In this document: piece after piece, positions 1-43,969 of the stretch
How positions within the stretch are numbered: the first letter of the stretch is position 1
Layout: each line of letters opens with the position of its first letter
Assembly (NCBI GenBank): GCA_016876035.1
Contig: VGOE01000015.1
Location: 1-43,969 of the forward strand
Length of the DNA: 43,969 nt
Direction: 5' to 3'
Origin: Chloroflexota bacterium
Lineage (GTDB): Bacteria; Chloroflexota; Dehalococcoidia; UBA2247; RBG-13-53-26
Position numbers and translations under genes: made by a program
Notes under the pieces: generated by a model
What the model was told of the DNA's origin: nothing
Seen by the model: the letters and a program-made list of their open reading frames with translations, nothing else
Databases searched by the model: none

Positions 1-15
1 CATTCTCACCTCCTC
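1..15 (-). promoter_or_regulatory. Ribosome binding site and start codon of a leftward gene leaving the window
   Basis: The first three bases read as ATG on the minus strand. A perfect GAGGAGG Shine-Dalgarno lies five bases upstream of it (plus-strand bases 9-15). A leftward gene therefore starts exactly at the window edge; nothing of its product can be seen. It is divergent from the regulator/lipoprotein cluster that follows. Confidence 0.6.
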
Positions 16-111
16 GGTGTGTTATTCTCCTTGTCCAGTCTAACCTAAAACTCATGCCTTTTGTAGCTGCCACCATCTCCTTAATCGCTGATCTTGGGTA
101 ACATGTAATTC

Positions 112-140
112 TTGACATGTGACCTCTTGTGCCTTACGAT
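112..140 (+). promoter_or_regulatory. Sigma70-like promoter
   Basis: A perfect TTGACA at 112-117 is followed after 17 bases by TACGAT at 135-140. It sits 28 bases upstream of the short ORF at 169 and is the only good promoter seen before the lipoprotein gene, so it may drive both. Confidence 0.5.
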
Positions 141-168
141 TTCGCTACTACAGGTCAGAGGAACCACT

Positions 169-246
169 ATGAAGAATGCGAAGAAATGGACTTTCCTAAC
201 CAACCATGACCTAGCCGCGTGCTTTCAGGAGTTGACAAACGAGTGA
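169..246 (+). pseudogene. Truncated copy of the winged-helix regulator 5' end
   Basis: A 25-codon ORF begins MKNAKKWTFLTNH and then changes to unrelated sequence and stops. Its first 13 residues match the start of the intact winged-helix regulator at 1450 (VKNAKKWTFLTNH), and the DNA matches over about 40 bases with only a few differences. It is therefore the 5' remnant of a duplicated regulator gene, interrupted after codon 13. The remnant and the intact gene bracket the lipoprotein gene. Alternatively it could be a translated leader peptide, but the abrupt loss of similarity favours a broken gene. Confidence 0.6.
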
Positions 247-308
247 GAGCATTGAAGCCGCAATAGCAAAAAAAGAAAGGGAGGGATGAGATTAAAAGAT
301 TTCTGATT

Positions 309-1355
309 GTGCTTTGCATAGTAGCCGTTCTACTGCCGGTGGCGGCCTGCGGCAAAGGAGATACTGGAGCCAAAGGAGACGCGGCGGCCATAGAAGACAC
401 CATAAAAGGATTTGTCACGGCCTATAACGCCAGCAACTTCGCCAAGTGCCTGACCTATTTTACTGACTACGGCGATGAAGATGATGCGCTGGCTTCCCTG
501 TCATTTCTGAGGAGTATGTCAGGCAAGCTGGTCCTCAAAGAGGTCCGGGATATTTCCATCAGTGACCAGACAGCCACAGCCACGGTAGTCTTCACCATCG
601 GCGGTGAAAAAGGGACAGACCAGATGCAGCTCAGGAAAGTACAGGGCAAGTGGAAGATCGTCTGGGAGCAGGAGGCTCTAACCGGGGAGGCTGCTGCCAT
701 CAGAGACGCTGTGGTAGGCTATCTGGCAGCCTACAACGCGGGAGACTTCGCTGGGTGCCTGGCCTATCTCACTGGTTTCGGCGGTGCGCAAGAGGCCAGG
801 GGTTCACTATCACTGATCAAGGAGCACATCGGGACCATAACCTTCGTCGAAATCGGGGGCATTTACATCGTCGGTGAGAGAGCCACGGCCCAAGTGGACT
901 ATGTCTTCTGGTGGAAAACGTTCTCACGTGAAATAGAGTTCGGAAAAGAGGCCGGTGCCTGGAAGATAGTGTGCGGACCTCCGATGGAGATAGGAACACA
1001 ACTGCCAATGCCGTCGTGGACAGTGAAAAGGCTTATCCCGGGCACTGTTGAGATAGCCGCCGATCTCAGTGGCGTCGTGGAGGCGAAACTGTGTGTGTTG
1101 GATGGAGACGACGGCACACAGGCCTGGCTGTGGGAGGCATGGCGGGTCCGGAATGTGGGGTCCCAGACGTTGCACCTGAACATTGTCCTGGAAAGCTACG
1201 GTGAAGACGGTTCAAGGTGGGGCGGAGGTGGAGGCTCCCTTTCAGCCGACTTGGTACCTGGCGAAGTGGAAGGGCCCGACTATACTCAATCCACGTTGTA
1301 TGACCTGGGGTATGGTCCTTCGTACTACAAGTTAATCATTGAGAGCGCGAGCTAG
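309..1355 (+). CDS. Secreted lipoprotein with two tandem NTF2-like domains
   Basis: The N-terminus is a lipoprotein signal peptide: a hydrophobic stretch ending in the lipobox V-A-A-C, with Cys14 of the called ORF as the lipidation site. Two homologous ~95-residue units follow (about 22-120 and 125-222). Each starts AAI-D, contains AYNA-(S/G)-(N/D)-FA-C, then an YFTDYG/YLTGFG loop, and ends in GKWKIVW/GAWKIVC. This is the pattern of SnoaL/DUF4878-like NTF2 folds. The C-terminal ~120 residues, rich in Gly and aromatics, look like a separate beta-rich domain that I cannot name. The function is unknown; an extracytoplasmic binding or scaffold role is inferred. The called GTG start lacks the basic n-region. 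In-frame codons upstream encode K-R-F-L-I directly after an AGGGAGG ribosome site, so translation may start at ATT 291, or one A may be missing near 294-297. Confidence 0.75.
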   Translation: MLCIVAVLLPVAACGKGDTGAKGDAAAIEDTIKGFVTAYNASNFAKCLTYFTDYGDEDDALASLSFLRSMSGKLVLKEVRDISISDQTATATVVFTIGGEKGTDQMQLRKVQGKWKIVWEQEALTGEAAAIRDAVVGYLAAYNAGDFAGCLAYLTGFGGAQEARGSLSLIKEHIGTITFVEIGGIYIVGERATAQVDYVFWWKTFSREIEFGKEAGAWKIVCGPPMEIGTQLPMPSWTVKRLIPGTVEIAADLSGVVEAKLCVLDGDDGTQAWLWEAWRVRNVGSQTLHLNIVLESYGEDGSRWGGGGGSLSADLVPGEVEGPDYTQSTLYDLGYGPSYYKLIIESAS

Positions 1356-1392
1356 TGCAACAAGTGCCGCGTGTTGACAGAGTAGCCCCGCG

Positions 1393-1421
1393 TTGCCTGG
1401 GCATGGAGGATGTGCTACAGT
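1393..1421 (+). promoter_or_regulatory. Sigma70-like promoter of the winged-helix regulator
   Basis: TTGCCT (1393-1398), a 17-base spacer and TACAGT (1416-1421, with an extended TG upstream) lie 28 bases before the GTG start at 1450. This argues against the longer open frame that begins at 1393. Confidence 0.4.
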
Positions 1422-1449
1422 GGCATTTGCTGCAAACGGAGGGATGCTT

Positions 1450-1773
1450 GTGAAGAATGCGAAGAAGTGGACATTCCTGACCAATCATGCCATGGTATTG
1501 AATTGCATAGCCCGTGGCCCTTCCGCAACTGCCTGGGAAATATCCATGGCCATAGGCATTCAGGAAAGGTCTACCAGAAGGATCATTGCCGACCTGGTTG
1601 AGGCAGGCTATGTCTCGACTCAGAAGGAGGGGAGACGTAACCGCTACGCGATACAAGAACACCTGCCTTTGCGTCATCCCAACAACAGCGCGACAGAAGT
1701 AGGCGATCTACTTAGAATACTGAATCCCAAGAGACATAAGCGGTCGTCAGGAAGGTCAAAAGAGTCAGGTTGA
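1450..1773 (+). CDS. Winged helix-turn-helix transcriptional regulator (MarR-like)
   Basis: A 107-residue DNA-binding protein. It reads TFLTNHAMVLNCIA, then an AxxIGIxERSTRRII recognition helix, then the wing ADLVEAGYVSTQKEGRRN, followed by a LPLRHP tail. This is a compact winged helix with no ligand domain, of a kind I associate with soil and subsurface bacteria. The GTG at 1450 is preferred because the GGAGGG ribosome site (1438-1443) lies six bases upstream; the ATG at 1444 directly abuts it. The broken copy at 169 also begins at the equivalent codon. The neighbouring lipoprotein gene is a plausible target; this is inference from position only. Confidence 0.75.
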   Translation: MKNAKKWTFLTNHAMVLNCIARGPSATAWEISMAIGIQERSTRRIIADLVEAGYVSTQKEGRRNRYAIQEHLPLRHPNNSATEVGDLLRILNPKRHKRSSGRSKESG

Positions 1774-1916
1774 ACGGGGTACTTGACCGTGGGGCACGAG
1801 TAGATGATGCAAAGCGGTGATTGTGGGGATAGCGTGACGATCCCCTCACAGGCAAGTCTCCCTGAGCCGTGCAGGGTGAACTCGCCGCCAATACTACACC
1901 GCTGAAGGAGGTAGAG

Positions 1917-2375
1917 ATGTTTGGCAAAGGGAAGATAGAGGTAGCAATCCCGAAGACACATTTCGCCCCGGGAGACACAATTTCCGGGAAAGTCGTCTTG
2001 ACTCTCAAGAAACCGGTGAAGGCCAAAGAGGCGAGTATTTCGTTGGTCGGGGAGCAGGCGATAACCCGAGGCGGTGGCTTGGCCGGTGGAGAGAGAAAGC
2101 AGGAGACGGAGCGCTTCTACGACTTCAAGGTGAGCCTGGATGGCGAAAAGGAGTATGGGAAAAGAGTAGAGTACCCTTTCGAGATGAAGATACCGGCGGA
2201 CATCCTGAGCGCTCGTGGGCAATTGCCTCAGCCGGGAGGCAAGGTGGGACAGGCAGTCAAGATTGCTCAGGTGGTGGCAGGGGCGGGGGTCTCGACCAGG
2301 TGGTATCTTCTGGCTAAGCTCGACGTCCCACGTGGCATAGACGTTAAGAAGAAGACTGACGTAATAATTGGTTAG
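1917..2375 (+). CDS. Spo0M/arrestin-like protein
   Basis: A 152-residue cytosolic beta-sandwich protein starting MFGKGKIEV. The PGDTISGKVVLTL strand motif and the EYPFEMKIP segment are typical of the arrestin-N-like fold of the Spo0M family. The C-terminus WYLLAKLDVPRGIDVKKK matches the usual family ending. Bacillus Spo0M affects sporulation, but homologues in non-sporulating bacteria have no settled role, so only the family is assigned. The start at 1917 follows AAGGAGG (1905-1911); the open frame upstream of it has no ribosome site. A remnant of a phosphate permease lies directly downstream. Confidence 0.75.
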   Translation: MFGKGKIEVAIPKTHFAPGDTISGKVVLTLKKPVKAKEASISLVGEQAITRGGGLAGGERKQETERFYDFKVSLDGEKEYGKRVEYPFEMKIPADILSARGQLPQPGGKVGQAVKIAQVVAGAGVSTRWYLLAKLDVPRGIDVKKKTDVIIG

Positions 2376-2386
2376 GCCCTTCCTAA

Positions 2387-2518
2387 CGTGACATCCCCCA
2401 CCTGTCAGCCGTGCGCTGGGGGGTGGGCCGGAACATTGTCACCGCCTGGCTCCTCACCTTCCCCATCTGCGCCGCCCTTTCTGCCGTGTTTGCTCTGATG
2501 TTCCGCTGCCTGCTTTGA
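2387..2518 (+). pseudogene. 3' remnant of a PiT-family inorganic phosphate permease
   Basis: The frame that stops at 2516-2518 reads HLSAVRWGVGRNIVTAWLLT followed by a hydrophobic helix (FPICAALSAVFALMF). This is the characteristic last transmembrane segment of PiT phosphate transporters (x-VRWGVARNIVxAWxLTxP). Only about 43 codons remain, and an in-frame stop precedes them at 2384. The rest of the gene is absent, so this is a deletion remnant next to the Spo0M-like gene. Confidence 0.6.
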
Positions 2519-2886
2519 TTTGTTCGGACGCATGCAAGACGCGTTCCGTTTCAGAGTCGCGGTGCTCAGGTACTCAGACCGCCAACACCGACCGTGGGTA
2601 ACGCGTTTGTTTGTCATTTCAGCCCTCTCTATACCCATGCCTCCGTTCCCTTCCCATTCAGCCCATTCTGTTCCGGCTGTTGGTCTCCAGGCTAGCAGGC
2701 GCGGTCAGACTGAAGTTCTACAGTTTGTTGAAAAAAAGGGTGGTTTCATTCGGGAAAATGAGCATGGCACAAAGTCTTGGCACTACATCCACAATCGGTC
2801 TGGCCCTTGGCGGCACCGCCACCCGTCAACCATGACAGCAGCAGATAAAACGTATCCCGCAAGATTGCAGTGCTGGAGCTTGGCTC
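2519..2886. other. Intergenic stretch with no recognisable gene
   Basis: Open frames here have no ribosome site, no codon bias and no recognisable motif. It separates the rightward Spo0M/PiT remnant from the end of the leftward flavoenzyme operon. I see no clear terminator hairpin. Confidence 0.4.
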
Positions 2887-4890
2887 CTAAATCTTCCTTC
2901 CCACCTCTGACCCTTCAGCAATAGCCTCCAGCGCCTTGCGGGGCTGCTTGGCATCGCCAATAACATAGACCTCGGCCACTTTACCTTTGATCTTCTGGCT
3001 CAACTCGTCCACCGACTTAGCACCCAAGGCCAGGATGATAGCATCCATGCCGCAGATAGTTTGCTGCACCTGCCCATCCTTGAGGACCAACGTCCCATCG
3101 CTAAGGGTCTCCTTCACGGTCTTAACAATCACCACACCGTCCTCAAGAATTTCTTTGACCTTGGTACAGGTCAGGATGTTGACCCCACTCTCCCGCAGCC
3201 TCTGCAGCAGCAACGTCCTGCCCTCAGGCACGATATCCATGCCCACACTGTCCAGCATCTCCACAATCGTCACAGCAGTGCGACCGACGACCGGATTATC
3301 GCCCGGGCTGGCCAGGTACTCAGCCACCTCAAGGCCTACCATGCCCCCGCCAAGCACCAAGACGTTGCCGCACGGCACAAAGACTTTACCCGCCAGAACA
3401 TCATGGGCAGAAACTACCTTGTCGCCCTTTATACCAGGAATATTAGGGACGAGGGACTCGCCACCGCTGGCCACAATGACCACATCCGGTTTCACCTCGG
3501 CCACAAGCTCCGGTGTGACCCTGGTGTTCCACTTCATTATAACCCCGGCCTTCTGCGCCTGGGTACGGAGATACTTGATGCCTTTCGATAGCTCTTGCTT
3601 CATAGGAGGCACAGCAGCCAGCTTAAGCTGCCCCCCGGGCTCTGTATCTTTTTCATAGAGGGTAACCTGATGTCCCCTCAAGGCAGCCACTCGTGCTGCC
3701 TCCAGTCCCCCAGGGCCAGCACCCACCACCATCACCTTTTTCGGCTTGGTTGCTGGAGTAATGGCCATCTCCTTCTCCCTGCCCACAGTGGGATTGATGA
3801 AGCAGGTCATCGGCCTGCCCTCAGCCCGACCAGCGATACATCCCAGCCCGCAGCCCACACAGGGGGCAATGTCATCGAACCTTCCTTCTGCTGCCTTGTT
3901 AGGCAGCTCTGGATCAGCCAGGAGCGCTCGCCCCATAACTATCACATCCGCCTGGTTTCTGCGCAGTATATCCTCCGCTAACCTGGGATCATTGATCCTG
4001 CCTACCACCATTACTGGTATATCTACCACTTCCTTGATCGCTGCCGAGAAAGCCACATTCAGGCCCCGCGGTGTACCGGTGGGAGGCAATATGCGCCAGG
4101 ACATTTGAGGAAATGTGCCGCTGGAGATATGGAAAGCATCCACCCCGGCCTCAGCCAGAATGGGAGCGATGTACTGTGTCTCCTCCAGGTTACGACCGCC
4201 CGGTGTCAGTTCATCCCCGGAGAGCCTCATGATTATGGGAAAGTCAGTACCCGCCTTGGCGCGGATATTCTTGATAACCTCCAGAGGCAGCTTGAGGCGA
4301 TCCTCAATTGAGCCACCATAGGCATCGGTCCGTCTGTTGCGCAAAGACGAGATGAAGGAGCCCAACAGCATATAGCTATGCGCTGCATGAAGTTCCAACC
4401 CATCACATCCAGCCTCCCTGGCCCGCCTGGCCGCGTCACCGAACTGCTCTACTATACGCTCGATCTCTGCTGCACTTAGCTCCCGACAGATCTGCTTGTG
4501 GCTATGGGACAGAATAACAGAGGGGCCCACCGGCTGGATCCCGTAGAAGAAAGAAACTGACTCTGGCCCTGGATGAGAAATCTGAGGCACTATCTTGGAT
4601 CCGTGGGCATGGACAGCATCCGTCAACTGCCGCATGGCAGGAATAAGCTTGTCATCCCACAGGCCGACAGTGTGCTGCACATAGGGAAACTTGGCATCTA
4701 TTGAGGTGACTTCCAGGATAATCAACGCCGCCCCGCCTCGCGCCCGGGCCTCGATATAGGCTCTGTACCCCTCAGAGACGCTGCCATCAGGATTGGCATA
4801 GTTGGTGGCCATGGGAGCCATGGCGATGCGGTTTTTTAGTTTCATGGAATTGATTTTGATAGGGCTGAACAGCTTTTGCAGTGATTTCAC
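2887..4890 (-). CDS. 2,4-dienoyl-CoA reductase-like NADH:flavin oxidoreductase (OYE family, Fe-S/FAD)
   Basis: A 667-residue multidomain flavoenzyme. Residues 1-340 form the FMN-binding Old Yellow Enzyme barrel (start LFSPIKI, HAAHSYMLLGSF active-site loop, VVGRINDP and VMGRALLADP phosphate-binding strands). Cys344, 347, 351 and 363 (C-x2-C-x3-C-x11-C) match the 4Fe-4S ligands of E. coli FadH. An FAD domain follows (VMVVGAGPGG near 388) with a second nucleotide fold (LVLGGGMVG near 512). The family passes electrons from NAD(P)H through FAD, the cluster and FMN to enoyl or enone substrates; FadH reduces 2,4-dienoyl-CoA, and the bile-acid enzymes BaiCD/BaiH belong here. The substrate is unknown. 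It starts with GTG after AGGGGATC. It lies 51 bases downstream of its paralogue, so the two are probably one transcript. Confidence 0.85.
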   Translation of the reverse strand: MKSLQKLFSPIKINSMKLKNRIAMAPMATNYANPDGSVSEGYRAYIEARARGGAALIILEVTSIDAKFPYVQHTVGLWDDKLIPAMRQLTDAVHAHGSKIVPQISHPGPESVSFFYGIQPVGPSVILSHSHKQICRELSAAEIERIVEQFGDAARRAREAGCDGLELHAAHSYMLLGSFISSLRNRRTDAYGGSIEDRLKLPLEVIKNIRAKAGTDFPIIMRLSGDELTPGGRNLEETQYIAPILAEAGVDAFHISSGTFPQMSWRILPPTGTPRGLNVAFSAAIKEVVDIPVMVVGRINDPRLAEDILRRNQADVIVMGRALLADPELPNKAAEGRFDDIAPCVGCGLGCIAGRAEGRPMTCFINPTVGREKEMAITPATKPKKVMVVGAGPGGLEAARVAALRGHQVTLYEKDTEPGGQLKLAAVPPMKQELSKGIKYLRTQAQKAGVIMKWNTRVTPELVAEVKPDVVIVASGGESLVPNIPGIKGDKVVSAHDVLAGKVFVPCGNVLVLGGGMVGLEVAEYLASPGDNPVVGRTAVTIVEMLDSVGMDIVPEGRTLLLQRLRESGVNILTCTKVKEILEDGVVIVKTVKETLSDGTLVLKDGQVQQTICGMDAIILALGAKSVDELSQKIKGKVAEVYVIGDAKQPRKALEAIAEGSEVGRKI

Positions 4891-4941
4891 CTTTGATCCC
4901 CTTTCTGTCGACTCTAAATAAACCCTGCCCGGCAGATTCAG

Positions 4942-7005
4942 CTATATCTTGCAGGCGATACTCATAGCGTCGGCAACAGCCTTCTTTATCAAGCCCAGTT
5001 CGGCACAGTCGCCCGCGACGTAGATTTCCGGTACCCTCCCTTCAAGAGCGCGGGATAGTTCCAAATTGGGCTTCACTTCGCCAGCCAGAATCACAGTGTC
5101 CCCCTCAACCACCTGCTTCTCCCCTCGCTCAGAAGCAATGATCACTCCCTTCGGCAGTATCTCCTCACACTTCACTCCAAGCATAACGGTAACGCCGTTC
5201 TCTTGAAGTTGACCCTCCAGTTCTGTTTTTCTCTTCAGCCCCACCTCAGGCGCAATCTGCCCCCCACCTTCCACAATGGTCACCTTTCTGCCCCTCTCCG
5301 CCAGGAAAACTGCCAACTCACAGCCAGCCAGATCGCCACCCACTACAACTACTCTCTTGCCCACCGGCATCCACAGCTTTGTCAGACGCCTTACACGCGA
5401 CGCCGTTAGGTAGCGCTGCATGAAAGGAGAGCCAAGATACAGACCCAGTCTCTGCCACAATGGAAGCTTGTTAACTCCGCCCTCTTTGAGATGACCACCA
5501 AGCATCTGCTTCAATCCCGGACCGCTGAGCACGTTGCGCCCCCCATCCCCAAGGATGCTGGGCGCTACCAGATTGGGCCCTAAGGCCACAATGACTACGT
5601 CCGGCTTGACGTTTTCCACAAGCTCCGGCGTGACTTCTCTTCCGAGCTTGATCTCCACAGGCAGTCGTTTCATTTGTGTGACTAGGTATTTTAGGAAATC
5701 GTCATTGTCGCTGTGAACCGTGCAGGCAAAAGTCAACGACCCACCTAGCCGTTGCTGTTTCTCATATAGGGTTACCTTGTGCCCACGCAATGCTGCACCT
5801 CTGGCGGCTTCCATCCCCGCCGGACCACCACCTATCACCATTACCTTCCTGGCTCGATCAGCCCGATCCAGCCGGTACTCTCCTTCTTTCCCAGTAGCAG
5901 CATTGATCGCACAGGCTGTAGATCCGTCACTGAAGAAGGAGTCGAAACAGTGATGACAGGAAATACACCGACGGATGTCTTTCCACCTGCCTTCTGCCGC
6001 TTTCCGGGGCAGTTCCGGGTCAGCCAGCATGGGCCGCCCCATTACTATCAGGTCTGCCTGGTTCTTTTGCAGTATGTCCTCGGCGAATTGAGGATCATGT
6101 ATCCTTCCCACCACCATGATGGGCACATCTACCACTTTCTTGATGGCCGCCGCAGCCGGTACATTCAAACCGTCTGGGAAAGCCGATCCTGTGATGATGT
6201 TCGTGGCCAGGTTGTCGTCAATCACCCCGCCGGAAACATGGAAGGCATCCACCCCTGCCTCGACCAGCATGGGAGCAATCTGCTGCGTCCCACGGATGTC
6301 TCGGGCACCGGGGGCACGTTCATCGCCGGAGATTCGGATTGTCAGAGGGAAATCATGCCCTGCCCTGGCTTTCATACTTTTGATGACGGCTATGGGGAAT
6401 TTGAGGCGCCCCTCAACAGTGCTGCCATTGTAGGCATCTGTCCGCTTGTTGCGCAGAGACGACAAGAAAGAGCCTGCCAGCATATAGCTGTGAGCACAAT
6501 GAATCTCCATCCCATCGTAGCCGGCTTCCCTGGCCCGCCTGGCTGCCTCACCGTACTGCTCTATTGCCGTCTCAATCTCCTCTAAGGCAAGTTCCCGGCA
6601 CGTCAGGCCGGTCGCTGCTGATGTGACAATAGACGGCCCAACCGGCGGAATCTTGTAAAACAAGGGAGCTAGCGACTCTGGCCCCGGGTGGGATATCTGA
6701 GGCACCACCTTGGCCCCATGAGCATGTATCGCCTTCGTCAGCGCTTGGTGGCTGGCGATCAGCTTGTCGTCCCAAAGCCCTAGAGACAGCGGCTGATACT
6801 TGTGCGGACGGTCCACCGTACAAACTTCCACTGTAATTAGCCCCACTCCACCCCTAGCCCGTGCCTCATAGTAGTCAATCAGCCTCTGGGATGGGGTCTC
6901 ATCCTGGTTGGCATACTGCGTCGTCATCGGGGACATAACGAGGCGGTTTCTTAACTCCATAGTTCCAATCTTGATGGGGCTGAACAACTTGGTAAGTGAT
7001 GCCAC
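4942..7005 (-). CDS. Second 2,4-dienoyl-CoA reductase-like flavoenzyme, paralogue of the downstream gene
   Basis: A 687-residue paralogue with the same order: OYE barrel (1-345), Fe-S cysteines, FAD domain (VMVIGGGPAG) and a second Rossmann fold (VVVVGGDLAGCELA). The cysteines are 347, 350, 353 and 365, giving C-x2-C-x2-C-x11-C, one residue shorter between the second and third Cys than FadH. An extra ~60-residue, Leu/Arg-rich insertion precedes the second nucleotide fold (around LPLWQRLGLYLGSPF), also unlike the neighbour. The two enzymes therefore probably act on different substrates. The start is a GTG preceded by GAGGGAGGG. The C-terminus LKKA-type end AVADAMSIACKI suggests full length. 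It is the first gene of a leftward operon with a promoter at 7166-7195. Confidence 0.85.
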   Translation of the reverse strand: MASLTKLFSPIKIGTMELRNRLVMSPMTTQYANQDETPSQRLIDYYEARARGGVGLITVEVCTVDRPHKYQPLSLGLWDDKLIASHQALTKAIHAHGAKVVPQISHPGPESLAPLFYKIPPVGPSIVTSAATGLTCRELALEEIETAIEQYGEAARRAREAGYDGMEIHCAHSYMLAGSFLSSLRNKRTDAYNGSTVEGRLKFPIAVIKSMKARAGHDFPLTIRISGDERAPGARDIRGTQQIAPMLVEAGVDAFHVSGGVIDDNLATNIITGSAFPDGLNVPAAAAIKKVVDVPIMVVGRIHDPQFAEDILQKNQADLIVMGRPMLADPELPRKAAEGRWKDIRRCISCHHCFDSFFSDGSTACAINAATGKEGEYRLDRADRARKVMVIGGGPAGMEAARGAALRGHKVTLYEKQQRLGGSLTFACTVHSDNDDFLKYLVTQMKRLPVEIKLGREVTPELVENVKPDVVIVALGPNLVAPSILGDGGRNVLSGPGLKQMLGGHLKEGGVNKLPLWQRLGLYLGSPFMQRYLTASRVRRLTKLWMPVGKRVVVVGGDLAGCELAVFLAERGRKVTIVEGGGQIAPEVGLKRKTELEGQLQENGVTVMLGVKCEEILPKGVIIASERGEKQVVEGDTVILAGEVKPNLELSRALEGRVPEIYVAGDCAELGLIKKAVADAMSIACKI

Positions 7006-7165
7006 TCTTGACCCTCCCTCTCTTGAGCAAGCAACAACCAGACACAGTGAACCACGTGAGGCTAAAACAAACGAAGCCAGCAGCGAGGCGGTTGGTTTCA
7101 GCCCCGGCTGGCCAGCATCACTCGCGTGTCACTTGCCTATCAACTCGGCCTTCCGTACTAGCCGA

Positions 7166-7195
7166 ATAGTACAGATGAAGTGGGCGCAATGTCAA
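7166..7195 (-). promoter_or_regulatory. Promoter of the flavoenzyme operon
   Basis: On the minus strand a perfect TTGACA (7190-7195) is followed after 18 bases by TACTAT (7166-7171). It lies about 160 bases upstream of the first flavoenzyme gene, leaving a long 5' leader. I see no clear operator. The 328-base gap 7006-7333 holds no gene. Confidence 0.5.
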
Positions 7196-7333
7196 GTTAT
7201 CAAGATGAAGAGATCACTTAGCAACGAAGTCTCTTGCTTCCCGTGTCTTAGAGAACGATCCCTCAGCATTGGAGATCTGAACAGTCAGCAGTCTGTGTAT
7301 TCCCTTCATAGGACACAGACCGCACGCGATTAT

Positions 7334-8191
7334 TTACTGCTTCGCATCCGCGGGGCTTTTGAGTAGCTTGGGCGGAGGCCCCTTGCAGAACTCGCAGAGC
7401 AAAGCGGTAATCGGTGCTGGCTGCCTCAGTTCCAGGCCAATATCCAGGACATGGCCCAGGTCTTTGGCTCCAACATAATACGTCGGCGGTGGGGGATCGG
7501 TAAACATAGACTTAATCCATTCCCAGTTTTGGGCGGTGAAACTGTTCCCTGATCCTATCTTGATATGCTCAATCAGCATCTTCTCACTGGCACCATTTCT
7601 TATGCCCCAGTTGATGGACTCGTAAAGCATCCACGCATGTGCCGTAGCGTTCAAGTTGTTGACCAGCTTTACGATCTGGCCCATGCCGATCTCACCACAG
7701 TATGTTATCCTGCCCATGGTCAGCAGGACAGCGCGATACTTTTCCAGGGCATTCTTGTCACCACCTACGCTGATGCCTAAAGTCCCCGCCTCTGCACCCA
7801 TGCGTGCCCCGACAACCGGTGCATCCAGCACGTCCACCTTCTTAGGCCTTGCCGCTTCCGCCACCCTCTTGCAGAACGCCGGGGCAAACGTGCCCATAAG
7901 GAGAATCCCATCGCCTTCCTTCACTCCCTCCAGCAGTCCGTTAGGGCCAAAAATCACCTCTTCGGCCTGTTTGTCATTCTGAACCATGATGATGGTGACA
8001 TCCGAGGCCCTGGCTACTTCCCTTGGGTTTGCGGCCTCCTTAGCTCCAAGGCTTTTCATTGTCTCAATCGGCTCACGCCTTCGATGCCCGCATACAGTGG
8101 TCTCATAGCCGCCACCCACCACTCTCTTTGCCATCGGCAGTCCTATATCGCCCAGACCTATGAACCCGACCTTCTTGACTTCTCGCGCCAT
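7334..8191 (-). CDS. NAD(P)-dependent beta-hydroxyacid dehydrogenase (3-hydroxyisobutyrate dehydrogenase family)
   Basis: A 285-residue cytosolic oxidoreductase. The N-terminal Rossmann motif FIGLGDIGLPMAKR binds the nucleotide. DAPVVGARMGAEAGTL is the family substrate motif (usually DAPVSGG). GMGQIVKLVNN carries the catalytic Lys and Asn pair. Length is typical (about 290). Members oxidise 3-hydroxyisobutyrate, tartronate semialdehyde and related beta-hydroxyacids, and some reduce imines. The DAPVVGA variant and the C-terminal PPPPTYYVGAKDLGHVLD make the exact substrate uncertain. AAAGGAGG lies 7-14 bases upstream of the ATG. It may supply beta-hydroxyacid steps next to the enoyl/dienoyl reductases, but 328 bases and a separate promoter split it from them. 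Confidence 0.75.
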   Translation of the reverse strand: MAREVKKVGFIGLGDIGLPMAKRVVGGGYETTVCGHRRREPIETMKSLGAKEAANPREVARASDVTIIMVQNDKQAEEVIFGPNGLLEGVKEGDGILLMGTFAPAFCKRVAEAARPKKVDVLDAPVVGARMGAEAGTLGISVGGDKNALEKYRAVLLTMGRITYCGEIGMGQIVKLVNNLNATAHAWMLYESINWGIRNGASEKMLIEHIKIGSGNSFTAQNWEWIKSMFTDPPPPTYYVGAKDLGHVLDIGLELRQPAPITALLCEFCKGPPPKLLKSPADAKQ

Positions 8192-8341
8192 TCTGACACC
8201 TCCTTTGATTAGTGAGGCCGCTCAACTCTGGAAGGCCCCATTTTGGCTTCAATGCATGGGTTAAGCCACGCGCCCACCATCCCCCAGTGTACAAAAACTA
8301 TACCACATCCAGGACAACACCTGCAGCCCATATTGCAGCAC

Positions 8342-8501
8342 CTCAGCCACATGTTAGGCCTGAATGACGGCAGCACCTGCCTTCTTGTGTGGTCATCGCG
8401 CTCCTGCCCAATGTGAAGGACGCCATAGGCGAGCTCGGCAATCCCAGGACAGTGAGGCACCATCACACATTAAGGTGTCTGTCGGGTCCCTGACCTGAGG
8501 G
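8342..8501. repeat. Dispersed repeat, copy 1 (left of katG)
   Basis: Two blocks recur in the same order at 12082-12272. The first contains CAGCCACATG followed by GATGACGGCAGCACCTGC. The second contains GCGAGCTCGGCAATCCCAG and ends with a CCTGACCTGA segment. The copies differ by point changes and by an insertion between the blocks. The repeat does not code for protein. The two copies lie in the same orientation on either side of the perR-rbr-katG operon. Confidence 0.7.
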
Positions 8502-8512
8502 AGCCACAGCCA

Positions 8513-8560
8513 ATCAACAGGTTCAGTGGCGGCGGTACACCGTCCGCTGAACCTGTTGAT
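8513..8560 (-). terminator. Large stem-loop downstream of katG, putative terminator
   Basis: A perfect 14-base inverted repeat (8513-8526 and 8547-8560, arm ATCAACAGGTTCAG) encloses a GC-rich loop that can itself pair (CGGT/ACCG). It lies 54 bases past the katG stop. No T-run follows on the minus strand, so it may act as an mRNA 3'-end stabiliser rather than a classical terminator. Confidence 0.5.
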
Positions 8561-8614
8561 AGCTGATCGTCTTTCTCGCCGTGTCAGAAGCCCTCGAAGA
8601 CGTTTATGCTACGA

Positions 8615-10819
<2,205 letters not shown>

Positions 10820-10829
10820 CTATGGACTA

Positions 10830-11408
10830 TTAATAGTTCTCAGCCAGCAATTCGTAGTATGCCTGAGCATGTTTACAGGCCGGGCACTCTTTCGGTGCTT
10901 CGGGACCTTCGTGGATATAGCCACAATTAGTGCAGTGCCATTTTACGGAAGTTTTCTTCCTGAAGACCTCGCCGTTGGCTATATTCTTTGCCATTTTACG
11001 GTAACGCTTTTCGTGGAACTCTTCCACCTCGGCGATTTCCTTGAACGAAGTAGCTACGTCAGCAAAGCCTTCTTTTCTGGCGGTCTTTTCGAAGTTGGCG
11101 TAAATATCACTCCATTCCATCTTTTCACCATCCGCCGCCGCTTTGAGGTTTGCCTCTGTATCTCCGATAATCCCCGCTGGATAGGCAGCAGTGATTTCCA
11201 CATCACCACCCTCCAAGTACTTGAAGAAGACCTCAGCATGTTCTTTCTCATTCCCGGCGGTTTCGGCAAAGATGTTAGCTATCTGCTCGTAACCTTCTTT
11301 GCGAGCAACGCTGGCAAAGAAGATATAACGATTCCTTGCCTGCGACTCTCCGGCAAATGCCTTCAACAGATTCTTTTCTGTCTGAGTCCCTTTGACCGAT
11401 TTACTCAT
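10830..11408 (-). CDS. rbr: Rubrerythrin
   Basis: A 192-residue cytosolic non-haem iron peroxidase of anaerobes. The N-terminal four-helix ferritin-like domain has the carboxylate ligand motifs [19 protein letters not shown] and [10 protein letters not shown]. The C-terminal rubredoxin-like domain has [10 protein letters not shown] and CPACKH, supplying the Cys4 iron site. It reduces H2O2 to water with electrons from rubredoxin or NAD(P)H partners. It lies 25 bases after perR and 43 bases before katG, in one leftward operon. The full length and complete ligand set indicate an active enzyme. Confidence 0.95.
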
Positions 11409-11433
11409 TCAGTATCCCTCCCTTCTCTATTTT

Positions 11434-11817
11434 CTATTTTTGTTGGCAGTCTTTACACAGACCCCGGAATTCCGTTTGATGAGACAAAACCTTGAACCCA
11501 GTTCTTTCAGCTACTCTTTTGTCGATTTCAGTATTCACTGGCTCGTCCAGATCAAGAACTCGTCCGCATTGCTCACATCTGAAATGGTAATGATTCTCTT
11601 GTTTTTCTTCATATCTGCTTAAAGTACCATTAAGGTTCAATTCCGAGATAGCCCCATCTTCCCGCAAGACTTGAAGGTTTCGGTAAACAGTCGCCTTACT
11701 AATATTGGGTATCCCTTTTCTTACCTCATCATATATCTGATCAGCCGTTGGGTGAGCTCGAGTATTTCTCAGTACTTTCAAAATAGCTTCTCTTTGTTTT
11801 GTTGTTCTTCTATTCAT
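11434..11817 (-). CDS. perR: Fur-family peroxide-responsive repressor (PerR-like)
   Basis: A 127-residue metalloregulator. The N-terminal winged helix has TKQREAILKVL and the recognition helix SKATVYRNLQVL. The dimerisation domain has HYHFRCEQC (His76, His78, Cys81, Cys84) and a C-terminal CKDC that completes the structural Zn site. Asp89 falls where Bacillus PerR has Asp104, a residue associated with peroxide sensing rather than the Glu of Fur. The equivalent of PerR Asp85 is Glu70. Iron-catalysed oxidation of metal-binding His releases such repressors from DNA. It is first in an operon with rbr and katG, and a palindromic operator overlaps its promoter, so it probably represses itself and both peroxidases. 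Its DNA is AT-rich. Confidence 0.85.
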   Translation of the reverse strand: MNRRTTKQREAILKVLRNTRAHPTADQIYDEVRKGIPNISKATVYRNLQVLREDGAISELNLNGTLSRYEEKQENHYHFRCEQCGRVLDLDEPVNTEIDKRVAERTGFKVLSHQTEFRGLCKDCQQK

Positions 11818-11832
11818 TATAGATACTAGTTC

Positions 11833-11860
11833 CTAATACTAATTATACAATAATTGTCAA
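11833..11860 (-). promoter_or_regulatory. perR-rbr-katG promoter with palindromic PerR/Fur-type operator
   Basis: On the minus strand TTGACA (11855-11860) and TATTAG (11833-11838) are spaced by 16 bases. The spacer is almost filled by the perfect palindrome AATTAT-TGT-ATAATT (11841-11855). It resembles the AT-rich Bacillus Per box (TTATAATnATTATAA) in length and symmetry. Bound repressor would block RNA polymerase directly. This is the only such site seen in the operon. Confidence 0.65.
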
Positions 11861-11989
11861 GGTGCTGGCCTGAACTGAAGCGTTTCCCCGGCAGCAAGGC
11901 GACCTCTTGCAGCATCAATCGCACCCTTGGTCTGACAAATCGCCCCAGTGCGCCGAGTCAACCCTATTGGCTTTGCCCGCCGTGGGGCA

Positions 11990-12050
11990 TCCGCCTGGGG
12001 CGGACCCACCTGCCCGCCCGCGACGGTCGGGTTAGGAAACCCGCCCTACC
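11990..12050. repeat. GC-rich REP-like palindromic element
   Basis: Consecutive small hairpins: CCGCC-tgg-GGCGG at 11991-12003 and CGGGTT-agga-AACCCG at 12028-12043, ending GCCCTACC. The style is the same as the GTAGGGTG element at 22583-22667. It is non-coding and lies between the perR promoter and repeat copy 2. Confidence 0.45.
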
Positions 12051-12081
12051 AAACTAAGGGCCTGGGTTAGAGAACACATGC

Positions 12082-12272
12082 CACAGCCACATGCTGGGCC
12101 TGGATGACGGCAGCACCTGCTTGTTGTCATTGCCGTGAAAGTACCAATTGACTGAAGTGAGTGCAGCCTTTTTCTGTCATTGCGAGCTCGCCGTAGGCGA
12201 GCGCGGCAATCCCAGGGTGGTGGGGCACCACCCCATCTCCGAGTGCTTGTCAGGCCCCTGACCTGACAGGGC
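12082..12272. repeat. Dispersed repeat, copy 2 (right of perR)
   Basis: Same two blocks as 8342-8501. The first 39 bases match copy 1 at all but about four positions. The second block (12190-12272) contains a GGGTGGTG/CACCACCC hairpin and a TGTCAGG...CCTGACA stem at 12248-12268. An extra ~45-base segment with TGTCATTGCGAGCTCGCC lies between the blocks. No other gene is seen in 11861-12484. Confidence 0.65.
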
Positions 12273-12484
12273 CATCGGAGGCCGATCGGACGTGTCTATC
12301 GGCAGATGCCAGGACAGACAAGAGAGGCAAACGGGCACGAGCGGTCTCTGATGGTACTGGCTATTGATGAAACCAACTCAACAAATCGGTGGGTTGACCC
12401 TTACTTACCTGACTGCTGAAGTCGGGCTCGGTGCTAATGACTCTGCTAAGCGAAGCTATGCCGTCTAATATTGTTCAAAGGGGG

Positions 12485-12634
12485 CTACCGCAACCTGGTT
12501 GCCACCCTAAATAGATCATCAAGCTGTTCGTCTGACAACGCAGCTGGTCTGTAGTCCCAAATCCGGGCGAAACCGCTGTGCGGATTGTCTCTGTCAAAGC
12601 CTTTGAACCAAGCATTCGCCCAACTGAGGTACAC
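12485..12634 (-). pseudogene. Possible 3' fragment of an unknown gene
   Basis: A 49-codon frame reads LSWANAWFKGFDRDNPHSGF, then ARIWDYRPAALSDEQL, then DDLFRVATRLR and a stop. The composition and helix pattern look like the C-terminus of a real protein, but a stop codon directly precedes it, no ribosome site is seen, and I do not recognise the family. It lies among repeats and an IS256 remnant, so a decayed gene end is the likeliest reading. Confidence 0.3.
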
Positions 12635-12711
12635 TCAAAAGGTGTGGAATAGTTAGCGGCAGCGGGTACCCTTTCTGGTGATAAAAGCAGAAGGAGGTAC
12701 TCACCACCGCC

Positions 12712-12879
12712 ATGGAGAAGCAAACCACAAATGGGAGCCAGCCGTCAATCATCGTCTGGGACAACCTGGAAGAATGGGTACGCAGCAAGGTGCAGGAATT
12801 CATCCAGTCTCTCCTGGAGGAGGAAATCACACAACTACTGGGACGCCAGAAATCGGAACGGCGCCAGGCCGTAGATAGT
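12712..12879 (+). mobile_element. 5' remnant of an IS256-family (Mutator) transposase
   Basis: The frame begins at ATG 12712 and includes EEWVRSKVQEFIQSLLEEE, then ITQLLGRQKSERRQAVDS. This corresponds to the N-terminal segment of IS256-type transposases (VQExxQxLLEEEVTELLGRxKxER). Similarity stops where a GYRNGY segment would be expected, and no DDE domain follows. The acetate permease gene ends 54 bases further on. No intact terminal repeats were recognised. Confidence 0.65.
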
Positions 12880-12932
12880 CTACTCTATAGGCTCGGCCCA
12901 CCAATCCAGTCAGTAAGCAGGCCAACCTACCC

Positions 12933-13544
12933 CTACTTACCTTTCTCTCCCCCCACCTTCGCCGCGGCCGCATTCTTGATAATAGGACTCCCCAGGGGAA
13001 GCACCTGTTTTTCCCAAACGTTATTGATAAGGATAGCCGCTGAACAATACCAGGCTATTAAGGCGCAGACGATGCCCTCATAGCCAGCAGCTTTATGCAC
13101 CGTACTGTTCCACTCGCCAATGGCCAGCAGAAAGAAAAGGATGACCAATGTCACAAATACGGCAGCCAGCGCCTTGTTTATCTTTAGAGAAGCTACAGTA
13201 GCGTAGACCGAAAAAATGCCCCAGGCAATAAACAGCAGCGCCATACCCTCCCTCGGCACGGCAGCTATCACCCCCGTATTCTCCAGTAGAATCATCACGG
13301 CTACTGACATCCAGAAGGCACCATATGAAGTAAAGCAGGTAGCCCCGAAGGTATCTCCCCTTTTCACGTCCCACATCCCTGCGCAGAATTGGGCCAAGCC
13401 ACCGTAGAAGATGCCGATCGGTAGCACCATGCCCAGGTTGTCAGAAGAGACAATACCGGCATTCACCACATTAAGGACAAACGTGGTTAGGGCAAAGCCC
13501 CCCAAGCCCAGCGCCCCCACATGAGCTAATTGGCCATTCGACAT
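12933..13544 (-). CDS. satP: Acetate/succinate permease, GPR1/FUN34/SatP family
   Basis: A 203-residue inner-membrane protein with six predicted membrane helices. The entry motif VGALGLGGFALTTFVLNVVNAG corresponds to the family NPAPLGLxGFA signature, though the NPA start is altered to HVGA. The second helix pair contains FYGGLAQFCAGMWD and the SYGAFW motif typical of SatP/YaaH. The family moves acetate and succinate with protons, and can form channel-like hexamers. Start ATG follows GAGAGGG. It lies 131 bases downstream of the ROK kinase gene in the same orientation. The CoA-ester genes elsewhere in the window would make or use acetate. Confidence 0.85.
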   Translation of the reverse strand: MSNGQLAHVGALGLGGFALTTFVLNVVNAGIVSSDNLGMVLPIGIFYGGLAQFCAGMWDVKRGDTFGATCFTSYGAFWMSVAVMILLENTGVIAAVPREGMALLFIAWGIFSVYATVASLKINKALAAVFVTLVILFFLLAIGEWNSTVHKAAGYEGIVCALIAWYCSAAILINNVWEKQVLPLGSPIIKNAAAAKVGGEKGK

Positions 13545-13675
13545 ATACTTTATTTACCCTCTCTTCCAAGTTAATTTGTTCCCTATTCCGGAGAATTCTC
13601 GCGAATTGCACATCCGAAATTCCATGCTCAAGTCAACCGACTATTAGATGCCTTCTTTTGTGGAGCGGGTTTGAT

Positions 13676-14644
13676 CTATGGAGGCTGTCGGGCGAAGGCA
13701 GCCGCGCCGAGCACGGCGCTGTTATCGCCAAGCTGACTAGGGACGATGCTCACATGCTGGATTGGCAACTGGAATGCTTTCTCGGCAGCCACTTGACGGG
13801 CAGTATCGAGAAGCATGTCCCCCATTTTGGCCATTCCCCCGCCGATGATGATCATCTCAGGGTTGAAGATGTTGACCAGATTGGCTATCCCTACACCCAG
13901 ATACGTTGCTGCCCTGAAGACAATTTTCAAGGCTAGGGCGTCTCCTTGCCGTGCAGCGGCGGCTACCGTGTTAGCGGTGACATTAGACGGCTCTCCTTCA
14001 GCTAGATCAACGATTCTGGTTTTGACCCCCTGGGCAATAAGCCTCTGTGCCTCCCTGGCGACCGCTTTGCCTGAAGCCAGAACCTCAAGACAACCCACAT
14101 TGCCGCAGCTACAGCGAGGACCATTAACGTCGATGGTCATGTGGCCTACCTCTCCAGCACTACCTGACACGCCAGTGTACAGCTTGCCATCGATGATGAT
14201 CCCCCCACCGATGCCAGTGCTCACGGTGATATAGACCAGATTGTTGACTCCTCTTCCAGCACCGAAGCGATGCTCCCCCAGGGCAGCGGCACTGGCGTCA
14301 TTGATGAGGAAGGTAGGCAGCCCTATCGTTTCTTCCATCATCTGTCTCAATGGTATATCATGCCATCCCAGAAGGTTAGGAGAATGAGTCACTATTCCTT
14401 TATCTGAGTCGATGGCCCCGGCAGCAGCAATGGCCATGCTGGTGAGAGAGACACGGGACAGGCCTGCCTTGTTGATGACGCTGTCGATAGTAGTCACCAT
14501 ACGCCCGATGACGGCCTCCACGCCCTCTTCGGCTAAAGTTGGGGCGTACTCCTGGCAAAGGATCTCGCCCTCAGGAGATACGAGGGCGGTGGCGATCTTG
14601 GTGCCGCCGAGGTCTATTGCCAGAAGGGAGTCGTAGCTGCTCAA
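13676..14644 (-). CDS. ROK-family sugar kinase (glucokinase-like)
   Basis: A 322-residue ATP-dependent kinase. The phosphate-binding DLGGTKIATALV is at residues 10-21. The catalytic Asp lies in INDASAAALGEHRFGAG. The substrate motif SAGEVGHMTID, the zinc-binding CSCGNVGCLEVLASG, and the adenosine motif IIGGGMAKMGD follow. Length and motifs fit bacterial ROK glucokinases without the N-terminal DNA-binding domain of NagC/XylR, so an enzyme rather than a repressor is expected. Glucose, N-acetylmannosamine or N-acetylglucosamine are all possible substrates. No sugar transporter or other sugar gene is nearby to decide. Confidence 0.85.
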   Translation of the reverse strand: MSSYDSLLAIDLGGTKIATALVSPEGEILCQEYAPTLAEEGVEAVIGRMVTTIDSVINKAGLSRVSLTSMAIAAAGAIDSDKGIVTHSPNLLGWHDIPLRQMMEETIGLPTFLINDASAAALGEHRFGAGRGVNNLVYITVSTGIGGGIIIDGKLYTGVSGSAGEVGHMTIDVNGPRCSCGNVGCLEVLASGKAVAREAQRLIAQGVKTRIVDLAEGEPSNVTANTVAAAARQGDALALKIVFRAATYLGVGIANLVNIFNPEMIIIGGGMAKMGDMLLDTARQVAAEKAFQLPIQHVSIVPSQLGDNSAVLGAAAFARQPP

Positions 14645-14699
14645 TTCAAATAACTCCAGTAGTCTTTTGGGTTCTCCCCGGTCTGGTTCTGCGTAACGT

Positions 14700-14726
14700 G
14701 AGATCCTTCGCTACGCTCAGGGTGAC
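14700..14726. repeat. Short dispersed repeat (AGATCCTTCGCTACGC type)
   Basis: AGATCCTTCGCTACGCTCAG followed by GGTGAC lies in the gap between the dnaJ-like gene and the kinase gene. The same core followed by TCAGAATGAC is found at 42621-42670. It is a non-coding intergenic repeat of a type common in environmental genomes. Confidence 0.5.
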
Positions 14727-14812
14727 GGTGTGCGTAGGTATCATTCTGATCCGCCGCAGGCAGAGAAGAACCTCGGTTGTTACATGGAACCAGTATCCTA
14801 TAGCAAGACGAC

Positions 14813-15487
14813 TCATTTGACCTTAATCTTCACCAGGATGTCTCCTGGTTGACCGTCGGTTATCTGGCGTGCGTTGCGCAGTCTGATGACCTTGCCTGAT
14901 TTTATCCCCGGAGGGACCTTTACCTCCAGTCGCTTCCCATTTCGGGTCAATCTTTTCTTGATCCCTTTAGTGGCTTCATCTGCGGTGATGGTCAGTTCGT
15001 AGCGAACATTCTGTGGCTGGGCCCTTTGCGCCTGTCCCAGGATTTCGTCCAGATTGATGAATACCTTGTTGCCGGTTCTGAACCTTGTTCTTCCACTTCC
15101 CCCCGGGCCGGAGGAGGTCCTGAAAGAAAATGAGGAACCCTGGCCTCTGAGAATCTCGCCAAATATGCTGTCGAGGAAATCGTAGCCGAGTCCAGCGTCA
15201 CCGAAGTCTCTCATGGCATCCCCAAAGGTGGACCTGGTGGCCTGGCTGCCAAAGATATCACCCAGGTTGCCGACCGTGCCAAATTGGTCGTACTGTTTTC
15301 TTTTCTCCGGGTCACCCAGCACGCCGTAGGCCTCATTTATCGCTTTGAACTTCTCATTGGCCCACTTCTCTTTCCCTGGATTGCGGTCTGGGTGATACTG
15401 CATGGCCAGCTTTCTGTAAGCCTTCTTCAGTTCTGCGTCGCTGGCGCTTTTCGGCACGCCGAGAATCTGGTAATAGTCTTTGTTCAT
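14813..15487 (-). CDS. Short DnaJ-like co-chaperone without zinc finger
   Basis: A 224-residue protein. The J-domain (1-66) has [20 protein letters not shown] and the HPD tripeptide in YHPDRNPG, needed to stimulate DnaK ATPase. A Gly/Phe-rich linker (about 70-135: [19 protein letters not shown]) follows. A single beta-rich C-terminal domain ([26 protein letters not shown]) replaces the two usual substrate-binding domains. The Cys-rich zinc finger of DnaJ is absent, so it is nearer to a truncated CbpA. No dnaK or grpE is adjacent. The start lies at the canonical MNKDYYQ. Confidence 0.8.
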
Positions 15488-15752
15488 CCTTGTTTACGGG
15501 CTCTGGCATGGAGCCTTGGCCCTATGGCTCCCACACCTCATAAGTATAGCACACCAGCTATCACCGTTTAATGGCACGGATGCTGCCCGGAACAAGAATC
15601 CGGTGCGGCTGAGAAAAGGATGGCTGAATCACCGAGGATGCTGTGAGCAGTTCTCGGAATAGTAGTGCCAGCGTAAGGTAAAGCTATCGGCGATGACCGC
15701 GTCACATAATAAATAGTGGAGCTATGATAACCTGCGTGAAGACATTCATAGC
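15488..15752. other. Intergenic stretch with no recognised gene
   Basis: Between the dnaJ-like start and the MaoC operon end. No coding motif, tRNA or known riboswitch core was recognised on either strand. It should contain the dnaJ-like promoter, but no convincing -35/-10 pair was found. Confidence 0.35.
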
Positions 15753-15776
15753 CCAGGGGCCGGAGGTGGCCCCTGG
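15753..15776 (-). terminator. Strong hairpin after the acyl-CoA operon
   Basis: A perfect nine-base stem, CCAGGGGCC / GGCCCCTGG, with a six-base loop lies 48 bases beyond the stop of the last operon gene. It lacks a clean T-run on the minus strand, so it may be a pause or stabilising structure rather than a classical terminator. Confidence 0.5.
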
Positions 15777-15824
15777 ACCTGGTTTGTTTCGCTGCTCTGT
15801 TATGTTGGCTACGTTGCTGGAATT

Positions 15825-16232
15825 TTAGCCGACGTTCATTACGCGGCCAGTGCTGGTTGCCACTACCTCACCGCGCTGATTCTTTATGGTTGACTTAAAA
15901 GAAATGAGTAATCGCTTGCCTTTCTCGCTGGACTTGTCTTCCACGTTACTAAGCTCATTGGTGACAGTGAGCACGTCCCCCGGTTTGATAGGCTTGAAAA
16001 ACTCCAAATCCAGTCCGGCATCGACGATCACCGGATAGGGCCACTCCATGTGAGTCCCCTCACCCACGAACATCGCTCCAGTTAGCAGGCCGGGCGGGAA
16101 AACCTTTGCCCATTTAGGGTTGCGGTCTTCCACGGTATCGCAATAGAGGCGAATCATACTCTTATCGGCCTCGAGGGTCACCTCGCTACCACATTTCCCT
16201 ATCATAGCTTTCAGGTCTTCAACAGTGGCCAT
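15825..16232 (-). CDS. MaoC-like hot-dog protein lacking the hydratase histidine
   Basis: A 135-residue single hot-dog domain of the MaoC/FAS1-like dehydratase N-terminal type. The segment CDTVEDRNPKW aligns with the hydratase-2 motif GDxNPxH: Asp36, Asn38 and Pro39 are present, but the catalytic His is Trp41. DLEFFKPIKPGDVLTV is the family second motif. In split hydratases such as mycobacterial ChsH1-ChsH2 and HadAB, one subunit lacks catalytic residues and binds the acyl chain while its partner does chemistry; this protein looks like the non-catalytic half. The ATG at 16232 is chosen because AAGGAGG lies eight bases upstream. It is last in a six-gene operon with DUF35 and thiolase genes. 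No catalytic MaoC partner is in the window. Confidence 0.75.
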   Translation of the reverse strand: MATVEDLKAMIGKCGSEVTLEADKSMIRLYCDTVEDRNPKWAKVFPPGLLTGAMFVGEGTHMEWPYPVIVDAGLDLEFFKPIKPGDVLTVTNELSNVEDKSSEKGKRLLISFKSTIKNQRGEVVATSTGRVMNVG

Positions 16233-16297
16233 GTTCTTTGCCTCCTTACTTGGGATTCTACGCCTTGCCAATTCGCAAGGCGATCACAGGCTACAGG

Positions 16298-17512
16298 CTA
16301 CCAGGCCTTACTCAAAATGCAAGCGGCATTGTTTCCGGCGTACCCATAGGTTTGGGCCAGCGCTACCTTGGGATTGTTCTTGACCTGCCGCTCACCGGCT
16401 TCGCCGCGCAACTGCTTCACTAGCTCGTATATCTGGAACAATCCCTGAGCCACCACCGCCTCGCCGCAGGCACCCAGGCCGCCGCTAGGACAAACTGGAA
16501 GCTCGCCGTCAATGGGGTCGACCTTACCGCTCCTGAGCAGCTTTTCAGCCTCCCCGTCCTTCGCCTGGAGCATGCAGTCTAGATAGGCGAAGTAGTGCCA
16601 GGAGCTATTGTCTGGCAACTCTATTACATCTATGTCCTCTGGTTTCCTGCCGGACATCTTGTAGGCAGCAGCGATGGCGTTTCTGCTCTCTGTCAGGATG
16701 CCAACGCCCGGTCTAGGGTAAGCACTCAAGTACGTCAAAGGTATGGTGTGATCGCCAAAGGTGGGGCTGCCGATGACGGCGGCCTCCACCAGCACGGGCT
16801 TCTTGGTATACTTCTTGGCTTTGTCTGCGGCACACACTATGATGGCCCCCGCTCCGTCGCTGGTAGCGCAAATCTCCATCAGGTGCAGCGGGGCACATAC
16901 CATTGGCGATTCCAAGACCTGCTGCTTGGTGAAGGCCTTCTTGTATCTTGTCTTTGGGTTAAGAGGGGCAATCTTGCTGGTTATGACTTTGACCATGGCC
17001 AGATCATCTTCGGTAGTACCTAAGTCGTGCATTCTTCTCTGGCACTCCATGGCCCAGTAGGCTGGATTCGTCTCTCCTGTCATGACGTAACGTATGTAGT
17101 CCAGGTCGAATTGGGGATCCTGCGATTGTGGTCTGAAGAAGCCCCCGGCGGACCTATCGGCTGCCACGGCGATGGCGGTGTCATACAATCCGCTGGCAAC
17201 TGCCAGATAGGCTTCTCTGAAGATGGCCCCGCCGGTAGCGCAGGCATTGGCACAACTGGTGATAGGTATTCCGATTCCGCCCATGGCCGCGGAGATAGCT
17301 GTGCCACTCAATATTCCGAACATGCCTTCTCTCTGGGACACCCAGAGATAGGTGCCAGCGACCATTGATTGAATCTCTCGCCACTCCATCTTGGCATCTG
17401 CCAGGGCCTCTGATATGGCCTCCACAGCCATTTCAGGCATTGACCTATCGGGGAACACGCCCCACGGATGTAGTCCCACACCCACTATGGCTACGTCCCT
17501 AAATTTCTTCAC
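16298..17512 (-). CDS. SCP-x-type thiolase / Ltp2-like aldolase
   Basis: A 404-residue thiolase-fold protein. It starts VAIVGVGLHPWG, has the nucleophile-loop SCANACATGG (Cys87, Cys91), and the C-terminal motif PSGGLGACGEAVVAQG. Canonical thiolases have GGxxxxGHPxGA there, so the GHP histidine is replaced. The last motif is QTYGYAGNN. Such SCP2-type enzymes work with a DUF35 OB-fold protein, as does mycobacterial Ltp2, which catalyses retro-aldol cleavage of steroid side-chain CoA thioesters rather than thiolysis. The adjacent DUF35 gene (50 bases upstream) supports a complex. A retained Cys91 leaves thiolysis possible, so the choice between thiolase and aldolase is open. Start is GTG with GGAGAA upstream. 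Confidence 0.8.
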   Translation of the reverse strand: MKKFRDVAIVGVGLHPWGVFPDRSMPEMAVEAISEALADAKMEWREIQSMVAGTYLWVSQREGMFGILSGTAISAAMGGIGIPITSCANACATGGAIFREAYLAVASGLYDTAIAVAADRSAGGFFRPQSQDPQFDLDYIRYVMTGETNPAYWAMECQRRMHDLGTTEDDLAMVKVITSKIAPLNPKTRYKKAFTKQQVLESPMVCAPLHLMEICATSDGAGAIIVCAADKAKKYTKKPVLVEAAVIGSPTFGDHTIPLTYLSAYPRPGVGILTESRNAIAAAYKMSGRKPEDIDVIELPDNSSWHYFAYLDCMLQAKDGEAEKLLRSGKVDPIDGELPVCPSGGLGACGEAVVAQGLFQIYELVKQLRGEAGERQVKNNPKVALAQTYGYAGNNAACILSKAW

Positions 17513-17562
17513 CGTTTTCTCCTTAGTCCTAATTCTCTCTTCAGCACCAGAACTGATTCAGC

Positions 17563-17988
17563 CTACACCGGCTTCCACATCCAGGTGATATACTCCTTCT
17601 CCGCATCCTCGTACAGCTTTCCCGTGGTCATTTCCAGCGTCATCCCTATCTTCAAGTTATCATTACTGGTCAGGATGCCCAGAACCCTCAGGCCTTCCTC
17701 GGTGTCTACCATGCCGATAGCGTAGGGCTGGAAGGGCAGGGGTTCCTTCCTGAAGGGTGCCGGCGGAGCGTATTGCTGAACAGTCCACGTCCACAGCTTC
17801 CCTTTGTTGCTCAGCTTTATCTGCTCCACATTTTCTCTCACTTTTTCGCAGCTAGGATTGGCACAGAACGCTGCTTTAGGAAAGGTCACCGTGCCACACT
17901 TCTTGCATCTGCTAGCTATGAGCTGAGGCTTATCGGAGGGCCAGGTAAACAGCCCTTCGATTATGGGGACTTGCTTCTTGGCAGTCAT
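17563..17988 (-). CDS. DUF35 OB-fold protein with rubredoxin-like zinc ribbon
   Basis: A 141-residue partner protein. The N-terminal zinc ribbon has CKKCGTVTFPKAAFCANPSC, supplying four Cys. The OB-fold (about 60-135) contains LSNKGKLWTWTVQQYAPPAP, then PYAIGMVDTEEGLRVLGIL. DUF35 proteins bind the CoA part of substrates and dock onto thiolase-fold enzymes; in ChsH2 this domain is fused to a MaoC domain and recruits Ltp2. Here DUF35 and MaoC-like parts are separate genes flanking the thiolase gene, which is a split version of that arrangement. Start ATG follows AGGAG. Confidence 0.85.
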   Translation of the reverse strand: MTAKKQVPIIEGLFTWPSDKPQLIASRCKKCGTVTFPKAAFCANPSCEKVRENVEQIKLSNKGKLWTWTVQQYAPPAPFRKEPLPFQPYAIGMVDTEEGLRVLGILTSNDNLKIGMTLEMTTGKLYEDAEKEYITWMWKPV

Positions 17989-18053
17989 ACCTACTGAACT
18001 CCTTTCTTAGCTTCTTGTTTCCTGCGACCATTATAGAAAATGAGACACTAGGT

Positions 18054-19181
18054 TCAAAGCCCAATCTCTCGCGCTACAAGCTGGCGCTGAAAGCGAGCGT
18101 CGCCAAAAGCGAACTCAGATGCCTTGGCCCGCTTGGAATAAAGAGGCAGGTCGTGATCTTCACAGAAACCAATGGCTCCGTGACACTGGTGAGCCAGGTC
18201 TGAAATTCGTCTGTACGCCTCGCTGGTCCAGACCTTGGCCACGGCAGCCTCTTTGCCAAACGGAAGACCCTCGTTTACCTTCCAGGCTGCCAGGTAGGTC
18301 ACATACTTCATCCCTTCCAGATCAATCAGCATATTGGCGCAGTGGTGCTGAATAGCCTGCAAGCTGCCAATCGGGTGGTCGAACTGGACTCTCTGTTTGA
18401 CGTAATCAACAGTCATGTCCAAGACCTGCTGAGCACCACCTGTCATTTCTGCGCACTTGGCTACTGTAGCTACCTGGAGCAGCTTCTGAAGATACTCTCC
18501 GCCCTTGTGAACTTCGCCCAGGATACTGCCCTGGGGAATTCTCACCCTATTCAAAGTCACCTGGAACTGCTTGTCACCGGCTATAGCATCAATCGGGATG
18601 ACAGTCAGGTTGGGATGCTTGGCATCCACTAGGAAGAGAGTGATTCCTTGCTGGCCGGAATTGTCTTTGCTTCTCGCGGCGCACAGCACGAGGTCAGCTA
18701 GGTGAGCATACTCCACAAAGAGCTTAGTGCCATCAACACTATATTCCTTGCCGTCGGCTGTAGCCTGACATTGAAGAGCATTAAGCTCATAGCCCACGTC
18801 CGGTTCACTTACAGCCAGGGTCAGTACCAGCTTACCTTGGGCTATCTTGGGAAGCAATCCCTTCTTCTGTTCTTCGCTTCCCACTTCGAGGATCGCCAGG
18901 CTACCTATCAGAGTAGGGAAGAACGGTCCGGGCAAGGCTGCTCTTCCCATTTCCTCGAGGAGCACGGCAACATCAAGGAAGCTGCCCTCGATTCCTCCGT
19001 ACTTCTCTGGAATAACAAGCCCCATCCAGCCCAGTTCTGCCATTTTCCCCCACAGCTCGGGGGTGTAACCCTTTTCGTCCTTCACGATCTTTCTTACTAG
19101 ATCCTTTGGACACTCAGTAGACAGGAAATCACGGGCTATTTTCCTTAGCATTTCTTGCTCTTCAGTAAAGGAAAAATCCAT
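18054..19181 (-). CDS. Acyl-CoA dehydrogenase, probably the non-catalytic subunit of a heteromer
   Basis: A 375-residue FAD-fold protein with acyl-CoA dehydrogenase N-terminal (MDFSFTEEQEMLRKIARDFL), middle (LAVSEPDVGYELNALQ) and C-terminal helical domains. The usual closing motif (E)GTSExQR reads SEFAFGDARFQR, so the MCAD-type Glu is Phe. The alternative IVD/LCAD position in helix G (LQVATVAKCAEMTGGA) also has no acid. The middle-domain SEPxxGSD motif is altered to SEPDVGYE. Actinobacterial steroid enzymes such as ChsE1-ChsE2 are alpha2-beta2 heteromers with one catalytic subunit, and the adjacent gene, 13 bases upstream, is the likely partner. Activity alone is doubtful. Confidence 0.8.
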   Translation of the reverse strand: MDFSFTEEQEMLRKIARDFLSTECPKDLVRKIVKDEKGYTPELWGKMAELGWMGLVIPEKYGGIEGSFLDVAVLLEEMGRAALPGPFFPTLIGSLAILEVGSEEQKKGLLPKIAQGKLVLTLAVSEPDVGYELNALQCQATADGKEYSVDGTKLFVEYAHLADLVLCAARSKDNSGQQGITLFLVDAKHPNLTVIPIDAIAGDKQFQVTLNRVRIPQGSILGEVHKGGEYLQKLLQVATVAKCAEMTGGAQQVLDMTVDYVKQRVQFDHPIGSLQAIQHHCANMLIDLEGMKYVTYLAAWKVNEGLPFGKEAAVAKVWTSEAYRRISDLAHQCHGAIGFCEDHDLPLYSKRAKASEFAFGDARFQRQLVAREIGL

Positions 19182-19194
19182 ACCTCTGTCCTTC

Positions 19195-20376
19195 TTAGCT
19201 TCTGGGCAAGCCCAGACCTCTTAGCGCTATGGTGTTTCTTTGAATCTCCGAGGTACCACCCGCCAGGCTCAGACCCCTGTTGAAATTGTATAGAAACATG
19301 AATCTTCTTCTCAACGAGGCCCATTTGGAGTTATCCCTTAGCTGCACCTGTGGTCCCAGGACTTGCAACCCTACGTTGGCCATGCGCTGCCCCAGTTCGT
19401 CAGCAAAGACTTTGACTACAGAAGACTCCCAACTGATGCTAGATCCCTTGTTCAGCAGCCAGACAGCCTTGTAGCTAAGCATGCGGCACACCTCTAGCTC
19501 GACGGCTATCTCCGCCAACGTGTCTTGCAAAACCCGATCCTCTTTTAGGCTTCGGCCGTCATACTTGGCTTCGTTTACGTATTGCACCAAGTCTTCCAAA
19601 TCTCTCCAGCTTCCAGCGTGTCTCAAACATCTGCCCCAGAACCTGTCTCCTTCCAGGCATTCGAATACAAGAGGCAGCCCTCGGTTCTCCTGACCGAGAA
19701 GATGTCTCTTGGGGACACGAACGTCCTCGAGGAATATCTCATTGAAAGACTTAGCTCCGGCCATATCTATGATTGGGTTCACGGTTACCCCCGGACTTCT
19801 TACATCCACCAAGAAGGTGCTCAGCCCTCTCGCTTTGGGAGCATCTGGATCTGTTCTGGCCAGAATCAGGCTCCACTCCGCGAGATGAGCACCGGTAGGC
19901 CATATCTTCTGCCCATTGAGTATGTAGTCATCGCCGTTTTTCACAGCGCGTGTCGCTGTGTTTAGTAAGTCGGAGCCTGCCCCCGGCTCGCTCAACCCTG
20001 TAGACCAAAATATCTCTCCCCTGGCCATCTTGGGGAGGAACTCACTCTTTTGCTCTTGGGTGCCGTGGGCCACAATGCCTGCCCCAACAGCGTCGTTAAA
20101 CAGATGTCCGTATTGTGGTGCTCTATGGTAAGCTAGCTCTTCGGCGGCAACAAAGCGCTCCATAACCGAGCGTCCCAGCCCCCCATACTCTTTGGGCCAC
20201 GTTATGCCCAGCCATCCCTTTTCCCCCAGTTTCCGCGTAAAGGCCCTAGACCATCCGCCAAAACCATAACCCTCATCTTCGATTTCACAGGGGAAACTTT
20301 CTAGATTCTCTTTCTGGCAAAACTGGCGAACCTCTGCCCGAAGTGCCTCTTCTTTCTCAGAAAATCGGAAGTCCAT
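19195..20376 (-). CDS. Acyl-CoA dehydrogenase, probable catalytic subunit
   Basis: A 393-residue flavoenzyme that introduces a 2,3-double bond in acyl-CoA. It has WPKEYGGLG, the FAD/substrate motif TGLSEPGAGSDLLNTAT, and the C-terminal FAD motif LAGGTSEIQRNTIALRGLGL. Gly replaces the MCAD-type catalytic Glu, but Asp244 in LEGDRFWG falls near the helix-G acid of isovaleryl-CoA dehydrogenase, so it can serve as base. Its start codon overlaps the stop of the upstream split-barrel gene (TAATG), indicating translational coupling. It lies 13 bases before the second dehydrogenase. Together they probably form a two-subunit dehydrogenase for bulky acyl-CoA. Electron-transferring flavoprotein genes are not in the window. 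Confidence 0.85.
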   Translation of the reverse strand: MDFRFSEKEEALRAEVRQFCQKENLESFPCEIEDEGYGFGGWSRAFTRKLGEKGWLGITWPKEYGGLGRSVMERFVAAEELAYHRAPQYGHLFNDAVGAGIVAHGTQEQKSEFLPKMARGEIFWSTGLSEPGAGSDLLNTATRAVKNGDDYILNGQKIWPTGAHLAEWSLILARTDPDAPKARGLSTFLVDVRSPGVTVNPIIDMAGAKSFNEIFLEDVRVPKRHLLGQENRGLPLVFECLEGDRFWGRCLRHAGSWRDLEDLVQYVNEAKYDGRSLKEDRVLQDTLAEIAVELEVCRMLSYKAVWLLNKGSSISWESSVVKVFADELGQRMANVGLQVLGPQVQLRDNSKWASLRRRFMFLYNFNRGLSLAGGTSEIQRNTIALRGLGLPRS

Positions 20377-20768
20377 TATACCTTTGCCCCGCCTTTCATA
20401 GGAGGCATGATAGACGCATGTTCAACGGCTATTTTGACAACAGAATGAACCTCCATTTTCATCGGGGCAAACTGAGCCTTGAAGGAGTCCAACAGATCAC
20501 CAGACTTGATTATTTGTGCTTTTCCACTGATGCGACAGCCTCCCCAGGTGTCTGGGTCGAAGACCATGACCGACACCTGTGGATTCTCTCTGATGTTAGC
20601 CATGGTCTGCGGGGATGCTATTTCGGCGAAGACGACGTGCTCGTCATCGAGCACTCGGAAAGATCCTTTGGGCGAGACATTCGGTTTGCCATTCTTGCTT
20701 GCCGTGGCTACGAAAGCGGGTACAACGCGCGAGATCATCTTCTTAGCTTCTTCTGGTAGCTTTGCCAT
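20376..20768 (-). CDS. Pyridoxamine-5'-phosphate-oxidase-like split-barrel flavoprotein
   Basis: A 130-residue split beta-barrel protein. The N-terminal motif VVPAFVATASKNGKPNVSPK, the strand HVVFAEIASPQTMANIRENP and VSVMVFDPDTWGG fit the PNPOx-like family that binds FMN or F420. True PdxH is longer and has a different substrate loop. Members reduce a range of flavin- or F420-dependent substrates, or bind haem. It is the first gene of the igr-like operon and is coupled to the dehydrogenase gene by a one-base stop/start overlap, so it may act on the same substrate class. AGGAGGGG lies upstream of the ATG. Confidence 0.8.
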   Translation of the reverse strand: MAKLPEEAKKMISRVVPAFVATASKNGKPNVSPKGSFRVLDDEHVVFAEIASPQTMANIRENPQVSVMVFDPDTWGGCRISGKAQIIKSGDLLDSFKAQFAPMKMEVHSVVKIAVEHASIMPPMKGGAKV

Positions 20769-20789
20769 ATCGCCCCTCCTTCGGCATGA

Positions 20790-20818
20790 ATTCTAGCATT
20801 GATGCCTTGAAAAGGCAA
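20790..20818 (-). promoter_or_regulatory. Promoter of the six-gene acyl-CoA operon
   Basis: On the minus strand TTGCCT (20813-20818), a 17-base spacer and TAGAAT (20790-20795) lie 22 bases before the first start codon. No further promoter was seen inside the operon, whose gaps are mostly under 70 bases. The 317-base gap 20769-21085 otherwise holds only the divergent promoter at 21019. Confidence 0.5.
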
Positions 20819-21002
20819 CTTTGGCAGTTGCCGACCTTCCTGCGAAACACGGCAAATCTTCATGGCTCAGCTACGAACAGGAGTCGGGACGTTAGATTGC
20901 CGAATACAGATTGTCTTACACGGTTTCGTGTTCTGTGGGATTTTCGTGATTTCAAATCGGGGGAGATCGTGGTCACCGCAGAAGATGATATAATAACTCG
21001 AA

Positions 21003-21085
21003 AGGCTGCCAAGAGCAGTTGAAGTCAACCTGGAATCAAAACTAGAATTGATGTCAAACGTCCCCTAAGTCCGAAGGAGTAAGTT
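21003..21085 (+). promoter_or_regulatory. Leader/promoter copy 1, upstream of the Phd-like gene
   Basis: TTGAAG (21019-21024), an 18-base spacer and TAGAAT (21043-21048) form a sigma70-like promoter. The whole ~80-base segment, from GAGCAGTTGAAGT through AATTGATG and AAACGTCCC to the GGAG ribosome site, resembles 22703-22787 at roughly two-thirds of positions. Confidence 0.5.
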
Positions 21086-21328
21086 ATGAAAATCTATACT
21101 TATTCTGAGGCTAGACAAAAGTTGGCGCAGTTTGAAGAGTCCGAGAACGAAGAGCTTGTCATTCGACGCCGCGAGGGCGATATGTTTTCCATTGTTCCGA
21201 AGCCTCTCCGCCGGCGGTCTCCCTTTGATGTGCCTTGTCTGCGCAAAGGCATTTCACGGAAAGAAATACTGGAGGCAATTCGTGAGTCTAGAGAAGGGCT
21301 TAATAGCTTACTACAGCGGCCGGCGTAA
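21086..21328 (+). CDS. Phd/YefM-like antitoxin
   Basis: An 80-residue small protein starting MKIYTYSEARQKLAQFEE, matching the N-terminal DNA-binding part of Phd/YefM antitoxins. The strand ELVIRRREGDMFSIVPK follows, then a Pro-rich turn (RRRSPFDVP) and a C-terminal helix ISRKEILEAIRESRE that would bind a toxin. Phd-type proteins repress their own operon and neutralise RelE, Doc or PIN toxins. No known toxin gene follows; the next genes are an unknown 113-aa protein and a HEPN-like protein. Ribosome site GAAGGAG lies upstream. The confident part is the antitoxin fold; partner and function are open. Confidence 0.7.
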   Translation: MKIYTYSEARQKLAQFEESENEELVIRRREGDMFSIVPKPLRRRSPFDVPCLRKGISRKEILEAIRESREGLNSLLQRPA

Positions 21329-21368
21329 ATGCTACCGATGATTTCGGGCGTCGGAACGAGAGGAGAGA

Positions 21369-21710
21369 ATGAAGAGGATCAAACCGGAATATATCGGGTG
21401 GTGGCGGATTACCGAAATGTCCCAATGGGACCAGGAATTCATCGATCTTGTCGCGCCTGGTCACCTGACCGTTAAGAGCAACGGGTTGGGCGAATTCGCT
21501 TTCGGGGCAATTGAGGCAGACGTTGACTGCCGGGTTGAGAAGGTGGGTGGAACAGAACGGCTCGCCTTCTCATTTGAGGGATGGGACGAAGGGGATGACG
21601 TAAGCGGAAGAGGATGGGCAGAAGTGACTGGGGACGCCATGCAGGGATGGTTTTCCTTTCACCTTGGTGATGAGTCAACGTTCAAGGCGGTGAGGCAGAA
21701 AGCGAGGTGA
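21369..21710 (+). CDS. Conserved hypothetical protein, 113 aa
   Basis: I recognise the pattern but not a function. WWRITEMSQWDQEFIDLVAPGH is followed by short beta strands (GEFAFGAIEADVDCRV, LAFSFEGWDEGDD), GRGWAEV and FHLGDESTFKA. Similar stand-alone proteins occur in many bacterial genomes as hypotheticals, often near mobile or defence genes. It is acidic, soluble and has no signal peptide. GAGAGGAGAG precedes the ATG. It lies 40 bases after the Phd-like gene and 79 before the HEPN-like gene, in the same direction, so the three may be co-expressed. Confidence 0.6.
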   Translation: MKRIKPEYIGWWRITEMSQWDQEFIDLVAPGHLTVKSNGLGEFAFGAIEADVDCRVEKVGGTERLAFSFEGWDEGDDVSGRGWAEVTGDAMQGWFSFHLGDESTFKAVRQKAR

Positions 21711-21789
21711 TGTCCTGGCAGACGGCTGCAGCGAACGGCGCAAACGACGCTGCTTGGCTTGACCGTCAGATGTCCCAAGGAGGAGCACT

Positions 21790-22560
21790 ATGCAAACTAA
21801 CCTCGCAAGATACCAAGACGACCTAGATAGCATCATTGAACGTGCTAAGCTCATTGAACGTGACCTGGTCAATGTGGTTAAGGGAAGAAAGGGAAAGAAA
21901 GGTGAACCCGAGGCCGGTAGGACATTTCAGTTCTCCTATCAAGCTTGGTATTCAGAGGCACACGAAGTCATACGGCAAATCCTGCCAAATCGCCTTAACG
22001 AATTCAAAGAACTTTATCAAGGCAGCGAGAAACGCAAGCCCATTGACAAGAATACATATACAATACGGGATTGGCTTCTCAGCACCCGGTCACCAGTGGA
22101 GATGTTTGCGTACTTCGATGACACAGGGATTGTGCTGGCGCGGTTCCAAATGCAACGCCAGATTCTCGAATCGGCAAAGGCCAGGTTTGAGAGTTCCCTT
22201 TTTGATATTAGGCAAATCGTGCGAGCGGATCTGTTTGACTCAGAACTGCAATCAGCCAGGGAGCTCCTGAAAAACGGGTTCATTCGTGCGGCAGGCGCGA
22301 TTGCTGGGGTAGTGGCTGAGAAGCATCTTGAGGAAGTCTGTCACAACCACAACGTAGCGATGAAGAAGAAGCCGACTATGAGCACATTGAATGACGCGCT
22401 CAAGGACCAGGACGTTATAGATGTTCCCGAATGGCGCTTCATTCAGAGGCTAGGAGACTTGCGCAATCTGTGTGATCACAATAGAAAACGAGAACCCACT
22501 GAAGAGGAAGTCCTTGGGCTAATAGACGGGGTCGACAAGATAATGAAGACGGTGTTTTGA
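21790..22560 (+). CDS. HEPN-like protein, possible RNase toxin or defence effector
   Basis: A 256-residue soluble protein. The N-terminal ~140 residues (helical, basic loop GRKGKKGEPEAGR) are of unknown fold. From about 150 on, SELQSARELLKNGFIRAAGA, then IAGVVAEKHLEEV and LGDLRNLCDHNRKREPTEEE form a helical bundle like DUF4145/HEPN domains. RNLCDH (Arg225 to His230) fits the R-x4-6-H motif that forms the RNase site of HEPN toxins and defence nucleases. AAGGAGG lies upstream of the ATG. It follows the Phd-like antitoxin and an unknown protein. A toxin-antitoxin or abortive-infection role is inferred, not shown; it could instead be a non-enzymatic HEPN. Confidence 0.6.
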   Translation: MQTNLARYQDDLDSIIERAKLIERDLVNVVKGRKGKKGEPEAGRTFQFSYQAWYSEAHEVIRQILPNRLNEFKELYQGSEKRKPIDKNTYTIRDWLLSTRSPVEMFAYFDDTGIVLARFQMQRQILESAKARFESSLFDIRQIVRADLFDSELQSARELLKNGFIRAAGAIAGVVAEKHLEEVCHNHNVAMKKKPTMSTLNDALKDQDVIDVPEWRFIQRLGDLRNLCDHNRKREPTEEEVLGLIDGVDKIMKTVF

Positions 22561-22582
22561 CAGGAACATCTAACCAGGAGTT

Positions 22583-22667
22583 GTAGGGTGAGTGAAACCC
22601 ACCTTCCGGCTGGGGTGTGTTTGGGTGGTGGGTTTCGTCCGCCCCAAGCGGACTACACCCACCCTAC
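22583..22667. repeat. Nested palindromic repeat (GTAGGGTG...CACCCTAC)
   Basis: Outer arms GTAGGGTG (22583-22590) and CACCCTAC (22660-22667), inner arms GAAACCCACC (22594-22603) and GGTGGGTTTC (22627-22636), and a third hairpin GTCCGC-cccaa-GCGGAC (22637-22653). It is a REP-like element, 23 bases after the HEPN-like gene, and may end its transcript. Confidence 0.65.
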
Positions 22668-22702
22668 CTGTTGGTGAGCCTGGCAATTCGAATTGGGTGT
22701 GA

Positions 22703-22787
22703 AGATTGTCACGAGCACTTGAAGTGGAGCTGACTCAAAGCTACAATTGAGGCTAAACGGCCCACAAGCCTGTAGGAGGTGACTGGA
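22703..22787 (+). promoter_or_regulatory. Leader/promoter copy 2, upstream of enoyl-CoA hydratase
   Basis: TTGAAG (22719-22724), 17 bases, TACAAT (22742-22747), then AATTGAGG, AAACGGCCC and the AGGAGG site. It is homologous along its length to 21003-21085, including the -35, the -10 and the sequence between -10 and the ribosome site. Confidence 0.55.
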
Positions 22788-23570
22788 ATGCCAGCGTTTA
22801 TCTACGAGAAGAAGGGAAGGATCGCCTATCTCACCATCAACCGGCCCGAGGCGCGCAACGCCATGAACCGCGAAGTCTGGGATGGGCTGGTAAAAGCCTG
22901 GAAAGACGTGGGAGACAACCCTGACATCTGGATAGCCATTGTGACCGCCACTGGTGACAAGGCCTTCTCATCAGGGCAGGACTTGAAGGAGATGGCTGAG
23001 TGGATGGCCATCCCCGAGGACAAGCGTCCCCCTATGCCACTGCCGGAAGTCAACCCTATGCGCGGCATGCAGGTATGGAAGCCCTTCATCGCCGCCATCA
23101 ACGGCCTTTGTATCGGCGGGGGACTGGAGCTGGCCATGGCCTGCGATCTCAGGATTGCGGCCAGTACCGCCAGGCTCGGTCTGGCCGAGGTCAAGTCAGC
23201 AGTCATACCGGGGAACAGCGGCAGCCAGAAGCTGCCACGTTTGATACCTTTTGCCAAGGCTTTGGAGCTCCTCATGACTGGCGACCTGATGGAGGCCGAG
23301 GAGGCCTGCCGACTTGGTCTGGTGAACAAGGTGGTCCCCTTTGATCAACTCATGCCCGAGGCTGAGGCGCTGGCCAACCGCATCTGCGAAAATGGCCCCC
23401 TAGCCGTCAGGGCAGTCAAGGAACTGGCGTACCGCGGCATAGAGATGAGCCTGGCCGACGGGCTACGACTGGAACTGGAAATCGGCGCCCGCCTTTCGAA
23501 GAGCGAAGACTCTATGGAAGGGCCAAGGGCTTTCGCCGAGAAGAGAAAGCCAGTGTGGAAGGGGAGATAA
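22788..23570 (+). CDS. Enoyl-CoA hydratase/isomerase (crotonase) family protein
   Basis: A 260-residue cytosolic enzyme. INRPEARNAMNREV is the N-terminal family motif. The CoA/oxyanion loop is AFSSGQDLKEM. GLCIGGGLELAMACDLRIA carries the first catalytic Glu, and LAEVKSAVIPGNSGSQKLPR the second Glu position. Canonical hydratases read PExxLGxxPGxGGTQRL, so LG is SA and GGT is SGS, which may change the substrate or reaction. Crotonases also include isomerases, hydrolases and ring-cleaving enzymes. ATG 22788 follows AGGAGG by eight bases; the GTG at 22779 overlaps that site. Likely works with the other acyl-CoA enzymes of the window, although expressed from its own promoter. Confidence 0.85.
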   Translation: MPAFIYEKKGRIAYLTINRPEARNAMNREVWDGLVKAWKDVGDNPDIWIAIVTATGDKAFSSGQDLKEMAEWMAIPEDKRPPMPLPEVNPMRGMQVWKPFIAAINGLCIGGGLELAMACDLRIAASTARLGLAEVKSAVIPGNSGSQKLPRLIPFAKALELLMTGDLMEAEEACRLGLVNKVVPFDQLMPEAEALANRICENGPLAVRAVKELAYRGIEMSLADGLRLELEIGARLSKSEDSMEGPRAFAEKRKPVWKGR

Positions 23571-23581
23571 CCCCGTTTAGA

Positions 23582-23920
23582 TCATCCACGCCTGATCTCG
23601 ATCTCGGCCTGGATGACCCTCTGAAGTGCGCTGATATCGAAGTATCCTGATATCCTCACTTTGCCGTCGAGCAACAGCAAAGGCAAAGACAAGTCTCCCC
23701 GGTGCACCGCTTCCGTGATATCGGAATGTGTGCAGCACACAGAAGGCTCAGCCAGATCGAGGTATTCCAGTCGCGCCTGGTCGGCAAAAAGCTTGCCCAG
23801 TAGTGCCGCAGTGGATTTGAAGGTCTCTGGTGAAGAGAGGTCCAGGCCGCAGCGGCCTTCGCACTTCTCAACGTGGCTGTCATCAATAACAGTCACCGTG
23901 ATATGAATTGCGGATTTCAA
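23582..23920 (-). CDS. Small thioredoxin-fold-like protein (YuzD-like)
   Basis: A 112-residue soluble protein. The first strand ITVTVIDDS is followed by CEGRCGLDLSSPETFKSTAA, a second Cys pair (SVCCTHSD), and LSLPLLLLDGKVRISGYFD near the C-terminus, where a cis-Pro-like SLP-LLLLDG strand fits a thioredoxin fold. This arrangement resembles YuzD-type putative disulfide proteins. The CxxxC spacing differs from the CxxC of thioredoxin, so redox activity is unproven. The start is TTG. It lies 68 bases upstream of the amidohydrolase stop in the opposite order of transcription, that is downstream of that gene in a leftward pair. Confidence 0.55.
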   Translation of the reverse strand: MKSAIHITVTVIDDSHVEKCEGRCGLDLSSPETFKSTAALLGKLFADQARLEYLDLAEPSVCCTHSDITEAVHRGDLSLPLLLLDGKVRISGYFDISALQRVIQAEIEIRRG

Positions 23921-23988
23921 GGCTTTCCCCTGCTTTTGGACCTCGCCGTGGTTAGCATGGTGCGACCTTTGCGTTACGGCAAGCGCTC

Positions 23989-25152
23989 CTATTTCTCTTT
24001 CGTGAACTCTCTGACCTTGTCCAGCAGTTGCCGATCCACTAAAAGATCGGTGGTGGTGAGGGCCAGAGCCTTGGCTCCATCCAGCAAGCCGCGGTGGCCT
24101 GCTTCCGACGCAGAGGCGGCAGCAAATTCAGGCGAGTGCTCTGGAACCCCTGGAGGAGCAATGGCCACAAAGGGGTGCAGGCTGGGTACTGCCTGACTCA
24201 CATTCCCCATATCAGTGCTACCCAGGCCGCGCCCGGGATCAGAAGTCTGAGGCTTTCGTCCCACAGCCTCAAGGTTTTGGCTGAACAGTTGTGCCAGGAC
24301 TGGGTTGCTGCGCATAGGAGCATAAGTTACTTCACCCCACCGGTATTCCAAACGTGTCCCGGTGGCCAGAGAAGCAGCCAGGAAGCAGTCTAAGACCTTT
24401 TCCCTCAGCTCTTGGAGATATTCTTCATCCTCGGCCCGCACCAGGAACAGGGCTTTGCTGTAGGCGGGAACGATATTGGCTGCTTCACCGCCTTTGATTA
24501 TGATCCCGTGAAGGCGGCTCTTCTCTTTCACGTGCTGGCGCAGCGAATTGATGTTATTGAAAGACAGGATCATGGCTTCCAGGGCATTGACACCCTCATC
24601 TGGGTAGGCGGCAGCATGGGCTGCTCTACCAAAGAACTCTACCTCTAGAGACGAGCAGGCCAACGCAGGAGAGACCACGATGTCTCTCGTCCCAGGATGT
24701 ATCATCATGGCGGCATCCACCCCAGCGAAGGCGCCCCTTTCCACCATGGTCCCCTTGCACCCGTAAATTTCTTCGCCAGGGGTGCCTATGACCAGGACAC
24801 TACCTCCCAGTTGATCAACTGCTGGTCTCACGGCCACTGCCGCACCCACAGCGGCCGTCGCAATGATATTGTGTCCACAGGCATGTCCCAGTCCAGGCAA
24901 AGCGTCATATTCGGCCACATAAGCAATCACCGGTATCCCGTGACCATAGCTGGCTTTGAAAGCCGTGGGTAAACCGCAGATACCTCGTTGCACTTCGAAG
25001 CCCTTGCTTTCCAGGTACTCTGTCAACCAGGTTGATGCCTTCGCCTCTTGAAGACCAATTTCGGGGTTGGTGTGGATCCTCAAACTGAGATCAACAAGCT
25101 CAGCTCGATGGGCTTCCACAGCCTCCGTAACAATGGCTTTCAAGTCGCGCAT
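23989..25152 (-). CDS. M20-family amidohydrolase/aminoacylase
   Basis: A 387-residue metal-dependent hydrolase of the M20D (aminoacylase/AbgB-like) group. Motifs are RIHTNPEIGLQEAKAS, the metal-binding EYDALPGLGHACGHN, GTPGEEIYGCKG with the Glu pair, and a dimerisation domain starting FFGRAAHAAAYPDEGVNALE. The C-terminus SLHPFVAIAPPGVPEHSPEF carries the last metal His pair region. Substrates of the family are N-acyl amino acids, p-aminobenzoyl-glutamate and similar amides. The open frame runs further upstream to 25449, but that part overlaps a decayed antitoxin gene on the other strand and has no family similarity, so the ATG at 25152 was chosen. Confidence 0.8.
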   Translation of the reverse strand: MRDLKAIVTEAVEAHRAELVDLSLRIHTNPEIGLQEAKASTWLTEYLESKGFEVQRGICGLPTAFKASYGHGIPVIAYVAEYDALPGLGHACGHNIIATAAVGAAVAVRPAVDQLGGSVLVIGTPGEEIYGCKGTMVERGAFAGVDAAMMIHPGTRDIVVSPALACSSLEVEFFGRAAHAAAYPDEGVNALEAMILSFNNINSLRQHVKEKSRLHGIIIKGGEAANIVPAYSKALFLVRAEDEEYLQELREKVLDCFLAASLATGTRLEYRWGEVTYAPMRSNPVLAQLFSQNLEAVGRKPQTSDPGRGLGSTDMGNVSQAVPSLHPFVAIAPPGVPEHSPEFAAASASEAGHRGLLDGAKALALTTTDLLVDRQLLDKVREFTKEK

Positions 25153-25263
25153 TCCTGTACTCAAGGTGGTGTCATTATAGCCAATGATAGCCAGCATTGC
25201 CAAGCCAGTTCTGCGTAACAACAGAGATCCTGCTCCTTCCTCTTTCTTACAAGAGGCGTCCAT

Positions 25264-25530
25264 ATGACAGAAAAAAGGGTGGCTGATGTAGTGCTCCGTC
25301 CAACATGCCAAGCCACTCTCCCCAAAGAGATATGCGACCAGCCTGCAATTGGGCCGGGAGATGTACTCGAGCTGGCAGCGGCTGATTGCAGATGATTCCG
25401 CCATCATAGCCAGACCAAGAAAAACGGTAGCTCCTGAAGCGTTGAACAAGATTCAGCAGGCTTTCAAACGTTCTGGCATGACCGAGGAGAAACTTCGGAA
25501 GACATGGCGTCGGATAAGGCAGGAAGTCGC
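25264..25530 (+). pseudogene. Frameshifted AbrB/MazE-type antitoxin gene
   Basis: From ATG 25264 one frame reads VADVVLRPTCQATLPKEICD, then QPAIGPGDVLELAAAD and stops at 25393-25395. This is the swapped-hairpin AbrB fold (VVLRPKxQxTLPKEICxxLGIxPGDxLEL). The next frame (+1) continues without a break of homology: DSAIIARPRKTVAPEALNKI, then QQAFKRSGMTEEKLRK. That is the expected C-terminal toxin-binding part. A single-base change between about 25375 and 25393 has therefore broken the gene. No toxin gene follows; a transposase remnant on the opposite strand abuts the 3' end. The gene was probably part of an AbrB/PIN-type toxin-antitoxin pair. Confidence 0.65.
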
Positions 25531-25646
25531 CACACATGGCGCTCACTCAGCCCCAGCACCCTAGCCACCTCTCGCACCCCCGCCCCTACCACAAGCACTT
25601 GGTTCAGTATCATCAATCTACCTTGCTCTCGTTGACTCAATATCAG
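25507..25646 (-). mobile_element. N-terminal remnant of a transposase (IS1202/ISNCY-like)
   Basis: The minus-strand frame reads LILSQREQGRLMILNQVLV, then VREVARVLGLSERHVWRL, a helix-turn-helix with the pattern typical of the N-terminus of IS1202/ISNCY-type transposases (SQxExxRLxVLxxVLxG-TxxEAAxxLGLSxRQVxRL). No catalytic domain follows. Directly upstream on that strand lie two GTCAGT motifs around AAAATGTCAG, possibly the element's end. It abuts the broken antitoxin gene. The rest of the gap to 25885 holds no gene. Confidence 0.55.
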
Positions 25647-25885
25647 TCTTCCCGCGGACTGACATTTTGACTGACCACTTAGCCACTGACAAAATCATAG
25701 ACCAACCTAAACACTCCTCGGGGCCTGTTGCCGAACCCCTTCACCAGAATCCTAGCCATAAGGTGGCAATTGAAATGATTATTCAGCCTGATCCTTTCAG
25801 CAGAGCTTTTTGAGCAGGTTTGCTACCGCAGCTTGTCATGCAACGAGCCCTACTCCCTGTCTGTGGGTTCAGGTCTCCTAGCCCC

Positions 25886-27325
25886 CTAAGCACCCTCCCC
25901 CATCTCAGCTTTGAACCTGTGATATTGGGCAACTCGGCTTAGAGCCCTGGACGCCCTTTCCAGAGAGCTATAAGTTGTGATATCGGCTTCTCTGAGTTCT
26001 CTAATGAACTCTTCAGCCTCCCCTGCCTTACCCTCGTCTCTCACAGCGACAACCACGGGCTTGCCTGTCGGGTTGTTCTTAGCAAAACTGGAGACGCATT
26101 TCTTGAATCCGGCAAAGTGCTCCGCCGAAAACCATTTGGCATAACCGACGCCCAGATGCAGAAGAATAATGTCAATGGCGGGGTCGGCGGCCACGATATC
26201 CAGGGCGCGTTTTAAGGTGTGCAGGTCCTCGAAAACGCTGCCTCCATCCAGTGGGTTTACCACGCTTTGATTCACGATGGTCATGAACTCTCGCAGCGCG
26301 GTGATCGTCTTATTGGACAGGGGTGGTACCTGGAGGCCCTCCTGGGAACAGACATCGCCAGCAGCTACACTATTCCCGCCGCCTCCCCCCCACACTGCCA
26401 CCCGCCCCCCGGGCGATGGCCTCAGACGGAGAAGCGTCATAGTAACATCAGCCATCTCCTCAATGGAGTTCACTTTTGTCACCCCTGTCTGTTTGAAGAA
26501 AGCTTCCCAAACCTGTCTGTCACCCGCCAGCGAGCCTGTGTGCGTGGCCGCAGCCCTGGCTCCAGCGGGTGAAAGCCCGCCTTTCCAGATGATGATTGGC
26601 TTCTCTGGGTTTACCTGGGTGACAAGCTGCTTGAACCTCCTGCCATTCTTGACCTCCTCGATATACATGCCTACTATCTGCGTCTCAGGATCGGTGGCCA
26701 GATACTCCAGGAAATCAGCAGAATCCATGACCAACGCGTTTCCGTAGCTTATAGCCTTGCTGAAACCGATCCCTTGCGACGGCCCCTCCCTGACAAAGGT
26801 CTGACAGTGGCCTCCGCTCTGCGAGAGGAAGGCCACCGGGCCCTGGGCCAGCACCACCTGGCTGTACATCTGCATGCGGTTCGAGGGCACATGATAGCCG
26901 AGGGCGTTCGGCCCCACTACTCTGAGGCCTCCTTTCAGGGCGATGTCGCGTAGCACGCCTTCCAGTCTCTTCCCCTCTTCTTCGCCGGTCTCCCCAAAAC
27001 CGGCGGTGCATATGTGTACGTCGACTGCCCCAACTGCAACGCAGTCCTTTAGCACCTGAGGTACCAGAGCTGCGGGCACTGTGACTATAATGTAGTCGGG
27101 CACCTCGGGGAGGGCGGCCAGACTGGGATAAGCCTTGAGACCCCCAATGATATCAGCCTTGGGGTTAATGGGGTATAAATGCCCCTGAAACTTGGCCTCC
27201 TGAAGCAGGCGAAGAAACATCAGTCCCGTGTAGCCCGGAGCAGAGTGACTCTCAGTCCTTGACACGCCGACAATGGCGATAGACTTGGCGTGAAAAGCTC
27301 TGTCCAGGCCCAGGTTTCCAGTCAT
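25886..27325 (-). CDS. ADP-forming acyl-CoA synthetase alpha-type protein (CoA-binding plus ligase domains)
   Basis: A 479-residue protein. The N-terminal CoA-binding Rossmann fold has SIAIVGVSRTESHSAPG and LYPINPKADIIGG. The succinyl-CoA-ligase-like domains follow: GLRVVGPNALGYHVPS, AFLSQSGGHCQTF, and AAATHTGSLAGD with His262 as the probable phosphohistidine. Archaeal-type acyl-CoA synthetases (ADP-forming) convert acyl-CoA, ADP and phosphate to acid, CoA and ATP, conserving energy. They need an ATP-grasp beta domain, which is absent here and not adjacent, so the partner must lie elsewhere or this is a non-canonical CoA transferase-like protein. ATG 27325 follows GGAGG; the longer frame to 27355 has no ribosome site. 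Confidence 0.8.
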   Translation of the reverse strand: MTGNLGLDRAFHAKSIAIVGVSRTESHSAPGYTGLMFLRLLQEAKFQGHLYPINPKADIIGGLKAYPSLAALPEVPDYIIVTVPAALVPQVLKDCVAVGAVDVHICTAGFGETGEEEGKRLEGVLRDIALKGGLRVVGPNALGYHVPSNRMQMYSQVVLAQGPVAFLSQSGGHCQTFVREGPSQGIGFSKAISYGNALVMDSADFLEYLATDPETQIVGMYIEEVKNGRRFKQLVTQVNPEKPIIIWKGGLSPAGARAAATHTGSLAGDRQVWEAFFKQTGVTKVNSIEEMADVTMTLLRLRPSPGGRVAVWGGGGGNSVAAGDVCSQEGLQVPPLSNKTITALREFMTIVNQSVVNPLDGGSVFEDLHTLKRALDIVAADPAIDIILLHLGVGYAKWFSAEHFAGFKKCVSSFAKNNPTGKPVVVAVRDEGKAGEAEEFIRELREADITTYSSLERASRALSRVAQYHRFKAEMGEGA

Positions 27326-27780
27326 ATCAACCTCCATTCTGGTGGTAGAAAACAAGCCTGTGGAAGTCAGGTATCAGGTCACTGAGAAACTGGCCTGGAA
27401 CACTGCCACGGCGACGACTTCACCCGTTCTAACCAGTAAACAAGTTCCAGGCATTTGAGCCATGACGTATCTGCCAGCTCCCGCAGGCCAACTCCACATG
27501 TGTCTTGCACAAAAATGGGGCATCTCAGGCACTGAGGAGATTGACACCTCAGTTACCAGGTCCCTGCCCCTGCTGTCAATATTATAGCTCTAGCGTGCCT
27601 CTATTGTCCTGTTCTTGATCCCACTGGGGGCTGTCCTGCTTTGGGGTAAGAGGTCCTACAGGCGAAGGTGAGATCTCTTGGTGCTTCCCGGGATGAAGCC
27701 AGGGTAGAAAGGGACTAGGAGGCACTGCTTAACCCCACAAGCTGGCTTGTAAGGGAAATCAATAAGGGTGGCCTTAGCAT
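27326..27780. other. Divergent intergenic region, no gene recognised
   Basis: Separates the leftward synthetase from the rightward kinase. On the minus strand a perfect TATAAT (27581-27586) is a possible -10 for the synthetase, with only a weak -35. Nothing coding is seen; small hairpins such as CTCAGGCACTGAGG occur near 27514. Confidence 0.35.
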
Positions 27781-27809
27781 TTGACAAGAGCCGATAATGG
27801 TTTTATGTT
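27781..27809 (+). promoter_or_regulatory. Promoter of the two-component system
   Basis: TTGACA (27781-27786), a 17-base spacer and TATGTT (27804-27809) lie 31 bases before the kinase ATG at 27841. The apparent longer reading frame starts inside the -35, so the later start is supported. Confidence 0.55.
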
Positions 27810-27840
27810 TACATTACAACGCGCAGGGAGGTGGGGAGAA

Positions 27841-29493
27841 ATGAGCAGTAAGGAAATGCCAATTCAGCCATCCGGAATATCAGGTTTGGACATAACACGG
27901 CGGGACCTGGTGGATTGTATTGAAGATGATCTTTTAGTCATCGATAGTGAGTACCGGATCAGGTTCGCTAATGCAGCTATATGTGGGAGACTTGGGAAGG
28001 CGGCAGAGTCACTTGCCGGACAGCTTTGCTACGAGGTCTTACACGAGAGAGACAGACCGTGTAGCCCACCTCTCTGGGATTGCCCGCTAGAAAGAGTCCT
28101 GCAAAACGCCTGCCTTTCCAGGACTATTCACCCTACCCGCCTCTACGGAGAGGACAGGTATCTCAAGATTACGTTGTATCCGCTTCGGGATAGCCACGGT
28201 AGTGTCGAAGCAGCGGTCGAACTCAGAAAAGACGTTACCTCAGAAAGAGCGCTGGAGACACAAATCCTCCGGCGACATCATCAGCTCTTGGCGCTGAGCC
28301 ACATTTCCAGTGCAGTGAGCGGCGAGCGAGATTTAGACACCATACTGAAGATCGCTTTGGACAATGTGCTGGAGATCATTAATGGCACCATCGGTGGGAT
28401 TCTGCTTCTAGACGAAGATACCAATACTCTGAGCTACCGCGTGCAACGTGGCCTGTCAGCCAAATTCGTCGAAAGTGTAAAGCTCTCGCTAGGTGAAGGG
28501 ATAGCTGGAAGAGTAGCCCAAAGTGGTCAGCCTACCCTGTCGGAAGACCTCTCCAAAGATCCGCGTACTGCTAACCCAGACCTGGCCAGCGCAGAGGGCC
28601 TCAGGGCATTCGTTAGCATTCCCCTGAAGGCTAAGGACAAGGTGGTAGGTGTGATGAATGTTGCCAGTCATTTGCGTGGGCGGTTTGGCGCAGATGATCT
28701 TGCTCTTCTCAATTCCATCGCGGACTATCTCGGCACGGCAATTGAACAGGCCAAGCTCTACGAAGGACTGGCCAGGGCAGGAGAGCGGTATCGAAGGCTT
28801 CTGCAGCATGCTCTGACTGCCCAGGAAGACGAACGGAAGCGAATTGCTCGGGAACTGCATGACGAGACCAGCCAAGCGCTCACCAGTATCACTCTCACCT
28901 TACAGGCCATGATAAGCATGGCAGAGATGAAAAATATCGGTGACACTGAGTTCATAGAGAGGCTACGGAAAGCGCACTCGTACGCCGTTCATGCCAGCAA
29001 TGAGATTGTGAAACTGATGAAGGAGTTGCGTCCCAGTCTGCTCGATGAGCTTGGGTTGCCGGCGGCGATCAACCGGTATGCCAAGAATACCCTGGAACCC
29101 CAGGGCATCAATGTATCTGCAGAATTCAAAGGCATGGAGCAGCGCTTACCTCAACAAGTGGAAGTAGCGCTTTTCCGCATCGCTCAGGGGGCCATAGGCA
29201 ACATCCTGGAGCACTCGGAGGCGCGGAATGCTTCTATCAAGCTCGACTGCGACGCAAATCAGTGCGTACTGCGAATTGAGGACGACGGCAAGGGTTTTGA
29301 TATTAGCAAGATCACGCGAGTAGACCCCAGGGGCCGTGGTGCTGGCTTGTTCACTATGAAGGAGAGGGTGAAGCTGATAGGTGGCAACTGCCGCATTGAC
29401 TCCCAACCGGGGCAAGGTACCAAGGTTACTGTCAAAACACCACTGGTTAAGGACTTCGTGGATGAGGAAGATAAAGGTCTTAATAGCGGATGA
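27841..29493 (+). CDS. Soluble sensor histidine kinase: Cys-rich PAS, GAF, HisKA_3, HATPase
   Basis: A 550-residue cytosolic kinase with no membrane helices. A PAS domain (about 20-135) contains Cys49, Cys63, Cys74, Cys81 and Cys91 in the pattern CYEVLHERDRPC-x6-C, which may bind a metal, Fe-S cluster or haem; this is inference. A GAF domain (about 155-305) follows, with GEGIAGRVAQSGQP. The NarL-type dimerisation domain has ERKRIARELHDETSQALTS with His340 as phosphorylation site. The HATPase has N-box ALFRIAQGAIGNILEHS and DDGKGFD. IAQGA-GNI replaces the usual xQExLxN. It is translationally coupled to the response regulator (32-base overlap). The input is presumably redox, oxygen or a small ligand in the cytosol. 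Confidence 0.9.
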   Translation: MSSKEMPIQPSGISGLDITRRDLVDCIEDDLLVIDSEYRIRFANAAICGRLGKAAESLAGQLCYEVLHERDRPCSPPLWDCPLERVLQNACLSRTIHPTRLYGEDRYLKITLYPLRDSHGSVEAAVELRKDVTSERALETQILRRHHQLLALSHISSAVSGERDLDTILKIALDNVLEIINGTIGGILLLDEDTNTLSYRVQRGLSAKFVESVKLSLGEGIAGRVAQSGQPTLSEDLSKDPRTANPDLASAEGLRAFVSIPLKAKDKVVGVMNVASHLRGRFGADDLALLNSIADYLGTAIEQAKLYEGLARAGERYRRLLQHALTAQEDERKRIARELHDETSQALTSITLTLQAMISMAEMKNIGDTEFIERLRKAHSYAVHASNEIVKLMKELRPSLLDELGLPAAINRYAKNTLEPQGINVSAEFKGMEQRLPQQVEVALFRIAQGAIGNILEHSEARNASIKLDCDANQCVLRIEDDGKGFDISKITRVDPRGRGAGLFTMKERVKLIGGNCRIDSQPGQGTKVTVKTPLVKDFVDEEDKGLNSG

Positions 29494-30115
29494 CCACGCC
29501 TTGGTGCGTGATGGAATTCGGGCATTGCTAGCGCTCGTCAGCGATGTAGAGGTAGTCGGTGAGGCGGCCAATGGGATAGAAGCCCTGGAGAAAGTCAGGG
29601 AGTTGGCACCGGACGTGGTGCTCATGGATCTAGCGATGCCTGTCTTAGGCGGTCTTGAGGCCACCCGCAGGATACGCCGTGAGTTCCCGGGGACAAAGGT
29701 GCTGGCACTGACCCAATATGAAGATAGCGAGAGTGTTGTCCCCATCATCGAAGCCGGGGCCTGTGGTTTCGTTACTAAGGTGGCTGCCTTTTCTGAGCTT
29801 GCTTCAGCTATTCAAGCTGCCTATAGGGGTGATTCCTTCCTATCTCCCTCAGCAGCAGCCGTTCTTGTGGAGGAATACCAGCAGAAAGCTAGCACAGGAC
29901 GTCGAGAAGACCCCTACGACAGATTGACAGATAGAGAAAGGGAAGTGCTCAAGTTGATTGTCGAGGGATATACCGCTCGGGAAATAGGCGATCGCTTGGT
30001 CATCAGCCCCAAGACTGTGGAATCGTACAAGACTAGCCTGATGAACAAGCTCAACATCCACAACAAGACGGATCTCATCAAGTATGCCCTGCGGAAGCGG
30101 CTCATAACCCTGTGA
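29462..30115 (+). CDS. NarL/FixJ-family response regulator
   Basis: A 217-residue transcription factor. The receiver (1-120) has acidic pocket Asp10-Asp11, phosphorylated Asp56 in VVLMDLAMP, and conserved Thr (ALTQYED) and Lys106. The LuxR-type helix-turn-helix (about 152-212) has LTDREREVLKLIVEGYTARE and ISPKTVESYKTSLMNKL. The start ATG at 29462 lies inside the kinase gene, a usual coupling for such pairs; the longer frame from 29381 has no function. It would be phosphorylated by the adjacent kinase. Targets are unknown; no binding repeat could be assigned nearby. Transcription meets the convergent amidase gene 136 bases on. Confidence 0.92.
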   Translation: MRKIKVLIADDHALVRDGIRALLALVSDVEVVGEAANGIEALEKVRELAPDVVLMDLAMPVLGGLEATRRIRREFPGTKVLALTQYEDSESVVPIIEAGACGFVTKVAAFSELASAIQAAYRGDSFLSPSAAAVLVEEYQQKASTGRREDPYDRLTDREREVLKLIVEGYTAREIGDRLVISPKTVESYKTSLMNKLNIHNKTDLIKYALRKRLITL

Positions 30116-30251
30116 TAACTTGGACGACCCTCGCCTTTTCCTACTCATAATGGTGCCGGCTGCTCAGTTCCTCGCCTAATAAAACGACTCCCAGCCAGCA
30201 CGCCGATGTGGTTCCTCAATTTCCATGCCCGACCTTCAGGTTCATGCCTTC

Positions 30252-31706
30252 TCATGCTGATATAGCCGGGCGTCGGCTCGCCCATGGCCGAGCTTGCTCA
30301 AGCTGTGCTGCCAGGCGAAAGAGCGTTGCCTCATCGCCGTAGCGCCCGACAAACTGAGTTCCCACAGGCAGGTTTTCCCTGTTCCAGAAAAGGGGCACGG
30401 ACATAGCGGGCCGCCCGGTGAAGTTAGCTACCCCTGTGAACGATGCACACTCGCCCTGACGCACAATGGCCTGCCACGGGTCCTCTGATGCTGAGTCAAA
30501 GGCACCTAGAGGCATCGGCAGCGTAGTCAATGTGGGCGTAAGCCACACATCATACTTGGAAAAGAAACGGTCGATGTTACGAGACGCCCTCTGTAGCACC
30601 GCTAGTGAGGATAAGAAGTCTGATAGGCTTTGGGTTCGTCCTATCTCGTACAACGTCCGGTTGAGCGGTTCGAATTGTTCGGGGGTGACGGTACGGCCGG
30701 TTAGGGAAGCGAAGCGGTCAATGGCCGAGGCAGTTCCAGCAAGGAGCACATTCCCAGCCGCGCTAGCCACCTGCTCGCCATCTACAGCAGGCATTGCCTC
30801 TTCTAAGTGGTGACCCAGTTCTTCGCACAACTGAACCGCATCGCACACCGCAGTAACGCAGTCGGCATGCACTGAGATGCTGCCAGAGTCTGGATAAGAA
30901 AAGGGAGGCACCGCAGTAGTGAAGGCGATGTTCAACTTCCCGGGGGCGGCACCCACCTCCTGCAGAAAGGGGCGCTTTGGTGGCGGTGCCCAGTATGGAT
31001 CGCCTATGTCAGCACCAGCCGTAGCGTCCAGCAGGGCCGCGCTGTCCCTCACTGAGCGGGTAATGGCATGCTCAACCAAAAGTGCGCCTAACATGTGGAC
31101 GTGGTCAGGGTCGAGAGGGTTGCGGCCTCGAGTGGGCTTCATACCAAAAACACCACAGCACGAGGCTGGAATCCGGATTGATCCACCGGCATCGTTGCCA
31201 TGTGCCATGGGGACCAGGCCGGCAGCCACAGCAGCCGCGGAACCACCACTGGAACCGCCTGGGCTCCGGGCAGTATCCCAGGGGTTATGGCACGGGCCAA
31301 ACAAACGAGGCTCGGTGGTGGGGCGAAGACCAAACTCCGGTGTGTTGGTCATCCCCAGGATGACCAGGCCAGCGCGCTTCAAACGCACCACAAGTTCACT
31401 GTCACGGTCAGGCACAAAATCTCGTAGAAATGCCGATCCCCAGGTCGACCGCGTGCCACGGCAGCAGACAATCAGATCCTTGAGCAGAAATGGCACACCA
31501 GTAAACGGTCCAGCAGGCAAAGTGCTCATGGCTGCTGCGCGTGCCTGTTCGTACATCCGCGTGACCACGGCGTTGAGAGCAGGGTTCAATCGTTCGATGC
31601 GCTCAATGGCTGCGTCCACCAGTTCGATAGGCGTCACCTTCTTGTGGCGCACCAGCTCAGCCTGAGCAATAGCATCCATAAAAGCAAACTCGTCGTGCCG
31701 TGCCAT
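30252..31706 (-). CDS. Amidase signature-family hydrolase
   Basis: A 484-residue cytosolic amidohydrolase. The Ser-Ser-Lys triad is visible: Lys in [16 protein letters not shown], the cis-Ser in [17 protein letters not shown], and the nucleophile Ser in [16 protein letters not shown]. The length fits the family (about 450-500). Members hydrolyse aliphatic and aromatic amides, nylon oligomers or aryl-acylamides. It is not GatA: the tRNA-amidotransferase partners GatB and GatC are absent and the C-terminus is typical of catabolic amidases. GGAGGTGGG precedes the ATG. The gene stands alone, convergent with the response regulator. Confidence 0.85.
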
Positions 31707-31849
31707 TGTCCCACCTCCGGAAGTCAGAAAACTGCTGCCTCACCTATTGACTTCAATTGACGGTGTTATCTGGAATTCTCTGTGGTGCAATATATGCTGA
31801 AGTCGCCTCGGATAATATGATAATCGGTCAGCAGTTGTCAACCTCCGTT

Positions 31850-31961
31850 GTGCAGTGTCCAGGACATACTATACAGTTTTCAGGCTATGGGTATGATGGG
31901 TATATTAACGAGGTCTTAGGGGTGACGGGATCAACGCTACCAATTTGGAGTCGAAACACTG
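31850..31961 (+). repeat. ~115-bp dispersed repeat, copy A
   Basis: The segment starts with the palindrome TGTCCAGGACA (31856-31866), then a CTATACAGTTTTCAGGCTAT block, and ends with TTTGGAGTCGAAACACTGG. It matches the reverse complement of 39739-39854 along almost its whole length with scattered changes and at least one indel, so it is not a conserved coding sequence. It lies upstream of the def promoter. The rest of 31707-32086 holds no gene. Confidence 0.75.
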
Positions 31962-32086
31962 GGGATCCTGCGAAATACGCTACCGTGTAAGACAATCTGT
32001 GTTCAGCAAGCCAACTGCCCGACCCGTAATACTAGCTGCGCCATGAAGATTTGCTGCATTTCGCGGGAAGCCTCATCTGTGAAAAT

Positions 32087-32115
32087 TTGCAGCGCCAGCC
32101 TCATCAGTCTATAAT
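32087..32115 (+). promoter_or_regulatory. Promoter of the def operon
   Basis: TTGCAG (32087-32092), a 17-base spacer and a perfect TATAAT (32110-32115) lie 100 bases upstream of the def start. Confidence 0.6.
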
Positions 32116-32214
32116 TGCTGGTTAGCTTAGATGCGGCCGCCCTTAAATCGGCTTGTGGTCACGAGGATTAGGCTCTTTGGCACAGTGCAAGGCCACCCTC
32201 AGAGGAGGTTTTGA

Positions 32215-32709
32215 GTGGCTACCCTGCCTCTTAGGCATGCTCCTGACCCGCTCTTGCGGCAGAAAGCGAAACGAGTTAAAGCCATCGATTCTAAAATAGA
32301 GAGGTTGATTGACGACATGCTGGAGACCATGCACGCTGTCGGTGGACTGGGATTGGCTGCCCCCCAGGTTGGTGTCTCGCTTCGACTAGCCGTAATGGCC
32401 CCACCTGATGAGGAGCCTGTAGTGCTGATCAATCCTGAGATGGTAAAGAAATCAGGGGAGCGGGTGGTGAGTGAAGCGTGCCTCAGTGTACCGGGATACA
32501 GAGGAGAGATCAGGCGCTCGGCCTCAGTTACTGTAAAAGCCCGTGATCGCCACTGGAAGGAAATACGCGTGAAGGCCACTGGACTGATGGCCCAGTGTCT
32601 GGAACACGAGATAGACCACCTTAACGGCATCTTGTATGTCGACCACCTGGAGAGCCAGGACAAGCTGGAGCGCGTCCCGCCTGAAGGAGAAGAAGAGCAA
32701 GGCCTGTGA
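32215..32709 (+). CDS. def: Peptide deformylase
   Basis: A 164-residue metallo-hydrolase that removes the N-formyl group from new proteins. The three family motifs are present: [10 protein letters not shown] (residues 44-53), EACLSVPG with metal ligand Cys89, and HEIDHLNG with His131, Glu132 and His135. The second motif reads EACLS in place of the usual EGCLS. GTG start with GAGGAGG eight bases upstream. The stop overlaps the start of the nucleotidyltransferase gene (TGATG), so the two are translationally coupled; both act in translation. Confidence 0.95.
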
Positions 32710-34208
32710 TGAAGCTTTCCTTGAGACAGGAAGAAGTCTCAATCTTGATTCGAGTGAGGGACTTTCTAACCCAGGAGAAAATAGATAGCTATCTCGTCGG
32801 AGGATACATCCGCGACTCTCTGCTGGATCGCCCTACCAGAGATATTGACATCGCCGTGACCACCTCAGCTTTGGAAGCAGCCAAAAAGGTGGCCGCTGTG
32901 CTAAACGGCAGATACGTGCTTCTGGACGAGGCCAACGAAATAGCCAGGGTGGTCCTGCTCGAAGACGACTCAGTTCAAGGCCGGTGGCATCTGGATTTCT
33001 CCACGATACGAGAAGGCATCGAGGAAAATCTATCGCATCGTGACTTCACCATAGATGCCCTGGCAATAGACCTGAGAGAGCTGGAGACAGCTTCCGCTGC
33101 TTGCCTCATTGATCCCTTCCAGGGTCAGAAGGACCTGAAGGAAGGTATTATTAGAGCCGTAAGCGAAGCTGCTTTTGAGGACGACCCGGCTCGCCTGCTG
33201 CGCGCGGTGCGGCTGGCGGCCGAATACGGCCTTGCTATCGAGCAATGGACTGAAGCCTTGATTCAATCGCAGGCACAGCTTATATCCCAGGTAGCCGGAG
33301 AGCGGGTTCGAGAGGAGCTATGCCGTCTGCTTTCGGTCCAGAATGCTGCGCCTTACCTGTACTACCTTGATCGCTTGGGCCTTCTGACGGCCATCGTTCC
33401 TGAGCTGACCGCAACCAAGGGGGTAGAGCAGCCCCGAGAACACTACTGGGATGTGTTCCAGCATTCGATAGAGACAGTGGCCGCCCTTGAGCGTCTATTG
33501 CAAAGCGAAGACACAGCCCAGAAAGACGCCATCCTCAGTATGGTGCCGCATATTCCGCGCCTGAGTCAACATTTTCAACAAGAGGTTAGTCATGGCGTCA
33601 GCCGGGCCGTCTTGGCAAAAATAGCTGCTCTCCTACACGATGTAGCCAAGCCCCAAACAAAAAGCACCGAGCCAAACGGCAGGGCCCGCTTCTTAGGGCA
33701 TACCAAGCAAGGGGCCGCCATGGCTGGGGATATCCTACAGCGACTGAGATTCAGCAACAGAGAGATGAGGACAGTGCAGAAGATCATAGAATCGCATCTT
33801 CGGCTGTGGCAGATGGGTGGTGAAGGTAAACCTACTCACCGGGCCATCTACCGCTTCTTCCGCGATACTGAGGACGCCAGCATTGATATACTGTTCCTCA
33901 CTCTGGCCGATTTTCTGGCAGCTCAGGGCCCACACCTTGATATGTCAGAGTGGCAGCAGCATTGCCAGATGATAGAATACATCTGGTCGGAGCATGAGCA
34001 AGAAGAAGCAAGAATAATCCCCCAGAAGTTGATTGACGGCCACGATCTGATTGACATCTTGCGTCTTGAGCCCAGCCCAGTTATTGGCCAGCTTCTGGAG
34101 GCAATCCGCGAAGCACAGGGAATAGGCGAGATCACCACCAGAGAGGAAGCTATAGCCTTTGCTCGGAGGCAGCTCGACCAGTGTAAAACGAGTGAAAAGG
34201 TGGTATGA
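32709..34208 (+). CDS. cca: CCA-adding/poly(A)-polymerase-family tRNA nucleotidyltransferase with HD domain
   Basis: A 499-residue class II nucleotidyltransferase. The head has VGGYIRDSLLDRPTRDIDIA (GG plus DxD metal site), followed by neck motifs HRDFTIDALAID and EDDPARLLRAVRLAAE. A C-terminal HD phosphohydrolase-like domain follows (LAKIAALLHDVAKP with HD, then FLGHTKQGA and ESHLRLW). This is the bacterial CCA enzyme plan with an HD tail, although separate A-adding or CC-adding enzymes share it. It completes the tRNA 3' end. It overlaps def by one base at the ATG (or four at GTG 32706) and is followed by secD after 63 bases. Confidence 0.85.
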   Translation: MKLSLRQEEVSILIRVRDFLTQEKIDSYLVGGYIRDSLLDRPTRDIDIAVTTSALEAAKKVAAVLNGRYVLLDEANEIARVVLLEDDSVQGRWHLDFSTIREGIEENLSHRDFTIDALAIDLRELETASAACLIDPFQGQKDLKEGIIRAVSEAAFEDDPARLLRAVRLAAEYGLAIEQWTEALIQSQAQLISQVAGERVREELCRLLSVQNAAPYLYYLDRLGLLTAIVPELTATKGVEQPREHYWDVFQHSIETVAALERLLQSEDTAQKDAILSMVPHIPRLSQHFQQEVSHGVSRAVLAKIAALLHDVAKPQTKSTEPNGRARFLGHTKQGAAMAGDILQRLRFSNREMRTVQKIIESHLRLWQMGGEGKPTHRAIYRFFRDTEDASIDILFLTLADFLAAQGPHLDMSEWQQHCQMIEYIWSEHEQEEARIIPQKLIDGHDLIDILRLEPSPVIGQLLEAIREAQGIGEITTREEAIAFARRQLDQCKTSEKVV

Positions 34209-34271
34209 TAAGTGAAATTTGTGTTTTTCCCTTGGCGGGAATCCTCTAAAGGATAACATAGGAGTGATTTG

Positions 34272-35888
34272 ATGATGCGGCCCAGGCCACAAAAGAAAAG
34301 GGAGAAGATAGCGGTCAACAAGTGGGTGCTGGCATTGATCTTTGCCTTGCTGGTGGTATCTATCTGGCTGCTCAGTCCCAGTGGCAGCAGTGCCCTCGAC
34401 AGGAAGAAGGAGAACCTGGGACTGCGTCTGGGATTGGATCTTAAAGGCGGGACGTATATTGTTTATCAGGCTGAGTTTCCAGAGGGCACAGAAAACAAAG
34501 ACGAAGCGTTTGATGCGACCGTGGATTTGATTGAAAGGCGTATTGACGAATACGGGGTTTTTGAGCCAGTCATCCAGAAACAGGAAGGTTACCGCCTTGC
34601 AGTACAGTTGCCCGGCGTGACCGACATCGAAAAAGCCGAGGACTACATATTCAAACCGGGCTGGCTTGAGTTCAGACAGGTGGAGATGAAGGGCACCAGC
34701 ACGGTGTCTTTAGACGACTACATCAAAGACACCGAGCGTACTAGCTTCTTTGACACCAGTGACGCCACACTGCAGGATGCTAACCGCGTATTTGTTGGCA
34801 AGAACGGCGAGCCAATTGTATTCTTGAAGAAGGGTGCCCAGGGTCTGGAGTATGTGGACAAGAACGGCACCGCGGTAGATCCAGGGGAACTGGACAAGAC
34901 AGCGCTTTCCTGGATGCCGGCCGTCGGAACAGTCAAGGTCGACGATACCGATGTGGTCAAGGCCCTCAACGGCAACCAGCATCTGAAGAACGCTAGTCTG
35001 CAATTCGAATACGGCCAATTTGGTGATATTACTGGGTACGCGGTCGGAATTAAATGGAATGCGGAAGGCACAGACCTATTCGGCCAGATTACTAAACGCC
35101 TTCGCGATAGAGGGAGTTACGGTTCCGATCAGAGAGCGCTCGGCATCCTCCTGGACAATGTGCTCATTTCATCTCCTCAAGTATACCCCGCTGGTATGAC
35201 GGGAGACTACGGGGACGAAGCCAGCATCACCGGAAACTTCACCCACTCTGAGGCAAAGAAGCTGGCATCTAAGCTGAACTCAGCGTTCCCTGTGTCTCTC
35301 AAACTAAGCTATGGGCCTGAAGTCATATCTGCTACCCTGGGAAAGGATTTCATCGATCGGTCTGTCCTGGCTGGAGTAATCGGGCTGGCGGTGGTGGCGC
35401 TGTTCATGATTCTCTACTACAAGCTGGCCGGGGTCGTCGCCAGCCTGGCTTTGGTGATCTACACAATCCTGGTGTTGGCTATTTATAAGGCGGTAGGAGT
35501 GACTATGAGCCTGGCTGGGGTAGCTGGCTTCATTGTGTCGCTGGGCATGGCGATAGATGCTAACGTGCTCATCTTCGAGCGGTTGAAGGAGGAACTGCGT
35601 GCCGGACGCACCGTCAGGGCGGCCATTGACACCGGGTTCAACCGCGCTTGGCCAGCTATTCGGGATAGCAATGTGACCACCTTCATTGCCTGTGGCATTC
35701 TCTACTGGTTCGGCGGCAGCGTCGTGGCCAGTACTGCGGTGAGGGGATTCGCTACCACTCTGTTTTTTGGCGTGGCGGTCAGCCTGTTCACTGCCCTTGT
35801 CGTTACTCGAACCTTTCTGATCTTCTTCACCGGTCCAGGGGCAGAAAAGAAGCTAAGCCGGTTTGGAGTGGAAGCAAAAGATGTTTGA
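34272..35888 (+). CDS. secD: Protein translocase subunit SecD
   Basis: A 538-residue inner-membrane protein that, with SecF and the SecYEG channel, uses the proton gradient to drive late export. One N-terminal helix (about 16-36) is followed by the P1 periplasmic domain starting LGLRLGLDLKGGTYIVYQ. Five C-terminal helices follow, including LIDxx-like motifs VSLGMAIDANVLIFERLKEE, with the functional Asp in the fourth SecD helix, and GFNRAWPAIRDSNVTT. Start ATG 34272 follows TAGGAG by seven bases. The last eight bases overlap secF. Complete and typical in length for a Gram-positive-like or Chloroflexota SecD. Confidence 0.95.
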   Translation: MMRPRPQKKREKIAVNKWVLALIFALLVVSIWLLSPSGSSALDRKKENLGLRLGLDLKGGTYIVYQAEFPEGTENKDEAFDATVDLIERRIDEYGVFEPVIQKQEGYRLAVQLPGVTDIEKAEDYIFKPGWLEFRQVEMKGTSTVSLDDYIKDTERTSFFDTSDATLQDANRVFVGKNGEPIVFLKKGAQGLEYVDKNGTAVDPGELDKTALSWMPAVGTVKVDDTDVVKALNGNQHLKNASLQFEYGQFGDITGYAVGIKWNAEGTDLFGQITKRLRDRGSYGSDQRALGILLDNVLISSPQVYPAGMTGDYGDEASITGNFTHSEAKKLASKLNSAFPVSLKLSYGPEVISATLGKDFIDRSVLAGVIGLAVVALFMILYYKLAGVVASLALVIYTILVLAIYKAVGVTMSLAGVAGFIVSLGMAIDANVLIFERLKEELRAGRTVRAAIDTGFNRAWPAIRDSNVTTFIACGILYWFGGSVVASTAVRGFATTLFFGVAVSLFTALVVTRTFLIFFTGPGAEKKLSRFGVEAKDV

Positions 35889-37050
35889 CTTTGTAAGCAA
35901 GAGACACTGGTTTCTGCTGGCCTCGGCCATACTGGTTGTTATCGGCCTCATCTCGGTGCTGGTCCCCGGTGGGCTGAAGCTGGGGATGGACTTCAAGGGA
36001 GGCATGTCTGCCACTCTGGTACCACCGGTAACACTGGTGCCGAATGAGGGGGTAACCCTTAACGATGTGAAGGAGAAGCTAACCGATTTAGGATTTCCTC
36101 AAGTTGCCGAAGGGGTTCAGCAAGAAGCGGAAGGGCAGTTCTCTGTTCCCACGGTCAACCTGGACCCGGCCCTGAGCAAGGACGATCTGGATATGGTAAG
36201 GAATGGATTGGCGGAAATCGGACAGGTGAACTGGACACTGACCATTGGCCAGGTGAAAGACAAACTAATTGCCCTGGGGTTTAGTCGAACTGCGGATAAG
36301 GTTCAGCAGTTAGGAGCATCAGAAACAGACAGGGCATTCCTGATCCGTACCGCAAAGCTGGATGTGGCTGAGCAGCAGAAGCTAAAGGACGGACTAGAGG
36401 AAATTGGACAACTGAAAGAATTCATGTTTGTTGATGCCATAGTGGCCTCCAAGACAGCGCGTAATGCGGCTATTGCTGCCGGTGCGGCTATGGCTGCTAT
36501 GCTGGTCTACATGACCTGGGCCTTCCGCAGGATGCCCAGCCCAGTGCGCTATGGAACCTGCGCCATCGTAGCCCTGCTGTTTAACATTTTGATGGTCCTG
36601 GGGATTTTTTCCTTCCTGGGGAGAACTCTGGACTGGGAAATTGACCCCATGTTTATTACGGCCATGCTGGCGGTGATCGGCTATAGTATCAATGATACCA
36701 TTGTGGTGCTGGATCGCGTTCGGGAGAATGTGGTGAGGCTGGTCAGCCCTGATTTTGGCATCACTGTCAACCGTGCCATCACCGAGACCCTAACCCGTTC
36801 ATTGAATACTGCCATAACTACAGTCCTGGCGGTGCTGGCTGTTTATGCCTTCGTCGGCGGCCCTATTGAGCACTTTCTCATAGCGCTCTTGGTTGGCATC
36901 GTGGCTGGAACCTATAGCTCCATTTTCATCACCAGCGAGTTGCTGGTAGTCTGGGAGACAAGGAAGTGGCGAGGAGATGCTGGCAAATTGCCCGTGGCCG
37001 AAAAAACCGAGGTGGAGCGCCAGGGGACAGCAGACAAACCTATCCCTTAA
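35881..37050 (+). CDS. secF: Protein translocase subunit SecF with a duplicated periplasmic segment
   Basis: A 389-residue membrane protein, longer than the usual ~300. The first helix (about 11-29) and LKLGMDFKGGMSATL are typical. The P1 region then holds two homologous ~58-residue units: 59-115 (TLNDVKEKLTDLGFPQVAEG ... LAEIGQVNW) and 121-179 (TIGQVKDKLIALGFSRTADK ... LEEIGQLKE). The remaining five helices have the conserved AVIGYSINDTIVVLDRVREN and NRAITETLTRSLNTAITT. So the translocase core is normal but the periplasmic head is enlarged. It overlaps secD by eight bases. The ATG at 35881 is taken; the TTG at 35863 has no ribosome site. Confidence 0.93.
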   Translation: MFDFVSKRHWFLLASAILVVIGLISVLVPGGLKLGMDFKGGMSATLVPPVTLVPNEGVTLNDVKEKLTDLGFPQVAEGVQQEAEGQFSVPTVNLDPALSKDDLDMVRNGLAEIGQVNWTLTIGQVKDKLIALGFSRTADKVQQLGASETDRAFLIRTAKLDVAEQQKLKDGLEEIGQLKEFMFVDAIVASKTARNAAIAAGAAMAAMLVYMTWAFRRMPSPVRYGTCAIVALLFNILMVLGIFSFLGRTLDWEIDPMFITAMLAVIGYSINDTIVVLDRVRENVVRLVSPDFGITVNRAITETLTRSLNTAITTVLAVLAVYAFVGGPIEHFLIALLVGIVAGTYSSIFITSELLVVWETRKWRGDAGKLPVAEKTEVERQGTADKPIP

Positions 37051-37199
37051 CCACTCCCTCCAAACGAGTGTTTGGTTGCAGCAATTCCTTGTGACAGAAG
37101 TAAGCAGAGAGACTCCTCTTCTTCTCTACAGAAGGATCAGGGTGACAATAAATATAAGTGTGTCAAAGGCTGTCTGCGAATGATAATTTCAAAGTTGAG

Positions 37200-37272
37200 A
37201 TGTCATTCCCGCGCAGACGGGAATCCAGTCACTCCACCCCACCTGGATTCCGTATCAAGTACGGAATGACAT
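37200..37272. repeat. Long palindromic intergenic repeat
   Basis: ATGTCATTCC at one end pairs with GGAATGACAT at the other, and inner arms GGGAATCCAG / CTGGATTCC extend the stem. It is the common environmental-genome element of the form TGTCATTCCCGCGCAG...GGAATGACA. It may act as a bidirectional transcription end between secF and purL. The rest of 37051-37411 has no gene or clear promoter. Confidence 0.7.
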
Positions 37273-37411
37273 TTCGGGCAGCTTCTCTCGTTTCGCCGAT
37301 TTCGGCAAGAAAGCGCAAGAGGGATCGGTGTAAAGATTGTTGCAAGACAAGGATTTCTCTCACTCGTGAGCCTTCCGAGTGCATCATTCATGAATTCAAG
37401 AAGGAAACAGC

Positions 37412-39619
37412 ATGCCTTTCTCTAAAGAGGCCCTAGATGAAGTTGCTCTGAGCGAATCAGAGTATCAGATCATAGTCGACAGGCTGGGCAGGGAGCCCAG
37501 TGTGGTAGAACTCGGGATGTTTGGCTCCTTGTGGAGCGAACACTGTGGCTACAAGCATTCCAAGCTACTGCTAAAGCGATTTCCTGTCAGAGGCAGAAGT
37601 GTGTTGACCAAGGCCGGCGAAGAGAACGCCGGTGCCGTGGACATCGGCGATGGGCTATGCGTGGTGATGAAGATGGAGTCGCATAATCACCCCTCAGCCA
37701 TTGAGCCTTTCCAGGGAGCGGCTACTGGTGTGGGTGGAATCGTGAGGGATATCTTCACTATGGGGGCCAGGCCGATCGCTCTTCTCAACTCCTTGAGATT
37801 TGGGCCGCTACAGGAACCCCGTAATCGCTACCTTTTCGGTGGCGTGGTAGCCGGCATTGGTTCGTATGGCAACTGCCTGGGTATCCCTGATGTTGGCGGC
37901 GAGATATTCTTCTCCCCTTGCTACTCCAATAACCCCTTGGTCAATGCCATGTGCGTTGGAATTGCAGAGAGTGGGAAACTGGTCAAGTCCGTGGCCAAGG
38001 GGACTGGAAACATACTGCTGCTGGTGGGAGCAGACACCGGGCGGGACGGACTTCACGGCGCCTCCGGGCTGGCCTCGCGAACCTTCGAGGAGGAACGAGA
38101 GCTGCGCCCGACAGTCCAGGTTGGCAACCCTTTCCTGGAGAAGCTGCTTATCGAGGCCTGCGTGGAGCTGGCGGAAACCGACTGGATTGTGGGAATGCAG
38201 GACCTGGGAGCGGCAGGCCTCACTAGCTCCGTGGTGGAGAGTGCTGCCAAGGGTGGGAGTGGGGTAGACGTTGACGTTGGCAAGGTGCCCCGTCGTGAGC
38301 AGGGGATGACGCCTTATGAGGTCATGCTCTCCGAATCTCAGGAACGTATGCTGGTGGTGGTGAAGAAAGGCTACGAGGACAAGGTAAGGAAACATTTTCA
38401 ACGCTGGGAGCTAACTTCCGACATCATCGGTTACGTGACCGATGATGGCATAGCCAGGATCAGAGAGGGGGGTAGAATTGTCGCCGAGGCTCCAGTGAAG
38501 CTGTTGACTGATCCTCCCCTTTACCATATTTCCTGCCGAAAACCAGTGTGGTTGAAGCGACTTCAGGACTTCGACCTGAGCGTCATTCCCGATCTCTCTC
38601 CCCAGGAATGTCAACCGGCTCTCATTAGACTACTGGCATCTCCCAATATCGCCAGCAAGCACTGGGTCTACCGCCAATATGACCACCAGGTGCAGAATAA
38701 CACCGTGGTACTCCCTGGCAGTGACGCTGCCGTGCTGCGGGTGATGGGTACCAAGAAGGCCATCGCCCTGGCCAACGATGGAAATGGGCGATACTGCTAT
38801 CTCGATCCGTATCGCGGGGGAGCCATTGCTGTAGCCGAAGCGGCGCGCAACGTCGTCTGTGCGGGTAGCAAGCCCCTGGCTATGACCAACTGCCTGAACT
38901 TCGGCGATCCAGACAGAAGGGACGTTTACTACCAGCTTAAGGAGTGTATCAGGGGGATGGCTGCTGCCTGCCGCAAACTCGGCGTTCCGGTTATCAGTGG
39001 CAATGTCAGCCTTTATAATGAGACGAAGGGCCAAGCTGTTTATCCCACACCCGTGGTAGGAATGTTGGGACTGCTGCAGGACGCACGGAAACACTGCACC
39101 ACGAGCTTCAAAGACGAAGGTGACCTGGTATTCCTCCTGGGAAGCCAGGACGATAAAGGTCTTGCTGGAAGCGAGTACCTTGAAGCCATGCATGGGCTGG
39201 TGGTAGGAAGACCCTTCATCGACCTGGAACTGGAGAGTAGGGTGCAACGGTGCTGTCTCGCCTTAATCGGCCAGGGCGTAGTCAATTCTGCTCACGATTG
39301 TTCCGACGGTGGTTTGCTGGTAGCTTTAGCTGAGTGCTGCATTGCTGGTAACGTCGGTTTCAAAGGCGGCTGGGAAATCCAGGGCAGGAGAGACGCCGCT
39401 CTCTTTGGCGAGCTTCAGTCGAGGATCGTAGTGACAGTCCCGCCGGAAAAAGAGACGCAGTTGCAGCAGGACGCTACCCGCCACGGAGTGGCAATCAGGA
39501 AGTTGGGAACAGTAAAGGGCAAAAGGCTGATCGTCGAAGGACTGATTGATGCCGCAGTGAAGCAGATAGCAGCGCCGTGGCACAATGGACTGAACGATCT
39601 TCTGCTATCTGGCAGGTGA
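37412..39619 (+). CDS. purL: Phosphoribosylformylglycinamidine synthase subunit PurL
   Basis: A 735-residue enzyme of purine biosynthesis that makes FGAM from FGAR, ATP and ammonia delivered by the PurQ-PurS glutaminase complex. Motifs: SLWSEHCGYKHSK near 40, VMKMESHNHPSAIEPFQGAA (ATP/metal), GVGGIVRDIFTMGARPIAL, and the second-half motifs GDPDRRDVYYQLKE and AHDCSDGGLLVALAE. Length matches the small-type PurL. It starts at ATG after AAGAAGGAAA. purQ, purS and other purine genes are not adjacent, so the pathway is scattered. Confidence 0.96.
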   Translation: MPFSKEALDEVALSESEYQIIVDRLGREPSVVELGMFGSLWSEHCGYKHSKLLLKRFPVRGRSVLTKAGEENAGAVDIGDGLCVVMKMESHNHPSAIEPFQGAATGVGGIVRDIFTMGARPIALLNSLRFGPLQEPRNRYLFGGVVAGIGSYGNCLGIPDVGGEIFFSPCYSNNPLVNAMCVGIAESGKLVKSVAKGTGNILLLVGADTGRDGLHGASGLASRTFEEERELRPTVQVGNPFLEKLLIEACVELAETDWIVGMQDLGAAGLTSSVVESAAKGGSGVDVDVGKVPRREQGMTPYEVMLSESQERMLVVVKKGYEDKVRKHFQRWELTSDIIGYVTDDGIARIREGGRIVAEAPVKLLTDPPLYHISCRKPVWLKRLQDFDLSVIPDLSPQECQPALIRLLASPNIASKHWVYRQYDHQVQNNTVVLPGSDAAVLRVMGTKKAIALANDGNGRYCYLDPYRGGAIAVAEAARNVVCAGSKPLAMTNCLNFGDPDRRDVYYQLKECIRGMAAACRKLGVPVISGNVSLYNETKGQAVYPTPVVGMLGLLQDARKHCTTSFKDEGDLVFLLGSQDDKGLAGSEYLEAMHGLVVGRPFIDLELESRVQRCCLALIGQGVVNSAHDCSDGGLLVALAECCIAGNVGFKGGWEIQGRRDAALFGELQSRIVVTVPPEKETQLQQDATRHGVAIRKLGTVKGKRLIVEGLIDAAVKQIAAPWHNGLNDLLLSGR

Positions 39620-39738
39620 TACCCTGATTCGTAATCCTCAAATAGGCGATCAACTCTAGAGAACTCACCCACCCTGAGATGTCGTGATCAACCCTGTGCC
39701 CTTTTCCCTGCACTTGGACGCAGTGCGTCCAGCTTTCA

Positions 39739-39854
39739 TAGTGTTTCCACTCCAAACTATCAGCGTTGATCCCCACCACCCCCAAGACCTCCTTAATATA
39801 CTCAGCATACCCATAGCCTGAAAACTGTATAGTAATGTCCTGGACACCGCACAC
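39739..39854 (-). repeat. ~115-bp dispersed repeat, copy B (inverted relative to copy A)
   Basis: On the minus strand it begins with GTGTCCAGGACATT, then the CTATACAGTTTTCAGGCTAT block shared with copy A, and ends with TTTGGAGTGGAAACACTATG. It lies immediately upstream of the promoter of the nuclease-domain gene. The gap 39620-39861 otherwise holds no gene. Confidence 0.75.
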
Positions 39855-39861
39855 GATCGAT

Positions 39862-39890
39862 TTGACAGGGCAACCGTCCACGTCTAAAAT
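39862..39890 (+). promoter_or_regulatory. Promoter of the bifunctional-nuclease-domain gene
   Basis: A perfect TTGACA (39862-39867), a 17-base spacer and TAAAAT (39885-39890) lie 35 bases upstream of the start codon, eight bases after repeat copy B. Confidence 0.6.
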
Positions 39891-39925
39891 CAAGAATGTA
39901 GACCCCAAGAGCAGGAGGCGGGGAA

Positions 39926-40483
39926 ATGGTCGAGATGACTATTGATAGCATCAGAGTAAGTGTAATGAATTCCCAGCGGGTAGTGATGCTGAAGGAGCGC
40001 AATGCGGAGCGGTACCTGCCCATCTGGATTGGGCCGGCAGAGGCAGACGCCATAGCCATAAAGCTACAAGATGTTACCGTGCCCCGTCCCCTGACTCACG
40101 ACCTGCTGTGCACTATGATCGGTACTTTGGGAGCCAAGGTGAATTTCATTGTGGTCTGTGATCTTATGAATGACACCTTTTACGCCAGGATCAACATCGG
40201 CATCGATGGTGGAGACATAGATGTCGACTCCCGGCCCAGCGATGCCATCGCGCTCGCGGTGCGGGCAAAGGTTCCCATCTATGTTGAGGAAGCTGTCTTA
40301 GAAAAAGCAGGGATTATTTTCGATCAGGCAACGGGGAAGCTCATGCCTGGTACCAAGGCGGCCAGTGGCGGCGAAAAAGGGGAGGTAACGGAGGAGGAGT
40401 TGCGCAGGCTGTCTGCCTTTAAGGATTTCATTAACAGCCTTGATCTTCAGGATCTTGATAAAGGTAAGACTGAAGACGATTAG
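39926..40483 (+). CDS. Bifunctional nuclease-domain (BFN/DUF151) protein
   Basis: A 185-residue protein. Residues 1-140 form the BFN domain: SVMNSQRVVMLKERNAERYL, then PIWIGPAEADAIAIKLQ, VPRPLTHDLL, and SRPSDAIALAVRAKVPIYVE. Plant BFN proteins have nuclease activity and Thermotoga TM0160 is the structural model, but bacterial roles are unclear. The C-terminal ~40 residues (EVTEEELRRLSAFKDFINSL) are a helical tail of the UvrB/UvrC-motif-like kind, common in this family. GGAGGCGGGG precedes the ATG. It is followed after 15 bases by a zinc-ribbon gene and is probably co-transcribed with it. Confidence 0.85.
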   Translation: MVEMTIDSIRVSVMNSQRVVMLKERNAERYLPIWIGPAEADAIAIKLQDVTVPRPLTHDLLCTMIGTLGAKVNFIVVCDLMNDTFYARINIGIDGGDIDVDSRPSDAIALAVRAKVPIYVEEAVLEKAGIIFDQATGKLMPGTKAASGGEKGEVTEEELRRLSAFKDFINSLDLQDLDKGKTEDD

Positions 40484-40498
40484 GACCTGATTAAGACG

Positions 40499-40846
40499 AT
40501 GGACGACAAATTCATTAAGAAGTTGCTTTCCAATATGAAGTGTGGCGTGTGTGGTCAGCGCTACGAACCGTCTAATATCAATGTCTTGGGACACCGGGAG
40601 GATCTGTGGTTCCTCTCCGTCTTTTGCCCTTCTTGCAAAAGTCAGGGTTTGGTAGCAGCAGTGATCAAGGAAGGTAAGCTGCCGGAGGTAGTAACAGATC
40701 TCACTGAAGCTGAACAGAAACAGTTATCCAAAACTGTCAGCTCAGACGACATAATCGATATTCATGCCTTTTTGAAGGAATTTGACGGCGACTTCTCCTC
40801 CTTGTTCTCGGCAAAAAGAAAAGGGGAGGAAACCTCCCCTTCCTGA
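40499..40846 (+). CDS. Small zinc-ribbon protein, function unknown
   Basis: A 115-residue soluble protein. CGVCGQRYEP and CPSCKSQG give a C-x2-C...C-x2-C zinc ribbon (residues about 15-45). A strand GLVAAVIKEG and an acidic helical C-terminus (LTEAEQKQLSKTVSSDDIID, then HAFLKEFDGDFSSLF) follow. I do not recognise the family name; similar proteins follow DUF151 genes in Dehalococcoidia as far as I recall. The last codons lie inside the terminator hairpin of the convergent liv operon. Confidence 0.6.
   Translation: MDDKFIKKLLSNMKCGVCGQRYEPSNINVLGHREDLWFLSVFCPSCKSQGLVAAVIKEGKLPEVVTDLTEAEQKQLSKTVSSDDIIDIHAFLKEFDGDFSSLFSAKRKGEETSPS
40821..40841 (-). terminator. Rho-independent terminator of the liv operon
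   Basis: Perfect nine-base stem AAGGGGAGG / CCTCCCCTT with a three-base loop. On the minus strand the stem is followed by TTTTCTTTTT, the U-tract of an intrinsic terminator, 37 bases after the livF stop. On the plus strand no T-run follows, so it serves the leftward operon although it lies within the coding end of the rightward zinc-ribbon gene. Confidence 0.8.
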
Positions 40847-40877
40847 AACAGCCTAAGGACATCTGCTCTGGCTCGGT

Positions 40878-41678
40878 TTAGCCCATCCACCTCTTTCTTC
40901 GCTTGTAGTGCTTTATGTCGCGATAGCTCTTCGCTTCACCGACGGCACTGAGCCCCATGTAGAACTCCCTTACATCAGGGTTGTTAACTAGATTTTCTGC
41001 AGCGTCGCTCAGAACAATCCTGCCATTCTCCATTACATAGCCACGATGGGCAAGGCCGAGGGCAGCCCGAGCATTTTGTTCGACGAGGAGCAGGGAAACC
41101 TTCTCTTCTTCGTTGATTCGTTTCAATATCTGAAAGATTTCCTGTACCAAGAGGGGAGCAAGGCCCAGGGAAGCCTCATCCAAAAGCATGAGCGTTGGGT
41201 GAGACATTAGACCTCTTCCCACCACCAACATCTGCTGTTCTCCCCCCGAGAGATAGCCGCTTGTCTGGTTGCGGAGTTCCTTGAGCTTCGGGAAGTAATC
41301 ATAGACCATGTCTAGGTCTTTCCTTAACTTGGCCCCATCACCAGCAACGTGCCCCCCTGCCCTCAAGTTCTCCTCCACGGTCAGGTGTTCCAGTACTCTT
41401 CTACCCTCTAGGACCTGGATAATCCCTCTTCTAGCGATATCCTCTGGATTTCCGTTGTGTATCTTTTCACCCTTGTAGACAATGCTGCCTTCGGTCACTC
41501 TCCCTGCCTCAGCCCTAAGTAGGCCAGAGATGGCCTTGAGGGTTGTGCTCTTGCCGGCACCGTTGGCCCCCAGCAAAGCAACGATGCTCCCCTCTTCAAC
41601 GGTGAGGGTAACCCCTTTCAAGACCAGGATGATATCCATGTACTTCACTTCAACATTGTTCAGCTCCAGCAGTGCCAT
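40878..41678 (-). CDS. livF: Branched-chain amino acid-type ABC transporter ATPase LivF
   Basis: A 266-residue cytoplasmic ATPase. Walker A GANGAGKST, Q-loop IIQVLEGRRVLEHLTVEEN, signature LSGGEQQMLVVGRGLM, Walker B LMLLDEASLGLAP and switch LLVEQNARAAL are all present. Its Glu-Gly-Arg-Arg Q-loop variant is typical of LivF. It has a ~30-residue basic C-terminal tail (YRDIKHYKRRKRWMG) beyond the usual end, of unknown use. It works with LivG on LivH/LivM permeases for branched-chain amino acids, or for related carboxylates and amides in catabolic versions. Permease and binding-protein genes are not next to it in the window. Confidence 0.9.
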   Translation of the reverse strand: MALLELNNVEVKYMDIILVLKGVTLTVEEGSIVALLGANGAGKSTTLKAISGLLRAEAGRVTEGSIVYKGEKIHNGNPEDIARRGIIQVLEGRRVLEHLTVEENLRAGGHVAGDGAKLRKDLDMVYDYFPKLKELRNQTSGYLSGGEQQMLVVGRGLMSHPTLMLLDEASLGLAPLLVQEIFQILKRINEEEKVSLLLVEQNARAALGLAHRGYVMENGRIVLSDAAENLVNNPDVREFYMGLSAVGEAKSYRDIKHYKRRKRWMG

Positions 41679-41705
41679 AAGTCACCTCCACCCTGATCAA
41701 AAGTC

Positions 41706-42482
41706 TTATTGCTCGCCCAAGTAAGCCCTGATCACATCAGGATTGGTCTTTATCTCGTCGGGGGCACCCTCGGCAATTTTTCGCCCGAAGTCGAGGACAA
41801 CTATTCTGTCTGTTATGTCCATGACTACGCCCATGTCGTGTTCAATAAGAACGATGGTAATCCCTTTATCTTCCTGTATGTCCAGAATGAACCTGGCCAT
41901 GTCTTCCTTTTCCTCAGCGTTCATACCGGCCATAGGTTCATCCAGGAGCAGAAGTTTCGGCTCTTGAGCCAGCGCTCTGCCCAAGTCAATCCTCTTACGT
42001 AGACCATAAGGAAGCATGGCCACCACTGACTTCCTCCATCGCTCAACCTCCAGGAAGTCAATAATGTCCTCCACTGCCTTGCGGTGCTTTATTTCTTCCC
42101 TGTGTGGCCTTCCGAAGTAGAAGGCCCCTTCAAGCCAGCTGGACTTGAAACGGAAGTGTCTGGCTGCCATCAAATTGTCTACAACGGTTAGACTGGCATA
42201 AAGCTGGATATTCTGGAAAGTCCTGCTTATACCCAGCTGAGCAATCTTGTCCGGGCGCAACTTGGTAATCTGCTTCCCCTCGAAGTAGATTTCTCCTTGC
42301 TGAGCTCGGTAGAAACCATTGACGCAGTTCAGAGTGCAGGTCTTACCCGCCCCGTTAGGGCCGATGACGGCCAAGATCTCACCTTCCCTGACGTCGAAAC
42401 TCACATCGTCCAAGGCCTTGACTCCGCCAAAACTTAGGTGAAGACCTTGGAGACTGAGCTTAACATTGTTGCTGCCTGCCAT
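41706..42482 (-). CDS. livG: Branched-chain amino acid-type ABC transporter ATPase LivG
   Basis: A 258-residue ATPase. It has LSFGGVKALDDVSFDVREGE, Walker A GPNGAGKT, the LivG-specific RTFQNIQLYASLTVVDNL Q-loop, Walker B LLLLDEPMAGMN and the switch VLIEHDMGVVMDI. The Walker A reads GPNGAGKTC rather than GKTT. The signature is degenerate (MLPYGLRKRIDLGRAL in place of LSYGxQRxLE), which is common in LivG. ATG 42482 follows GGGAGG; the longer frame to 42527 includes that site. It is first of the livG-livF pair, 27 bases apart. Confidence 0.9.
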   Translation of the reverse strand: MAGSNNVKLSLQGLHLSFGGVKALDDVSFDVREGEILAVIGPNGAGKTCTLNCVNGFYRAQQGEIYFEGKQITKLRPDKIAQLGISRTFQNIQLYASLTVVDNLMAARHFRFKSSWLEGAFYFGRPHREEIKHRKAVEDIIDFLEVERWRKSVVAMLPYGLRKRIDLGRALAQEPKLLLLDEPMAGMNAEEKEDMARFILDIQEDKGITIVLIEHDMGVVMDITDRIVVLDFGRKIAEGAPDEIKTNPDVIRAYLGEQ

Positions 42483-42556
42483 ATTATCAACACCTCCCAA
42501 CACTACTATTGGGCCAGTAACCTTCACCCTCGAAAGTCAAATTTGCGTTAAAGTAT

Positions 42557-42585
42557 AGTATGGCCAATTCTGTCGATCATGTCAA
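42557..42585 (-). promoter_or_regulatory. Promoter of livGF
   Basis: On the minus strand TTGACA (42580-42585), 17 bases, then CATACT (42557-42562), with an overlapping TATACT just downstream. It lies about 75 bases before the livG start, showing that livGF is transcribed from its own start rather than from upstream permease genes. Confidence 0.5.
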
Positions 42586-42620
42586 CCCAGCGATGGGAGT
42601 CCACCGAGATTTGCGGGAGA

Positions 42621-42670
42621 AGATCCTTCGCTACGCCTTCGATTCGCTCAAGGCTTATGCTCAGAATGAC
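42621..42670. repeat. Short dispersed repeat (AGATCCTTCGCTACGC type), second copy
   Basis: The core AGATCCTTCGCTACGC matches 14700-14726, followed after an insertion of a second TTCG-ATTCGCTC unit by TCAGAATGAC. It is intergenic between livG and the DUF3467-like gene. Confidence 0.45.
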
Positions 42671-42755
42671 ACATCCATGTTGTTACCCTAATCCTTGCAT
42701 AAGAAAGGACCAGCGTCTCCAGTCATTTTGTGACGGGAATCATGGCACCTGAACC

Positions 42756-43055
42756 CTAATGTCGCCAAAATGATTCCCAGTCTTCTGGACCAATTCGCAG
42801 CGAGTTGAGCAGTTGTGCCGGAAGACTGACAACCACCCCGGAGTTCCGCTCATACTCCAAGATTTGCCGGCGCAGGATGAATGACATGACCTTCATGTGC
42901 TCCAGGCTCATTCTCACCGTGGCCAGACGCTCGGCCTGAGGCGGTGATCCCGGCGCGGGCGGCGTCGGACTTGAAAGAGAAAAATTGAGCGTTGAACCGT
43001 ATGGCCCGATATTCATTTGAAACTGATCGCAGTAGACGTCGACAGCCTCTGGCAT
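42756..43055 (-). CDS. DUF3467-like protein
   Basis: A 99-residue soluble protein. The pattern VYCDQFQMNIGPYGSTLNFS, then ERLATVRMSLEHMKVMSFIL matches DUF3467 (YSDxFxVxxxPxDFxLxFG and VRxxMSxxHAKxLxxxL). The function of the family is unknown. A Pro-rich linker (SPTPPAPGSPPQ) separates the two halves. The ATG at 43055 is chosen because GAGGAGGGG lies seven bases upstream; the longer frame to 43091 includes it. It stands alone, leftward. Confidence 0.65.
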   Translation of the reverse strand: MPEAVDVYCDQFQMNIGPYGSTLNFSLSSPTPPAPGSPPQAERLATVRMSLEHMKVMSFILRRQILEYERNSGVVVSLPAQLLNSLRIGPEDWESFWRH

Positions 43056-43163
43056 GATACACCCCTCCTCAATCACAGCATTGGACAACACCAGACATTC
43101 TCAACCCAACCGATGCTCATTGTCAATACAAGTGTGAAATTCCCTAATCCGTGGATTCTAACA

Positions 43164-43196
43164 TTTAGGTTCAGTAAGGTAATACATTGTAATACC
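43164..43196 (+). promoter_or_regulatory. Left paired-heptamer site flanking the RHH gene
   Basis: TTTAGGTT (43164-43171), seven bases, then GTAATAC-ATT-GTAATACC (43179-43196). The two heptamers are direct repeats with a ten-base period, one helix turn, as expected for ribbon-helix-helix dimers binding side by side. The same arrangement occurs inverted at 43487-43522. It lies six bases past the RHH stop codon. Confidence 0.55.
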
Positions 43197-43202
43197 TCAC
43201 CT

Positions 43203-43478
43203 TTATCTTGAAAGAGACTTCAGTTGCTCTTTGTCCAGAGAGATCCCATACCGTTCGAGCACGAGAGATGATATTTGGGTCCAGCTTTTACCAATGTTCT
43301 TTTGCTCCTTGATGAAGGTAACAAAGTCAAGCGTGGAAACATTCTTCTTGTTCTGCAACCAATCGGTCAAAGCCTCTCTCAGAATCTCTGAAACGCCTCT
43401 GCCTTCTTTATCGGCTATCTCCCTCAACTTTGAGTAAATTACCTCTTCTAATTTGAACGTCACTACTACCTTTGCCAT
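43203..43478 (-). CDS. Ribbon-helix-helix (CopG/Arc-type) DNA-binding protein
   Basis: A 91-residue protein. The N-terminal MAKVVVTFKLEEVIYSKLRE, then ADKEGRGVSEILREALTDWL is the beta-strand, helix, GxS-turn, helix plan of RHH repressors. The C-terminal ~45 residues (STLDFVTFIKEQKNIGKSWT, then QISSLVLERYGISL) form an extra helical domain, which may bind a partner toxin or ligand. ATG 43478 is preferred over 43484 because a likely -10 (TAATAC, 43489-43494) would start transcription near 43482. Neither start has a ribosome site, so the mRNA may be nearly leaderless. Paired GTAATAC sites overlap the promoter and flank the gene end, consistent with autorepression. Confidence 0.75.
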   Translation of the reverse strand: MAKVVVTFKLEEVIYSKLREIADKEGRGVSEILREALTDWLQNKKNVSTLDFVTFIKEQKNIGKSWTQISSLVLERYGISLDKEQLKSLSR

Positions 43479-43486
43479 AAACATAT

Positions 43487-43522
43487 GGTATTACGAAGTA
43501 TTACTATTTGCAACAACCTAAA
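43487..43522 (-). promoter_or_regulatory. Right paired-heptamer operator over the RHH promoter
   Basis: On the minus strand TTTAGGTT (43515-43522), ten bases, then GTAATAC-TTC-GTAATACC (43487-43504). The second heptamer supplies a TAATAC -10 with TTGTTG 17 bases upstream (43512-43517), so bound RHH protein would cover the promoter. It mirrors the site at 43164-43196. Confidence 0.6.
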
Positions 43523-43969
43523 CGGTGATCTTGAAAGCGACTCTGTGTAGCTTCATATTCATCCCTGAATCCACGGAACAGGGGAAATTTCTGCGGCGTA
43601 CTGTGACTCCTCTCCCCTTCGTGCAATGTTTCCCTGTCCTCATCCGATATTTCTATTCCTCCGTGCTATTCCCATTCATGCACCTATCTGTTGCATGGCA
43701 ACAATTTTCATTCATGCCATTTTGGAGAGTAGACACTGGAAACATGACCGATTCCCGGGGTCTGCTAAGGAGTCTCCCCCGTTGTTCTCATAACCTCTCA
43801 TAGGAGCCAACCAGATGTTCATCTACAGCGGTCATCGGACACGCCACACCTTGCCAGACTTTGCCTTCCCTCTCGTCATCCGTTTCTTCTCTCTTTCCGT
43901 AATCAGTGGGTAATAAGACCCCTTCCAATGTGAGTCAGATTGGAGTAAGGTATCACCCAGGAGGTTAGG
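43523..43969. other. Terminal intergenic stretch; possible ribosome site at the right edge
   Basis: No gene is recognised. ATCTTGAAAGCGACT at 43528-43542 nearly repeats the RHH gene's 3' end (ATCTTGAAAGAGACT, 43205-43219) and may be the tail of a lost second copy. A perfect AGGAGG at 43960-43965 suggests that a rightward gene begins just outside the window. Confidence 0.4.

Follow-up and report, generated by a model that had tools for sequence, protein, structure and literature searches.

A family-wide gene block of Chloroflexota with partial resemblance to the mycobacterial igr cluster

The window analysed here is a stretch of 43,969 nucleotides from an uncultured member of the Chloroflexota (contig VGOE01000015.1), in which six open reading frames were confirmed on the minus strand between positions 15825 and 20768, as shown in Table 1. 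The genes stand in tight order, as the preliminary description had stated, with an overlap of 1 nt between the PNPOx and AcdA genes and gaps of 13 nt (AcdA-AcdB), 65 nt (AcdB-DUF35), 50 nt (DUF35-Thl) and 65 nt (Thl-MaoC). The Pfam calls, in gene order, were PNPOx_N, Acyl-CoA_dh (twice), OB_ChsH2_C with zf-ChsH2, Thiolase_C_1 and FAS1_DH_region, and the Thiolase_N match of the thiolase-like protein (Thl) fell under the Pfam cut-off. For the MaoC-like gene, ATG 16232, which is preceded by AGGAGG, is the most likely start rather than TTG 16271. Transcription from one promoter, which had also been described, is not established, because the promoter-like site in the AcdB-DUF35 gap outscores the one ahead of the PNPOx gene, both being consensus matches and hence weak evidence; the inner site is possibly an internal promoter, judging from its sequence.

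Table 1. Genes and promoter-like sites of the block (positions in the window).
Feature	Position	Strand	Remarks
PNPOx split-barrel flavin-type protein	20376..20768	-	130 aa, first in block; PF01243, 72 bits
AcdA, alpha-type (catalytic) acyl-CoA dehydrogenase subunit (predicted)	19195..20376	-	4x28_A match, tree, Asp244, Pro87
AcdB, beta-type (non-catalytic) subunit (predicted)	18054..19181	-	tree; RxQF with Arg264
Stand-alone DUF35 protein, zinc ribbon and OB fold	17563..17988	-	PF12172, PF01796
SCP-x thiolase-fold protein (Thl), "PDN" clade	16298..17512	-	GTG start; PRK06059, tree, model
MaoC-like hot-dog protein	15825..16232	-	135 aa; PF13452, 43 bits; Trp41
Promoter-like site, AcdB-DUF35 gap	18030..18057	-	TTGAAC-16-TATAAT, 10/12; consensus match only
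Promoter-like site ahead of PNPOx	20790..20818	-	TTGCCT-17-TAGAAT, 9/12, TG before -10; consensus match only

The block was found in nine of the ten same-family genomes, whole or as contig-edge pieces, so the gene arrangement is not due to chance. Six copies are complete, with the PNPOx gene leading the block in each of them; of the other three, one is frame-disrupted, one is divided between two contig ends, and the last is a contig-edge fragment. The block proteins are about 45-60% identical at the lowest among these genomes. Linkage is thus kept within the family. The block was never found beyond the family in the genome neighbourhoods surveyed, where the dehydrogenase pair was not adjacent to the DUF35-Thl pair either, save for looser cases at L142 and on a plasmid of M. 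branderi that carries a related thiolase. The crotonase encoded at 22779-23570 was considered as the hydratase of the operon and rejected, as it lies on the opposite strand and is unlinked in relatives.

In the phylogenetic trees, AcdA was placed in the alpha clade with ChsE4/Tcur3483 (support 100/99) and AcdB in the beta clade with ChsE5/Tcur3481 (support 100/100), and the FAD and catalytic-base motifs are divided between the two proteins as in α2β2 enzymes. The best PDB match of AcdA is ChsE4 (4x28_A), with 212 bits versus 161 bits for ordinary acyl-CoA dehydrogenases. AcdA has no RxQF motif and carries the carboxylate Asp244 where ChsE4 has Glu247, the Asp for Glu being a departure, and its Pro87 aligns with Pro89 of ChsE4, a position at which proline marks the bulky-substrate dehydrogenases (PMC11153573). 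AcdB, on the other side, keeps the RxQF motif for FAD and has no catalytic Glu at either of the two known sites. The published roles of alpha and beta subunits in heteromeric acyl-CoA dehydrogenases (PMC11153573) match the tree and the complementary motifs, and AcdA and AcdB are, as far as their sequences indicate, a ChsE-type alpha/beta heteromeric pair, as had been proposed. They share the alpha/beta motif split and the proline of the alpha E-helix with the steroid dehydrogenases ChsE4-ChsE5 (4x28) and Tcur3483-Tcur3481 (6wy8), but they form a sub-branch of their own with Asp, not Glu, as the presumed base, and the pairs on contigs C17, C24 and C26 of the same genome are closer to these reference enzymes. 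AcdB alone scores best in the PDB with butyryl-CoA dehydrogenase, which would suit ordinary short-chain beta-oxidation genes brought together by accident; the tree and the lost Glu rule AcdB out as an ordinary butyryl-CoA dehydrogenase, and this explanation is largely refuted, with only the slightest probability left to it, as both dehydrogenases group with heteromeric subunits and the block is kept in the family. The outcome named in advance as speaking against an igr-like block, namely branching with ordinary beta-oxidation families together with absent linkage in relatives, was not found, and the general igr-like idea therefore survives.

The DUF35 protein carries a C4 zinc ribbon (Cys28, Cys31, Cys42 and Cys47), with 50 bits for PF01796 and 35 bits for PF12172, and it belongs to the family of the ChsH2 C-terminal domain, as a stand-alone protein encoded directly upstream of Thl, in agreement with the separate gene described earlier. 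Pairing of DUF35 proteins with thiolases is known from the complexes of Ltp2, Sal and BbsAB and from those of archaea (PMC12329534). Thl matches PRK06059 with 351 bits, under the cut-off of 424, and its predicted structure (pLDDT 89) aligns over the full length with the DUF35-partnered enzymes. Its Z scores are 51.7 (the best) with an archaeal thiolase (6esq), 50.6 with SCP2, 50.3 with BbsB and 44.9 with Ltp2. In the tree, it lies outside the Ltp2/Sal clade, contrary to the Ltp2 counterpart that had been envisaged, in an uncharacterised clade ("PDN") that spans archaea and several bacterial phyla. The aldolases Ltp2-ChsH2(DUF35) (6ok1, whose sequence was used for the Ltp2 comparisons) and Sal-Shy(DUF35) (9myr) have the SCP-x fold with DUF35 in common with Thl, and GEA stands in place of GHP in Thl and Ltp2 alike, but both catalytic tyrosines of Ltp2 (Tyr294 and Tyr344) are absent from Thl, which has PDNS for the YDHF of Ltp2 and the YDCY of Sal (Tyr302 and Cys304), and GEAV, with Val at the tyrosine of the Ltp2 GEAY. 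The closest folds, those of the benzoylsuccinyl-CoA thiolase BbsAB (7pxp) and the archaeal acetoacetyl-CoA thiolase/DUF35/HMG-CoA synthase (6esq), share the stand-alone DUF35 and the nucleophilic Cys (Cys91 in Thl), whereas the histidines of their HDAF/HDCF (HDxF) and GHP motifs are replaced by Pro300 and Glu351 in Thl and in all its close relatives. Since Thl has neither the SCP2-thiolase histidines nor the Ltp2 tyrosines, C-C cleavage is not assured, while Cys91, Asp301, Asn302 and Glu351 are invariant in 35-36 diverse sequences.

Trp41 replaces the catalytic His in all seven MaoC-like orthologs, and the protein has no Asp/His dyad of the kind found in MaoC (R)-hydratases. Its model is closest to the ChsH2 chains and HadA, and by analogy of fold and of the replaced His it resembles such a non-catalytic hot-dog partner, although it has Trp where ChsH2 has Tyr, and no catalytic partner gene adjoins it. 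As the sole MaoC-like gene of the operon, it is not accompanied there by a ChsH1-like partner, so the igr arrangement of a ChsH1-ChsH2 hydratase with one catalytic Asp/His subunit is absent; catalytic MaoC genes lie on contigs C6 and C26, each of which has a pair of its own. With catalytic residues lost from both proteins, Thl and the MaoC-like protein might be catalytically dead and serve the dehydrogenase only by binding CoA intermediates or channelling them, but the invariant residues of Thl argue for an active site, and we regard such a scaffold as very unlikely.

The mycobacterial igr cluster trims steroid side chains. A heteromeric-type acyl-CoA dehydrogenase pair, a DUF35 protein of the ChsH2 C-terminal type, an SCP-x fold and a MaoC-like protein are common to the block, to igr of Mycobacterium tuberculosis and to ORF40-44 of Comamonas testosteroni TA441 (ChsE1-ChsE2, ChsH1-ChsH2, Ltp2). 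However, DUF35 and MaoC are split into separate genes here, no catalytic MaoC is present, a PNPOx without igr counterpart is added, Thl comes from another clade, and an Ltp2-type protein (contig C59, by the tree) and the nearest ChsE-type pairs lie elsewhere in the genome, so the "same set" claimed in the preliminary description is not supported. No P450 was found by profile search in the genome, which is 97.7% complete, and the Rieske profile gave one match, in an open frame of 127 aa; this argues against aerobic steroid degradation, which was rejected for the host, and leaves the suggested steroid substrate without support. Use of F420 by the PNPOx was likewise considered and is unlikely, as CofD is absent from the genome. 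From the heteromeric dehydrogenase, the DUF35 beside the thiolase, the family linkage and the AcdA proline, the operon appears to be a conserved variant that resembles igr and works partly like it, and not a copy, the hydratase and aldolase residues being those that fail the comparison. A true equivalent, with dehydrogenation, hydration and retro-aldol cleavage of a steroid- or terpenoid-like CoA ester and release of propionyl-CoA, is unlikely: the like parts, the α2β2-type dehydrogenase, the bulky-pocket mark Pro87 and a related module (L090) adjoined by methylmalonyl-CoA mutase and epimerase, through which propionyl-CoA would be handled, favour it, while the clade and residues of Thl, the lost hydratase His, the Ltp2-like protein and ChsE-nearest pairs elsewhere, the absent P450 and the single Rieske match count against it.

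Starting from the gene identities, the family-wide linkage, the heteromeric type of the dehydrogenase and the altered active sites, we infer complex formation, step order, a bulky substrate and cleavage, and consider it rather probable that the operon is a module for shortening CoA esters in the following way. AcdA and AcdB would form an α2β2 acyl-CoA dehydrogenase with shared FAD sites, as their sequences suggest, in which AcdA would hold the flavin and the substrate and provide Asp244 as the base, and AcdB would contact the adenine side of FAD; this enzyme would desaturate a CoA ester that is probably branched or bulky. The DUF35 protein and Thl would bind each other and cleave a C-C bond of a later intermediate, at a site made up of Cys91 and the non-standard Asn302/Glu351. 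The MaoC-like protein would act as a non-catalytic substrate holder like the MaoC domain of ChsH2, so that a hydratase encoded elsewhere would be needed, and the PNPOx is predicted to be an FMN protein. The missing catalytic hydratase of the operon, the histidines and tyrosines absent from Thl and the unlinked dehydrogenase and cleavage pairs beyond the family were counted against this proposal. A sharper form of it, which we hold as a tentative possibility, is a thiolase-type pathway in which a branched, alicyclic or dicarboxylic acid would undergo a modified form of beta-oxidation. Enzymes encoded elsewhere would carry out the hydration and oxidise the 3-hydroxyacyl intermediate, and DUF35-Thl would perform a CoA-dependent cleavage via Cys91, as in BbsAB. 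Cys91 is invariant in 35 relatives, the fold of Thl scores higher with the archaeal thiolase, SCP2 and BbsB than with Ltp2, the top NCBIfam profile of AcdA is PimC (210 bits), and the relatives adjoin 3-hydroxyacyl-CoA dehydrogenase in archaea and crotonase with a CoA ligase in Desulfobacterota, all of which speak for the thiolase-type pathway, but the replacement of both thiolase histidines speaks against it.

Across phyla, the DUF35 gene lies directly upstream of the Thl-like gene in 78 of the 79 loci on genome contigs, and relatives of the pair are encoded next to acyl-CoA ligases, to pairs of hydratases, or to methylmalonyl-CoA mutase with epimerase. It is a real possibility, not far short of an even chance, that the PDN clade, with its stand-alone DUF35 and an SCP-x-fold protein bearing Cys91, Asp301-Asn302 and Glu351, constitutes a third catalytic class beside the SCP2-thiolases and the Ltp2/Sal aldolases, and that it is a C-C-cleaving cassette reused with differing partners. 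If the shortening module holds true, sediment and groundwater Chloroflexota would oxidise branched or bulky acids via a split dehydrogenase like the mycobacterial cholesterol type, and the DUF35-thiolase active site would have no match among the characterised enzymes compared. The DUF35-thiolase pair is common in uncultured anaerobes, and one biochemical assignment would annotate many genes now labelled "lipid-transfer protein" or "acetyl-CoA acetyltransferase". A reading of the Desulfobacterota clusters as phloroglucinol degradation, prompted by "cyclase" genes that recall DPGC (PMC10470551), was set aside. As a reusable cassette, the PDN pair would work with the heteromeric dehydrogenase in Chloroflexota, in Desulfobacterota with crotonase and an ADP-forming CoA ligase, in Proteobacteria with a pair of MaoC proteins and, in a Dehalococcoidia MAG, with the methylmalonyl-CoA mutase set.

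The six ORFs were correctly seen in the preliminary description, and together they form one block on the minus strand (Pfam assignments in the table), with intergenic distances of -1, 13, 65, 50 and 65 nt in transcription order. The last gene has its best start at ATG 16232, with AGGAGG ahead of it. The single promoter proposed earlier is not established, as a promoter-like site was also detected ahead of the DUF35 gene, inside the block.

Coordinates of the window block and of related gene sets on other contigs (C59, C26, C43) of the same genome
Location	Coordinates	Strand	Content in order	Basis
Window	15825-20768	-	PNPOx_N; AcdA (acyl-CoA dehydrogenase, ACAD); AcdB (ACAD); zinc-ribbon and OB-fold DUF35; thiolase-fold protein (Thl); FAS1_DH/MaoC-like	Pfam
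L071, contig C59	385-3215		crotonase; Ltp2-sister thiolase-like protein; ChsH2-type DUF35; methylmalonyl-CoA epimerase-like VOC protein	
L164, contig C26	4306-12926		MaoC pair flanked by two ACAD pairs, then two type III CoA-transferases	
L069 and contig C43	14004-20660		six consecutive ACAD genes, alpha and beta types mixed	

Among ten genomes of the window's family, nine hold the thiolase-like gene, and the complete order PNPOx-AcdA-AcdB-DUF35-Thl-MaoC was found in the window, G101, G115, G159, G138 and G197. The copy in G181 is frame-disrupted, that in G052 is split across two contig ends and that in G170 is a contig-edge remnant, with a DnaJ gene coming next after the block in most copies. 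Outside the family, neither the 79 named genome loci nor the surroundings of the thiolase matches from 197 genomes of the class (search at E 1e-60) yielded a copy of the full block; wide travel is limited to the DUF35-Thl pair.

AcdA matched the steroid dehydrogenase subunit ChsE4 best (4x28_A, 212 bits), followed by Tcur3483 (182) and ordinary ACADs (≤161). A tree was needed for AcdB because, taken alone, it scores best with ordinary ACADs (169; Tcur3481, 154). The tree, built from the window pair, references and paralogs of the same genome, placed AcdA in an alpha clade with ChsE4 and Tcur3483 (21 rows, 100/99) and AcdB in a beta clade with ChsE5 and Tcur3481 (18 rows, 100/100), with ordinary ACADs outside both. 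AcdA carries Asp244 at the position of ChsE4 Glu247 and lacks the RxQF motif; AcdB keeps RVQF and lacks the catalytic Glu at both known sites. This division is that of the described alpha2beta2 enzymes, in which flavin, base and substrate lie on alpha and the ADP-ribose side on beta (PMC11153573). Pro87 of AcdA aligned with Pro89 of ChsE4, one of two prolines tied to a wide pocket (PMC11153573). These clades and complementary motifs support the heteromeric dehydrogenase suggested earlier. Within the genome, the pairs closest to the Chs references are those of C17, C24 and C26, and the window pair forms a sister sub-branch with the C43 paralogs.

Thl falls in a clade, named PDN here after its motif, that excludes Ltp2, Sal, BbsB, SCP2-thiolase and archaeal thiolases. 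Six residues (Cys91, Asp301, Asn302, Gly350, Glu351 and Ala352) do not vary among 35-36 PDN members, whose identity goes down to 37%. SCP2-thiolases and BbsB have HDxF and GHP where Thl has PDNS and GEA, whereas Ltp2 has YDHF and the Tyr of GEAYIHG where Thl has PDNS and Val. Tyr294/Tyr344 of Ltp2 and Tyr302/Cys304 of Sal are catalytic (PMC12329534); as we read the alignment, the GEAY tyrosine would be Tyr344. The AlphaFold model (pLDDT 89) gave Z scores of 51.7 with the archaeal thiolase complex 6esq, 50.6 with SCP2-thiolase, 50.3 with BbsB, 44.9 with Ltp2 and 43.6 with Sal. Thl is therefore a DUF35-partnered thiolase-fold enzyme whose chemistry is not revealed by known motifs, and the clade and both replacements leave the proposed Ltp2-type cleavage without support.

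Hydration by the MaoC-like protein is likewise not supported, the His of its D-x-N-P-x-H motif being Trp41 in all seven orthologs. For its model (pLDDT 79), the closest structures were chains of 4w78, presumably ChsH2 judging by chain length, and HadA with Foldseek, and HadA and Rv0130 with VIA-align (Z about 14.8). ChsH2 is the inert partner to ChsH1 (PMC11321319). Two catalytic MaoC genes occur in the genome, on C6 and C26, each having a partner of its own. The proposal that the block is the same set as igr is not supported, and evidence for a steroid substrate was not found.

Because C59 and C26 carry igr-like parts, the organism has several modules of this kind, among which others resemble igr more closely than the window operon does. 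The C59 thiolase-like protein is an Ltp2 sister in the tree (99/96), with Tyr kept in YDEM and in NTHGG..EGYLHG; the genome's best ChsH2-type DUF35 adjoins it and an epimerase-like gene comes after it. Of the gene sets in this genome, that on C59 is the strongest candidate for a genuine operon of an Ltp2-type aldolase. On C26, two alpha/beta ACAD pairs flank a catalytic MaoC and a ChsH2-like MaoC_N (NPLY), and the ACAD row of L069 and C43 comes after genes for a DUF35 fusion protein and a thiolase with HDCF. The 2.5 Mb genome has 30 ACAD genes, about ten of beta type.

The gene immediately preceding the PDN thiolase encodes DUF35 in 78 of the 79 loci. Partner genes vary: Desulfobacterota and others have crotonase, an ADP-forming CoA ligase and 'cyclase' genes, Proteobacteria have two MaoC-like genes with an AMP-dependent ligase, and the Dehalococcoidia MAG W403 has methylmalonyl-CoA mutase and epimerase; in Nezhaarchaeota the pair is near-solitary, with a 3-hydroxyacyl-CoA dehydrogenase on the opposite strand. 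Since partners vary around a constant pair, DUF35-PDN thiolase would be a C-C cleavage cassette reused across several pathways. The DUF35-Thl pairs of Nezhaarchaeota and Thermoprotei (L086, L087, L093) show 65-69% identity to the window protein, inside the span of its own bacterial family, and because of this match transfer between archaea and Chloroflexota is likely.

In Desulfobacterota, L126 (1-9179) and about 30 similar loci join the PDN thiolase with a transhydroxylase-like molybdopterin enzyme, ADP-forming CoA ligase, crotonase and, in some places, 'cyclase' genes, and may represent an undescribed anaerobic ring-degradation pathway. The proteobacterial loci L143-L162 combine a pair of MaoC-like genes with DUF35, a PDN-type thiolase and a CoA ligase, giving a hydratase and cleavage set in an igr-like layout; in the first of the two MaoC-like proteins the motif is GRFNPNH, where Arg replaces the usual Asp. 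Elsewhere in the window, a tandem pair of old-yellow-enzyme/pyridine nucleotide reductases of the 2,4-dienoyl-CoA reductase type (2887-7005) and a catalase-peroxidase (8615-10786) were observed.
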